Shown here: in pieces, positions 1 through 64,000 of the stretch
Numbering within the stretch: the stretch's first letter is position 1
How the letters are laid out: each line of letters starts with the position of its first letter
DNA from: Candidatus Limosilactobacillus merdigallinarum
GTDB lineage: Bacteria > Bacillota > Bacilli > Lactobacillales > Lactobacillaceae
DNA length: 64,000 nt
NCBI GenBank assembly: GCA_019114515.1
Contig: DXFH01000027.1
Coordinates: 1 to 64,000 of the forward strand
Direction of reading: 5' to 3'
Translations under genes and position numbers: made by a program
The notes under the pieces: generated by a model
The model's database searches: none
What the model was told of the DNA's origin: nothing
The model's input: only the letters and a program-made list of their open reading frames with translations

Positions 1-44
1 TATGTTAAATTGCGCGGCGAAGTTTTAAATTTGGAGACATATAC

Positions 45-1136
45 TTAAATTATTCCTCCTATGCTATAGGGAACAATGTTAGACCATTCCGGTCGAAAGA
101 TTTGAATAACGACAAAATATACTATCAAAAACATGCATATAGTAGAAAACGCAAGAATCCTTTTTCTACTATACGTATATCCGGATAATAAAGACAATAT
201 AGGGTAATATCCTATATTAAAATAAATCGCTATTCTAGAAAGCTGAGAAAATTTCAACGCAATTATGTAAAAAGCAATTGCAGTGAGTAGCATAAGATAC
301 GAGTCATTAATCAATACGTTGTCATTTACTTTATATAGTTTTGTATAATACCTTGACCATAAGAAGGTGAGCAATATTAATACTATTGAAACAAAAATAT
401 TAAGAGAACCGTTCATATTATTAGTAGCTACTGAGTTAGAAAAACTATTAGCTTCATTGCTGACCAACGAAATCTTTCCATAAATTGTTTCAAAAAATAA
501 AGATACAATTATTGTGAATAAGCCAAGAAAAATTTTGCTTTTCCAACCATATTTTAAATACTTATATATCAAAACAATTAAAAACATCCAGGCAGTAACA
601 TGCATAGTGATAGCTAAATAATTAAAAATCAAAAATTTCCCTACATGATTTTTGATTAAAAAAACAAAAGCAACCATGCATAATGAAATTGCCAATGCTT
701 GTCGCATTACGTTCATTGAAAATGGCATAAACATTGATTCATAAACTAAAATTCCAACAACGTAATTGATATTTAATCTTAAAATAAAAAAAGTTAAGCA
801 TAATATCATTATTGTTGTTGTTACGACAAGCATTAACCTAAAGCTTGGATAGATACTATATATTATTTTATTTAATAATAAAAAACCATTTTCAAATCTA
901 GCACCATTTACAGGTGCAAACCAATTAAAAAAATTCATCGGTATTTGTGTTGTATTAGACTGATAGAAAATTTGGCTATAAGTTATAGTATCTGCTCCTA
1001 CACGGATTCCTCGAAATGCCATTACAGTCCATAATGGTATAAGATTCATGAATAAATATAGCTTTGGTTTAACTATATAAACTGGAATTGTGACTATATT
1101 CAATACAAAAAGGCAAATATAAATTGACATTGACAT
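45..1136 (-). CDS. EpsG/Wzy-like polysaccharide polymerase, multi-pass membrane protein
   Basis: 363-aa hydrophobic protein with RGIRVGADTITY-type N-terminus typical of the EpsG family; lies at the distal end of an EPS cluster. Confidence 0.75.
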   Translation of the reverse strand: MSMSIYICLFVLNIVTIPVYIVKPKLYLFMNLIPLWTVMAFRGIRVGADTITYSQIFYQSNTTQIPMNFFNWFAPVNGARFENGFLLLNKIIYSIYPSFRLMLVVTTTIMILCLTFFILRLNINYVVGILVYESMFMPFSMNVMRQALAISLCMVAFVFLIKNHVGKFLIFNYLAITMHVTAWMFLIVLIYKYLKYGWKSKIFLGLFTIIVSLFFETIYGKISLVSNEANSFSNSVATNNMNGSLNIFVSIVLILLTFLWSRYYTKLYKVNDNVLINDSYLMLLTAIAFYIIALKFSQLSRIAIYFNIGYYPILSLLSGYTYSRKRILAFSTICMFLIVYFVVIQIFRPEWSNIVPYSIGGII

Positions 1137-1637
1137 TCCTCTTCAACATAGCTCGATTTATTTATTATCAAACCCTTAATCACTTTATATTAAAGTGAGA
1201 CATACCTCTTTCATTAATATTATCTTTCGATAATCCTTAAACTTTAACATTATCATCTTAAATGATAAATCTTGCAAAATAGCCTCTAGATTCAGTTCAA
1301 ATTGATTCTTTTTACTTTTCTCATCCAAAGTGAATTTTAATATCCAACAATAAAGATAGAATCTTTCTCTACAGTGAATGTTCCAACTCACTTTCATTAC
1401 TCTCAGACAATTATATAGGTTGAATCTTATTATTAAACTTAGCTTTATAGAACTGTACTATTACATCAGGTTAATCATTATTGTTCATCTTTCATTAATG
1501 CTTGCTATTCCGTTAAGCTAGATATACAGCTCTTATACATTATTTAAAGCACCTGCCTTAATTATCAACTTTTTGGTAGTAAACTGTCATTAATGAAAAT
1601 TGATGGTTCATATCATAAGTTTTTTGTATAACACCAA

Positions 1638-2510
1638 TTACTTTTTGTGCAATACACGTTGATAAATTGTTCTCCTCACCCAACCAGGAACGAGAATATT
1701 CAAAGTCATCAACAAATCTCCTATTATTTTTTCATGCCAACTTAACATCTGATTTTGATATAGAAAGTTGCGCAATTGATAGAAATATTGGAGATTAGAA
1801 GATTTACCCCTTCGTTGGTACATCCCTTCGCTAACTCGCATTTTAACTAAAGTTTGATCAAGGTTTGCAACATGATAGTTATTTACAATGACACGTGCCC
1901 ATAAATAATAATCTTCTAAATTTCCATATGGAATATACCCTCCAACATGTAATAAAGCTTCCTTATTAATCATTACAGAGGGGTGATTAAATGGACTGCG
2001 CCATTTAACAAATTGGCGTATTGCCTGTTCAGAGGTAGGCACTCTCCTGTACCCAATTATATTTGATGGATCATTAGCAAATTCTTCAATCTGGCCACCA
2101 ATTACTGCAGTATTGGGGTTATTTACAATCTCTTTTAATTGAAGTTCAAAACGGTTAGGTACACTGATATCATCACTATCCATTCGTGCAATCCAATCAG
2201 TAGATACGTATTTTGTTCCTAATCGTAATGCAGCACCTAAGCCGTGGTTCTTTTCAGAGACAATATTTTTAAACCCTTTACCAAACTTATTCTTATGTTT
2301 ACTGATTACTTCCTTCAATTTGGTAGAGATAGGGCCATCTTCGACTAAGACAATTTCACTAGGTACTACCGTCTGATTTTCGATACTCGTTAAAGCCATA
2401 TCGAAATACTCGGGTGTTTCATCTTTATAAACAGACATCAACACTGAAAAAGAAGGGTATTTTTTCTCTTTTTCCATGGGTATCATTCCATTAATCTTTC
2501 TTGCCTTCAT
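1638..2510 (-). CDS. glycosyltransferase family 2
   Basis: FSVLMSVYKDE...EDGP...ARMDSDDIS motifs; start moved from 2537 to ATG 2510 (MKARKING) because the longer ORF overlaps the upstream gene; AGAGGA RBS. Confidence 0.85.
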   Translation of the reverse strand: MKARKINGMIPMEKEKKYPSFSVLMSVYKDETPEYFDMALTSIENQTVVPSEIVLVEDGPISTKLKEVISKHKNKFGKGFKNIVSEKNHGLGAALRLGTKYVSTDWIARMDSDDISVPNRFELQLKEIVNNPNTAVIGGQIEEFANDPSNIIGYRRVPTSEQAIRQFVKWRSPFNHPSVMINKEALLHVGGYIPYGNLEDYYLWARVIVNNYHVANLDQTLVKMRVSEGMYQRRGKSSNLQYFYQLRNFLYQNQMLSWHEKIIGDLLMTLNILVPGWVRRTIYQRVLHKK

Positions 2511-3144
2511 GAATTCCTCTACTGCAGATGACATCAAATATTGTTTTAATAAAAATTGATAAGTTTAAAAGCATACTGATATTCAATGCGTATTTGCCAT
2601 CATAGGCAGCTTTATTCACGTCCGTTACTTCATCTCTGCCATGAACTTGCGCTAGACCGGTGATTCCGGGAAGAATTCGTGAAGCTCCCGTCTGGTCTCG
2701 CAATGCTAGAACTCTTTTCTCCGCTGGAATAAGTGGGCGCGGACCAATTACGCTCATGTCTCCCTTTAACACATTAATCAGTTGGGGAAGTTCATCTAGA
2801 CTTGTCTTGCGGATTATCTTTCCAATCGATGTAATGTACTCTTCGGGATTTTCAAAGTTTTCAGTTGCCATCTGATGTGGCGCGTCTTTAGTCATCGAGC
2901 GGAATTTAAACATTGTAAAGGGAACATTGTTTTTTCCTACTCTGACTTGCCTAAATAAAATCGATTCTTTAGGAGAATCTATCTTAATAAAGATCGCGAT
3001 TATCATAATCGGAATGATGAGAATAATTAACGCAGCCAAGCTAAAACTTACATCAAAAATCCGTTTGAAAAAGTCGCGGTACCAACGAAATGATTGATCC
3101 CTTTGCAGATTCGTTATTTTTTTCTTTATCATCTGCATTGGCAC
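2491..3144 (-). CDS. sugar transferase (priming undecaprenyl-phosphate glycosyl-1-phosphate transferase)
   Basis: KRIFDVSFSLAALIIL, FRQVRVGKNNVPFTMFKFRSM, KTSLDELPQLINVLKGDMSVIGPRPL motifs. Confidence 0.93.
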   Translation of the reverse strand: MPMQMIKKKITNLQRDQSFRWYRDFFKRIFDVSFSLAALIILIIPIMIIAIFIKIDSPKESILFRQVRVGKNNVPFTMFKFRSMTKDAPHQMATENFENPEEYITSIGKIIRKTSLDELPQLINVLKGDMSVIGPRPLIPAEKRVLALRDQTGASRILPGITGLAQVHGRDEVTDVNKAAYDGKYALNISMLLNLSIFIKTIFDVICSRGIHEGKKD

Positions 3145-3182
3145 TTCTACTCCCCTTCTAGAATTCCCAGTAACCTAAATAA

Positions 3183-3947
3183 TTAGAATAACCAAAACCG
3201 TTTTTTCTTAATCTTTTTCAATTCGTTAAGTGGTACATTGCCACCATTAATAATCGAACGCGCATTTTGTTGGTAGCAGGCAACCATCCGCGGACCAAAC
3301 TCACTTTCAAGCTGGTCAAATGCCTGGCGCATTTCATATTTGCGTCCTGGCAAGTCGTGAGCATCAGATGCAAAGACATAGCCCTGCCCCGCCGCAATTA
3401 GTTGCCTACTGAAATGGGCCACCTTCTTGCCAAAGGTACCAACATACGAACTAGCCGTAATCTGTGAGAGACAGCCTTTGCTAAGCAGGTCATACAAGAT
3501 GTCCGGATGGTCCATGATCATGGTGTTCCGCTCAGGATGGACAATCACCGGTGTGATGCCACGCTGTTGCAGGTAAAAAATCATCTGCTTCGTGTAATGC
3601 GGCACATCATCGTCCGGAAATTCCAGCATCAAGTACTGGCCGCCTTCATCAGCAAAGAGGATGTCATCGTCATCCAATGCTTGCAGCAAATTACCATTAA
3701 TCCGCACTTCCTGACCGGGAAAAACGGTTAATGGAATATTGTGCTTAGCCAGTTCGTCAGCGAATGCCTGCGTTTCCTTAATGACGTCTTTCTTATGGTT
3801 CACATAGCGGCCGTTCATATGGTGAGGTGTTAAAAGAGCATGGGTCACTCCGTTCTCCGTAGCCTCACGTGCCAAACGAAGCGAGATTGCCATGCTCTTT
3901 GAACCATCATCAACGCCTGGCAATAAGTGACAGTGTAAGTCCACCAT
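3183..3947 (-). CDS. CpsB/Wzh-type PHP-domain protein tyrosine phosphatase
   Basis: MVDLHCHLLPGVDDGSK start, VIVHPER, FASDAHD; next to the BY-kinase gene. Confidence 0.93.
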   Translation of the reverse strand: MVDLHCHLLPGVDDGSKSMAISLRLAREATENGVTHALLTPHHMNGRYVNHKKDVIKETQAFADELAKHNIPLTVFPGQEVRINGNLLQALDDDDILFADEGGQYLMLEFPDDDVPHYTKQMIFYLQQRGITPVIVHPERNTMIMDHPDILYDLLSKGCLSQITASSYVGTFGKKVAHFSRQLIAAGQGYVFASDAHDLPGRKYEMRQAFDQLESEFGPRMVACYQQNARSIINGGNVPLNELKKIKKKRFWLF

Positions 3948-3952
3948 AACCA

Positions 3953-4720
3953 TTATTTGTCATCCTCATCATAGCCATAGCCGTAACCATATCCATAACC
4001 GTACCCGTAGCCATATCCATAGCCAGCGGCATTTCTACCATCGACATCATTCATGACATAACCAAGTAGGTTGGCGTGGGCCATCTTTAATAATTCCACT
4101 GAACGCCGTGCCGCCATCTTTTGGGTGCTTCCTTGCGAAACAACCAAAATCATGGCATCCAAACTATTGGAAAGGATTTGCGTATCCGTTACTTCCAGCA
4201 TCGGCGGAACATCTAAGATCACCATGTCGTAAATATCCTTAACAGCCTCTAGAAAGGCTTGCATCCGCTGGGATCCTAATAGTTCAGCCGGGTTTGGTGG
4301 CGTTGGCCCACTCGGCAAGACATCCAAATTGTGGATGCCGCTTGGCTGAATAATCCGGCTAATATCCACGGATTGCTGGTTACTGCTTAAGATATTCGTC
4401 AATCCTTGATAACCGTTGACATTAAAAGTCTTTTTGACGGTCGGGCGCCGTAAATCGGCATCCACCAGCAGTGTCTTCTGCCCGTTTTGAGCAATGACCA
4501 CTGCAGTATTGGCAGTAACCGTGGATTTACCTTCTGAAACATTGGCAGAAGTAAAGGCCAGCGTCTTCAGCGGCTTGTCGATTGACATGAAATTAATATT
4601 GGTCCGAATCGTGCGGAATTGCTCTGAAACCACGCTCTTTGGGTCAGCCGCCGTAATCAGCTTTACCCCATTCTGCATGGTATCGTTTGTTTTCTTCGTT
4701 TTACGATGGAATAGTGACAT
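3953..4720 (-). CDS. CpsD/Wze-type bacterial tyrosine kinase
   Basis: Walker motifs FTSANVSEGKSTVTANTA, LLVDADLRRP; Tyr-rich (GY)n C-terminus. Confidence 0.95.
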   Translation of the reverse strand: MSLFHRKTKKTNDTMQNGVKLITAADPKSVVSEQFRTIRTNINFMSIDKPLKTLAFTSANVSEGKSTVTANTAVVIAQNGQKTLLVDADLRRPTVKKTFNVNGYQGLTNILSSNQQSVDISRIIQPSGIHNLDVLPSGPTPPNPAELLGSQRMQAFLEAVKDIYDMVILDVPPMLEVTDTQILSNSLDAMILVVSQGSTQKMAARRSVELLKMAHANLLGYVMNDVDGRNAAGYGYGYGYGYGYGYGYGYDEDDK

Positions 4721-4732
4721 AATAGCGCCTCC

Positions 4733-5515
4733 TTAGACCCGCGTTCTTTGCTTGCGTGAACGATGAGCGCCGAAGTTCTCGTTGCGATCAAGGTGGATAT
4801 GATCAATATGCCCGAGATTCGTCAACCCGAGATCATCCGTCATGAAGTCATCGGAATTAACCGTGGTGTCCATCAATTCCTTAATCAGCAAGTAGATGAA
4901 TGAAATCAAGAAGCCCAGCACAGCTCCAGCTAATGTAAAGAGCTTAACATTCGGGAAAGATGGTGCTGATGGTGCCGTCGCCTTTGAGACAATAGTGACA
5001 TTATTTACACTCATAATCTTCTTAATGCGCTTCTTGAAAACAGAGGCAATCGTATTCGCTGCGGCCGCGGACTTATTCGGGTTATCCGTCGTCACCGCCA
5101 CGGAGAAGACCTGTGAATTCTGCTGATTGCTAATCTTAATGTCCTTCTTTAACTGACTAACCGGGACGTTATAGTTGCGACCATACTCACTAGCCACACT
5201 GTTGCTATTGCTTAACTCTTTGTTAGCCTCGTTCAGAATCACTTTATTGGTAATGATATCTTTGTAGGTGTTAATAATCTGCACATCGGCTTGCTGGTTG
5301 TTATAAGCCTGACCATTATTATTACTGTGTTTTTGGTTAACCAGGATTTCGGTCGTCGCGGTGTATTTGGGGATAACAATAAACTTGGCGGTTGCAAAGC
5401 CAAGCACCCCAACAATTACCGTCCACAAAATCAACAGCTTATAGTTGATTCTTAAAAGGGCAAGTAACCGATGGAGATCAATGGTATTGGTTGATTCATT
5501 GTTGGAATCTGTCAT
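4733..5515 (-). CDS. CpsC/Wzd-type chain-length determinant and kinase activator
   Basis: two TM segments flanking a Wzz-type domain (TATTEILVNQK...), next to the BY-kinase gene. Confidence 0.92.
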   Translation of the reverse strand: MTDSNNESTNTIDLHRLLALLRINYKLLILWTVIVGVLGFATAKFIVIPKYTATTEILVNQKHSNNNGQAYNNQQADVQIINTYKDIITNKVILNEANKELSNSNSVASEYGRNYNVPVSQLKKDIKISNQQNSQVFSVAVTTDNPNKSAAAANTIASVFKKRIKKIMSVNNVTIVSKATAPSAPSFPNVKLFTLAGAVLGFLISFIYLLIKELMDTTVNSDDFMTDDLGLTNLGHIDHIHLDRNENFGAHRSRKQRTRV

Positions 5516-5525
5516 GCTCTACTCC

Positions 5526-6533
5526 TTAATTTTTTAAACTATTTTGTAAGAGAGTGGCAACGCGATTACGTTCCGTGTCGGAAACTACCTCATACGCTTC
5601 GTCATCATACTCTTCACCCTTGCCTTGCGCGTGATCGCGAACGACATTCTGGGCAGTGACTCGGTAGTGGCGGGCCAGTGTAATCATATTCTTAAAGGTG
5701 AGGTCAGTCTGCGAACTGTCTGCAATTGAATTCAGGAACTTGCGATTCAGAACTGTCTTATATGATGCCGACTTCTTTAAGAGTGCCATGACGATCAATT
5801 GCTGACGCTGCTGCCGGCCGTAATCACCATCTGGGTCTTCGTGACGCATCCGGCTAAACTTCAAGGCTTTGCTGCCATTTAAGTGGTAGGTTTTGCCTTT
5901 CGTAAATGAGGCACCGTCATAAGTGAAGGTTAGCGGTGAGGTAACATCCACACCACCGACCTGGTCGATTGCCTTTTCCAGGCCGCCCATGTTGACCATT
6001 ACATAGTAGTCAATCGGGATTTTGAAATACTGGTGAACGACCTTGACACTCTCTTTAATGCCACCGTATGTGTAGGCGGAGTTAATCTTAGCTGGTGACT
6101 CGTCTGGGTATCCTGGCAAGTTAACTCGCATGTCCCGTGGGATGCTGACAATCGTGGCCTTCTTCTTTTGCGGATTAAGAATCAAGATCATCATGGTATC
6201 CGTGCGACCTTTATAGTTACGGCCAAGGGCACCAGTATCTGTCCCTAATAATAGGATCGAAACCGGTCGCTTTTGTGCCAGCACTTTATTGGCGTCCCGC
6301 TGCTTCATAACGCCAGCACTGTTGTACATATTGTTCGTCGTCACTGACAAATTATGCCAAGCGACAAAGGCAAAAAAGACTGTAAAAAATAAAAGGATTC
6401 CCAGAGTCCACCAAAAGATACGTCTGATCTTTCGTTGACGATGGTGATGATGGTGGTGGTGATGATGCACCGGTTTTACATCACGCAATTGTTGACTAGC
6501 TGATTCATCCTTAACGTCATTATTCTCTGACAT
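5526..6533 (-). CDS. LCP (LytR-CpsA-Psr) family protein
   Basis: SILLLGTDTGALGRNYKGRTDTMMILILNP, VSIPRDMRV, KINSAYTYGG motifs; first gene of the EPS operon. Confidence 0.95.
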   Translation of the reverse strand: MSENNDVKDESASQQLRDVKPVHHHHHHHHHRQRKIRRIFWWTLGILLFFTVFFAFVAWHNLSVTTNNMYNSAGVMKQRDANKVLAQKRPVSILLLGTDTGALGRNYKGRTDTMMILILNPQKKKATIVSIPRDMRVNLPGYPDESPAKINSAYTYGGIKESVKVVHQYFKIPIDYYVMVNMGGLEKAIDQVGGVDVTSPLTFTYDGASFTKGKTYHLNGSKALKFSRMRHEDPDGDYGRQQRQQLIVMALLKKSASYKTVLNRKFLNSIADSSQTDLTFKNMITLARHYRVTAQNVVRDHAQGKGEEYDDEAYEVVSDTERNRVATLLQNSLKN

Positions 6534-7218
6534 TTGATGTGTTCTCCAAACCTACATAGATATAGATAAAATTAAGTATAATTTTACAGAGCTTATCTTA
6601 TCGAATCATTAGGATGCTTGGCAAGCGCTGATAGCGCCTGTATCTAGGCAGTTAAACCTTTTTGTATTCACTCGATAACATCCACTTTTATTATCTATTT
6701 AATGGCGATATGGGAGGTATTTCCCACCTGTTATTACTTGATGTTCGTCTTTTTGAAATCGTTTTTCGTTAAATGCTGATTTTTTAATTTTTTCAGTTGA
6801 TAAATTCATTGCAATGAGGAATTTCGCAACTTTGATTGTTTCCTATTGTCCCAGGTATTCAATGAACTTCATCGATGAATGTCTATAAGTATAATTATGA
6901 ATTGATGCTAATCAACTGTCGCCATTATTACCGAATAAGCCAGACCATTTAGCCGGTAACGATGCCTCTTTAATTAACTGCTGATAAACATATAGCAAAA
7001 ATCATACTAAAAGCAGCTGGCTTAATAGTCGATTTTGGGGACTGCAATTTGCGACAATCAAGCAGGAATGCAGAGGGTCAGTACTTATCCTTGATAATGA
7101 TCTTGTACCTTCATATTAAAGGGTAAAGAGTGATCAGAGCCGCTTAAATAACATATACCAATTTGGTGACCAAGCTGGAATTGACTGATGATAAACAAAA
7201 ATGCCCCGCAAAAGATTG

Positions 7219-7271
7219 TGAAGTGCACCCCCATAATTGGATTATTTGTCCAACTATGGGGGTGCACTTCA
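7219..7271. repeat. inverted repeat resembling two abutted IS3-family terminal repeats
   Basis: tgaagtgcacccccataattgga-ttattt-gtccaactatgggggtgcacttca; TG...CA ends. Confidence 0.6.
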
Positions 7272-7293
7272 GACGGCATTTTTTGTAACTTCT

Positions 7294-7821
7294 CTAGTTA
7301 TGTAAAATTTGGTCAATAGTGTCTTTGTACTTACCGAATTCTTGACTTAATTCTTGTTTACTATACGTCTTGTGACCATTTGCTTGGCCCATGTGGTCAC
7401 CTTCTGTTGTATCGTAAATAACTTGTACATTCTGATCATTGACCACCATCGTGGTGGTATGGGCTCCAAAATCAACCGAATAGCGATTGCCATGTGGGTA
7501 CCAGTGCATGTTATCATGACTAGTCTTCAAATTGTTAACCGCTTCGTCCGGTGTTTCATCATCAGTTTCTAGTTTCAAAAAAGCCATCATGGCGTAGTCT
7601 TCATCACTATAACGTGGTTGGCTCGGCTGATTATTGGCCTGTCTATCATCACTTTTAGATGAACTTTGACTGCTTACTTGTTTCTTTAACTGACTATTCT
7701 TCTTTTTCAGACTACTATATTCGCTATCTGAATGATGTTGAGTAGCTTGCTTGTGGCCACAAGCAGTAAGTGTGCTGGTTGCGAGCATAAGTGCCAGTAA
7801 GATTTTAATTTTGTTAGTCAT
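7294..7821 (-). CDS. putative lipoprotein of unknown function
   Basis: signal peptide with lipobox LTAC (MTNKIKILLALMLATSTLTACGHK). Confidence 0.75.
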   Translation of the reverse strand: MTNKIKILLALMLATSTLTACGHKQATQHHSDSEYSSLKKKNSQLKKQVSSQSSSKSDDRQANNQPSQPRYSDEDYAMMAFLKLETDDETPDEAVNNLKTSHDNMHWYPHGNRYSVDFGAHTTTMVVNDQNVQVIYDTTEGDHMGQANGHKTYSKQELSQEFGKYKDTIDQILHN

Positions 7822-8914
7822 TAGTTAGTTGCCTTCTCGTTTAATTGATTTTGAATAAACTTAACTTCTCTTAAACCAGTGTGAATGAGAACAAAAAGGA
7901 CTAACCAACCTGCACAGATCAGTAAGACCATCTTTAAGTCACTCATTGGCAAATCCCAATCCCATAAGCCGTGTAAGACAACCGCACACAGGAAGAAACG
8001 TAAAAAGCTGATGTTCATCACATTGTCGAATGCCAACTTGCGATTGCCATTCACTAATACTAAGCCAGCAACCGAAATCGCACACCAAATTGAATGCGTA
8101 CCTAATGAACTAACTGCCCTGATAACTGCTTCCCCAACTGAATTAAACTGCGCAATGTATTGGAGATTTTCAAAGGCAGCAAAGCCCGCACCAATAGCTC
8201 CCCCAACTAACATTCCATTAAAAACGTGCGTTAGTCTTAATTTAGACACAAAGTAGCAACCAACTAATAATTTACCCAACTCTTCAATGAAGCCAATGGT
8301 AAATGCACCAATCAAATCAAACTGAGGATTAGTACCAAGAATAGCATAGATAATCATTGTTACGATTAGTGAGAACAGGCCCCCAATCAAACAAACCTTA
8401 ACTGCTAAATATAGTGAAATATTTTTAAAGACATTAATTTCAAAGAAAAAGATCAATAAGGTGACTGGCACGGCTATACCTAGGATAGAACAAAAGGCCA
8501 ACTGCATTGGGTTGCCAAAAGCATCCATTAAGACAAGCAGAAGCCCTACTGCAAACATCATTCCCAGAAGTACCCGCGAATAAAGCCACGGTTGCACCGG
8601 CTTACTAGAAACCGCTGCTAAAGAAGGAGTGGAGCAATAAAGATGTTCTCAGCCTCTGCTTGGGTATGACGCCGCCATACTTGCGCAAAGAAACTGCTGA
8701 GATTGATCGAGACACTTTTGTCTTCCCCTGTCCAGCTATTAATTGTTTTCGTTGCACTTTGAAAAATGTTTTCGTTGTGCCGAGCACTTGTGTTTTGTTG
8801 ATTTGTATGTGAGTTTTCCTGTTCATAATGCAAGGGCGAGCCGCATTTAATACAAAAACGATCACTCTGATTATTTAGCGCTCCGCAGTGCATACAATAT
8901 ATTTTATCGTTCAT
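7821..8914 (-). pseudogene. zinc-ribbon/PrsW-family intramembrane protease, split by a frameshift (ORFs 8618..8914 and 7821..8597)
   Basis: N-terminal CxxC zinc ribbon and SWTGEDKSVSINL...QAEAENIFIA linker in one frame; ...STPSLAAVSSKPVQPWLYSRVLLG and EELGK protease motif in another. Confidence 0.7.
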
Positions 8915-8926
8915 ATTCTAACCTAC

Positions 8927-9553
8927 TTAGTCATCCTCATAACCATAATCGTCGTAATCATCGTAGCTGACGGCGTGATCTTGCAAGCGATATTTACATT
9001 TCCCATCTTTATATATCCAGAAATACCGTTTCGAATTATCAGGATTTTGTAACCCGACTGTCCAGCCATCGCCTACTTTTTTATCAATCTTCTTCGAAAT
9101 GGCCTTAACTGAATCATCCATCTCATCAGCTGCTTCACTATCCGCAGCTAAATTACCGATAATTCGCAAAGCATATTGGGCACCATCGCCATATGGCACA
9201 ATTTCAACTTCTTGCTCATCCTGATCAATTTTAACTTTAAACTCGCTCTTGCTTAATTCATCATAAACAGCAGAACGGATATCAGCTCGTTGCTGCTTCT
9301 GTTCCTGACGATAGATTGCTGAACCGCAAAAAATCACCACTAAGATAATGATTGTCCATAGCCAGCCATTGTCTTTTCTAAAAAATTTTGCCGGCGCTGG
9401 CGATGGTCGGGTCACCTGCGGTCGGTTAATCGGCATTGCTGCTGGTTGTGGGTTACTTCCGCTAACTAAGCGGGCGCCGCATTTAATGCAAAATTTACTG
9501 CTGCGTGGATTCTTATGCCCACACTTCGTACAAAAAATATAATCCTTATTCAT
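8927..9553 (-). CDS. zinc-ribbon, single-TM protein
   Basis: FCTKCGHKNPRSSKFCIKCGA then TM WTIIILVVIFCGSAIY. Confidence 0.8.
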   Translation of the reverse strand: MNKDYIFCTKCGHKNPRSSKFCIKCGARLVSGSNPQPAAMPINRPQVTRPSPAPAKFFRKDNGWLWTIIILVVIFCGSAIYRQEQKQQRADIRSAVYDELSKSEFKVKIDQDEQEVEIVPYGDGAQYALRIIGNLAADSEAADEMDDSVKAISKKIDKKVGDGWTVGLQNPDNSKRYFWIYKDGKCKYRLQDHAVSYDDYDDYGYEDD

Positions 9554-10417
9554 TTATGCGCGCACCCATCTTTGTTCGTTCCAATTAGTCGGCTGTACCA
9601 CCAGATAGAGAACATAAAAAACACCAATTCCCGTTAAGTTCCATAGGTAATTCCAACCACTGTGACCAACATCATGCAAGCGCTGAACTGTTGCAAATAT
9701 AGAATATAATGCATAAATCAAGTAAATAATCACAAATATTATTGCAAAAATTTCCTCACTGGCTGGGAATAACCCGATCAAGAAACCTAAGCAGAATGTA
9801 GCCACTAAATATATCAATTCAAATGCCAAGTATCCCCACCAGAAGTCGGCACGACCCATGCATTTTTCGGGTTTGCCAAAGCACTTCAGCCAGACTTCAA
9901 AAGAAGCGCTTAAGCCCGGTTGTGCGGACTCATTGTAGGCACTTGCCGGTGCTTGTTGATAGTAGCCATTGCTAGTGTTACGGTTATCTCGATATTCTTG
10001 ATATTCGTTTTGTTCATGTGGATTAAAAAATTGTTGAGAAGTATCCTGTGCTTGCTGATCCGCTTGTTCTTGTGTATTTTTATGCTGACTTGAGTCTGCG
10101 TCGAAAAATTGTGTCTGCTGCTGATGCTGCAATCGCTGAGCTTCGCGCGTTTCCGCTGCTTCCCGTGGATCATCTGAGACATTATTACTGGCATCTTCGG
10201 GTGCTGTTGTTTGAGAGTTACTTGACGCAGCCACACTAACAGGAGTTTTGGGTTCATCGATTGGTGCTTCATGCGGAACTGCCTGTGAAGAAACGGTTTG
10301 ATTACTCGTTTCTGTGGTTTGACTATCTACTGGCGGCTGTTTAGCACCGCAATTAGTACAAAAAACAGCATTAATTGGTAGCTTTTTGCCACATTCCGGA
10401 CAAAATTTATAATTCAC
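9554..10417 (-). CDS. zinc-ribbon plus DUF805-like membrane protein
   Basis: FCPECGKKLPINAVFCTNCGA; GRADFWWGYLAFELIY...QRLHDVGHSGWNYLW DUF805-type motif. Confidence 0.85.
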   Translation of the reverse strand: MNYKFCPECGKKLPINAVFCTNCGAKQPPVDSQTTETSNQTVSSQAVPHEAPIDEPKTPVSVAASSNSQTTAPEDASNNVSDDPREAAETREAQRLQHQQQTQFFDADSSQHKNTQEQADQQAQDTSQQFFNPHEQNEYQEYRDNRNTSNGYYQQAPASAYNESAQPGLSASFEVWLKCFGKPEKCMGRADFWWGYLAFELIYLVATFCLGFLIGLFPASEEIFAIIFVIIYLIYALYSIFATVQRLHDVGHSGWNYLWNLTGIGVFYVLYLVVQPTNWNEQRWVRA

Positions 10418-10525
10418 CTTAATAAGCCTCTTATCATTTGAAAATTAACTGTTGATATTATAAAAAATAACGATAGCATCGTCAATTTAGTGTAAAATAT
10501 GTAGTCGTTGAGGAGGACTTCATCT

Positions 10526-11233
10526 ATGAAAACTAAATATTGCCCTAATTGTGGCAAAGAAATTGATATTAATGCATCAAAATGCACCCATTGTGGATTT
10601 ATATTTAATAACTCACAAAATCAGGCACCACAGCAACCCGCACCGCAGCGGCCACGTAAATCCTCAAAAAAGTTTATTTACGTTTTAAGTTGTCTATTAA
10701 TATTATTAATTGCACTTGGTGGTTATGCAATTTATACGAATCGGAGACCATCATTCAACCAATCACAGAGCAGTCACTCCAGTTCTAGCAGCAGCTCTAA
10801 TACCGATAATAATTCAAGCTCCCAGTCCTCTTCCTCGTCTTATCACGACAACATCAACTGGGATAGCAGCAAAGCTTCATCATTTGATGACCAATTTCAA
10901 AGCTGGGCCAACAAGATGCACCAATCCTATACCAGTGGTGACACCACTTTCGATGGCGTAAGCTACCCGCAGGATTTTAGTAAAAAGCGTTTTGTCATTA
11001 ACGGTAATGATGCCACGGTATCAATGGCCGGATCTAATAAAAAGACTGATTACAAGGTAGTCGAAATCCGTTATGACAGCGATCAAGGCTACTTATACAT
11101 CTTTGCTTTCCATGATGGGTCGCCAATTGTTTTATTTACCCAGTCCGGAAATGCCAGCGACGATTCGGTATCATTTAAGACCACTGCAAACGGTGAATTA
11201 CGTAATCTCTTCTCTAACTTTAGTGCTAACTAG
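10526..11233 (+). CDS. zinc-ribbon, single-TM protein with Ser-rich linker
   Basis: MKTKYCPNCGKEIDINASKCTHCG, TM, poly-Ser linker; RBS aggagg at 10511, ATG at 10526. Confidence 0.8.
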   Translation: MKTKYCPNCGKEIDINASKCTHCGFIFNNSQNQAPQQPAPQRPRKSSKKFIYVLSCLLILLIALGGYAIYTNRRPSFNQSQSSHSSSSSSSNTDNNSSSQSSSSSYHDNINWDSSKASSFDDQFQSWANKMHQSYTSGDTTFDGVSYPQDFSKKRFVINGNDATVSMAGSNKKTDYKVVEIRYDSDQGYLYIFAFHDGSPIVLFTQSGNASDDSVSFKTTANGELRNLFSNFSAN

Positions 11234-11246
11234 TTTTATTTCGATC

Positions 11247-11285
11247 AAAAAGCGGTAAGCAAGATACATTGCTTACCGCTTTTTT
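11247..11285. terminator. bidirectional intrinsic terminator
   Basis: AAAAAGCGGTAAGCaagatacattGCTTACCGCTTTTT between convergent genes. Confidence 0.85.
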
Positions 11286-11305
11286 CGTTTACCTTAGTTC
11301 ATGAT

Positions 11306-12556
11306 CTACTTCGCACGTTCTACATTTAACTTGTTAATATGCAGTAATACATCAACCACCTTTTCCATCGTTTGTAATGAAACAAATTCATAACGGGAGT
11401 GCATGTTCTCGCCACCAGCAAAGAGGTTTGGCGTTGGCAGACCCTTGTAGGAAATGGTGGAACCATCCGTACCACCTCGAACAGGATAGATGTCAGGCTT
11501 AATGCCTAAGTCTTCAATGGCCTGCTTAGCAAGTTCAACCACATCCATATGGTCTTTTAATGCATCCTTTAAGTTGTAGTATTGGTCAACGAGTTTAAGG
11601 TGGACACGTTCCTCACCTAATGAATCATTGATGTCTTTGACCGCGTCACGCAGCATTTGCTTACGTACTTCCAGTTGGTGACGGTCAAAGTCACGAATCA
11701 GGTAAGCTAAGTGTGCATAGTCAGTCTTGCCTTCAAATTGATAAATGTGGAAGAACCCTTCCCGGCCCTCAGTTAATTCAGGTGTGTCGTGAGCTGGCAA
11801 ACTGTTCTGTAGCTGAATGCCCAACTTAATGGCGTTAACCATGACTCCCTTGGCCGTACCAGTGTGGCTATCAGTACCATCAATATCAATGTATGCAGCG
11901 GCCGCATTAAAGGTTTCGTATTCCAATTCACCCAGGGGGCCACCGTCAACCGTGTAAGCAAAATCAGCACCAAATTCGGCGGGGTCAAAATGAGCAGCGC
12001 CAATGCCGATTTCTTCATCGGTACCGAAACCAACCTGGATGTCACCATGCTTAATGTCTGGGTGCTTAAGCAGGTATGCCAGCATGGTCACCACTGCAGC
12101 TACCCCTGACTTGTCATCGGCACCCAAAAGCGTGGAACCATCGGTCGTAACCAAAGTATCCCCGGCATAGTTCTTCAGAGCTGGAAACTGGGCAGGATCC
12201 AAGTAATACTTACCATCTTCGTCCAAACGGATCTTTGAACGACCATCGTAGTCTGCTACGACTTGTGGCTTGATGTTATGCGCATTAAAGTCGGCCGTAT
12301 CAACATGCGTAATCAACCCGAATGCTGGCACCTTATGATCAACGTTGCTTGGCAGCGTCGCCATGAGGTAAGTACCCGCTTTGTTGAAGCGCACATTAGA
12401 AACCCCTAACCCCTTCAATTCACTGGCTAAATCCTTTAAGAAGTCTGTTTCTGCCAGGTTAGACGGTAGTGAATCACTATTCTCGTTAGAACGGGTTTCT
12501 ACTTTCACGTATTTTAGGAAGCGGTCGAGTAAATGTTCATATTTTTCTTCTGCCAT
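11306..12556 (-). CDS. pepT: peptidase T (tripeptidase)
   Basis: GLITHVDTADFN, LLGADDKSGVAAVVTML, GTDEEIGIGA, PVRGGTDGSTISYKGLPTPNLFAGG. Confidence 0.96.
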   Translation of the reverse strand: MAEEKYEHLLDRFLKYVKVETRSNENSDSLPSNLAETDFLKDLASELKGLGVSNVRFNKAGTYLMATLPSNVDHKVPAFGLITHVDTADFNAHNIKPQVVADYDGRSKIRLDEDGKYYLDPAQFPALKNYAGDTLVTTDGSTLLGADDKSGVAAVVTMLAYLLKHPDIKHGDIQVGFGTDEEIGIGAAHFDPAEFGADFAYTVDGGPLGELEYETFNAAAAYIDIDGTDSHTGTAKGVMVNAIKLGIQLQNSLPAHDTPELTEGREGFFHIYQFEGKTDYAHLAYLIRDFDRHQLEVRKQMLRDAVKDINDSLGEERVHLKLVDQYYNLKDALKDHMDVVELAKQAIEDLGIKPDIYPVRGGTDGSTISYKGLPTPNLFAGGENMHSRYEFVSLQTMEKVVDVLLHINKLNVERAK

Positions 12557-12571
12557 AATTATCACCTCATA

Positions 12572-13390
12572 TTATTTAACAATGTATTGGTAAGGGTCGG
12601 TATTAATCTTCGTTTGGACGATTTCAAAGTCCCAAGAGTCTTCATGCTTAAATCGATTTAGCAAGTTCGCCAGTCCTTGAATGCTGACTGCCTCGACATG
12701 GTGACCCACATCCGCCACCAGCAGGTTATTGGCTTTCATATCATGAGCCACATGGTAGGAAACATCACCGGTAACATAGGCATCTGCACCAAGCTTGACT
12801 GCTGCTGGCCAGAACTGGCCGCCGGAACCACCCAAAATGGCAACCCGCTTTACTGGGTGTTCGGTCAATGGTGCAATCAAACGCAAGCCCTGTAAGTTAA
12901 AGGCTTCCAGGCAATATTGCGCAAACTCTTGGTAATTCATGGGATGGTCAAGCATTCCGACACGGCCCATGCCTTGGCTGCCACCATCGCCCATGGTTTC
13001 GCCTTCGTTTAGTAGTGGACGCGTATCATTTAATTTCAACTTTTCCGCCAACCAGTCATTCATTCCACCGCTCGCGGCATCTAAATTAGTATGGGCCCCA
13101 TAAACGGTAATCTGATGACTCAAAAGATCCGCATACATCTGATTTTGCGGATTACGGGTATCCAGATTCTTTGCTGGATGAAACATAATCGGATGGTGAG
13201 CGAAAATAAAGTCAACATGGCGGTCAATCGCCTCTTGCACGACTTCAGGCCGGACATCTAAAGTGGTCATCAATTTATGCACCGATCGGTCGGGATTGCC
13301 AAGTTGTAACCCAACATGATCCCAACTCTCTGCCAAGTTTTGCGGACAAAAACGTTCAAAACGTGCAATGACCTCATTTCCGGTTGTCAT
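12572..13390 (-). CDS. Nif3-like dinuclear metal center protein
   Basis: AESWDHVGLQLG, HHPIMFHP, GAHTNLDAASGGMND. Confidence 0.94.
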   Translation of the reverse strand: MTTGNEVIARFERFCPQNLAESWDHVGLQLGNPDRSVHKLMTTLDVRPEVVQEAIDRHVDFIFAHHPIMFHPAKNLDTRNPQNQMYADLLSHQITVYGAHTNLDAASGGMNDWLAEKLKLNDTRPLLNEGETMGDGGSQGMGRVGMLDHPMNYQEFAQYCLEAFNLQGLRLIAPLTEHPVKRVAILGGSGGQFWPAAVKLGADAYVTGDVSYHVAHDMKANNLLVADVGHHVEAVSIQGLANLLNRFKHEDSWDFEIVQTKINTDPYQYIVK

Positions 13391-14084
13391 GATCAATAAC
13401 CTCCTCAATCAAATCCAACTTAGCCTGCAATTGCTGCTGACGGTCTGTGTCCGTGGATTTTGCGGCTGCCATTTGTGTTAGTGCTTGTTGTAATCGGCCA
13501 GCTTCCGACTGCCATTTTTCCTTAAACAATGGTCCTTGTTGTTCCAGTAAAAGTGGTCCAAACAGCAATTCTCGTTGGTTATAGCGAACTGGGCAAACAG
13601 AAGGTTGTGCGACAATGATTTCGTAACGGTGACCATCGTCTTTTAACAATTCTTCATGCATAATCTGAAAACGGTGGTTCATCAGCCATTGCCGCAAACG
13701 AAATTCCCCAATATTGGGCTGCAAGACCAAGCGCTTGACACTTTTGAGCTTATCCTGGCCCCGATCCAGGATTTCTTCGATTAGTGAACCGCCCATTCCG
13801 GCAATCACGATCGTGTCAATGTGATCGTCTGGTTGGATTGCATCTAACCCATCTGCTAACCGCGGTTTTAGGGAATCCTGCAGCTGTAGCTTTGTGATTT
13901 CTACTTCTTCATTGGCAAATGGTCCCTTCGCCACTTCCCCCGCTACTGCGTACTTAATTCGTCCATTTAACAACAAAGCAGCCGGCAAATAAGCATGATC
14001 AGACCCAATGTCCGCTACACGGGCATTATAAGGCACCCAATCCGCGACTGCTTGTAAACGCTTGGACAAATGTCGTTCGTCCAT
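13374..14084 (-). CDS. trmK: tRNA (adenine(22)-N(1))-methyltransferase
   Basis: MDERHLSKRLQAVADWVPYNARVADIGSDHAYLPAALL; IAGMGGSLIEEIL. Confidence 0.94.
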   Translation of the reverse strand: MDERHLSKRLQAVADWVPYNARVADIGSDHAYLPAALLLNGRIKYAVAGEVAKGPFANEEVEITKLQLQDSLKPRLADGLDAIQPDDHIDTIVIAGMGGSLIEEILDRGQDKLKSVKRLVLQPNIGEFRLRQWLMNHRFQIMHEELLKDDGHRYEIIVAQPSVCPVRYNQRELLFGPLLLEQQGPLFKEKWQSEAGRLQQALTQMAAAKSTDTDRQQQLQAKLDLIEEVIDHDNRK

Positions 14085-14130
14085 TCGGGTCACCTCCATC
14101 TCAACTAAGATTATTGTACCAATTTTGTGT

Positions 14131-14168
14131 AAAAAAAACACTGGTCAACCAAGCGGTCAACCAGCGTT
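14131..14168 (-). terminator. intrinsic terminator at the end of the lysine operon
   Basis: AAACGCTGGTTGACCGCTTGGTTGACCAGTGTTTTTTTT on the minus strand. Confidence 0.75.
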
Positions 14169-14181
14169 TGTTCATTTAATT

Positions 14182-15363
14182 TTATTGTAATTCAGATAAG
14201 TGTTCTTTAATTTGCTGCATGGCTTGTGACAATTTTTCATCGGAAGCCGCGTAAGAAATCCGGATGTAACCCTTACCGCCTTCACCAAAGACGTTACCAG
14301 GTACCACCCCAACCTTAGCCTTTTGTGCCAATGCTAACGCGAACTTCTCATCGTCCGTGCCAAACTTTGCTGGAATCTTGGCAAAGACATAGAAGGCTCC
14401 TTCAGGCGTTGCCATTTCAAAGCCCATTTCTGTCAGCTTTTCAATCAAGAAATCACGACGCTTCTTGTAAGCAGCATTGAACTTAGCTGGGTCATTCTTG
14501 CCATGTTCATAAGCTTCAATGGCAGCATCTTGGGCAATGTCGTTAACCGCGATGGTCAAGAAACTGTGAACCTTCGTAATTTCAGCTAGCAGTTCTGCAG
14601 GGCCAGCAATAAAGCCAATCCGCCAACCAGTCATGGCAAATGATTTTGAAGCCCCTGATACTAATAGTGTCTGGCCAGGAATCAAAGTAGCCAGTGAAGC
14701 ATGCTTTTGATCGTATTCGAGGTCACTGTAAATTTCATCAGCTACTACTAAGATGTGGTGCTTCTTGAACAAAGCAGCCAATTCATTAATCTTTTCCTGT
14801 GAATATACCCGACCAGTTGGGTTACTTGGGTAGTTTAACAAAATCATCTTCGCATTAGGATGTTCTTCCAATGCCTGCTCTACCTGTTCAGTAGTCAATT
14901 CAAAACCATTGTTAAAGGTGTCAATTTCAACTACTTTTGCCCCTGCCATCCGAATAACGGAGAAGTATAGGGAAAAAGCGGGCGTTGGTACCAGCACTTC
15001 GTCACCTGGGTTCAATGCTCCCAGCATAATGTCGCCTAAGCCTTCAGTAGCACCATTGGTCACAATGATTTCGTTTTCGGGGTCGTAATCAACGCCCCGG
15101 GACTCTTTCAGACGCTTAGCAATTGCCTGCCGCAACTCCAGCTTACCATTTGACGGTGCATAGTGAGAGTCATCATTTTGAATCCCCCTAATGGCAGCCT
15201 GCTTAATATGTTCTGGAACATTAAAATCGGGTTCCCCTAATGTCAGCTTTAAGATGCCCGGAATCTGGGAAACTTTATTGTCAAAGCCACGAATCCCTGA
15301 CATGGGCATGTTCTTAATTGTTTGGTTAACAATTCCACTAACTTCTGATGATAATTTAGGCAT
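14182..15363 (-). CDS. class I/II aminotransferase, probable N-acetyl-LL-diaminopimelate aminotransferase
   Basis: LNYPSNPTGRVYS, SGASKSFAMTGWRIGF PLP site; located in the DAP operon. Confidence 0.9.
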   Translation of the reverse strand: MPKLSSEVSGIVNQTIKNMPMSGIRGFDNKVSQIPGILKLTLGEPDFNVPEHIKQAAIRGIQNDDSHYAPSNGKLELRQAIAKRLKESRGVDYDPENEIIVTNGATEGLGDIMLGALNPGDEVLVPTPAFSLYFSVIRMAGAKVVEIDTFNNGFELTTEQVEQALEEHPNAKMILLNYPSNPTGRVYSQEKINELAALFKKHHILVVADEIYSDLEYDQKHASLATLIPGQTLLVSGASKSFAMTGWRIGFIAGPAELLAEITKVHSFLTIAVNDIAQDAAIEAYEHGKNDPAKFNAAYKKRRDFLIEKLTEMGFEMATPEGAFYVFAKIPAKFGTDDEKFALALAQKAKVGVVPGNVFGEGGKGYIRISYAASDEKLSQAMQQIKEHLSELQ

Positions 15364-15420
15364 AGTAATCCCTCATTTCTAACAAATCTGCATCCACTAA
15401 CAACCCCTCAACATAGTTGT

Positions 15421-16200
15421 TTAGAGGATATTTTCCAACCCAATATACAGCTTGTCTAATTGATCAATCTTTTGCATTGCAACCTTTACACCGCTCATGA
15501 ATGACTCTCGGTCAAAGGAATCTTGCCGAATGGTTAAGGCTTCTCCCTTACCACCAAAAAGCACTTGCTCATGAGCAATGTATCCTGGCAAGCGGACAGC
15601 ATGAATACGAATACCTTGGTAGTCACCACCACGGACATTCTTCATCGTTTCCAAAGTGTCGGGCGCACTTTCGTGTGGTTTACGATTTTCGGCGATCAAT
15701 TTAGCTGTGCTTAATGCCGTTCCTGATGGTGCATCCTTTTTATCAGAATGGTGCATTTCAATGATTTCAACATCTGGGAAGTAAGCAGCAGCTTCTTTGG
15801 CAAACTTCATCAACAGTACGGCAGACATACCAAAGTTAGGAGCAATTAATCCTCCCAAACCATTATCATCTGCCAGCTGTTTTAATTCTGCTTCTTGGTC
15901 GTCGGTTAAGCCAGTCGTACCAACAATTGGCTTTATTCCATGGGTTAATGCATACTTGACGTTCGGATATACAGCCTGTGGGACAGTAAAATCAATCCAG
16001 ATATCCGCTGGATCATCATCAATCGTATCCAGACTGGCATAAAGTTTGACATCATCACTAACATTCAGTTCTTCTTGTTGACCATCATGAATATTGGGCC
16101 CCAGTCCTGCGCTAACAATAAAGCCATCCGTATGGTTCACTAGGTTAACCACTTTTTGACCCATAGCGCCATTAATCCCGGCAATTAATACTCTTTTCAT
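15421..16200 (-). CDS. dapB: 4-hydroxy-tetrahydrodipicolinate reductase
   Basis: VLIAGINGAMGQKVV, EMHHSDKKDAPSGTAL. Confidence 0.96.
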   Translation of the reverse strand: MKRVLIAGINGAMGQKVVNLVNHTDGFIVSAGLGPNIHDGQQEELNVSDDVKLYASLDTIDDDPADIWIDFTVPQAVYPNVKYALTHGIKPIVGTTGLTDDQEAELKQLADDNGLGGLIAPNFGMSAVLLMKFAKEAAAYFPDVEIIEMHHSDKKDAPSGTALSTAKLIAENRKPHESAPDTLETMKNVRGGDYQGIRIHAVRLPGYIAHEQVLFGGKGEALTIRQDSFDRESFMSGVKVAMQKIDQLDKLYIGLENIL

Positions 16201-16203
16201 GAA

Positions 16204-17121
16204 TTAATCCCCCAAGTTAAGCGGTAATTCACCATTTAAAGCATCTGCTGGCAGGTCTAAGGCCTTAGCTAATTGTGACTTTTCATCATCATTTAAAGTC
16301 ATGATCGGCAAACGACAGCCACCAACCTTAAATCCTTGGGCGTTTAACAATGCTTTGACTGGTGACGGTGATGGGAACATGAATAAAGCAGCCATCTTTG
16401 GCGTTAACCACCGTTGAATCTTTGCAGCTGCTTGGTAATCACCCTTATATAAGTCATCAAACATTTCCCGCATCTGTGGGGTGTAGCTATGTGATGCGAC
16501 TGAAATCACACCATTAGCACCCAATACTCGTGAAGTTAATGCTTGAACATCCTCACCTGAGAATACACAGAAATTTGGTTCCTTGTGTTCAATAATGTAT
16601 TCCATCTCTTCTAAGCTGGCACATTGCTTAACCGCCGCAATGTTTTTGTGATGAGATAAAGTAACAATCGTTTCTGCTTCCATCTTAGAGCCAGTCCGAC
16701 CTGGAATGTTATACATCACAATTGGAATGTTGACATTATCAGCAACAGTGGTGAAGTGAGCAATCATTCCCCGCTGGTTAGGTTTGTTATAAGGTGGCAC
16801 CACTACCAATGCGTAATCAATTCCGTCAATCTTAGCCACTTCATTGGTAAAGGCAATGGTCTCCTTCGTGTTATTACTGCCAGTACCAGCAATTACTGGT
16901 ATCCGTCCATCAACAATTTCACCAAAATGACGATACAGATCTAACTTTTCATCATGACTCAGTTCAGGAGTTTCACCAGTTGTCCCACCAATAACGAAAC
17001 CGTTACTACCTTCCTTAATCAAGTAGTTAGTTAGTTTACTTAATGCGTCATAATCAATTTTGCCTTCATCATTAAATGGGGTGATGATGGCAGTTAATAA
17101 GTCAGCATCCTTTAATTGCAT
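16204..17121 (-). CDS. dapA: 4-hydroxy-tetrahydrodipicolinate synthase
   Basis: [33 protein letters not shown]. Confidence 0.96.
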
Positions 17122-17133
17122 TGCTATATCCTC

Positions 17134-18285
17134 CTAAAATTGCATCCGATAATTTAAAAATCCGGTAATTGCATTAATTCCCGGCTGAATAGAGTCTTCA
17201 TCCGGCGTCAAAGTGGCAGAGTGAAGCTGGGAGTCATCATTAACTCCTAGCCAAAACATCGTACCAGGAAATTTATTCAACAGGTAACCAAAGTCTTCAC
17301 CGGTCATCGCCGGTCGTGTTTCAATAAAGTTTACGCTGCTGGTATTTTGCATGTAGTAAATAAAGCGTTTGGTTAATTCAGGATTATTTTCAACTGGATA
17401 ATAGCCACCCTGGTTTAATCCTAAATCAACTTTTATGCCAAAACTTTTAGCAGTCCCATCACAAATCTTTTGTAAACGGTCATCAATCTTTAGAATCATT
17501 TTTTGAGTTAGGCCACGAATGGTACCCTCAATCCGGGTATGACCTGCAATTACATTACGAATCGTGCCCCCACTAATTTTACCTAAAGTAACCACCCCAC
17601 TATCAATGGGATCAATGCTTCGGGAAACAATTGTCTGAATCTGCATAATCAGACTCGCCGCTGCAACAACTGTATCACGCGCGTCCTGTGGAAAGGCAGC
17701 ATGACCACCCTTACCCTGGATGTCAATATTCACTTCAGTGGTGCCGGCAAATAAAGTCCCCATCCGGCAACCAATAGCACCAGCGGGGAGGTCAGGATTG
17801 TCATGTAAGCCGTAGAATTCGTCAGGACACCATTTGCCTGAAAATAGACCTAATTCATAAGCACGCTTGCCACCAGCATCGCTTTCCTCCGCCGGTTGGA
17901 AAAAGAAAAGTAGGTTATCTTTTGGCTGATGGTTGGCAAAGTAGCTCAACACACCGATAGCCATCGTCATATGGATATCATGCCCACATGCGTGCATGAC
18001 GCCTGGATGATGCGAAGAAAATGGTAGGCCCGTTTTTTCGGTAACGGGTAACGCATCAATATCCGTACGGTAACCGATCGTCCGTTGAGGCTTACTACCA
18101 TGAACCAGGACCATCATCGCAGTTGGCAAATCTGCTGGTTCGCGAATTTCCAAATGATCTTGTGGTAACTTAGCAACTAATTGACGCAAGTAAGCATGCG
18201 TCTGCTTTTCATGTAACGCTAATTCGGGAATTTCATGCAGGTGACGACGGATTTTGATTAAATCGTTTATGTCAAATTCTGCCAT
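17134..18285 (-). CDS. dapL: N-acetyldiaminopimelate deacetylase (M20)
   Basis: RRHLHEIPELALHE, MHACGHDIHMTM, TGEDFGYLL; between dapA and dapH. Confidence 0.92.
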   Translation of the reverse strand: MAEFDINDLIKIRRHLHEIPELALHEKQTHAYLRQLVAKLPQDHLEIREPADLPTAMMVLVHGSKPQRTIGYRTDIDALPVTEKTGLPFSSHHPGVMHACGHDIHMTMAIGVLSYFANHQPKDNLLFFFQPAEESDAGGKRAYELGLFSGKWCPDEFYGLHDNPDLPAGAIGCRMGTLFAGTTEVNIDIQGKGGHAAFPQDARDTVVAAASLIMQIQTIVSRSIDPIDSGVVTLGKISGGTIRNVIAGHTRIEGTIRGLTQKMILKIDDRLQKICDGTAKSFGIKVDLGLNQGGYYPVENNPELTKRFIYYMQNTSSVNFIETRPAMTGEDFGYLLNKFPGTMFWLGVNDDSQLHSATLTPDEDSIQPGINAITGFLNYRMQF

Positions 18286-18288
18286 GAA

Positions 18289-19002
18289 TTACAGCTTCCT
18301 TAAGTTCTCTTCAAGGCCTGTCTTGCTGTCAGTCTTGGCGTCCACGTCTTTAATGTAGCGTGCTGGTACACCGGCAACCACCGTGTGTGGTTTCACATCA
18401 TGGGTAACAATTGCTCCCGCAGCCACGACGGCTCCTTCTCCAACATGGACACCTTCCAGGACTACCGCATTCGCGCCAATCAATACATTATCATCAACCT
18501 GCACTGGCTTAGCAGATGCTGGTTCAATGACTCCTGCCAGCACAGTACCAGCGCCAATGTGACAATGATTACCTACAATTGCACGGCCACCGAGAATGGT
18601 CCCCATGTCGATCATGGTGTCGTCACCGATTTCAGCCCCAATATTGATCACTGCACCCATCATCACAACGGCATTGTTACCAATGGAAACTTGATCACGA
18701 ATGATTGCTCCTGGTTCGATTCGTGCATTAATTTCTTTCAAGTCGAGCATTGGAACTGCCGAATTCCTGGCATCATTTTCCACTCGGACGCCATCAAAAT
18801 CATCTTTATGTGCTGCTAAAAATGGTTTTAAATCAGCCCAGTCGCCAAAAACAACGCCACTGTGTGCTGCAACATATGGGTCACTTGTTTCGGGAAAATC
18901 AATTTGATCCAGGTGTTGGCCCCGTAGATACACCTTTACTGGTGTCTTCTTAGGTGCGTTTCCAATATAATTAATAATACTTTGTGCATCTAATTTTGCC
19001 AT
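18289..19002 (-). CDS. dapH: tetrahydrodipicolinate N-acetyltransferase
   Basis: left-handed beta-helix hexapeptides; [34 protein letters not shown]. Confidence 0.95.
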
Positions 19003-19053
19003 AATTGATACTCCTTTCGTTATTATTATACCACCGAAGTTTTAGAAACCGTC

Positions 19054-20379
19054 TTACATCTTAACCGCGAGATAGTTCAAATCAAGCCGGCTCACATCGG
19101 CTGGTGTCTCTCGCCGAATAACTAAGCGAGCTTCACCATTTTCTGCAAAAACAACTGCTGGACGCGGGTTCCGATTATAATTAGATGCCATTGCATAACC
19201 ATAGGCACCAGTATCTAACATTGCTAAGATATCGCCGGGATGTGTCTTCGGCAATGGCTGGTGCATGGCTAAAACGTCCCCCGATTCACAGTACTTACCA
19301 GCAATTCGTACACGCTCAGTGGCCGGAGCTTGAGGATCACGTGCATACACAGTTTCATATTCGGCCTGGTATAAAGCAGGACGAATGTTATCCCCCATTC
19401 CGCCATCAACCGAGATAAAGGGTTCATAGCCACCAGGAATATCCTTGCGTGAACCAACCGTATATAAAGTATATCCTGCTGGCCCTACTAGAGATCGGCC
19501 CGGTTCAATCCAAATGGCTGGCATGTTGATTCCCGTCTTTTGGACTTCTTCTTCCATTGCGGTGATAATACCATCAACAAAGTCTTCAGGGGCCATTGGC
19601 GATTGCAAAGACGAGTATTGAATACCAAAACCACCACCAACATTAATAGAAGAAACTTCATAACCGTATTGTGCCTTCCAATGCGCGGCAACGTCTACTA
19701 ACTTCCGTGCTGCTGCATTAAATCCGCGGCCATCAAAAACCTGGGAACCTATGTGGGCATGGACACCAAAGACTTCCATTCGTTCACTTTGCAAAATGAT
19801 TTGTAAAGCCCGGTCAGCCTGACCAGACTGCAAATCAAAACCGAACTTGCTGTCTACCTGACCAGTTGCAATGTATGAATTCGTATGTGCAGCGATGCCC
19901 GGTGTAATTCTGATAACCACCTTACAGTGCGTTTGCTGTTCTTGTAATACCTTATTTAACAGATCAATTTCATGAAAGTTATCAACGATGATTAAACCAA
20001 CATCGTGTTTTACTGCCATTTCCAGTTCTTCACGCGACTTGTTATTACCATGAAAAGCAACCTTTGCCATTGGGAATCCCGCATTAATTGCCGTTTGTAA
20101 TTCCCCACCAGAAACTACGTCGGTATGAATTCCCTCCTGCGCCATTACCTGGTAAATACCAATTGAAGAAAAGGCCTTACTAGCATAAGAAATCCCATAA
20201 TGTACATGACGCTGTTCAAAAACATGCTTAAAGCGTTGAATCTGGTCACGTACCTTATTGATGTCGTAAACGTATAAAGGCGTGTCAAATTGATGAGCAA
20301 GGGTTAATGCATCGACCCCACCAATTTGTAAATGACCTGCATCATTCAAATTATCAGCTGTTAGTTGTTCGTTCATCAT
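19054..20379 (-). CDS. lysA: diaminopimelate decarboxylase
   Basis: YDINKVRDQI, YASKAFSS, HIGSQ, CESGDVLA motifs. Confidence 0.96.
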   Translation of the reverse strand: MMNEQLTADNLNDAGHLQIGGVDALTLAHQFDTPLYVYDINKVRDQIQRFKHVFEQRHVHYGISYASKAFSSIGIYQVMAQEGIHTDVVSGGELQTAINAGFPMAKVAFHGNNKSREELEMAVKHDVGLIIVDNFHEIDLLNKVLQEQQTHCKVVIRITPGIAAHTNSYIATGQVDSKFGFDLQSGQADRALQIILQSERMEVFGVHAHIGSQVFDGRGFNAAARKLVDVAAHWKAQYGYEVSSINVGGGFGIQYSSLQSPMAPEDFVDGIITAMEEEVQKTGINMPAIWIEPGRSLVGPAGYTLYTVGSRKDIPGGYEPFISVDGGMGDNIRPALYQAEYETVYARDPQAPATERVRIAGKYCESGDVLAMHQPLPKTHPGDILAMLDTGAYGYAMASNYNRNPRPAVVFAENGEARLVIRRETPADVSRLDLNYLAVKM

Positions 20380-20427
20380 TGCTCTCTTATCCTCACTAAC
20401 TTAGATTGTCGAAGAGTAAAGAGGGTA

Positions 20428-20660
20428 TAAAAAAAGCGGTGCAATGTGCGCCGCAAAAAAATGCCCTAATGGCATCCTAGTCCTCGATAGCGCACCGTAA
20501 ACATTTGTAGTTTACGACAGTCCGTGATCTCTTAAATCACGACCCGGTTAAACAAGCAGTGATCATGCTTGTCACCTCGGCGACCGCCCCTTTCACGATT
20601 AGTCAACGCCTGATCCTGGCTCTAAATCGCTACTTTTGTTAGTCGCGCCTCTTCGAATGG
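20428..20660 (-). promoter_or_regulatory. lysine riboswitch (L-box) upstream of lysA
   Basis: minus strand: gaagaggcgcgactaac...gtgaaaggggcggtcgccgaggtgacaag...followed by hairpins with U-tracts; upstream of lysA/dap genes. Confidence 0.93.
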
Positions 20661-20665
20661 TTTAA

Positions 20666-20694
20666 ATTATAAGCGGTCGCTTACTATTCGTCAA
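20666..20694 (-). promoter_or_regulatory. sigma-A promoter of the lysine operon
   Basis: TTGACG-17 bp-TATAAT on the minus strand just upstream of the L-box. Confidence 0.85.
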
Positions 20695-20845
20695 TGTAAT
20701 TATGATAATTCACTCATTTTTCACTAATATAACTATAATTATTTATATTTGACTAGTAAGGGTTCATGCTTGAATGGGCCTCATAATTGGTTTAGTATAC
20801 GAACACAGACTTAATAAACATCAATGCAATCCTAGGAGGAACATT

Positions 20846-21856
20846 ATGACGCAGTTGTTAAAGGTACACGGTTCACAAAATCATTTCTTCATTCTTGATC
20901 AAACATTACTTAATGAGCCATTGAAGGATAAAGAACTTAGTATGTTAGCTCAGCAGCTTTGTGCAAGCGACACTGGCATTCTAAATGGTGCTGACGGAAT
21001 CCTCGTCGTTGACCGTCCAGACCATCCTGGCCCAGCTGCGCGCATGCAAGTTATTAATGCTGACGGCAGCGAAGCTTCAATGTGCGGTAATGGTATTAGG
21101 ACAGTAGCCCGCTATGTAGCCAGCAAAACTGGCAAGAACCAATTTGCAATCCAAACAATGTGTGCTGACTTACGCGTATCTAAGCAGGATGACCTTGCCC
21201 CTAATGTCCCTGCTTTTGCTGCAGAAATTTCTCCCGTTACGTTTAACGCCAAATCATTGCCATTTCGTCATCTTGGCAAAAAACGCATCGTCAACGACTA
21301 TGTACCCGAATTGCAACCGGGATTGCGGTTTACTTCGATTGCGGTCCCGAATCCACATTTAATCAGTTTTGTCGATAAAGAAACGATTAAGGGAAACGTT
21401 CTTGGTCAACTAGGGAGTTACCTTAATGGCCACAACCCTTACTTTACTGACGGCGTTAACGTTAGCTTTGCTGCCATCCTCGGTCAGAATAAACTTTTCG
21501 TTAGCACCTTTGAGCGGGGCGTTGGCTTTACCAATGCCTGTGGCACTGGGATGTCCGCAACTTCTCTCGCCTTTTGCCTCACCCATCCTGATCAAGGACA
21601 GTTAGATCATAAGATCGATGTCTATAACCCTGGTGGCAAAGTCCAGGTAATTGTCCACTTTGACCGACCGAATTATTGGATGGAACTGATTGGTAACGCA
21701 ACTGTCACCGATAAGATCGAGGTAGCTGAAAAAAATTTGCACCAAGCAAATGTTACCAACGACCAAGTACAAATTGAACACACCGATGAACAGGAAGCCT
21801 ATCACAATTACATTCAAAGTATTTCTCATCCTATCGATGTCAATGTCAAAGACTAA
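20846..21856 (+). CDS. dapF: diaminopimelate epimerase
   Basis: MTQLLKVHGSQNHFFILD, SEASMCGNGIRTVARY, TNACGTGMSATS; ATG at 20846 after aggagga. Confidence 0.94.
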   Translation: MTQLLKVHGSQNHFFILDQTLLNEPLKDKELSMLAQQLCASDTGILNGADGILVVDRPDHPGPAARMQVINADGSEASMCGNGIRTVARYVASKTGKNQFAIQTMCADLRVSKQDDLAPNVPAFAAEISPVTFNAKSLPFRHLGKKRIVNDYVPELQPGLRFTSIAVPNPHLISFVDKETIKGNVLGQLGSYLNGHNPYFTDGVNVSFAAILGQNKLFVSTFERGVGFTNACGTGMSATSLAFCLTHPDQGQLDHKIDVYNPGGKVQVIVHFDRPNYWMELIGNATVTDKIEVAEKNLHQANVTNDQVQIEHTDEQEAYHNYIQSISHPIDVNVKD

Positions 21857-21882
21857 ATAAAATCAGTGACGATTTCATAGAA

Positions 21883-21919
21883 CAAAAAAACAGCAGGACT
21901 TCAATCCTGCTGTTTTTTT
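21883..21919 (+). terminator. intrinsic terminator after dapF
   Basis: AAAAACAGCAGGActtcaaTCCTGCTGTTTTTTT. Confidence 0.85.
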
Positions 21920-22014
21920 GTCAATCGCCACGTGACCTAATTCTTATTAGCATCTTCTGCACGATCCTTCCTACTGCCTTGGTAGCCAACGTTATTGTGG
22001 CCCAAGCACTGCTC

Positions 22015-23436
22015 CTATTTCCAACCTGTTAAGTCTTCTACAACAGCACGGGCCTCAGGGGTTACGTCAGCCATTGAGCCACCGTCATGAACCCGCTTGA
22101 TTTCGTTCATCAAAATGGTGTGCGTATGTTTGTTAAGGTTCAACTTCCAAACCAAAATTAAGCCTACCGTAGCCATGAAGCAGACGCCAATAATGGCACG
22201 TACAGCACTGGTTGGCTGAACTTTCGCACTCTTAACAAAGCCAAAGTGGTTAAGAACCATGCCCATCACAAAGACGTCGCACGCTTGCATCAGCCGGCCG
22301 CACAGGGTCATCGCTGCGGAGTAAACACCTTCCCGCCGCCGATTAGCAACGGCTTCATCCACATCGGGAATAAATGGGTAAATAGCCCATGGTGTGTAGT
22401 AAACACCGCCAATAAAAGTAGAGATAAAGACGGCTACGAAAATAATTGCTGCGGTATTAGTAACATGGAACCAATACAAACAAGCATAAGCTACTACCGA
22501 TGCCATAATGACACACAAGCAGGCAGTAAATGGCCATTTAAAGCCTTTCTTGGTCATTACCACCCTGAAGACCGCCGTTGCACCTAATTGCAGGATCGCT
22601 GCCATACTATTGATTCCTGAAACCAGAGTGGCTGGCTTTTTCATAGCAAACAAAATGTAGTAAGTAAAGACTGCGGTATATAAGTCAACGGAACCCTTAC
22701 CGAACATGTAAACACCTAGTTGCCGTCTAAAAGCACGAATTCTAAGCGTCGACAGGTAGTCGATAAACAGTTTCTTAATGGCTTCCCACCAGTTATCAAT
22801 GTGTTCTACCTTAACTTCATCTGCTGATAATTCCAAGGTGTGAAAGTACACCAGCAGTTAACCAGCGCACATTACTACTGAGAGCAGGATGGCAACGACT
22901 AAGAACGAGTACGGTGAGCTCGTTCCCAAAAATGAGAATGCCAATACCGGTACAGCGGCAACGGTAAAGTTGTCAATTTTGGCAATCATTTCACCATAGC
23001 CAACCAAATAATTACGCTCCTTAAAACTCGTACTCATTTCTACTGACAAGGTCCCATATGACATTGAACACCTGGTATAGATAAGCTCAAACAAAACATA
23101 GCTAAACAAGTAGTACCAGTAGTTCATATTGGCAATCCATTGTAATGGGTACAAAAGCATTAATGGCGCTCCAATCATGATCCAAAAGCGCCGCCGACCA
23201 ATTTTGGTCACGTAGAAGTTATCGGAGACAAAAGCAATTAGTGGATTGGCAAACCCTTGCAAAATGGTTGCGATGTAAACAATCGTAGCTGCTGACTTCG
23301 CGGATAATTTGCCAAAAATCGTATAGAAGAAAAGCAACCATGCACCGGACATTGCCGAAACCGAATTACCCCTCAAGTGCCCACACCCATAGGCAATCCG
23401 GGTCCCATTAGTGATTTTATGGTCTTTTCTGGACAA
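22015..23436 (-). pseudogene. GPH/MFS glycoside-cation symporter, interrupted by an in-frame TAA
   Basis: ORFs 22858..23436 and 22015..22851 are in the same frame: ...GTG ATG TGC GCT GGT TAA CTG CTG GTG TAC TTT...; together a full-length symporter. Confidence 0.8.
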
Positions 23437-23721
23437 GAGAAACCTCCTAAAGAATCATTCTTTTATGGGAGCATTCCTATTAGCAAGCAAAAAACAACTG
23501 ACCTTGAATTGTTTAATAAACAGGATCAGTTATAAATGTAACCAGTTTCATTTATACAAGTCAATTATAGTACTATTGTCAGCAAATTTACGTAAAATTG
23601 AAGTTTATGGCAGAATATGCTGTGTTGTGTGATCATCCTAAACATTAAGTGCCGAGTTGTCGATTATTAGGAGCAAGCAATTATAGTTAACATAATCTTA
23701 ATTATGTAATAATGCTTGTAA

Positions 23722-23762
23722 ACAAAAAGTTCCTGCAACCAGTTGTTGATTGCAGGAACTTA
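23722..23762 (-). terminator. rpoD terminator
   Basis: AGTTCCTGCAAtcaacaactggTTGCAGGAACTTTTT on the minus strand. Confidence 0.8.
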
Positions 23763-23819
23763 ATCGGAAATATTTAATTAATCTAACCTATTCTTCCGTC
23801 CTTATAGATTAGGAACCAC

Positions 23820-24965
23820 CTATTCCAAGAAATCCTTCAGTTGCTTGGAACGTGATGGATGGCGCAGCTTACGTAAAGCCTTGGCTTCGATTTGCCGAAT
23901 CCGTTCACGAGTAACACCGAAGACCTTACCAACTTCTTCCAGTGTCCGCGTACGACCATCATCAAGGCCAAACCGCAGACGGAGAACATTTTCTTCCCGG
24001 TCGGTCAGCGTGTCCAACACGTTTTCCAACTGCTTCTTCATCATTTCGTAAGCAGCGTGGTCAGCCGGACTGGTAGCATCGTGATCTTCAATGAAGTCAC
24101 CCAAGTGCGAGTCATCCTCTTCACCAATTGGTGTTTCCAGAGAAACTGGCTCTTGCGCAATCTTCAGGATGTTGCGGACCTTTTTGGTAGGCATATCCAT
24201 TTCCGCACCAATTTCCTCTGGCAGTGGTTCACGACCTAAGTCTTGCAGCAGTTGCCGTTGAATCCGAATCAGTTTGTTGATCGTTTCCACCATGTGAACA
24301 GGAATCCGAATCGTCCGGGCCTGGTCAGCAATGGCACGGGTAATCGCTTGCCGAATCCACCAGGTGGCATACGTAGAGAACTTGAATCCTTTACGGTAAT
24401 CGAACTTTTCTACCGCCTTCATCAGGCCCATATTGCCTTCTTGAATAAGGTCCAGGAATTGCATCCCCCGGCCAACATAACGCTTGGCAATGGATACCAC
24501 CAGTCGTAAGTTAGCTTCGGCTAATTCTTGCTTAGCGGTTTCGTCACCCTTTTCAATCCGTAAGGCCAGTTCGACTTCCTGGTCAGCAGTTAACAGGTTA
24601 ACTCGACCAATTTCCTTCAGGTACATCCGTACGGGATCGTTGATTTTAACCCCAGTTGGTGCAGAAGTATCCCGATCCTTAATAGCCTTTTGGGAAAGCT
24701 TTTCGGTAGCTTTTAAGGCACGTGGATCAGGATCACCATTATCATCCACGACAGAGATACCGGCATCTTCGACATTTTGCATCAAGTTATCGATGCCGTC
24801 AGCGTTTAGGTCAAATGGTTCGGCAATCTGCTTGCTCAGTTCGTCATAACGGATATTTTTCTTCTTTTTATAATCACGAATTAATTTACCAACAGCCTGA
24901 TCATATTTCTTTTGATCAAAATCATCTTGGTTGGAAATTACGAGATCTTTTTTTGCTTTAGCCAT
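23820..24965 (-). CDS. rpoD: RNA polymerase primary sigma factor
   Basis: [73 protein letters not shown]. Confidence 0.99.
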
Positions 24966-24967
24966 TA

Positions 24968-26848
24968 TTAACCAATCTCCTCCGTCTTCATATTTTGTTG
25001 TTTTTGGTAGAGTTGAACCAATTCTTGCGCAATCTTAGTAGTGGCCGCTTCATCATTTACCATCGCGGCTTCGTTTAACGCAGCCTTTTTTGCCTGAATC
25101 TGTTGTTTAAGCGGCGCTTCTTGCATCACGACTGCGATACAGTCATTGACAACTTCGTCAGTAGAATCATGATCCACTTTACAATCACTGACTTCACTTA
25201 AAATTGAACGACTGCGGTCATCGGGCAACTGATCTAAAATAGCCGCAATCGATGGTTGGTCATGATTTGTCAGATACTGCCGCACAGTCTCATAAGTCTG
25301 TTGATAAGCTTCATCTGCAAACTGGAATCCAGCAAGCTGATCAAGGTGCTGGCGAACTTCTTCATCGTCCAGGTAATAAGCTAACAGACGCCGCTGTGCG
25401 CCCTCCACTTTGCTCAAAACACGCGTTTCCGCAGTACTGGTGTCTACAGGAACATGTTCACTTTCATGCGCGGTTTTACCAACTGTGGGCACCGTCTTTT
25501 GTGCTGGCTTTTTTGGTAAGGTCGCCGCAATTTGAGCTATTTGCTCTTGCAAGCTAGCAATACTTAGCCCAAACTCATCGGCCAGCTCTTTCAAGTAGAC
25601 ATTTTGCTCTACTGGCGATGAAACACCAGCAACGATTCTGAGTACCGCGTTTAAATAGCCGATCAGCTCACCTTGCTGATGTAAGTTAAGTCCCCGCCGA
25701 AGGTAATGCATCTGAAATTCAACGGGCGTTTCCGCATGACCTGCCATGTACTGCTGAAAGCTTTGAACTCCTCGTTGCTGTACATACTCATCAGGATCAA
25801 TCCCCGCGGGTAGCTGAACTACGCGTATATTCATTTGAGGAGCGTCTTGCCGGATCAACTTGATAGCTCGATCAATGGCATTTTGGCCAGCATCATCACC
25901 ATCATAGCAAATGATTACTTCATTTACGAAGCGTTGAATAACTTGCACCTGTTCATCAGTCAAGCTGGTCCCCATCGAAGCCACACCATTGTGAATTCCC
26001 GCACCATACGCGGAAATGACATCCATGAATCCTTCAAAGAGGATCAGACTACCAGCTGAACGCGCCGCCTTTTTAGCACGATGCAGGTTGAAAAGGTTCT
26101 GGCGCTTATTAAACAGCTCCGTCTCTGGACTATTTAAATACTTGGGCTCGTGATCATTCCCCTTTTTCGCTAAAATACGGCCGGAAAAGCCTACCACTTG
26201 GCCGTTACTGCCATCTAAAGGGTACATCACCCTTCCATGGAAGCGGTCATGTAAATTTCCCTCACGATCGGTCACAAACAGCCCAGATTTACGCAATAGC
26301 TGATAATCAAGTTTCTGTTGCTGACAATATTCTAAGAGAACTTCCTCATCACCGGCGGGTGCGAAACCAAGGTTAAACTCGTCGATTAATTGGCGGCTCA
26401 TACCCCGCTGTTGTAAATAATGTAAGGCACCACGCCCGGCTTCTGTAGAAACTAGAATATGATGGTAAAGTTTGGCGCTGGCAGCGTGGAGGCTAATCAA
26501 TTGGCCTACTTCAGAGGTTTGTGCATGATTATCTTCTGCACCAGGTACATATTGACGTGGCAATTGGATGTTAGCCATTTTGGCTACCTCAGCAACTGCC
26601 TCGGGGAAAGACAAATGATGCAGTTGCTGCAAAAAGCCAAAAACATTGCCACTGCGATGACAACTGAAACAATAGAAAAATTGTTTCTGTTCATTGACTG
26701 CAAATGATGGTGTGTCATCACGATGGAAAGGACAATGTCCCATCAAATTCTTACCCTGTGCTCGCAGCTGCACGTCCTGGCTGATCACATCAACAATATT
26801 GACTGAATCCCTAATCCTATCAATTAACTCGTTAGGAATTTTGGCCAT
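24968..26848 (-). CDS. dnaG: DNA primase
   Basis: [30 protein letters not shown] zinc finger; [16 protein letters not shown]. Confidence 0.98.
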
Positions 26849-26991
26849 CGCTCAACCCCCTAACACTGCATAGCAACGAAAGGTCGCTTCCCAAAAATGG
26901 AATGCGACCTTAAATTGGACATACTACACCAAATTTAACTCTTTTAATTTTAACACAATTCATTTATAAAGCAATTAGCTTGCTTATAAAT

Positions 26992-29070
26992 TTACTTAAC
27001 AATTAATTGGTCCAAGTCACCAAAAATTGCGGCATCACGGGCAATAAGATGCAGCTGTGCTAAACGGTTAGCCCGAATAGCTTCATCCTTATCCATGATC
27101 ATATTTTCGTCAAAGTAAGCACTGATAGCATCCTTTAAGGAACGCAAAGCTGACAAATCTTTTTCCAGATCAGTCCGGCTGTAATGCTCATCAACACTTT
27201 GTACTTGGGCATACAGTTCCTTTTCAGACGGGTTCTGGAATAGTGACGGATCCACTTGCTTTTGGTCATCTTGACCACCCTTTTTGGCAATCCGGACTAC
27301 CCGAGTCAGCGCTTCAATATCATCCTTGAAGCTGTCATCATCCTTATGCTCATCCAGTACACGTGCGGCTTCCAGGACCGTAGCAATGGAGTCAACTGAA
27401 GTGGTCGTCACGGCATCAACAATGTCGTGACGCAAATGCTGACCATTAAAGTATTGCTTCAGACGATCAATAAAAAAGTCACGAACCTGGTCTGCATTGT
27501 GAGCATAATCAAAGTCAGCAACCACCCCTGCCTGAGCCAGCGCCTCTTTGACATCTGCTTGCATCGCCAAAATTGGCAGCTGACAATGATTATTAGCAAT
27601 CATCCGGACAATTCCGTATGCCTGACGACGCAGAGCATATGGATCATTTGAACCAGAAGGAATCATATTAACCGCAAAGAAGGAATAAATGGAATCGAGC
27701 TTATCAGCAATGGCTAAAATCGTTCCTAACTTGCTTTCTGGCAGCTCGCCTTCTGCAGAGATTGGCATGTAGTGTTCACGAATGGCTTTTGCAACATCGT
27801 CTTTTTCGCCAAATAACTTAGCATAAATTTCACCCATAATGCCTTGCAGTTCAGCAAACTCACCCACCATCTGCGTGGTAAGGTCGAATTTATAAATATG
27901 TGCAGCACGATCCAAGTCTGCCAGCTCAGCATCGCTTAATCCTAACTGCTGACCAATCAGTTTAGCAATGACCGCCGTCCGGGCCATCTTGTCATACATT
28001 GAACTGATCTTATCATGGAAGCTAACCCGCTTTAAGCGTTCAACATACTGGTCAATTGTCAGCTTTTGGTCTTCCTGGTAGAAGAACCGGGCATCTTCCA
28101 GTCGTGGTACCAGTACCCGTTCATTACCCTTGATCACATTATCGAGGTGTTCACTATTACCGTTCCGGACAGAAATGAAATGAGGCAGTAATTTACCGTC
28201 TTGGTCTCGCACACAGAAGAAACGTTGATTATCCCGCATGGAAGTGATCAGCACTGCATCTGGCAGTTGTAAGTATTTGGTATCAAATGAGCCCGCAAAA
28301 GCAGTTGGCCATTCAACTAGGTTGTTAACTTCCTCTAGCAGGTTAGCATCCTCATCAAGGACCCAATTGTGATCATCAACGATTTGCTGAATCTGTGATT
28401 TGATCAATTCTTTACGCTTAGCTTGATCAGCGATGACAAATTGCTTCTTCAATGCGTCTTCATAATCATTCGCATTTTTTAATTCCACTTCTTCACCGAG
28501 GAAGCGGTGACCACGAGAAGTCCGACCAGCGTCGACATTCAAAATACTAAATGGAACTACCTGGTCATCCAACAATGAAACCAGCCAGCGAATGGGCCGG
28601 ATAAATTCTAATTGATTAGTTCCCCACCGCATCAAAGTCGGGAAGTTCATCTTAGTGATCACATCAGGCAAGCCCTTTAAGACATCAGCAACCGGCTTAC
28701 CTGCAATATGCTTCTCAACAAAGACATATTCAGTCCCCTTAACATCTTTAAACTGAATGTCATCAACCGTGGCGCCTTGACCCTTAGTAAATCCAATAGC
28801 AGCCTTGGTCCAATTGCCATCACTGTCCTGGGCAATTTTCTTAGCAGGGCCTTTAACTGATTGGTCTACGTCTGGCTGTTGATCCGCCAAGCCAGTAACC
28901 AGTAAGGCTAAACGCCGTGGCGTAGCAAACTCCTGAATTTGATCAAAAGCAATTCGCTGGTCTTTTAAGTACTTGGCAAAGCGTTCATGCAATTGATGGA
29001 TACTTGGCGTCACTACATGTGCCGGCATTTCTTCTACGCCGACTTCCAGTAAGTATGAATGTGTCGTCAT
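26992..29070 (-). CDS. glyS: glycyl-tRNA synthetase beta subunit
   Basis: YLLEVGVEEMPAHVVTPS; downstream of glyQ with TAATG overlap. Confidence 0.98.
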   Translation of the reverse strand: MTTHSYLLEVGVEEMPAHVVTPSIHQLHERFAKYLKDQRIAFDQIQEFATPRRLALLVTGLADQQPDVDQSVKGPAKKIAQDSDGNWTKAAIGFTKGQGATVDDIQFKDVKGTEYVFVEKHIAGKPVADVLKGLPDVITKMNFPTLMRWGTNQLEFIRPIRWLVSLLDDQVVPFSILNVDAGRTSRGHRFLGEEVELKNANDYEDALKKQFVIADQAKRKELIKSQIQQIVDDHNWVLDEDANLLEEVNNLVEWPTAFAGSFDTKYLQLPDAVLITSMRDNQRFFCVRDQDGKLLPHFISVRNGNSEHLDNVIKGNERVLVPRLEDARFFYQEDQKLTIDQYVERLKRVSFHDKISSMYDKMARTAVIAKLIGQQLGLSDAELADLDRAAHIYKFDLTTQMVGEFAELQGIMGEIYAKLFGEKDDVAKAIREHYMPISAEGELPESKLGTILAIADKLDSIYSFFAVNMIPSGSNDPYALRRQAYGIVRMIANNHCQLPILAMQADVKEALAQAGVVADFDYAHNADQVRDFFIDRLKQYFNGQHLRHDIVDAVTTTSVDSIATVLEAARVLDEHKDDDSFKDDIEALTRVVRIAKKGGQDDQKQVDPSLFQNPSEKELYAQVQSVDEHYSRTDLEKDLSALRSLKDAISAYFDENMIMDKDEAIRANRLAQLHLIARDAAIFGDLDQLIVK

Positions 29071-30056
29071 TATTTGGCCTCCTTCTTAGCCTGCTTAGCT
29101 GCCCGTTTTGCAGCGCGCTGTGCGGCCTTTTCTGCCCGCTTGTTGTATTCAGCCAGTACCTTTGCACGTTGTTGGTCATCATGAATTAATGGGAAGCCCC
29201 GCTTGCGCCGTTCGTTAACAAAGGCTTTAGCAATTGACTTCGCCATGATCCGGATACGGTGCAAGTAGCCCGCACGTTCGGTAACGGACACTGCGCCCCG
29301 TGCATCCAACAGGTTGAAAGTGTGACTGCACTTCAAAACATAATCATATGCAGGGTGTACCAATCCAAGCTTGATCAAACGCTTAGCTTCCTTTTCATAA
29401 TTGTCGAATGCCTGCAGAAGCATTTCCTGGTCGCTTTCTTCAAATGAGTACCTAGAGTGCTCGTATTCCGGTTCCTTGAAGATGTCACCATAAAGCACAC
29501 CGTTGCCCCATTCCAAACCATAAACGGAGTCAACGTTTTGAATGTATTCGGCCAACCGTTCCAAACCATAAGTAATTTCAGAAGCAACGGGGTTCATTGG
29601 TAGTTCACCAACTACTTGGAAGTAGGTAAACTGGGTGATTTCCATGCCGTCTAGCCAAACTTCCCAACCAACACCGGCACATCCCATTGATGGGTTTTCC
29701 CAGTTATCTTCCACGAAACGAATATCATGTTCAAGCGGGTCAATGCCTAAGACTTTGAGACTGTTTAAATAAAGGTCTTGAATGTTATCCGGTGATGGCT
29801 TCATCAAGACTTGGAACTGGTGGTGCTGGTATAACCGGTTCGGGTTTTCACCATACCGACCATCCGCTGGCCTCCGAGAAGGCTCAACGTAGCAGACATT
29901 CCATGGTTCAGGACCGATTGCCCGTAAGAAAGTATACGGGCTCATCGTTCCGGCCCCTTTTTCGTTATCATACGACTGCATCAGCATGCACCCTTGTTTA
30001 GTCCAATACTGCTCCAGTGTAAAAATGATGTTTTGAACGGTCATTTTTTGTGCCAT
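29070..30056 (-). CDS. glyQ: glycyl-tRNA synthetase alpha subunit
   Basis: [49 protein letters not shown]; start at 30056 (MAQK) after ggaaaggag. Confidence 0.98.
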
Positions 30057-30074
30057 TCGCTTACTCCTTTCCAC

Positions 30075-30290
30075 AAAAAAAAAACTGCAATGGCTAGTTT
30101 GACCCAACCATTGCAGGGACGAATTAATTCGCGGTTCCACCCTGCTTTTCCACTCATCGTGAAACAGCTTACTTATATGCAACTGCTGAAGTGCCTGTAA
30201 ACACCACCCAGGACTTCCACTATCTCCTGGTCGCTGCAAGGTGTCGTTTTTAGCTTCGTCATCGTTGCTGATATTTCATTGAACAATTGT
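30075..30290 (-). promoter_or_regulatory. T-box leader of glyQS
   Basis: AGGGTGGAACCGCG T-box sequence on the minus strand and tgcaatgg...ccattgcag + T10 terminator; GGC (Gly) candidate specifier. Confidence 0.95.
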
Positions 30291-30330
30291 AATCATACAA
30301 CCATTGCCACAAAAGTCAATTTTGAAAGCG

Positions 30331-31113
30331 CTATTTTTTTAGTAAACTATTAAGATCCCGGTCCCAATTACTCATGGAATCAATAAAATGCTTGCTTTTT
30401 AAGGAAAGTCCTACTTGGTCATTGTAAATCTTATCCAGTGCCCAACGGAGATTCCGTTTAACTAATGGCTGTACATTTACCTGGTTTACTTTTTGCAAAT
30501 TAAGCGTCGCAAATAATTGCAGGTAAGAAACGGTTTTAGTGCCTAAATGCAAACGATGTGGATCTTTTTCAAAATGATCAGCGCATAAAAGGCCACCGTA
30601 CGCTTCAGAATAATCAAAGGGCCCGGTCTGCCGACCACATACTACGCAATGCTGCCATTGCGGAGCAACCCCGAAACGTCCTAAAAGCTGCACCTCTAAG
30701 ACATTAGTGATGATCTGGGGGTCACGACCATCATTAATCAGGGTTATTGCACGGGCAATTTGCTGGTACCAGGCGCCAATGGCCTGTCCTTCTTTAAAGG
30801 CACGGTCAACTAGATCCAAGAGGTAAGTCGCATAAGCATTCCGGCCAATATCATCACCAATTTTGCTCCACTGGTACAATTCTTTTACGGTTAGTAAGTA
30901 ACTCAAGCGCTGGTCGTCTAATATCCCCACATATTGACCATAGCTGAAGGGTAATACTGCCGCCGCCAGCTTAGAGCGATTGCGTTTGGCACCGCGTACC
31001 AGAAACATCAACGGACCCATTGAATCGGTTAGAATCTTAACGAGGAGGTCATGTTCCCGATAATCACGGCGATTCATGATAATCCCCGCAAAACTTTCAT
31101 TTACTCGACTCAC
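30331..31113 (-). CDS. recO: DNA repair protein RecO
   Basis: GIIMNRRDYREHDLLVKILTDSMG; CVVCG zinc site. Confidence 0.95.
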   Translation of the reverse strand: MSRVNESFAGIIMNRRDYREHDLLVKILTDSMGPLMFLVRGAKRNRSKLAAAVLPFSYGQYVGILDDQRLSYLLTVKELYQWSKIGDDIGRNAYATYLLDLVDRAFKEGQAIGAWYQQIARAITLINDGRDPQIITNVLEVQLLGRFGVAPQWQHCVVCGRQTGPFDYSEAYGGLLCADHFEKDPHRLHLGTKTVSYLQLFATLNLQKVNQVNVQPLVKRNLRWALDKIYNDQVGLSLKSKHFIDSMSNWDRDLNSLLKK

Positions 31114-31186
31114 GATCCTACCTCCTCCAAACCAGATCAGGTCACTAGTTTAGCCTGGAAAGCTCAACTTCCTAAGTGAATGTATG

Positions 31187-31343
31187 GGAGTGTGACAGAG
31201 GTCGTTTACGACTTCGTCTTCACACCCCCGCGAGCATAAATAGAGGTCCAGAGTTCGGCTTTTGCCGGGTTTGAGACCTCATTTGTGTACCGCGTTGTTT
31301 GCTTTTAATCTATGTAGAAGGACTTATGTCACGTCCTCTTTTT
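31187..31343. repeat. structured intergenic element with nested inverted repeats
   Basis: ggagtgtgaca...tgtcacgtcc outer stem; GAGGTC...GACCTC and GTCGTttACGAC inner hairpins; T-run on + side. Confidence 0.5.
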
Positions 31344-31347
31344 TCCA

Positions 31348-32253
31348 CTAATAATCACGTTGACGGTAACCATAGTCCTTTAACATTGAAGACTTATCGC
31401 GCCAGCTTGGCACAACCTTAACCCAAAGCTGCAGGTAGACATGATCACCTAATAGCTGTTCAATATCCTGACGTGCTAATTGACCTATTTTCTTGAGCAT
31501 TTGGCCTTTTTTGCCAATAATGATGCCCTTTTGCCCTGGCCGTTCCACAATAATATTGGCACTGATATGAATGGTATCTTCGGTTTGCCGTTTAACTTGC
31601 GTTACGTCAATTGCCACCGAATGCGGCACCTCTTGACGGGTTAGCTGAAAGATCTTTTCCCTGATTAATTCCGCAATCACAAAACGCTCGGGATGGTCAG
31701 AGACTTGATCGCTAGGATAATACTGCGGACCATGGGGCATTAGGTCAACCAACTGGCTCATTAGTTGGTTAACATTGTTACCCTGTAGAGCCGAAATTGG
31801 TACGACTGCCTTAAATGGCAAAGCATCCTTATACTGGTCAACTATATCTGGCAATTCATTTGGATGAACCGCGTCAATCTTATTAACAACTAAAAAGATG
31901 GGCTTGCTGACTTTTTTTAATCGTTCAATGATGAAATCATCACCAGGACCACGTTTTTCTGTGGCACCAACCAAGTAAAGTACAGCATCAACCTCATCAA
32001 GGGCTGACATTGTCGACTTTTCCATAAAGTCGCCCAACTTGGTCCGCGGTTTATGTACACCCGGAGTATCAATAAAGACAATCTGTGCCTGCTCAGATGT
32101 GTAGATTCCCTGAATTTTGTTCCGCGTTGTTTGGGGAACGTCACTCATAATCGCCACTTTTTGGCCCACCACATAGTTTAGCAAGGTCGATTTACCAACG
32201 TTAGGACGACCAATCAAAGCGACAAACCCTGAACGATAATTTAGATTATCCAT
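31348..32253 (-). CDS. era: GTPase Era
   Basis: [44 protein letters not shown]. Confidence 0.98.
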
Positions 32254-32254
32254 T

Positions 32255-32653
32255 TCAACCTCCAATTAATTTCAATAACGCCGGTCCCATCACTAAAAGA
32301 CCAATAATCACCGCAAATAGAGCCATTAACAGGACCATTCCTGCTGCCACGTCCTTTGCCTTTTTGACATTGGGATCATAATGATGGCCCACAATCAGAT
32401 CGCACATTGTCTCAACAACGGTATTTAAGAATTCAGCCGCAAAAACTGCTGTAATTGCTAAAAAATTCCATAGCCACTGTGCAGCACTTAAGTGGAGAAA
32501 ACTGCCCACAATAATCACCGCCGCTGCCCCAAAAACGTGAAAACGCATATTACGTTCCTCTTTCACAACGGTAAAAATACCGTTTAAGGCATGGCCGAGT
32601 GCCTGGATAAAGTGACGATTTTTACTTGTTTGATGTTTATCTGGGGAGACCAT
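32255..32653 (-). CDS. dgkA: diacylglycerol/undecaprenol kinase
   Basis: three-TM DgkA with [15 protein letters not shown]. Confidence 0.95.
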
Positions 32654-33107
32654 ATTTCGTTAAAATTCTTTCCTGCACTTCAAACATATCAGCTTCCTCA
32701 TCCTTTGTCTGATGGTCATAGCCATTAAGATGCAGAAAGCCATGAACCAATAAATAGGCTAACTCACGATCGGTTGAATGATTTAAAAATAATGCCTGCT
32801 CATCGACCTTATCCAGTGAGACAAATAAGTCACCCAAATCAAGCCGATCTACATCCATTAGCTGCGCCAAAATTTCTATGTCTTCATTGTCGTTGATCGC
32901 AAATGAGATCACATCGGTTGCCCGGTCGACGCCACGGTACTTTTTATTAATCTCTCTCATCTCTGGGTTGCGCACAAAGGTTACGGACATAGAAGAATAA
33001 GGGATAAGGTTAATCTCATTCGCTGCAAGTGATAACACTTCTTCAGTCAAGTCCCGCTGGTGGTTGGTTAACTTACCATTACTGTGATCATACATTTCTA
33101 ATTCCAT
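32637..33107 (-). CDS. ybeY: endoribonuclease YbeY
   Basis: RATDVISFA, LLVHGFLHLNGYDH. Confidence 0.97.
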   Translation of the reverse strand: MELEMYDHSNGKLTNHQRDLTEEVLSLAANEINLIPYSSMSVTFVRNPEMREINKKYRGVDRATDVISFAINDNEDIEILAQLMDVDRLDLGDLFVSLDKVDEQALFLNHSTDRELAYLLVHGFLHLNGYDHQTKDEEADMFEVQERILTKYGLPR

Positions 33108-33113
33108 CTTTAA

Positions 33114-34094
33114 TTACTCCTGCTTGCTATGTTCTTCGTAGGCGGTAATAATCTTGGCAACAACGGGGTGCCGGACAACATCTTCTGCGGTAAAGTGAAC
33201 GAATTCAATCGATGGCACATTAGCCAAGATCCTCGGTGCAGAAATCAGGCCACTGCAGTTGCCCTTAGGCAGGTCAATTTGTGATACGTCACCATTAACC
33301 ACCATTTTCGAGCCGAAACCTAACCGGGTTAAGAACATCTTCATCTGCGCATTGGTCGTATTTTGCGCTTCATCCAAAATGACAAAGGCGTTGTCTAAAG
33401 TACGCCCACGCATATAAGCTAATGGCGCCACTTCAATTGTATCTCGCTCCATCAGACGTTGCGTATGATCAGCCCCAAAGATATTATTCAAGGCATCATA
33501 GATTGGTCGCAGGTAAGGATCAACTTTTTCTTTTAGATCCCCAGGCAAGAAGCCTAAACTTTCTCCTGCCTCCACGGCTGGACGGGTTAACACGATTCTT
33601 TCCACGTCACCACGCTTCAATGCCGCAATGGCCATCGCAACTGCCAAATAGGTTTTACCGGTCCCAGCGGGTCCAATGCCAAATGTAATGTCATTGTTCT
33701 TCATTGCCCGCACATACTGTCGCTGTCCAAAGTTCTTAACACGAATCGGGCGTCCCTTGCGGTCATTAATGATTTTCTCACTGTATAAATCAGTAAAGTA
33801 TTGTAATGTACCGCGATGAGCCATCTTCATCGCACTAACAATATCGGTGCTGCTAATACTGATTCCTTGTTCTAATAACTTAACCAACTGATTAAGAACG
33901 GCAATTGTCAGATGAACATCTTCATCTTCCCCCGTTATCTTCAGTTCATCACCAAATGCATTGACACATACATCCATTCCCTGTTCTAACAAGGCAACGT
34001 ACTTATCTTGTGTCCCTAATAAACCGACTTCCACTTGTGGGATTTCAATTTTAAAGGACATTGTTAATTGTTGCTCATCGTTGGCCAAAAACAT
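33114..34094 (-). CDS. PhoH family ATPase
   Basis: FGIGPAGTGKTYLAVAMAI, RPAVEAGESLGFLPGDLKEK; ATG 34094 with aaaggagt RBS. Confidence 0.97.
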   Translation of the reverse strand: MFLANDEQQLTMSFKIEIPQVEVGLLGTQDKYVALLEQGMDVCVNAFGDELKITGEDEDVHLTIAVLNQLVKLLEQGISISSTDIVSAMKMAHRGTLQYFTDLYSEKIINDRKGRPIRVKNFGQRQYVRAMKNNDITFGIGPAGTGKTYLAVAMAIAALKRGDVERIVLTRPAVEAGESLGFLPGDLKEKVDPYLRPIYDALNNIFGADHTQRLMERDTIEVAPLAYMRGRTLDNAFVILDEAQNTTNAQMKMFLTRLGFGSKMVVNGDVSQIDLPKGNCSGLISAPRILANVPSIEFVHFTAEDVVRHPVVAKIITAYEEHSKQE

Positions 34095-34136
34095 GACTCC
34101 TTTACTAAATATTCTTCGCTTATTATAGCATAGCAA

Positions 34137-34169
34137 AAGAGGAGGACAGTGCAATACTATCCTCCTCTT
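34137..34169 (-). terminator. hairpin between yqeY and phoH
   Basis: AAGAGGAGGA-13-TCCTCCTCTT inverted repeat. Confidence 0.65.
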
Positions 34170-34189
34170 GATTATTTCCGTCTATTAAA

Positions 34190-34639
34190 TTACAAATCTT
34201 GCAAAGCAGATTTAACCGCTTGGTTCACTTCTGTGCCATCAGCCTTGCCCTTAACCTTTGGCATGATCGCACCCATCACTTTACCAAAGTCTCTCATTCC
34301 AGAAGCACCGACTTCTTTAATAGTGTCAGCAACCGTCTGCTTAATTTCGTCCGCGGACATCTGCTTTGGCATGTACTTCGCAACGACCGCCAATTCCTTG
34401 TTAGTAGCTTCTACTAGGTCGTCTCGACCAGCCTTCTTGAATTCTTCCAAGGATTCTTTACGCTGCTTGTATTCCCGCGCCATTAAAGCACTTTCTTCTT
34501 CAGGCTTTAATTCGTGGCCCAGCTTAATTTGTTCATTTTGTGCAGAGGCCTTGAGCATCCGTACAACGCTCAAAGTTTCCTTATCTTTAGCCTTCATGGC
34601 CGTAATCATGTCTTTTTTCAATGTATCCAATAAACTCAT
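34190..34639 (-). CDS. GatB/YqeY domain protein
   Basis: MSLLDTLKKDMITAMKAKDKETLSVVRMLKASAQNEQI. Confidence 0.95.
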   Translation of the reverse strand: MSLLDTLKKDMITAMKAKDKETLSVVRMLKASAQNEQIKLGHELKPEEESALMAREYKQRKESLEEFKKAGRDDLVEATNKELAVVAKYMPKQMSADEIKQTVADTIKEVGASGMRDFGKVMGAIMPKVKGKADGTEVNQAVKSALQDL

Positions 34640-34655
34640 GATTTGTACCTCCTGA

Positions 34656-34691
34656 CAAAAAAACTCCTGGCAATCTACCAGGAGTTTTCAA
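34656..34691 (-). terminator. intrinsic terminator after rpsU
   Basis: ACTCCTGGtagattgCCAGGAGTTTTTTT on the minus strand. Confidence 0.85.
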
Positions 34692-34696
34692 CGGCA

Positions 34697-34888
34697 TTAG
34701 TAACGACGCCGACGACGGTTCTTACGCTTACGTGCCGCTTCAGATTTTAACTTACGTTTTACGCTTGGCTTTTCATAGAACTCACGTTTGCGGTATTCTT
34801 GAAGAGTCCCGTTGCGTGAAACAGAACGTTTAAAGCGCCGAAGAGCATCATCCAAGGATTCATTCTTCCGAACGATTGTCTTTGACAT
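34697..34888 (-). CDS. rpsU: 30S ribosomal protein S21
   Basis: [56 protein letters not shown]. Confidence 0.99.
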
Positions 34889-35039
34889 ATTGATTTCCCT
34901 CCCTCCGAGCTTAAAAATCGTACTGCTTGACTATAAAAATCAATCACACATTACTCGATCAATTTTAATCAGCCATATATGAATTGTCAAGCTTTACTTG
35001 CTAAATTAATCAACTAATAATCAAAAACTTAATTACCGT

Positions 35040-36827
35040 TTAGTCCTTTGGGTTAACGTGACCGGTGTTCTTGTTAACTGCAATGTGCAGTTCGTCCAGT
35101 TGACCCTGTGATACAGTACCAGGAGCAGCCGTCATAGGTTCAATGCCCTTAGAGTTCTTAGGGAATGGAACCACGTCACGAATACTGTTAGCGTGTGCCA
35201 GCATCAGAACCCAACGGTCGAAGCCAAAGGCCAGTCCACCTTCAGGAGGCATACCATATTCCAGACCCTTGATCAGGAAGCCAAACCGGGTGTTAGCTTC
35301 TTCCTTGCTGTAGCCCAGAGCCTTGAAGATCTTCTCTTGAATCTTAGGGTCGTGAACACGGATGGAACCACCACCGATTTCTTGACCGTTTAAGATAATG
35401 TCGTAACTCTGTGCGTGAGCCTTGTGAGGGTCTTCACCATCATTCAAGTAGTGCAAGTCTTCTGGGTTCAGCATGGTGAATGGGTGGTGAGCAGCGATCC
35501 AACGGCCCCAGCCTTCATCGTATTCGAACATTGGCCAGTCAACTAACCACATGTAGTTCCACTGTTCGTCGTTCATCATGTGCATTTCATGACCAATTTC
35601 ACGACGCAGCCAGCCAAGTGAGTCACATACGACTTGGAAGCTACCAGCAACGAAGAGGATCAAGTCGCCTTCGTTTGCACCCAAGCGCTTGTTAATTTCT
35701 GCAGCTTGGTCACTGATTTGGTCAGCAATCGTGCCAGTGTAGCCATTAGCACCAACCTTAACCCAAGCTAAGCCCTTAGCATGGTAACGCTTGATGTAGT
35801 CTTCCTTTTCTTCCAGGTCCTTACGTGAGTACTTTTCAGCACCCTGTGGTACACAGATAGCACGTACAAAGTGGTGTTCCTGGTTTGCTTCGTTGGCAAA
35901 GAGCTTGAATGAAGAGTTCTTGAACAAGTCAGTCAAGTCTTCAATCAGCATTTCGAAACGAGTATCTGGCTTATCAGTACCATACTTGTCCATGGCGTAT
36001 TGCCACTTCATCCGTGGGAATGGGGTCTTGATGTCGATACCCTTAATTTCCTTCATCATCATCTTGATTAAACCTTCAGTGGTTGACTGAATTTCTTCAG
36101 CAGATGCGAAGGACATTTCCATATCGATTTGGGTAAATTCTGGTTGACGGTCACCGCGAAGGTCTTCATCACGGAAGCAACGAGCCATTTGGTAGTAACG
36201 GTCGACACCAGAAGCCATCAGTAATTGCTTGAACAATTGTGGTGATTGTGGCAGTGCGTAGAAGTGACCTGGGTACATCCGGGATGGTACCAAGAAGTCC
36301 CGGGCACCTTCAGGGGTAGAACGGGTCAAGTCAGGCGTTTCAACATCCAGGAAGTCATGGCTATCGAAGTAACGGTGAACAACAGAAGTCATCTTGCTAC
36401 GTAGCTTCAGGTAGTTCATCATCTTTGGCCGACGAAGATCGATGAACCGGTACTTCAGCCGCATTTCTTCGTTAGCTTCAGTATCATCCTTAACGGAGAA
36501 TGGAGGAGTCATTGAGGTAGCTAATTGGTTAGCTTCTTCAACTTCAACTTCAATTGTCCCAGTCTGCATATCTGGGTTAACTTCGGCACGCTTGCGAACA
36601 ACACCACGGATTTCGATGATGTATTCGTTACGAACTTCATTAGCAACCTTAAATGCTTCAGGATATTTTTCTTCATCAAAGACCAGTTGAACAATACCTT
36701 CACGGTCCCGCAGGTCGATGAAGATCAAACCACCAAAGCTACGACGACTAGCAACCCAACCTTTTAATACAATTTCTTGACCAATTTGCTTTTCGCTAGT
36801 GCGGCCTACATAATTCGTTCTTTTCAT
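35040..36827 (-). CDS. aspS: aspartyl-tRNA synthetase
   Basis: [49 protein letters not shown]. Confidence 0.98.
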
Positions 36828-38125
36828 CTTAGATCCTCCTCTAAATGCCTTGAATAGACTTCCTGAAAGTTCTTTAAGAGATCCGATAATTGTAAGGTTT
36901 CTTCCTTACCTGTTGCCATGACTTTGAAATGTACCGTTCCCTCACTCCTTTCGCGGCTGCCAATGGTAATTACCACCTTGGCACCTAAGCGAGCAGCCGT
37001 TCTAAATTGTGCTTTTGGTTTACGATTGAGATAATCGCGGTCGGCAACCAAGCCACAATTACGTGCTGCTTGGACCAACTGCAAGCTTTCAGCATTGACA
37101 TCTTCGCCAATCCCGACTACGTATAAATCAAGGTTAGATTCAACGGGCAATTTGATACCTTCATCATGAAGTAACAGTAACAGCCGTTCTTCACCGATAC
37201 CAAAACCTACTCCTGAAAGATCAGGACCGCCAAGCTGTTCAACCAGGCCACCATAACGACCACCACCACAAATAGTGGTATAGCCATCACCCAGTGACTT
37301 AGCCTTGACCATGATTTCGAAGATGGTGTGATTATAATAATCAAGCCCACGCACCATATCCGGATCAACTACATAATCAATTCCTAGCATATCAAGCATC
37401 TGTTTGACGGATTCAAAACGTTTTTTGGCACTGTCTGTGAGGTAATCGAGAATTGACGGTGCATCGGCTACAAATTGTTTGTCGCGCGGATCCTTGCTAT
37501 CTAGTACCCGCAATGGGTTTTTCTCTAGACGTTCCTGTGAATCTTCACTTAACTCATCATAATGTGGCTTAAGATAATCAATTAATGCTTGCCGGTAATC
37601 GTAACGGCTCTTTTGATCACCTAAAGTGTTGATTGCAACCCGCAGATTGCTTAGGCCTAACTTTTTGAATAACTGCAAAGCCATTGCAATTACTTCAACA
37701 TCGACCGCTGCATTGTCACTGCCAAATGCTTCAACACCAATCTGGTGAAATTCACGTTGTCGTCCTGATTGAGGACGTTCATATCTGAACATTGGACCCA
37801 TGTAGTAAACTTTGTATGGCTTCTGAAATTCTGGACCATATAATTTGTTTTCTACAAAAGCCCGGACAACGCCCGCCGTGCCCTCTGGACGAAGAGCAAC
37901 ATGACGATCACCCTTATCCTTGAAATCGTACATTTCCTTAGTAACGACATCTGAAGTATCACCCGCTGAACGGGCATAGATAGCATAGTTTTCAAACATT
38001 GGCGTTCGAATGTCCTGGTAACCATAACGGTTGAAAATTTGACTAGCCAACCGTTCAACGTATTCCCACTTAGCACTATCGCCAGGCAAGACATCCGCGG
38101 TCCCTTTTGGACGTTGATAACGCAT
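36824..38125 (-). CDS. hisS: histidyl-tRNA synthetase
   Basis: [35 protein letters not shown]. Confidence 0.98.
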
Positions 38126-38159
38126 TCGGATCCCCCCCTACAATTTCTGATAATTGTGA

Positions 38160-38400
38160 TAAAAAAAGCACCCTTGCATTCGCAAGGGTGCTTTCGCACG
38201 GTACCACCTTGGTATCACTCATTGATAACGTCGCTAACACGACGGGTATTACCAAGCCTCCGGGGCGTCACTCAGTAGCCGTTCGACGGATTTTCACCAA
38301 CCATCCGCTCTCTGAACTACGACTTGCTGATCACTTCTCATCAACAGCTATCAGAAATTCAATTTACGACTTTAAGGTTACACGCCACTGTCGATTAAGT
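38160..38400 (-). promoter_or_regulatory. T-box leader of hisS-aspS
   Basis: AAGGTGGTACCGTGCG T-box on the minus strand, AGCACCCTTGCgaatGCAAGGGTGCTTTTTTT terminator; divergent aaRS operon. Confidence 0.92.
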
Positions 38401-38496
38401 CAACACTATTTATTAAAAAATTCTCATTCCATTCAAACTTGCTTTTATCGTAAATGACCTTAAACTTAGAATTATCAAGTAAGGGAGGCGCAACCA

Positions 38497-39348
38497 ATCC
38501 AAAAACAAAGAAATATTTCCGCGATTATCAGTTTCATCTTAGTTGCGCTGTGTTTAATGTTTATATGGCGCCTAACTTTTTTAGGCAAGCGCGAACTCAA
38601 TCCACAAACCAGCCCGCTATTTTCTGGACCCACGATTAATGCCAAACGAATTAATCGATCCCATACGCAGCAAGTTAGCCTGCTCCAGGAAAAAAATGGC
38701 TGGTACAAGGTCCGTTTATCCGACCACCAAGTGGCCTGGACCCCTGCTTGGCTTCTGCACTCACAGCGAAAACTCGCCGCTAACAATCACATTGCGGGAG
38801 CGACCGTTGTCATAGATGCCGGTCACGGTGGCGCTGATGCTGGCGCAATGGCAAACGGAAGCGGTCATGGTAAAAAGAATGAGGAAAAGACCTATACCCT
38901 ACTAATTGCCAATCAGTTGCAAAAAGCACTGGTTCAACAAGGAGCGCGGGTAATTATGACCCGAGATCAGGACAGGTTTGTTAGTCTAGAAAGTCGGGTT
39001 AACTTATCCAACCAACGGCATGCGGATGCATTTATTAGTCTGCACCTGAATTCCTCTCCTAATGAGAATGAAGGCAGTGGTTTGACCACCTACTACTATC
39101 ACCGCGGTCCTTCTAAGCAACTAGCAAAAGCCGTTAGTAAAAAATTTAGCGCACTACCTGCTAAAAACCTAGGCATTGAATTTGGTGATTTTGAAGTGCT
39201 ACGTGATAACCAGCAGCCAGCAATTTTATGTGAAACAGGTTATATTAATTCGGACAAAGATTTTAAATTGATTAAAAAATCGGCTTCTCAAAAGAAAGTC
39301 GCGCAGGCAATTAGCCAAGGGTTAAATTCATTCCTGGCAGATAAGTAA
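38497..39348 (+). CDS. N-acetylmuramoyl-L-alanine amidase with N-terminal anchor and SH3b-like region
   Basis: Amidase_3 motifs VVIDAGHGGADAGA, SLHLNSSPNE, ILCETGYINS; extended upstream of the tracked ATG (38557) to include TM IISFILVALCLMFIWRL; start codon uncertain (ATC after AGGGAGG). Confidence 0.8.
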   Translation: MQKQRNISAIISFILVALCLMFIWRLTFLGKRELNPQTSPLFSGPTINAKRINRSHTQQVSLLQEKNGWYKVRLSDHQVAWTPAWLLHSQRKLAANNHIAGATVVIDAGHGGADAGAMANGSGHGKKNEEKTYTLLIANQLQKALVQQGARVIMTRDQDRFVSLESRVNLSNQRHADAFISLHLNSSPNENEGSGLTTYYYHRGPSKQLAKAVSKKFSALPAKNLGIEFGDFEVLRDNQQPAILCETGYINSDKDFKLIKKSASQKKVAQAISQGLNSFLADK

Positions 39349-39361
39349 GGAGGTTTATGAA

Positions 39362-40201
39362 ATGGAAAATGATGAATGGTTTGATCAGTTACCACTGGGA
39401 CCAATTGATTCCTGGCAGCCAGTCAGCGGTGGCGATATCAATGAAGCATACCAGCTAGTAGCTCAGGGTAAAACCTACTTCATCAAAGTCCAACCAAACC
39501 AAGCGGCCAGTTATTTTGCCCATGAGCAGCGGGGTCTGCAGGAATTAAACAAGGTCATCGCTACACCCTACCCGATTGCTAACGGACAAATTGATGGCGA
39601 TGCCTACCTTGTCCTGAACTGGATCGATGAAGGCAATGGCGCGCAGGCGGATCTTGGTCGCGCCGTTGCCAAAATGCACCAACAGCATCACGATCAATTT
39701 GGTTTTTATACTAGTCACCATACTAAAGCGTTATTTAAGGACAACCACTTTAATGATGACTGGGTGGATTACTATGTCAACCAACGTCTGATGCCAGAAC
39801 ATGCGACCGTTCAGAAATTAGGACGGTGGAATGACTGGCGTGAAAGCCATTTTCAAAATATGGTCAACCAGTTTGAACAATACTATCGGCAAAATCCACC
39901 AATTGCTAGTCTGTGCCATGGGGATTTGTGGGCCGGCAACTTCATGTTTGCTAGTGACGGTACACCAACCTTAATTGACCCTGACGCCCTCTATGGGGAT
40001 CGCGAATATGACTTAGCAATGACTACCATTTTTGGCGGCTTTTCGCAGGACTTCTACACCGCATATAATGAAGACTACCCGCTCAAAGCCGGCTTCGAGA
40101 ACCGCTTGCCATGGTACCAGTTCTACTACCTCTGCATGCACCTGATCTTATTTGGTGCAAGTTATGGTCCTTCCGTTGACCGAATTTTAAGTCAATATTA
40201 A
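39362..40201 (+). CDS. fructosamine-3-kinase family protein
   Basis: FIKVQPNQ, LCHGDLWAGNFMF, LIDPDALYGDREYDLAMT. Confidence 0.93.
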   Translation: MENDEWFDQLPLGPIDSWQPVSGGDINEAYQLVAQGKTYFIKVQPNQAASYFAHEQRGLQELNKVIATPYPIANGQIDGDAYLVLNWIDEGNGAQADLGRAVAKMHQQHHDQFGFYTSHHTKALFKDNHFNDDWVDYYVNQRLMPEHATVQKLGRWNDWRESHFQNMVNQFEQYYRQNPPIASLCHGDLWAGNFMFASDGTPTLIDPDALYGDREYDLAMTTIFGGFSQDFYTAYNEDYPLKAGFENRLPWYQFYYLCMHLILFGASYGPSVDRILSQY

Positions 40202-40217
40202 CTAGTCTCTTAGATAA

Positions 40218-40256
40218 TAAAACGACTTGGCGAATAAAATCGTCAAGTCGTTTTTA
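40218..40256. terminator. bidirectional terminator between convergent genes
   Basis: AAAACGACTTGgcgaataaaatcgtCAAGTCGTTTTT. Confidence 0.85.
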
Positions 40257-40278
40257 CTATGAGCTGATCACACTGATT

Positions 40279-41121
40279 TTACTTGTTAAATTCAGCATTG
40301 TAGTTCTTCTTTGCACCAGGTGATGCAAAGGTGTTTTCGTATAAGTACTTCTTGGTGATCTTTTCCAGGTAACCTGAGTTGTACAAGTGTTCAATTTCCT
40401 TGTTCAGGTCCTGAGTCAACTTCTTGTTCTTAGCACTCTTGTGTAAGAGCAAGTATGGGCTTCTTTGACCAATTGACTTAGAAACAGCTAGCTTCTTGCC
40501 TTCACTGGTGTTAGCGATCTGCTTGTAAGCCGGGTATGGGTAGATAGCAACGTCGTACTTGCCATTAGCAACTTGCTTTAAAGCATCCGCAGAGGACTGG
40601 TCGCCAATTGCCTGCAGCTTAACCTTATCCTTGTGTGACTTGTTGTAGTCCGAAACAACGCTGTAACGGGCATCATCAGTAGCAACTGGTACCAGTTTCA
40701 GGTTCTTCTTGGCTACTTCGTTCAAGGAAGATGCGGATTTACCGCCCTTCCGATAAACCAGCCGCAGGTCATCAAGACCAACTGCTCGTGTGTGGTAGTA
40801 GGTGCTAAAACGTGACTTGTTGTACCAAGAGTTGTTCAATGCCACATCATACTTGCCACTCTGTAAACCGGAGAAAACGGCATTTTGTGATGTGAAAGTA
40901 GTCTTGAACTTATATTGTGGCATGTCTTTATCAATCTTCTTAATCAAGGCACCATAGTAGCCTTCCGGGCCATGATCGGTATTGACGATATATGCGGAAT
41001 TGCCATTTGGTGCTGCCACGTTAACCGTAGTAGCGGCATGAGCAGCACTAGCCGATGAAAGTAAGACCGTACCAACTAAACCAACGACTGCTAAACGACT
41101 AAATAACTTTTGTAACTTCAT
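40279..41121 (-). CDS. amino-acid ABC transporter substrate-binding protein
   Basis: signal peptide MKLQKLFSRLAVVGLVGTVLLSSASAAHA; SBP_bac_3-type sequence; ATG 41121. Confidence 0.92.
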   Translation of the reverse strand: MKLQKLFSRLAVVGLVGTVLLSSASAAHAATTVNVAAPNGNSAYIVNTDHGPEGYYGALIKKIDKDMPQYKFKTTFTSQNAVFSGLQSGKYDVALNNSWYNKSRFSTYYHTRAVGLDDLRLVYRKGGKSASSLNEVAKKNLKLVPVATDDARYSVVSDYNKSHKDKVKLQAIGDQSSADALKQVANGKYDVAIYPYPAYKQIANTSEGKKLAVSKSIGQRSPYLLLHKSAKNKKLTQDLNKEIEHLYNSGYLEKITKKYLYENTFASPGAKKNYNAEFNK

Positions 41122-41140
41122 AAAAATCATCCTTTCAAAA

Positions 41141-41839
41141 TTAATTGGTTGCTTGTGCATAACGATAGTGACGTTCAACCATCCGCAATGCGATCCCAAA
41201 GATCCAACAGATTGCGATGTAGATAATCAATGCATCAGTATAAGTTTCTAAATACTTAAATCCTTCACTAGAAATGACGTTGGCCTTTCCCATCACTTCT
41301 ACCAAACCAATGTTGTAAACCAAGGCAGTATCCTTGATCAGATCTAACAAAATGTTAGTAAAATTGGGGATCAGGTTGCTAACCAACTGCGGAACCACAA
41401 TTTGCGTCATGGCCACGCGTGGTTGCATGCCAACGGAAATGGCGGCCTCATATTGTCCCGGATCAACTGCATGGTAAGCTGAGCGAATACTTTCTGAGAG
41501 GTTAGCCATTGCGTTCAACCCATAAGCTGAAAACGCGATAATTAGTGGCGGCAAGCCGTTGGGATCAACATGCCAACCTGCGGCCTGCATACTAGTCAAC
41601 AGTTGTGGCAGCCCATAATAAACAACATATAATTGCACCAAAATCGGCGTTCCCCGGATAAACGAGACCAGGGTCGCTAAAACCTGCGATAACACAGGGA
41701 TCTCTTTTTCACGAGCAATGACCACGCCGATAGCTAAGATCAACCCGATCAGTGTGGCTACTAATGCGATCAGCAGTGTTAACGGAACCGCCTGTAAAAT
41801 CTGAGGGAAGGATTCTCTGGCAAAATTGAAATCAAACAT
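41141..41839 (-). CDS. amino-acid ABC transporter permease
   Basis: HisM-type: FIRGTPILVQLYVVYYGLPQ, VDPGQYEAAISVGM. Confidence 0.94.
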   Translation of the reverse strand: MFDFNFARESFPQILQAVPLTLLIALVATLIGLILAIGVVIAREKEIPVLSQVLATLVSFIRGTPILVQLYVVYYGLPQLLTSMQAAGWHVDPNGLPPLIIAFSAYGLNAMANLSESIRSAYHAVDPGQYEAAISVGMQPRVAMTQIVVPQLVSNLIPNFTNILLDLIKDTALVYNIGLVEVMGKANVISSEGFKYLETYTDALIIYIAICWIFGIALRMVERHYRYAQATN

Positions 41840-41852
41840 AATTTTCCTCCTC

Positions 41853-42521
41853 TCACGAAATCACGGCAAAGTGTTTGCGTACCATCCGGAAAATGGCTTC
41901 AATAATCAAAACAATCAGCCAGTAAGTCAAAGCCAGTAAAATAAAGATCTGCAACTGGTCGATACCAGCAGTCTGGTTGGATAAGTTAGAGGCTTCGTTG
42001 TACATGTCATATAAACCGAGAACGTATACCAAAGAGGTGGCCTTGACCAAGCCAATCACTAAGTTCTCCACATTCGGCAGTGCAATCACCGCTGCCTGTG
42101 GCAAAATAATCTGCATGAATGCGTGCCGGTTACTCATCCCGACTGACCGTGCTGCTTCCAGTTGTCCTGGATCAACAGCCAGGTAAGCACTGCGGAAAGC
42201 TTCCGCCAAGTAAGCGCTCCACCCAATTGTCAAGCCAAAGATGCCAAACATTAATCGCGTCCAGTGCTCGATATTAATACCCACAGCTTTCAGTAATACC
42301 GGTAAGCCATAGTAGGACAATAAAAGCATCAATAGTGGTGGCGTCCCCCGCACCAGGTTGAGGTAAAAATCAGCCAGGCTGGACCAGAACTTACCCTTTG
42401 CTAAGCGCATACGGGTTAATAGCAATCCCAATAGCGTAGCCAGAATCAATGACCAAAATAGTAACAGCAGAGTGTTCGGCAGCCCACGTAAGATCACGCT
42501 CATAATTTTGCTTGACTTCAT
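41853..42521 (-). CDS. amino-acid ABC transporter permease
   Basis: HisM-type: LVRGTPPLLMLLLSYYGLP, VDPGQLEAARSVGMSNRHAFMQIILPQA. Confidence 0.94.
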   Translation of the reverse strand: MKSSKIMSVILRGLPNTLLLLFWSLILATLLGLLLTRMRLAKGKFWSSLADFYLNLVRGTPPLLMLLLSYYGLPVLLKAVGINIEHWTRLMFGIFGLTIGWSAYLAEAFRSAYLAVDPGQLEAARSVGMSNRHAFMQIILPQAAVIALPNVENLVIGLVKATSLVYVLGLYDMYNEASNLSNQTAGIDQLQIFILLALTYWLIVLIIEAIFRMVRKHFAVIS

Positions 42522-42535
42522 AAAAAAACCACCAC

Positions 42536-43279
42536 CTAATAATTTTCTGCTAAGGCACTTAAGAATTGCTGCGTTCGCTCTTCCTTAGGATGATCAAATA
42601 CTTGATCAGGCGTCCCACTTTCGACAATCTGCCCATCATCAAAAAAGACAATTCGTGAGGCAACATTTCGCGCAAATGACATCTGGTGGGTTACTACCAC
42701 CATTGTTTGTCCCGCCTGCGCTAGATCACGCATATCATCTAGCACCGTACCTACTAATTCTGGATCCAGTGCCGATGTTGGTTCATCGAACAAGATGACA
42801 TCAGGCTTCAAGACCGTTGCCCGCGCAATCCCAATTCGCTGCTGCTGACCACCAGACAACTGTGAAGGATAATGGTCAGCTTGATTGGCTAACCCAAGTG
42901 ATTCCAATTCCCTTTTAGCAATCGCCATCGCTTGATCTTTCGCCATGCCCTGTCCGTAAATCAAGCCTTCCGCGATGTTTTGCTGGGCCGTCTTATTTTT
43001 GAAGAGGTTGTAATTTTGAAAGACCATCGCACTATGCCGACGAACATACTGAATTTGTTCTTTAGTGGGGTGCGATAAATCAATCGTTTGTTCATTAAAC
43101 TTCATCGTTCCTAAATCAGCATTTTCTAAGAAGTTAAGGTTTCTCAATAAGGTTGTCTTGCCTGAACCCGATGGGCCAATGATGACGACGACTTCACCTT
43201 GGTCTACTTGAAAGTCGATTCCTTTCAGGACCGCGCGCCCGTTAAATTGTTTGCGTAAATTTTTTACCCCTAATAGCAT
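42536..43279 (-). CDS. amino-acid ABC transporter ATP-binding protein
   Basis: [48 protein letters not shown] 43279. Confidence 0.96.
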
Positions 43280-43283
43280 TTCA

Positions 43284-44300
43284 TCACCCCTGATAATCGT
43301 GTGCTGCTTCGATTGCCCACCGTAAATGATCATAATTAATATCCCGCGGTACCGTGCAGTCAGCACCTAGCAGTACGCCGGTGGTGCCAGCTTCATCTAA
43401 TAGGCGCTTAACTTCAGCTTGAATGGCTGCTTTGTCCCCATGGTAAAGAATTCCCTTGGTAGAGTTATCAAAGCCGCCTAATACTGGCCGGTCGTGGAAG
43501 AGCCGCTTTCCTTCGCCTAACGTGAAGCCATCCGTTTTAGTGGCCCAGTTAATTACCTGCAGCGGGTAATCCTTAAACCATTCAAGATGGTTGTAGGCAC
43601 CGTCAAAACCACAGATATGCAAAATGTTCAAACTGCTTTCTTGGTTAATGGCTTCTTGCACCTGCTGGTCAATTGGTTCCATCACTTCTTGGAAGAAATG
43701 CAAGTTATCTAAACGGTCATCCTGCACTGATTGAGTGGAGTAGTAAATCCCGTCAATCCCCGTCTGCATCAATGCATAGACTAATTTATGCAAATCAGCG
43801 GCCATTACTGACAAAACATGCTTAACTAGTTCTGGATCGGCAATGTACAGGTCTGCGAAGCGATGGTCAGCTGCCAGCAAAGGATCAACATAGTGTTCAA
43901 TCAAACCCCACTTGAACAGGTACATGGGAGAAAACACCGTCACAAAGACTGGTTTGTCACCAGCAATCACTTTTTGCTGACGAGCTAATTTTTGCTGGTC
44001 AAGAATCCAGGGATCATCGTCCTCTAAAGGCTTAATGTTATCTAAGTCGTGTGTATCCTGCGGGTTATTCACGCCACGGAAAGGATATGGGAAATAGCCA
44101 TCCAGCATCGTCTTTACAAAATCCAAATCTAAATCTTTGAGGTATTTGCGATGACCATTCAAGTTCACATCGACTACTTCAGGATGTTTGTAGGCATCGG
44201 TAAATTCGTTGTCCGCGAAGTGACGCCAAAATGATGCAGGTACTCCGTTGGTCTTTTGATTATGCAATGCTGCTAATACTTCTTCTCTTGCCAAACTCAT
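43284..44300 (-). CDS. uroporphyrinogen decarboxylase (URO-D)-family protein
   Basis: URO-D/MtaA-like barrel: [22 protein letters not shown]...NILHICGF...[19 protein letters not shown] 44300 after ctaggagg. Confidence 0.8.
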
Positions 44301-44331
44301 GTTGATTCCTCCTAGACGAAAATGAAGACAC

Positions 44332-44370
44332 AAAAAAACTCGCAATCATGACTAACATGGTTGCGAGTTC
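44332..44370 (-). terminator. leader terminator upstream of the URO-D/ABC transporter operon
   Basis: AACTCGCAACCATGttagtCATGATTGCGAGTTTTTTT on the minus strand. Confidence 0.9.
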
Positions 44371-44397
44371 TTCGTATTTTGAAGGTGACAATCTTAA

Positions 44398-44496
44398 TTA
44401 CGCATGTACCGCAAAAAGACCGCCAACTGAAACCATGTCAGTTCGCTTGTTAATGTCAGTACATGCACAACATTCAAAGTTAAACAAACTTAACAT
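44398..44496 (-). CDS. 32-aa Cys-rich leader peptide MLSLFNFECCACTDINKRTDMVSVGGLFAVHA
   Basis: ATG 44496, stop TAA 44398-44400; GAGGAGGAG RBS 7-8 nt upstream; ends about 30 nt before the terminator; absent from the supplied ORF track (below its size cut-off). Confidence 0.8.
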   Translation of the reverse strand: MLSLFNFECCACTDINKRTDMVSVGGLFAVHA

Positions 44497-44528
44497 GATT
44501 TCTCCTCCTCTTCGTTAATGATGTCTAA

Positions 44529-44557
44529 ACTATAACTACTTACAAAAAGATAGTCAA
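44529..44557 (-). promoter_or_regulatory. sigma-A promoter for the leader and operon
   Basis: TTGACT-17 bp-TATAGT on the minus strand. Confidence 0.85.
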
Positions 44558-44582
44558 GCCTAAATACCAAATTTTTTGATTT

Positions 44583-45020
44583 TTATTTTTCGTACAGGAT
44601 AGTAACGGGACCGTCATTAAGCAAGTCGACCTGCATGTCTGCACCAAACTTTCCCGTCGCTACCGGGACTCCAGTAGCCCGCAGCTTAGCATTAAACTGA
44701 TCATACAGTTTTTCTGCTAATTCTGGCTTAGCGGCTTTTGAAAAGCCTGGGCGGTTACCATGTTTGACATCCGCATACAGAGTGAACTGTGAAATCGACA
44801 GAATCGCACCCTTCACATCTTTTAGCCCTAGGTTCATCTTACCGGGTTCACTTTCAAATACCCGTAAGTTGGTTACCTTGTGCACCATCCAGTCAAGCGT
44901 CTCTTCGTCATCGTCAGGGCCAAACCCTACTAGCAACATATAGCCTCGCTGAATTTTACCAATCACTTCACCATCAACGCTGACTGAGGCGTGTTTTACT
45001 CGCTGTAAAACAATTCGCAT
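44583..45020 (-). CDS. dtd: D-aminoacyl-tRNA deacylase
   Basis: [44 protein letters not shown]. Confidence 0.97.
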
Positions 45021-45032
45021 TTGAACTTCCTC

Positions 45033-47264
45033 CTAATGGATTACCCGTTTAACAACATATACATCGTGAATATTCTTTAAAGCATCCATGATGATCTGCA
45101 AATGTTCTGCATTGCGCACGCCGACTGAAACGAAAATAATGGCTAGCCGATTATGGTCGAGTTTTCCATTAACCGAGTTCAGAAAACGCGTATTGTTGTT
45201 AATCGAGCGTAAAACATCATTCAATAAGCCATTGCGGTTATAGCCTTGTACTTCGATATCAGCGTTGTAGTTGGTCTTATCGCCTTCTGAATTATTCCAG
45301 TAGATTTTGACCAGCCGCTGTCCGCTTTGCTCCGCCTGCTTAACATTAGGACAATCAATGCGGTGTACCGACACACCACGGCCCTTTGTAATGTAGCCGA
45401 CAATCGGGTCACCTGGCACAGGGCTACAGCAGTGGCTAAGCCGCGTCAACAGGTTATCCACGCCTTCGACAATTACGTCACTGTTGCCATTAGAAATGTG
45501 ATTCCTATTGTTGGTGTTATTGTTCAGGGTTTGGTGATCTTCCATCAGCGCCTTTTCTTCTTTACGCTGCTGGTCGTCACGCCGTTGCTTGCGAATCTTA
45601 GCGGTGAACCGGTTACGCACTCCAATTGGCGTAACGTCGCCAAAACCAACAGCCGCAAACAAGTCGTCGCCACTCTTGAAGTGCATTTGTGAAGCAACTG
45701 CAGCCACCTGTTCATCCGTCATTAATTCAGACGGTTCTAGACCATCTTCTCGTAAGAGACGCTCAATTTGTGCGCGTCCTTCATCAATGTTCTTTTCCCG
45801 GTCATGGGAACGGAAGAATTGATGAATCTTATTCCGGGCACGCCGCGTCGATACCAGGTTAAGCCAGTCACGACTAGGGCCAGTGGATGATGGCGAAGTC
45901 AATATGTCGACAATATCCCCGTTCTTAATATCGTAATCCAACGGCACAATATGCCCATTGACCTTCGCACCCGTGGCATGGTTACCCACTTCTGTATGGA
46001 TTTGGTAAGCCATATCAAGCGGGCCAGCGCCCTTTGGCATTTCGATAACGTCGCCCTTAGGGGTAAATGCGTAAACCTTATCGGTAAAGACGTCACTCTG
46101 TACCCCCTGCATGAATTCATCAGTGTCGTGACTTTCATTACGCATTTCCAAAATTTCCTTAACCACGTTCAGCTTTTGGCTGTCGCGGTTAATAGCGACA
46201 CCATTGGTCTTGCCTTCCTTGTAAGCCCAGTGTGCGGCAACCCCATATTCGGCCACTTCATGCATTTTGTGCGTCCTAATTTGGATCTCTAGCGGATGCC
46301 CTTTCGGACCAATCACCGTTGTATGCAGTGACTGGTAGCCATTGGCCTTAGGCATCGCAATATAATCTTTGAAACGACCAGGCATTGGAGTCCAGGTTGT
46401 ATGAATGGCCCCTAAAACAGCATAACAGTCTCGTACCGTATCGACTACTACCCGCACCGCCAGTAAGTCGTAAATTTCACTGAACTGTTTGTGCTGGGTA
46501 ACCATCTTGCGGTAAATGGAATAAATATGCTTGGGACGACCATAAATTTCGACATTTGGTCCGAGCTTTAAATCAGAAATGGCCTGCTTTACCTTTTCCA
46601 CCGCTTCATTGATATAAGAAACCCGCTGATCACGACGCGAATGCATTAGATGAGCAATCCGATAGTACTGCTGGGGATTTAAGTAGCGCAGTGACAAGTC
46701 TTCTAGTTCCCACTTGATCGTACTAATCCCTAACCGGTCGGCAATCGGTGCATAAATCTCTAAAGTTTCATTAGCAATTCGTCGCTGCTTATCTGGGCGT
46801 AGGTGTTGGAGGGTACGCATATTATGCAGACGGTCAGCTAATTTGACGATCATGACCCGAATGTCTTTACTCATCGCCAACAATAATTTCCGGTGAGTTT
46901 CGGCCATCTGTTCTTTATTTGACTTGTAATGAATCTTACTGATTTTGGTATCGCCATCGACAATCATGGCAATAGTTGGCCCAAATATCTCTTTAATATC
47001 AGCTAAAGTGGCCCCGGTGTCTTCGACAATGTCATGAATATACCCTGCACAGACAGTTTCGGGATCCATATGCAATTCTGCTAGGATTCCAGCTACTTGG
47101 ATCGGGTGAATAATATATGGTTCACCTGATTGCCGCTTCTGGTCATGATGAGCAACCGCCGCAAAATGGTAGGCACGTTCAACTAAGGCTACATGTTCTG
47201 CATTCATGTAGCCTTCTACCATGTGCTTAACATCTTCATGGGTTAATTCTTTAGTTTGCGACAT
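45033..47264 (-). CDS. bifunctional (p)ppGpp synthetase/hydrolase RelA/SpoT (RSH)
   Basis: HD domain HDIVEDTGATL, synthetase YQSLHTTVIGPKG, TGS and ACT domains. Confidence 0.97.
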   Translation of the reverse strand: MSQTKELTHEDVKHMVEGYMNAEHVALVERAYHFAAVAHHDQKRQSGEPYIIHPIQVAGILAELHMDPETVCAGYIHDIVEDTGATLADIKEIFGPTIAMIVDGDTKISKIHYKSNKEQMAETHRKLLLAMSKDIRVMIVKLADRLHNMRTLQHLRPDKQRRIANETLEIYAPIADRLGISTIKWELEDLSLRYLNPQQYYRIAHLMHSRRDQRVSYINEAVEKVKQAISDLKLGPNVEIYGRPKHIYSIYRKMVTQHKQFSEIYDLLAVRVVVDTVRDCYAVLGAIHTTWTPMPGRFKDYIAMPKANGYQSLHTTVIGPKGHPLEIQIRTHKMHEVAEYGVAAHWAYKEGKTNGVAINRDSQKLNVVKEILEMRNESHDTDEFMQGVQSDVFTDKVYAFTPKGDVIEMPKGAGPLDMAYQIHTEVGNHATGAKVNGHIVPLDYDIKNGDIVDILTSPSSTGPSRDWLNLVSTRRARNKIHQFFRSHDREKNIDEGRAQIERLLREDGLEPSELMTDEQVAAVASQMHFKSGDDLFAAVGFGDVTPIGVRNRFTAKIRKQRRDDQQRKEEKALMEDHQTLNNNTNNRNHISNGNSDVIVEGVDNLLTRLSHCCSPVPGDPIVGYITKGRGVSVHRIDCPNVKQAEQSGQRLVKIYWNNSEGDKTNYNADIEVQGYNRNGLLNDVLRSINNNTRFLNSVNGKLDHNRLAIIFVSVGVRNAEHLQIIMDALKNIHDVYVVKRVIH

Positions 47265-47285
47265 ATAGTCCCCTCCCTAGTTATT

Positions 47286-47600
47286 TTATTCACGTGACAG
47301 GGACCATGCTAAGTAAGCAAGTCCTAAGTAAACCAAGGCAAAGTACCAGCTATACCTCGGGGTGAAGAAATAGGCACCAATCATGAAGCATACCGGGAAA
47401 ACCAATAATTTCCAGCTCCGCCGTTCTTTACGCAAGTACCAGCCTGTCCAGATAGCAAACAAGCTTAACACCAAGAAGATAATCATCATTAATGTCTTAT
47501 GGATAAATGGCAGTTTGCCTGCTAAGGCAGTGATCACGATGCCGGCAATCAAGCTGCTAACCCAAAGTTTTTTATCGATCTTTTGTCCGATTTGCTTCAT
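47286..47600 (-). CDS. small membrane protein of unknown function
   Basis: 104 aa with several TM segments, good start, in operon context. Confidence 0.55.
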   Translation of the reverse strand: MKQIGQKIDKKLWVSSLIAGIVITALAGKLPFIHKTLMMIIFLVLSLFAIWTGWYLRKERRSWKLLVFPVCFMIGAYFFTPRYSWYFALVYLGLAYLAWSLSRE

Positions 47601-47670
47601 TAGTATTTCAATCCTTCATTCAGTCTTTTAATGAGGCTATTTTACCATAAGCAATACGGTTTGCATGGAT

Positions 47671-48411
47671 TTAATCGAGTTCTAGTTGATAAGAAACACA
47701 AGCCAAAAAGTACAGCGGTGCCGTTTCCGTTCGTAAAATCCGTGGTCCTAATCCTGCCGCCTTAACTTGATTGCTTGTCATATAATCGATCTCTGATTGA
47801 CTGATCCCGCCTTCTGGGCCAAAAATCGCCAACAGGCTTTGCCCCTTCTTAATTTGTCTAAGCGTTTGGACCAGCTGAGCATGCTCTCCTTGCTTGGCAG
47901 ATTCCTCCCAGGCAACCAGACGAAAGTCAGCCGGTTCATGTTTTAATAACGCATCCAAGCTGTTGTCATAGCCAATTTCCGGGATCTTGGTCCGGTGGGA
48001 CTGTTCCGCAGCCGCATGGGCAATCTTTTGCAAATGAGCCAATTTTTTAGCCAACTTATTGTCCCGCCACTGACTGATAGACCGTTTTGCAGCAAAGAAA
48101 ATAATCTTGTCTGCACCTAATTCCGTTCCCTTTTGGACGATCAATTCCGGTTTGCCCTTAGTTTTAGGTAATCCGCACGCAAGGATGACATTGACCGGTA
48201 ATTCAGGTTGCCGATCAATCTGATTCACCAATGCTAATTTAGCTGTATCTCGATCAACCAACTGCGCCTTAAAAACTCGGTGATCTGGCAATACCACTTC
48301 ACATTCACTGCCCACAACTGCCCGCATTACCCGCACAAAGTGATGAGCGGCATCCGCCGGCAATTGTACTTGATTGTTTTTGGGCATTTCATCAACAAAG
48401 TATTGTTGCAT
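47671..48411 (-). CDS. rsmE: 16S rRNA (uracil(1498)-N(3))-methyltransferase
   Basis: HHFVRVMRA; IGPEGGIS-type IFGPEGGISQSE; LGPRILRTETAPL. Confidence 0.96.
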   Translation of the reverse strand: MQQYFVDEMPKNNQVQLPADAAHHFVRVMRAVVGSECEVVLPDHRVFKAQLVDRDTAKLALVNQIDRQPELPVNVILACGLPKTKGKPELIVQKGTELGADKIIFFAAKRSISQWRDNKLAKKLAHLQKIAHAAAEQSHRTKIPEIGYDNSLDALLKHEPADFRLVAWEESAKQGEHAQLVQTLRQIKKGQSLLAIFGPEGGISQSEIDYMTSNQVKAAGLGPRILRTETAPLYFLACVSYQLELD

Positions 48412-48413
48412 AA

Positions 48414-49376
48414 TTAGTCCTCTTCATCACTTGGCCGGTGAGCAATAATCCCATACCAGTCTTTCATCCGCATTGTTTCATCAATAATAAAGCCACCATC
48501 CAGTATTGCCTTTTTAACTGCCAAAAACTTGTCTTCAATAATGCCAGACGTCAGGAAATAACCACCAGGCTTTAAGTTGGCCATCGCTTGCGGTACTAAT
48601 GGGACGATGATTTCGGCCAAAATATTAGCCACTACCACGTCAACAGATTTATGAATGCCATCCAAGAGGTTGTTAACTCCGAGATGAACGTCTTTAGCAA
48701 TTGGGTTCAAATAAATGTTTTTCTGCGCTGATTTAACTGCTACGTCGTCAATGTCATAAGCAGATACTTCACCTGCACCAAGCTGCTTTGCCGCAATGCT
48801 TAAAACCCCTGAACCAGTGCCCACTTCTAAGACAGATTCACCGCCGCGTAGCACGATTTCTAATGCTTGCAGCATGAGTTTAGTTGTCGGGTGCGTACCG
48901 GTACCAAAGGCCATTCCCGGATCCAAAATCAGCTCTTTTTCGCCAGCCTGTGCTGGTTGATAATCTTCCCATTGTGGGACAACAGTCAAACGACTCGTAA
49001 CCCTGACCGGATGATAGTAGCGCTGCCATACAGTCGCCCAATCTTGGTTATTGATACTTTCACTGTGTACCAGTGCTGGTGCCGGATTCAAACCAAACTG
49101 ATTCAGTTGCTGTACCCGTTGTTCAATATCCTTCATTAGCTCCGGCAAAAAGGCCTTCGGGGGGAAATAGCCAGTGACGGCTGCTCCTGATTGACGATGC
49201 GGTAAAGTTTTGGGATCAACAATCTCACCATACGGTCCATATTTACCAGCTTTTAAGTGGGCAAAATCAGCCGCATTGTCGATTTTGACGCCATTAGCAC
49301 CCGAATCCGTCAAAATATAGCTAACGGCCTCTACAGCTTCGTTACTGGTTTCCACCGTTACTGCTGTCCAATCCAT
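48414..49376 (-). CDS. prmA: ribosomal protein L11 methyltransferase
   Basis: [47 protein letters not shown]. Confidence 0.97.
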
Positions 49377-49439
49377 AACAAACCTCCTAATCGAAAAAAA
49401 GCGACCCTGATAAGCCGCTCATTCGTTTCTCTTCATTAA

Positions 49440-49775
49440 TTATTCTTTATCCTTCTCAACCGTCTCTTCGTCCTGCTTCTCCCTTTTAGCTTGCTTCTTA
49501 GCCATATGCTGGTTTAGGTAGAGAAGTAAATCATTTTCAGTACGGAAGATTCGTGGATGATGCTGGTGGTGGAGACGAACATCAATTTCATTGATTTTCA
49601 ATCTGCCTGTCCAAGTATGCGAATAACGGATGATTACCCGATTATTAAGCTTGCGTTTACCAAACCGGAAGACATACACATGCTGTGGTGTCATCATGGG
49701 ACGAATATACTCTTTTTTATAATTCAAATCGTTGCTACGCATGAATTGTTTGGTCCGATTTAAAATGGTAATCAC
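49440..49775 (-). CDS. conserved hypothetical protein
   Basis: 111-aa basic/charged ORF downstream of the prmA region; no confident family. Confidence 0.5.
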   Translation of the reverse strand: MITILNRTKQFMRSNDLNYKKEYIRPMMTPQHVYVFRFGKRKLNNRVIIRYSHTWTGRLKINEIDVRLHHQHHPRIFRTENDLLLYLNQHMAKKQAKREKQDEETVEKDKE

Positions 49776-49942
49776 CTCCTATAAATATCTTGACATTCCT
49801 AATCGTACTTATCAATATTTTACCACAGCTGACCCGGGCAAAAAAGTTAAAGATCTTGTAAATCGGTTCACAGAGTATGTCTAGCTGTCATTATCTTGCT
49901 ATAATTTTAGCAATCTAGAATTGAAAGAAGGTAAAACAAACA

Positions 49943-50128
49943 GTGAGCTTTTTAATAGCGATCCTGGTCCTGTGGATTTTATGGAAGTTCTTTAAATTTT
50001 CACTGTGGCTAATCGGATTTTTATTCCTATTTTGTCTTGCTGCATTCTTTATCAAAGTCTTGATAATTCCAGCTATTTTGCTAATTCTCGGCAGTCTCGG
50101 CCTGGGCATGGCTAACTTATTCCGATAA
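49943..50128 (+). CDS. small hydrophobic membrane protein
   Basis: GTG start after aaagaagg; 61 aa with two TM segments. Confidence 0.5.
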   Translation: MSFLIAILVLWILWKFFKFSLWLIGFLFLFCLAAFFIKVLIIPAILLILGSLGLGMANLFR

Positions 50129-50246
50129 AAACTTGCCTGTTTCTACATTTTAGACGTTTATGCACTAACGAACTGTTGTATAATGTCAAGCGTTAGCATA
50201 AATATTTGTGCTTATTTTAACAATGTGTAGAAAGAGAGTGTTTTGA

Positions 50247-51206
<960 letters not shown>

Positions 51207-51230
51207 TCTCTGCCTTCACTAATAATGAAT

Positions 51231-51266
51231 AAACCCTCTTCGAAACATTTCGGAGAGGGCTTTATT
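51231..51266 (+). terminator. ldh terminator
   Basis: AAACCCTCTtcgaaacatttcggAGAGGGCTTTATTTT. Confidence 0.75.
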
Positions 51267-51272
51267 TTATTG

Positions 51273-51680
51273 TCAGATATTGTCGTTTAGCATCTCAACT
51301 ACCTTAATTCCCAACTTAATTAACTCTGCCTCCCGATTGCGAAAATATTCCTCATCCCGCTCGGTTCGTTTCTGACACGCATGCATCGACTGGACAAGAT
51401 CATAAATAACCTGTAAACGTAATTCCCATAACATTGCCCAAGAGAAATGTTCATCGATATCAATTACTGGTTGACGAACCACTGCAAGACTGCCATTAGG
51501 TCCCATCACGCCAAACCAGTCCTCCCCACACATACGATCATCAATCCTTAATAGCAAGCATAATTGGTGAAAACTTTGGATATATATTTGCCAAGCCAAC
51601 GATTGCAAATGAACTTTTTCCTGCACCACAGAAACTGGCATTACTTCAAGCATTTGCACAACGACCATCGATCCCTTCAT
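51273..51680 (-). CDS. hypothetical protein
   Basis: 135-aa ORF; no recognised domain. Confidence 0.4.
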   Translation of the reverse strand: MKGSMVVVQMLEVMPVSVVQEKVHLQSLAWQIYIQSFHQLCLLLRIDDRMCGEDWFGVMGPNGSLAVVRQPVIDIDEHFSWAMLWELRLQVIYDLVQSMHACQKRTERDEEYFRNREAELIKLGIKVVEMLNDNI

Positions 51681-51827
51681 CAGTCTATTGTTAGCGCTTA
51701 CATTATAGCAGTTTATTTAAAAAATGTAAGGCCATTATGCATATTATTTGCCAGTTTAGAAAGCAAAAATGTAGACTCTTACATAGTCATTACAAATAAG
51801 AAAGAAAGTGTTGTTATCAGACCGTAA

Positions 51828-52490
51828 ATGTTCATTAACCGCCTGCTATTAATTTTGGCAGCAACAGTCGCGTTGGCTGCAACACCAAAGGTTAGTTATG
51901 CCGAATCCACCTTGTCGCAAATCAATGCCAGTGGCAGCTATTTTTCTAATAATGATGAAGCGGTCTCACTTGCTACTCCTCAGCATCCGTTGTCGATCCC
52001 CAAGAAAACGCCAACGCCGATTGAAAGTTACCGGTGGAATCGCCGCCATATTTATATCTATATGGACACAGATAATCTCCAAATTAAGCAGGCCTTTCGT
52101 AATGCAGTAAAGGCATGGAATCGACCTGACATCATCCACTTCACCTGGACTAAGGATGCAGAACAAGCAAATGTGTTTGCTAAAGGCGGTGACTTAAGTG
52201 CTCATGGTGACAATTCAACTGTGGGTACCAACCATCACGGTCTGGGTTCGACCCAGTCTTCTTATGATTCAGCAAAACACGCCCTGCTCACCGCTACTTC
52301 CATCCTTCATCCTAATGAACTGCAATTTACCAGTCGCAATTTTCGTAGTGAAGTTGCCCAACACGAACTGGTACACGCACTCGGATTAGCCCATGCACCC
52401 GAGTATGAAAATAGTGTGATGATCCCGCGTAATGTACGTTCGGGTATTACCAAGCTGGACCGGCAGACGCTTAAATTACTTTATCAATGA
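51828..52490 (+). CDS. secreted matrixin-like zinc metalloprotease
   Basis: signal peptide and HELVHALGLAH (HExxHxxGxxH) with Met-turn-like NSVMIP. Confidence 0.85.
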   Translation: MFINRLLLILAATVALAATPKVSYAESTLSQINASGSYFSNNDEAVSLATPQHPLSIPKKTPTPIESYRWNRRHIYIYMDTDNLQIKQAFRNAVKAWNRPDIIHFTWTKDAEQANVFAKGGDLSAHGDNSTVGTNHHGLGSTQSSYDSAKHALLTATSILHPNELQFTSRNFRSEVAQHELVHALGLAHAPEYENSVMIPRNVRSGITKLDRQTLKLLYQ

Positions 52491-52515
52491 AAAATCAATA
52501 CTAGTTACCATCACA

Positions 52516-52547
52516 AAGGCCCCTAAGTCAGCTGACTTAGGGGCCTT
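52516..52547. terminator. perfect 32-bp palindrome between convergent genes
   Basis: AAGGCCCCTAAGTCAGCTGACTTAGGGGCCTT. Confidence 0.7.
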
Positions 52548-52560
52548 CATTCATAGTATT

Positions 52561-53247
52561 TTATTTATCAGTTTTCTGATTGCTTTCCTGAGCATTTTTG
52601 ACCGGTGTCAGCTGTTGAATAACGTTATTTTGCACACCTAACTTATTGGCCAAAAAACGACGATAATCATTTTGCATCTGCTCGGTTACAAACTGTTGTC
52701 CTAGCCGCATAAATCGTGCCTGATCTTCTTTGGCTTGCGCCGTTGCCTTTTTTATTTCTGCTACCTGTTGTGGGTACTTTTTTTGCTGGTTATTAAAACG
52801 CAAGCGTAGGAAAACTAGTACCAAACCGGCGAGCGCAAACAGGAGTCCCAGTTGAATTAAAAGAACGCTCGTCACTGCCCCAGCAATCACTAAAATCAAT
52901 CCAATGACAAATAAAGCTATAGTAATTCGCTGGTCCAAGTAAGCGGGGGCATAATCGTGGTGATTGCGCATCAGCTGGTTAAAGGCAGGCTGTGCTTTAG
53001 CATAATTATTCAACCGAACATTTAGGCGTCCCAGCTCACCTTTGCCTTCCAAAATCTCATGATTCAGCATATCCTCATATTTTCCATAATGATTATGCTG
53101 CAAAAAGTTCGTTCGTAGCTTCGTAATTTCCTCATCGCTTAAATGCAGTGCCTTCGTCTCTTCAATCTCGTCTAACCGCTGGTCAATTGCAGCTAAGCTT
53201 GCTTGTTTTTTCTCTGCACTAAGGCCAAATCGTTCATTGCTTGCCAT
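52561..53247 (-). CDS. membrane protein of unknown function with coiled-coil-like flanks
   Basis: two central TM segments (TIALFVIGLILVIAGAVTSVLLIQLGLLFALAGLVLVFLRL). Confidence 0.6.
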   Translation of the reverse strand: MASNERFGLSAEKKQASLAAIDQRLDEIEETKALHLSDEEITKLRTNFLQHNHYGKYEDMLNHEILEGKGELGRLNVRLNNYAKAQPAFNQLMRNHHDYAPAYLDQRITIALFVIGLILVIAGAVTSVLLIQLGLLFALAGLVLVFLRLRFNNQQKKYPQQVAEIKKATAQAKEDQARFMRLGQQFVTEQMQNDYRRFLANKLGVQNNVIQQLTPVKNAQESNQKTDK

Positions 53248-53365
53248 AAATAATTCCTCCGTAGAAAATTACAACAAATTGATTTTAACGCCTGCCCTAA
53301 ATAATGTCCATCCTGCTTTACTCGACAGTCACCGATTCTCTTTGTAAAATGATGCTGAAAAGAAA

Positions 53366-54112
53366 TTGACGGAGGTGCCAAAAATGGAGCACGAACGGAT
53401 CATAAAGCTAGACGGCCCAATGAACTTCCGTGATTTAGGCGGCTACCATACCACAGACGGTCACAGTACCAAGTGGAATATTATGTACCGCGCCGATGAC
53501 CTGAGCAGATTATCCTTCCATGATCGGCAAAAACTATCTGCTATGAATGTGACTGTTGATTGTGATCTTCGCAGCAGTTTTGAACAAATGGTTGCTCCTG
53601 ACAAGCATTGGCCCAATGTGAAGTACGTTGATGCCCATGTTTATGCACAAAATGGTGAAGGTGACGACCGATTGCAAATTCCAGGAGTTCATTCCTTTCC
53701 GAATATGCTGAGCAGTCACAGTCAGGAGGCTTTGAAAATTGTGATGCAGGAATTACTCATCTTACCCCAAGATGAAGCACTCGTTTTTCACTGCAGCGCC
53801 GGGAAAGATCGTACCGGAATGATTGCCGCACTCATCTTATCTGTCTTAGGAGTTGATGACGAAACGATCATTAAAGATTACCTTTTGACTAATCAACTCT
53901 ATAGTTTTGCGCGTGAAGACCAAATTACTAGCAATGATAAAATTACGCAGATGGTCGCTAAAATGAACGTCACTAAGGGAGACGGACCAGTCATGCAAGG
54001 ATTCTTGCAAACCATTCATGACGGCTGGGGCACAACTGCGCAATTATTTAAACAACAACTTGACTTTAGTACGACTGATCTGCAGCAGTTTCGTCAGAAA
54101 TTTTTAGTCTAA
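53366..54112 (+). CDS. tyrosine-protein phosphatase (Y_phosphatase3-like)
   Basis: NFRDLGGYHTTDG; HCSAGKDRTG P-loop; probable start MEHERII at 53384. Confidence 0.92.
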   Translation: MTEVPKMEHERIIKLDGPMNFRDLGGYHTTDGHSTKWNIMYRADDLSRLSFHDRQKLSAMNVTVDCDLRSSFEQMVAPDKHWPNVKYVDAHVYAQNGEGDDRLQIPGVHSFPNMLSSHSQEALKIVMQELLILPQDEALVFHCSAGKDRTGMIAALILSVLGVDDETIIKDYLLTNQLYSFAREDQITSNDKITQMVAKMNVTKGDGPVMQGFLQTIHDGWGTTAQLFKQQLDFSTTDLQQFRQKFLV

Positions 54113-54172
54113 CTAGTTCCCCCACGCATGGTAAAATTTAGTCAACGTTTTAAGTTATAGGAGGCAGCCACT

Positions 54173-55101
54173 ATGGAAGACTTTAAGGAAAAAAACTGCA
54201 AAATCGCGTTAATTCAAGATAGCCCTGTTCTCTTTGACAAACAGGCATCCACCGCCAAAGCAGTTAAATTAATCAAACAAGTAGCGACAGAAAAGCCGGA
54301 ATTGATTGTCTTTCCCGAACTTTTTATCCCCGGTTACCCATTTGGCATGAACTTTGGCTTCGTGGTTGGCGGCCGGCATGAATCTGGCCGCAAAGACTGG
54401 TGGCTGTATGCCGACAATTCATTGGTAGTCCCTGGTCCAGAAACCAAAGTACTCGGCCAAGCCGCTAAGGAAGCTAGTGCCTATTTAAGCATTGGTGTTT
54501 CTGAACGTGACAGGATTTCCGGTAGCTTATATAATTCGAACCTGATCTTTGGCCCTGATGGCAGTCTCTTGTCAGTTCATCGTAAACTCAAGCCTACCGG
54601 CAGCGAGCGCCTGGTTTGGGCTGATGCTAATAAGGACTACTTCCCCGTTGTTGATAGCCCTTGGGGAAAATGGGCAGCTTGATTTGCTGGGAAAGCTACA
54701 TGCCGCTTGCACGAGTAGCACTCTACCAGAAGGGAATCAGCATTTACATCTCCCCTAATACGAACGACAATCCGGAATGGCAAGACACGATCAAACATAT
54801 CGCCATTGAAGGCCATGTCTTCTTCATTAATTCAGACATGATCATCAATAAAAGCGATTATCCCGTTGATCGCCTGCATGCTAATGAAGAAATCGCAAAA
54901 TTAGATGATCACGTATGTCGTGGTGGAAGCTGTATTGTTGATCCTTATGGGCATTACCTAACGCAACCCGTTTGGGATCAAAAGACCATTATTTACGCCG
55001 ATTTACCGATGGAAGAAGTGCCCCAAAGCAAGATGGAAATGGATGCAATTGGCCACTACAGCCGTCCCGATGTTTTAGACCTGCATGTCAATGACAAATA
55101 A
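54173..55101 (+). pseudogene. nitrilase/carbon-nitrogen hydrolase, frameshifted
   Basis: 54173..54682 (FPELFIPGYP, KLKPTGSER) continues in another frame at 54661..55101 (GSLICWESYMPLARVALYQ, GGSCIVDPYG). Confidence 0.85.
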
Positions 55102-55110
55102 ACACACAGA

Positions 55111-55149
55111 AAACGAGGCAGAAATTTTTCGACTTCTGCCTCGTTTTTA
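55111..55149. terminator. bidirectional terminator
   Basis: AAAACGAGGCAGAAatttttcgacTTCTGCCTCGTTTTT. Confidence 0.85.
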
Positions 55150-55193
55150 TTTATCCAATTATTAGTTACCTAGTTATTAATTAACCTAGGTGA

Positions 55194-55670
55194 TTAATAA
55201 ACTGCCCCATCGTAAAAGCCAAAACTCAACCGGTTAAAGTTAAAGCTAGCCAGTTCTGACAATTTAATGAAGTTATCTGCTGCGCCAAAGGTCATCAAGT
55301 TAATTGGCTTGCCCCATTCATCATCTGGAATCACAACCAGGTTGTACTTACCTAAAGCACGGGCCATCCCTAATTCAACCCCCATGCCGACATCTTCAGC
55401 ACTTGGCAGATAAATCGCTAATACCAGGTCACTAGTCTGCACGCCAATCCGGTCACCATTGTAGGTAGCCGTTGCCCATTCACGGTCCTCTAGCAGTTCA
55501 GGATGCTGGTCGACCCGCAGCCCTTTATATTGGTGCTGCAGAGGGACGTATGAGTTTTCCACGTCAACGGTTGGATTGCCTTCAATCGCCTTCATTGCAG
55601 TTTGGTAAGCACGATTTTGCTTATCATTGAACCAACCAGCACAGAAGTAAACTGTTTTCGCTTTTGCCAT
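55194..55670 (-). CDS. nucleoside 2-deoxyribosyltransferase
   Basis: KTVYFCAGWFNDKQNRAYQ; DRIGVQTSDLVLAIYLPSAEDVGMGVELGMA. Confidence 0.93.
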   Translation of the reverse strand: MAKAKTVYFCAGWFNDKQNRAYQTAMKAIEGNPTVDVENSYVPLQHQYKGLRVDQHPELLEDREWATATYNGDRIGVQTSDLVLAIYLPSAEDVGMGVELGMARALGKYNLVVIPDDEWGKPINLMTFGAADNFIKLSELASFNFNRLSFGFYDGAVY

Positions 55671-55982
55671 AAAAATGTTCTCCTTTTATGTTTGTTTGAT
55701 TTAGTGATCACATTTTATCATATAAATTCGTTTAAAAACACGAACATTTAAAGATTTTTTGTTTTTACTCTGAAAACGTTTTTAATAATTGCTTTTTATT
55801 CAGCTGAGTTATGTTAGAATGATGGTGAGGGTCTAAGTATGAAGGATTTAATTGACAATAATCCCCTTTCATGTTACTGATCCTCGTATAATCATAGTAA
55901 TCTGTATTGTCAGATAATTAATTGCCTTTACTATGGTTCGGAAATGATTTATGGAAAATATTTCAGAAAGGACCTGAATCAT

Positions 55983-56915
55983 ATGTCAAGAAAAGTTGCA
56001 GTTATTGGAATGGGCCACGTTGGTTCTACTGTTGCTCACTACTTAGTCGCTTGTGGTTTCGTTGATGATTTAGTATTAATCGATAGCAATGAAGGCAAAG
56101 TTAATGCCGATGCGATCGACTTTGAAGATGCGATGGCTAACCTGCCATTCCACACTAACATCTACGTTAACGACTGGAGTCAATTAAAGGACACCGAAGT
56201 AATTATCTCCGCACTTGGTAACATCAAGCTGTTGGATAACCCAAAGGCTGACCGGTTTGGTGAATTAAACTTCAACCGGAACGCTGTACGGGAAGTCGCA
56301 CAAAAAATTAAGGAAAGCGGCTTTAATGGCAAGATCGTTGCCATTACCAACCCAGTAGACGTTATTACTTCAATGTACCAAGAATTAACTGGTCTCCCAA
56401 AGAAGCAAGTCATGGGTACTGGTACTGTCTTGGACACTGCCCGGATGCAAAAGGCCGTAGGTCAATTAGTCAATGTTGATCCACGTTCCGTTTCTGGCTA
56501 CAACTTAGGTGAACACGGTAACTCCCAATTCACTGCATGGTCCACTGTTAAGGTATTAGATCAGCCATTTACAAAGCTGGCTAAGGAAAAGGGCGTTGAC
56601 TTAAACAAGGTTAACGACGACATTAAGATGGGTGCTTGGCAAGTTATGAAGGGGAAGAAGTACACCAGCTATGGTGTTGCCACTGCTGCCGTTCGGATCA
56701 CCAATGCCATCCTTTCCAACAGTATGCTGGAATTACCAGTTTCCAACTACCGTGAAGAATATGGCGTCTACCTTTCATACCCTGCGATCATCGGCCGCGA
56801 TGGGATTGAAAAGCAATGCAAGCTTGACCTGACCGCTGACGAATTAGAGAAGTTGCAAAACTCCGCTAACTTCATTAAGGAAAAGACCCAAGAAAGCTTA
56901 AACCAAGCTAAGTAA
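55983..56915 (+). CDS. L-2-hydroxyisocaproate/L-lactate dehydrogenase family
   Basis: KVAVIGMGHVGSTVAHYL; GTGTVLDTARM; GEHGNSQ; ATG 55983 after gaaagga. Confidence 0.88.
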   Translation: MSRKVAVIGMGHVGSTVAHYLVACGFVDDLVLIDSNEGKVNADAIDFEDAMANLPFHTNIYVNDWSQLKDTEVIISALGNIKLLDNPKADRFGELNFNRNAVREVAQKIKESGFNGKIVAITNPVDVITSMYQELTGLPKKQVMGTGTVLDTARMQKAVGQLVNVDPRSVSGYNLGEHGNSQFTAWSTVKVLDQPFTKLAKEKGVDLNKVNDDIKMGAWQVMKGKKYTSYGVATAAVRITNAILSNSMLELPVSNYREEYGVYLSYPAIIGRDGIEKQCKLDLTADELEKLQNSANFIKEKTQESLNQAK

Positions 56916-56934
56916 TAATTTTAATGAATAACAA

Positions 56935-56969
56935 GAAAAGGAGCTGGATTATTTCCAGCTCCTTTTTTT
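56935..56969. terminator. bidirectional terminator
   Basis: GAAAAGGAGCTGGattattTCCAGCTCCTTTTTTT. Confidence 0.85.
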
Positions 56970-56988
56970 ATGTCTGATTGAGTTTAAA

Positions 56989-58287
56989 TTATGGACGCAG
57001 ACGGTTGATCATCCGTGGGAATGGAATGTTCATCCGAATGTGATCTTGCAAGGTAACCCATGCTAAGAACCGTTCCAGCCCCATTCCGAAACCAGAGTGC
57101 GGAACGGAACCATACTTACGTAAGTCATCGTACCAGCCATAGTCTTTCTTGCTTAATCCGTTTTCTTCCAGCTTGCTGGTGATGTAGTCGTAATCGTAAG
57201 AACGTTCAGATCCACCGATAATTTCACCGTAGCCTTCTGGAGCTAACAGGTCTGCACAGATAACTTGACGGTCATCTTCAGGGTCTGTTGGCATGTAGAA
57301 TGCCTTGATTGCCCGTGGGTAGTTCTTGATGAAGACTGGCTTGTTAAATTGGTCAGCCAGGTAAGTTTCTTCTGGTGAACCAAAGTCGTCGCCATACTTA
57401 ACATCCAGGCCACCCTTTTGCAGCATTTCAATGGCTTCCTTGTAAGTAACCCGTGGGTATGGGAGCTCAGTAAATGGCTTCAAGCTTTCTACTGAACGGC
57501 CAACCATCTCCAATTCAGTAGCACAGTGATCAATCAGGTCTTGAATCAGGTAAGCAACGTATTGCTCCTGAATTTCTTCGCTTTCTTCTTCATGGCACCA
57601 TGCCATTTCTGGTTCAATCATCCAGAATTCGGTCATGTGACGACGGGTCTTTGACTTTTCAGCCCGGAAAGTTGGCCCCATCGTGTAAATCCGACTCAAT
57701 GCCATCGCGCCGGCTTCACCATACAGCTGACCAGACTGTGACAGGTAGGCATCCGTATCGAAATACTTAACATCAAACAAGTCCGTTGTGCCTTCTGGTG
57801 CAGAAGAAGTCAAGATTGGGGCATCAAACTGGGTGAAGCCATGCTTGTCGAAGAATTCCATGGTTGCCAGCTTAACCCGACTACGAATCCGCATCAGTGC
57901 CCACGGCTTGCGCGAACGTAACCATAAGTGACGATGGTCCAACAGGAATTCAATCCCGTGTTCCTTGTTACCGATTGGGTAATCATCACTCTTACCCACA
58001 ATTTGGATGTCGCTTAACTGGATTTCATAACCAGACTTAGAACGCTTATCTTCATCAATCGTTCCCGTAACCATCATACTGGTTTCTTGGTGAACGTCGT
58101 GACGAGCCATTTCAAAGACTTCTTCAGAAACCTGGTCCTTCTTCAAAATTCCTTGGAAAAAGCCGGTCCCATCACGTAACTGCAAGAAGGCAATCTTACC
58201 ACTGGAACGCTTGTCAGTTAACCAAACGCCTAACTTAACTTCTTTGCCAACATAATCTTTAGCTTGGCTAATCGTAATTTGATCCAT
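56989..58287 (-). CDS. asnS: asparaginyl-tRNA synthetase
   Basis: [58 protein letters not shown] 58287. Confidence 0.97.
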
Positions 58288-58319
58288 AATTAAGTCCCCC
58301 ATTATTTGGATTAAGGACG

Positions 58320-58590
58320 CAAAATAAAAAGCCTTCCGTCCCCTCTTTATGGGACGAAAGGCTTCTTTCCGCGGTGCCACCCAAATTATCCGAAAACTCA
58401 GATCTCTTAGTGAGTACATTCATACTCATCCGACGATAACGTGTCGGCAACGGCTAAGTCTACTTTGGAATAACCATTTGGGTTAGCAACTGGAAAGGGT
58501 TTTTCAACGCGGCAGGGTCTGCTAAGTTCTCACTATCCTTAGCTCACTGGACGAATTACCAACGTTTACTCGTCTTTCTTATCGTTTTTT
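58320..58590 (-). promoter_or_regulatory. T-box leader of asnS
   Basis: GGGTGGCACCGCGG T-box on the minus strand and AAGCCTTtcGTCCC...GGGACggAAGGCTTTTTA terminator. Confidence 0.93.
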
Positions 58591-58795
58591 AAACTATAGT
58601 TATTATTTTAGACAATCTCAACTTGAAGTCAAGTTTCTTTTGAGTGGAAACTGTAATCAAACACTGTCAATTGGCGTTAAACCATAAATTGAATACCTTC
58701 CCTGAATTTCATTATTAAGGGAAAATTCAGGGAAAAACGTCAAAAATTGGTATAGCTATAACTTCCGTAATAAGTTAATTCCTAGTTGAATAGGA

Positions 58796-60631
58796 TTACT
58801 TATCGTCAATCTCCTCATCGGTCTTCAACACCGCCATAAAAGCAGCTTGAGGGATGTCGACTTTTCCGACAGCTTTCATCCGTTTCTTACCACGCTTTTG
58901 CTTTTCCAGCAGCTTAGCACGCCGATCCGGGTCACCGGTGTGAATCCGGGCAGTAACATCCTTCCGGTAAGCCTTGATATTAGTCCGCGCAATAATCTTC
59001 GAACCAATGGCTGCTTGAATTGGAATTTCAAAGTTTTGCCGTGGGATAATCTCCTTTAACTTGCTGGCAATCTCCCGACCCCGTTCAGCCGCAAAATCCT
59101 TGTGGGTAATGAAGCTCAAGGCATCCACCTTGTCGCCATTCAGCAGGATATCAATCTTCACCAGTTCAGAAGCACGATAATCATCCAGCTCATAGTCTAG
59201 TGATGCATAACCACGGGTACTCGATTTCAATTTGTCAAAGAAGTCATAGATAATTTCGGCCAATGGGATGTGATAAATGACATCCACACGGGTATCACTT
59301 AAGTATTCCATCGTGTCGAACTGGCCCCGCTTGCGCTGACACAATTCCATTACCGGGCCAACGTAATCATTCGGCACCATAATTGATGCCTTAACATACG
59401 GTTCTTTGATATCCTTGATTTCGGAGGCGTCCGGCATGTCTGCGGGGTTCTCCACTTCCTTCATAGAGCCGTCATGCAAGTCAACATGGTAAGTAACTGA
59501 AGGCGCCGTCGTAATCAAGTCTAAGTCAAACTCCCGTTCCAGGCGTTCCTGAACCACATCCATATGCAGCATTCCTAAGAATCCGCAACGGAAACCAAAG
59601 CCCAATGCCTGTGACGATTCCGGTTCAAAGGTCAAAGCGGCATCGTTTAATTGCAATTTCTCTAACGCGTCACGCAAATCATTGAATTTAGCGTTATCAG
59701 TTGGGTAAAGACCAGCGTAGACCATTGGCTGCATCTTCCGGTAGCCCTTCAGTGGTTCTGCCGTCGGATGGTCAGCGCTCGTTACCGTATCACCGACCTG
59801 CGTATCTTTAATATCCTTAATAGCCGCCGTAATGTAACCAACATCACCGGCCATTAGTAGATCACGCGCCAATGGCTTTGGTGAATTAATACCGACTTCA
59901 GCGACTTCATATTCAGTACCACCGTTCATCAACTTGATGCGGTCACCCTTTTTAACGGTGCCCTCAAAGACCCGGACACTTAATACCACACCACGATAAT
60001 CATCGTACTTGGAATCAAAAATCAATGCCTTTAATGGGGCCGTTAAATCGCCGGTCGGTGCCGGCACATCCTTGACAATCTTTTCTAAGACTTCCGGCAC
60101 GCCTTTCCCCGTTTTGGCACTAATGTCAACGGCCTCATCAGTGTCCAAACCGATTTCATCTTCAATCTGTTTCTTCGTCCCTTCAGGATCCGCTGAAGGT
60201 AAGTCGATTTTATTGATAACCGGTAAAATCGACAAGTCATTATCCAGTGCCAGATAGACATTGGCTAATGTTTGTGCCTCGACCCCTTGAGTAGCATCCA
60301 CTACCAGGATGGCCCCTTCACAGGCCGCCAGTGAACGTGATACTTCATAAGAGAAGTCCACATGTCCTGGCGTATCAATTAAGTGGAAAATGTAGTCTTC
60401 CCCGTTTTTAGCGTGATAGGTTAAGGCCACCGCGTTTAGTTTAATGGTAATGCCACGTTCACGTTCCAGAGGCATGTCATCAAGCACTTGGTCCTTCATC
60501 TCACGTTTAGAAATTGAATCAGTTAATTCCAAAATGCGGTCGGCCAAAGTAGACTTCCCATGGTCAATGTGAGCCACAATGGAGAAGTTACGGATATGCT
60601 TCTGCCGTTCTTTTAATTTATCTAGATCCAT
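58796..60631 (-). CDS. lepA: elongation factor 4
   Basis: [42 protein letters not shown]. Confidence 0.98.
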
Positions 60632-60705
60632 AAATTTATTACTCGCTTTCGCTGCATTCTACTTTTCATTATAACAAGTTGCAGGCCCTTCCGTCAGCAC
60701 CACGA

Positions 60706-60753
60706 CAAAAAGGGCGTGGCATGAGGACAATCAGACCCCCGTCACGCTCTTTT
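60706..60753 (-). terminator. dnaJ terminator
   Basis: AAAGAGCGTGac...tgcCACGCCCTTTTT on the minus strand. Confidence 0.7.
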
Positions 60754-60765
60754 AGCTTGCTTTGC

Positions 60766-61923
60766 TTAATTCTTATTATCGTCAAAGGCATCCTTTAGTT
60801 TATCAAAGAAGCCGTTTTTAACACCCTTTACGTCTTCACCAGATGCAGCCGCGAAAGCCATCATTGCTTCCTTCTGCTTCTTGTTCAAACTAGTTGGGGT
60901 TTTAACGTGAATACGAACATGTTCATCACCATTGCCCTTGCCGTTCAGCCGCGGTACACCTTTGCCACGTAAACGGAAATTGGTCTCCGATTGCGTACCA
61001 GCAGGAACCTTCAAGTCAACGTCGCCATGAACAGTCTGTACCTTGATCTTATCGCCTAAAGCGGCTTGTGAGAAGCTGATGTCTTGGTCAACATAAATGG
61101 TCGTCCCATCACGCTTAAAGACGCGGCTTGGTGTGACGTGGAATAACAGGTAAAGGTCACCATAAGGGCCACCGTTCTTACCAGCTTCACCTTGGCCTTG
61201 CAGACGCATTTGCTGACCATCATCAACCCCGGCAGGCACCTTAACCTTCAAAGCATGACGCTCTTGGACATGGCCACTGCCGCCACAGTTGGCACAACGA
61301 TCTTCCGGCTTGATTTCCTTACCCGTACCATTACAGTTAGGACAAGTTTCTTGCGACTGCATCATGCCCATCATTGTCCGCCGCTGACGAACGACAAAGC
61401 CACGGCCGCCACATTCATGACAAGTTTGCGCAGATCTACCAGGACGTAAACCACTGCCGTGACAAACATTACATTCTGCTTCCCGGTTATATTTGATCTC
61501 GGTTTCCTTGCCATTAATTGCTTCCATGAACTTTAACGTCATGGTGTATTGCAAATCACGACCCTGCTGTGGCGCAGTCGGATCACGGCGTGCACGGCCA
61601 CCACCGAAGATATCGCCAAAGATGTCGCCAAAGTCGCTGAAACCAGCTTGACTAAATCCTTGATTAGCACCAAAGCCGCCAAAGCCTTGTCCAGCACCAG
61701 CATTCGGACCAGCAGAACCAAATTGGTCATACTGAGCCCTTTTTTGCTTATCAGACAAAACTTCATGTGCTTCGTTAATCTTCTTAAATTTTTCTTCGGC
61801 ACCAGGAGCGTGGTTAACATCTGGATGGTACTTTGCCGCTAATTTACGGTAAGCATGATTAATCTCGTCTTCCGAAGCATCCTTGCTAACCCCGAGAATG
61901 TCGTAATAATTTTCTTCAGCCAT
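60766..61923 (-). CDS. dnaJ: chaperone DnaJ
   Basis: J domain [32 protein letters not shown]; four CxxCxGxG repeats. Confidence 0.99.
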
Positions 61924-62131
61924 TTACATCCCTCATCTAGAAAATCTAAATCACAGTATAGCATGCTGCTTTTAGTACGCAAATATAAGCAACTGTACCT
62001 AGTGATGTCCTAACGCAAAGAGGTCGCCAGTTTTCGGTTTCCCGGATGCTAGCGGCCATTTTGCGTTCTGTGATGATAATCACCATTTGGATTAAGTCAT
62101 TAGGACCTAATCACAGACCGATTATCAAACA

Positions 62132-64000
62132 TTATTTCTTGTCGTCAGGGTTAACTTCTTCAAAATCGCCGTCAACAGTGCTGCCATTGCCGCCGTTGTT
62201 GGAGTTGTTGTTACCACCATTGTTGGTTGGTCCAGCTTGTGGGCCGTCTTGAGCGCCACCCTGCTGCTGGTTACCTTGAGCCTGTTGGTAAAGCTTTACG
62301 GTCAAGTCTTGGACAATCTTGTTCAATGCATCCTTCTTGGACTTCATTTCTTCAAGGTTGTTGTCATCCTTAGCTTTTTGCAAAGCCTTCTTGGCGTCTT
62401 CAGCCTTCTTGATTTCGTCGTCAGAAACCTTGCCCTTGAGTTCCTTCAACGTCTTATCAGTCTGGAAGAGCAGCTGATCAGTTTCGTTACGCAGGTCAGC
62501 TTCTTCCTTCTTCTTCTTGTCGGCGTCGGCGTGCTCTTCGGCATCCTTCTTCATCCGTTCAATTTCTTCGTCCGACAGACCTGAAGAAGACTTGATAGTA
62601 ATGTTTTGCTTCTTGTGGGTACCTTGATCTTCGGCAGAAACATTAACAATCCCGTTCTTGTCGATATCGAAGGTAACCTTAATCTGCGGAACACCACGTG
62701 GTGCAGGTGGAATGTCCGTCAGTTGGAAGTTGCCAAGCGTCTTGTCATCGGCTGCCATTGGCCGTTCACCTTGCAGAACATGAATATCTACGGCTGGCTG
62801 GTTATCAGCAGCAGTGGAGAAGATTTGACTCTTGGAGGTTGGGATGGTCGTGTTACGATCAATCAACTTCGTGAAGACACCACCCATGGTTTCAATACCA
62901 AGTGACAGTGGCGTAACATCCAGCAAAACAACATCCTTAACATCACCGGTCAGAACACCACCTTGAATAGCGGCACCTAAAGCAACGGCTTCGTCAGGGT
63001 TAATGGAGTGGTTAGGTTCCTTACCAGTCAATTCCTTAACCATTTCCTGAACGGCTGGAATACGAGTAGAACCACCATTTAAGATAACTTCATCAATGTC
63101 GGAGAACTGTAAGCCAGCATCCTTCATCGCATTCAGTACTGGTTGCTTCGTTTTTTCAACCAAGTCATTGGTCATTTGGTTGAAGTGTGCACGAGTAAGG
63201 GTTTGTTCCAAGTGCAATGGACCATTTTCACCAGATGAGATGAATGGCAGACTGATTTGTGTTTCTTGAACACCAGAAAGGTCCTTCTTAGCCTTTTCAG
63301 CGGCATCCTTCAAACGTTGCAGGGCCATCTTGTCTTGTGACAGGTCAACGCCATGTTCCTGCTTGAAGCCGTCAATCAGCCAGTCCATAATCTTCTGGTC
63401 GAAGTCATCCCCACCTAAGTGAGTATCACCGTTAGTTGACAGTACTTGGAAGACACCATCACCTAATTGCAGGATGGAAACGTCAAAGGTCCCACCACCA
63501 AGGTCGTAAACCAGGATCTTTTCATCCTTGTTCTTCTTGTCCAGACCATAAGCCAATGAAGAAGCAGTAGGTTCGTTGATAATCCGCTTGACATCTAAGC
63601 CAGCGATCTTACCAGCATCCTTAGTAGCTTGCCGCTGGGCATCGTTAAAGTAAGCTGGCACCGTGATAACAGCCTTATCAACTGTATCACCAATGTAGTC
63701 TTCAGCATACTTCTTGATGTATTGCAGGATCATAGCGGAGATTTCTTGTGGTGTATATTTCTTACCTTCGATATCTACCGTGTAGCCTGCTTCGCCCATG
63801 TGTGACTTGATTGAAGTAATCGTGTTAGGGTTAGTGATTGCTTGCCGCTTGGCAACTTCACCAACCTGAGTTTCACCATTCTTAAAGGAAACAACAGATG
63901 GAGTCGTCCGGCCACCTTCAGGGTTGGTGATGATCTTTGGTTGGTCACCTTCCATGACAGCGACAGCGGAGTTGGTAGTCCCTAAGTCAATTCCGATAAT
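62132..64000 (-). CDS. dnaK: chaperone DnaK (5' end beyond the window)
   Basis: [31 protein letters not shown]-terminus; reading frame continues to the window edge ([18 protein letters not shown]). Confidence 0.99.

Follow-up and report, generated by a model that had tools for sequence, protein, structure and literature searches.

A candidate cysteine-responsive leader-peptide attenuator and its family in Limosilactobacillus

The window, that is, the whole stretch of 64,000 nucleotides analysed here, carries an open reading frame of 32 codons which very probably encodes the leader peptide of a transcription attenuator that is mediated by the ribosome, responds to cysteine and controls the downstream URO-D/ABC operon. 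The preliminary description had read this frame as a cysteine-sensing leader. The reading is supported by what is seen in the sequence itself: the open reading frame with its conserved Cys codons, the terminator, mutually exclusive and covarying RNA pairings, and a context of cysteine genes. Beyond the earlier reading, we find that the C-terminal half of the open reading frame is an RNA pairing element and that the family to which it belongs is a regulon of several operons.

On the minus strand, the promoter, the ribosome binding site, the 32-codon frame, the terminator and the URO-D gene are arranged as had been described; dtd lies 5' of them, and the ABC genes follow the URO-D gene (Table 1). 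The URO-D family gene is the predicted first gene of the operon controlled by the leader. The promoter pattern gave one match against 1.8 expected, so that the match alone is not beyond chance; TTGAC-type -35 boxes are seen repeatedly upstream of homologous leaders. The leader region folds far more stably than shuffled sequences (z = -5.7).

Table 1. Features of the leader locus, its operon and two other regulatory RNAs in the window
Feature	Position	Strand	Remarks
dtd	44583-45020	minus	5' neighbour of the leader region
Promoter, sigma-70-type (predicted), TTGACT-17-TATAGT	44529..44557	minus	-35 boxes of this kind also precede homologous leaders
Shine-Dalgarno sequence GAGGAGGAG	upstream of ATG at 44496	minus	
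Region 1, GAAATCATGTTA	44491..44502	minus	Overlaps leader Shine-Dalgarno/start codon; covariation, fold
Leader open reading frame, MLSLFNFECCACTDINKRTDMVSVGGLFAVHA	44398..44496	minus	32 codons; ATG 44496, TAA end 44398; Cys codons 9, 10, 12
Regulatory Cys codons, TGT TGT GCA TGT	44461..44472	minus	Last Cys 22 nt, invariant Cys 28 nt 5' of CTGACATG
Region 2, conserved RNA core CGAACTGACATGGTTTCAGTTGG	44423..44445	minus	Within the open reading frame; conserved out of frame in second G017:C45 copy
Intrinsic terminator (3:4)	44332..44369	minus	-20.0 kcal/mol; stem of 14 bp at 44369-44337, loop TTAGT, T-tract 44338-44332
Region 3, AACCATGTTAGT	44351..44362	minus	Terminator 5' arm and loop
URO-D family protein (PF01208, MtaA/CmuA-like)	43284..44300	minus	Operon gene 1
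Amino-acid ABC ATPase	42536..43279	minus	Best score with L-cystine TcyN model, below cut-off
Two ABC permeases (PF00528)	41141..42521	minus	
Family-3 solute-binding protein (PF00497)	40279..41124	minus	
Lysine riboswitch	20479-20661	minus	Above Rfam gathering score; ordinary
T-box leader	58347-58591	minus	Above Rfam gathering score; ordinary

A search with the window peptide led to homologous peptides in relatives within the genus. Their alignment has an invariant start codon, Cys codons and the core CGAACTGACATGGTTTCAGTTGG, and a variable N-terminal part. We built a covariance model from 15 homologous leaders and found 28 elements in 22 of 54 Limosilactobacillus genomes, all scoring at least 48.7 bits, with the next match at 27.7 bits. 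Named carriers are L. secaliphilus, coleohominis, gastricus, caecicola, vaginalis, pontis, portuensis and urinaemulieris; the closest relative of the window leader is a secaliphilus-type leader. Among 401 Lactobacillaceae genomes from 40 genera, the model gave no strong match outside Limosilactobacillus, within the sensitivity set by a first-pass filter. A loose DNA pattern of the core, run on the 401 family genomes, gave mostly chance-looking matches outside the genus, and the one examined in its context was coding sequence. With a stricter pattern and 85,462 named genomes the true matches were confined to Limosilactobacillus-type records. This pattern also hit unrelated organisms (Macrococcoides, an alphaproteobacterial MAG and others), where those matches inspected are ordinary coding sequence and were discarded. 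An intrinsic terminator with a T-tract lies between leader frame and first gene in all 27 leaders scanned. Relatives which keep the terminator have conserved both the open reading frame and its Cys codons, apart from one decaying copy in which a single Cys is left. The refuting condition named beforehand, absence of such conservation, was not borne out.

The skew towards cysteine, noted at first for the window peptide alone, is borne out by 23 distinct homologous leaders. Upstream of the core 60 of 388 codons are Cys codons, where 2.5 are expected from the genes of the window. This is a 24-fold enrichment (P = 3.5e-62, to be taken as indicative only since the leaders are related), and no other residue reaches even 2-fold in this part of the 23 leaders. 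The spacing is fixed as well. Most leaders have 22 nt between the last Cys codon and CTGACATG, one clade has 28 nt and a frame-shifted copy 21 nt. By inspection, a Cys codon is found at the 28-nt position of all in-frame leaders. The Cys pattern varies among the leaders (CC.C, CCC, CCCC, MCMC and CCQ).

We then consider the genes behind the element. The question raised beforehand was whether it always precedes URO-D/ABC operons. In one direction this holds, as the element is found just upstream of all 18 URO-D orthologues of the genus (in genome G027 the copy is degenerate and has only one Cys), but the remaining ten elements are found before transporter or sulfur operons of other kinds. These comprise a permease-permease-ATPase-SBP operon in four genomes (those inspected have it at the same position behind dtd), operons with MetQ-type or cystine-like solute-binding proteins (SBP), an M20 amidohydrolase-MetQ-MetN-permease operon and, in L. 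gastricus (G017), a MetA-like gene followed by cysK. At one of the ten loci (L072, after 1610; G029:C1) an open reading frame for a group II intron-type reverse transcriptase directly follows the leader terminator and has apparently been inserted 3' of the leader. The next gene begins about 100 nt from the element, and the same kinds of operon are always found downstream. The CysK protein of L. gastricus scores above the TIGR01139 cut-off. Since a protein annotated as MetA works as serine acetyltransferase in L. paracasei (PMC6004538), the L. gastricus operon is probably a cysteine-synthesis operon, and it is the main functional anchor of the element to cysteine. The element thus stands before genes of amino-acid supply, the MetA-like/CysK operon in one genome and cystine-like and MetQ-type transporters in others. 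We further note that 3' of dtd the leader is fixed while the operon differs, being URO-D/ABC in the window (44398-44583) and permease-permease-ATPase-SBP at the loci L058, L061 and L062. It looks as if either a cassette or the operon had been swapped.

Two alternative pairings could form in the leader RNA. Region 1 pairs over 12 bp with region 2 (44440-44429), and region 3 is complementary over 12 bp to nearly the same part of region 2 (44442-44431). In an alignment of 15 distinct leaders, 87.7% of the cells of pairing 1:2 are paired compared with 29-46% when the strands are slid, and 14 cells show double changes compared with 4.2 in shuffles. The leaders' own 1:2 duplexes reach -16.9 kcal/mol against -13.9 +/- 0.5 kcal/mol for permuted ones, a gap of 3 kcal/mol or about 6 sd. 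The 2:3 duplexes (-12.5 kcal/mol) are more stable than shuffled ones (-7.8), but permuted duplexes (-12.0) are nearly as stable because the motif is shared among the leaders. Pairing 2:3 has two covarying positions, one with G/A against C/T (P about 7e-4) and one with C/T against G/A (P about 6e-4). These values come from Fisher tests which treat related leaders as independent, at sites chosen as best matches, and the fit is poor in two leaders, G020 and G014. Covariation is strong for 1:2 and weaker for 2:3. The two pairings exclude each other, and 2:3 excludes the terminator, as in the trp-type attenuators.

Folding of the RNA agrees with this arrangement. In nascent free RNA up to region 3, the 23 leaders form on average 9.2 pairs of 1:2 and 0.6 pairs of 2:3. 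When a ribosome stalled at the Cys codons is imitated by masking the RNA that it covers and the RNA behind it, 2:3 rises to 9.4 pairs on average, and 21 of the 23 leaders form 4 or more. Shuffling of region 2 lowers 2:3 to 4.0 and 1:2 to 1.3 pairs. Once region 4 is present, the terminator 3:4 beats 2:3 at equilibrium in both states, the one with the stalled ribosome included, and therefore the switch would have to be kinetic. Kinetic control is normal for attenuators. A ribosome at the stop codon leaves region 2 uncovered in the window copy, so that the cysteine-replete state would have to rely on the re-forming of 1:2.

From these features we infer translation of the leader, stalling, the direction of the response and a kinetic, co-transcriptional commitment, and we suggest that attenuation proceeds as follows. 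With ample charged Cys-tRNA the ribosomes would pass the Cys codons. Region 2 could then pair again with region 1 at the leader's Shine-Dalgarno sequence and start codon, region 3 would stay free and the terminator 3:4 would form. With little charged Cys-tRNA, a ribosome would stall at codons 9-12. It would then stand between regions 1 and 2 and hold the two apart. Region 2, by then some 10-16 nt beyond the leading edge of the ribosome, could pair with the emerging region 3. This pairing would pre-empt the terminator, and the URO-D/ABC operon would be transcribed. A leader that is not translated at all would form 1:2, and transcription would end.

The nature of the conserved core bears on a different reading, in which the nascent chain CC.CT...RTDMVSVG is an arrest peptide and itself stalls the ribosome upon a ligand or a redox state. 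Indeed, the C-terminal residues of the aligned peptides seem to be conserved. However, in the second element of G017:C45 (L067:2643-2762) the start codon, the Shine-Dalgarno sequence and the Cys codons (MKSLNQAMICMCTPAKS...) share one frame in which the identical core is read as (S)ELTWFQLG, and a stop codon just 5' of the core closes the RTDMVSVG frame. This copy represents a natural frameshift between the Cys codons and the core RNA. As it keeps the RNA and yet reads it in another frame, we regard the C-terminal RTDMVSVG, judged by its sequence, as an RNA element rather than a peptide. In the core codons ACT and GTT the third base is fixed in all 22 other leaders; the second base of GTT, a codon of region 2, varies, which is not what an arrest peptide would need, nor are the varying Cys patterns. 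We therefore consider an arrest peptide very improbable.

Slightly less probable still is a functional small protein that binds a metal or thiols, whose own transcript would end at the terminator while the operon is supplied separately or by read-through. The good Shine-Dalgarno sequence, the promoter and the Cys cluster would suit such a gene, but its N-terminal part is highly variable and has no fixed CxxC, no Pfam or NCBIfam family matches the peptide, and the frame is tied throughout to the kinds of operon named above, with the next gene about 100 nt away. The least probable reading is that a riboswitch or T-box senses cysteine or tRNA-Cys directly and the open reading frame is incidental. 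The leader is structured and ends in a terminator, and in other lactobacilli Cys/Met genes are under T-boxes (PMC6004538). Against this, no Rfam family reaches its gathering score on the leader, where a weak sRNA match stays far below it, and the T-box covariance model has no match at the leader locus. The sensitivity was adequate, as the same Rfam scan found the one T-box of the window elsewhere (Table 1). The conservation of Cys codons in the frame of the start codon would also be left unexplained. A Cys-codon leader attenuator agrees with all the tests made here.

Leaders rich in Cys codons are not restricted to this family. A second, unrelated class with the pattern CC[AP]CC...NMLF (consensus CCPCC...NMLF) occurs in Limosilactobacillus at the loci L143, L145-L153, L162 and L163. 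It precedes an SDF-family symporter (PF00375), by our reading a TcyP-like, cystine-symporter-like protein, a Peptidase_C26 gene and a permease-permease ABC operon, the latter being the one that carries the first class in L. coleohominis. A terminator-like hairpin follows each of these leaders. The third class, MTQSMFNAINCCCRTTRFWRCSAC, precedes cysK2-ctl1-cysE2 on L. paracasei plasmids (L165:2714-2788 and L166:2739-2813; the cysK2 region was examined in plasmid records), where its frame is absent from the PLSDB gene table and is followed by the terminator GGGCGCGA...TCGCGCCC. The loci L185-L196 place this class before cysK-ctl-cysE in Lacticaseibacillus and other genera. It is present in 29 of 381 Lactobacillaceae genomes from 6 genera, and in all eight cases checked it lies upstream of cysK2-ctl1. 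A pattern for the published cysK2 palindrome had no match in 151 genomes. The L. paracasei operon is induced without cysteine, the high coverage of its 5'-UTR suggests premature termination, and the mechanism of its cysteine response "is yet to be discovered" (PMC6004538). These data give indirect support to Cys-leader attenuation in the Lactobacillaceae, though not to the Limosilactobacillus element. We consider it likely that cysteine supply in this family is widely run by leader-peptide attenuators which have arisen at least three times, as the Limosilactobacillus class, the CC.CC...NMLF class and the NCCCRTTRFWRCSAC class before cysK-ctl-cysE in six genera. If true, the NCCCRTTRFWRCSAC class would explain the published response of cysK2-ctl1-cysE2 and thereby offers a candidate answer to how the methionine-to-cysteine operon of L. 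paracasei, which matters for cheese flavour, senses cysteine. The Limosilactobacillus element in turn provides a sequence-based way to find cysteine-regulated operons, and hence substrates for anonymous transporters such as the one of the URO-D/ABC operon.

Lactobacilli are textbook users of T-boxes, and to our knowledge regular leader-peptide attenuators are rare in Bacillota. In the open literature, to which our search was mostly limited, we found no description of a Cys leader peptide in lactobacilli. Leader-peptide attenuation as such is classical, and Cys leaders are already known from mycobacteria (PMC1262725) and Rhodobacterales (PMC8632094). A family of Cys-codon attenuators in Limosilactobacillus whose leader hides its own start site nevertheless seems to be new.

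Among the known systems, the Cys/Met T-boxes of Lacticaseibacillus paracasei (PMC6004538) likewise cause cysteine-dependent premature termination before ABC transporter operons, but they are tRNA-binding RNAs without an open reading frame, and the Limosilactobacillus leader has no T-box match. Regular leader peptides that replace T-boxes in Bacillota have been described for histidine in bacilli (PMC2965389) and for branched-chain amino acids, as in the leucine-rich attenuator peptide of S. aureus (PMC5794164); they concern other amino acids and genes and are unrelated in sequence. The uORFC-8-2 of Rhodobacterales, for which ribosome-mediated attenuation has been proposed, shares tandem Cys codons and an intrinsic terminator but is an alphaproteobacterial element of other sequence and structure found only upstream of cysS (PMC8632094). 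Mycobacteria have polycysteine leaderless open reading frames upstream of cys operons which respond to cysteine, according to the account of Canestrari 2020 in PMC13236596, and such Cys leaders had been predicted before (PMC1262725). These are leaderless, their Cys runs lie close to the stop codon and a conserved terminator hairpin is lacking, whereas the Limosilactobacillus leader is led by a Shine-Dalgarno sequence, has its Cys codons in mid-frame and a strong intrinsic terminator, and is unrelated in sequence. The presence of Shine-Dalgarno sequence and terminator rules out membership in the mycobacterial class. Closest in design are the trp/his-type attenuators of Proteobacteria. They too have a short, Shine-Dalgarno-led open reading frame in which codons for one amino acid are clustered, three RNA pairings that exclude each other, and an intrinsic terminator before the operon. 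In Limosilactobacillus, however, the amino acid is cysteine, region 1 is the leader's own Shine-Dalgarno sequence and start codon, the host genus belongs to a family known for T-boxes, and one and the same region-2 RNA serves in front of several unrelated operons.
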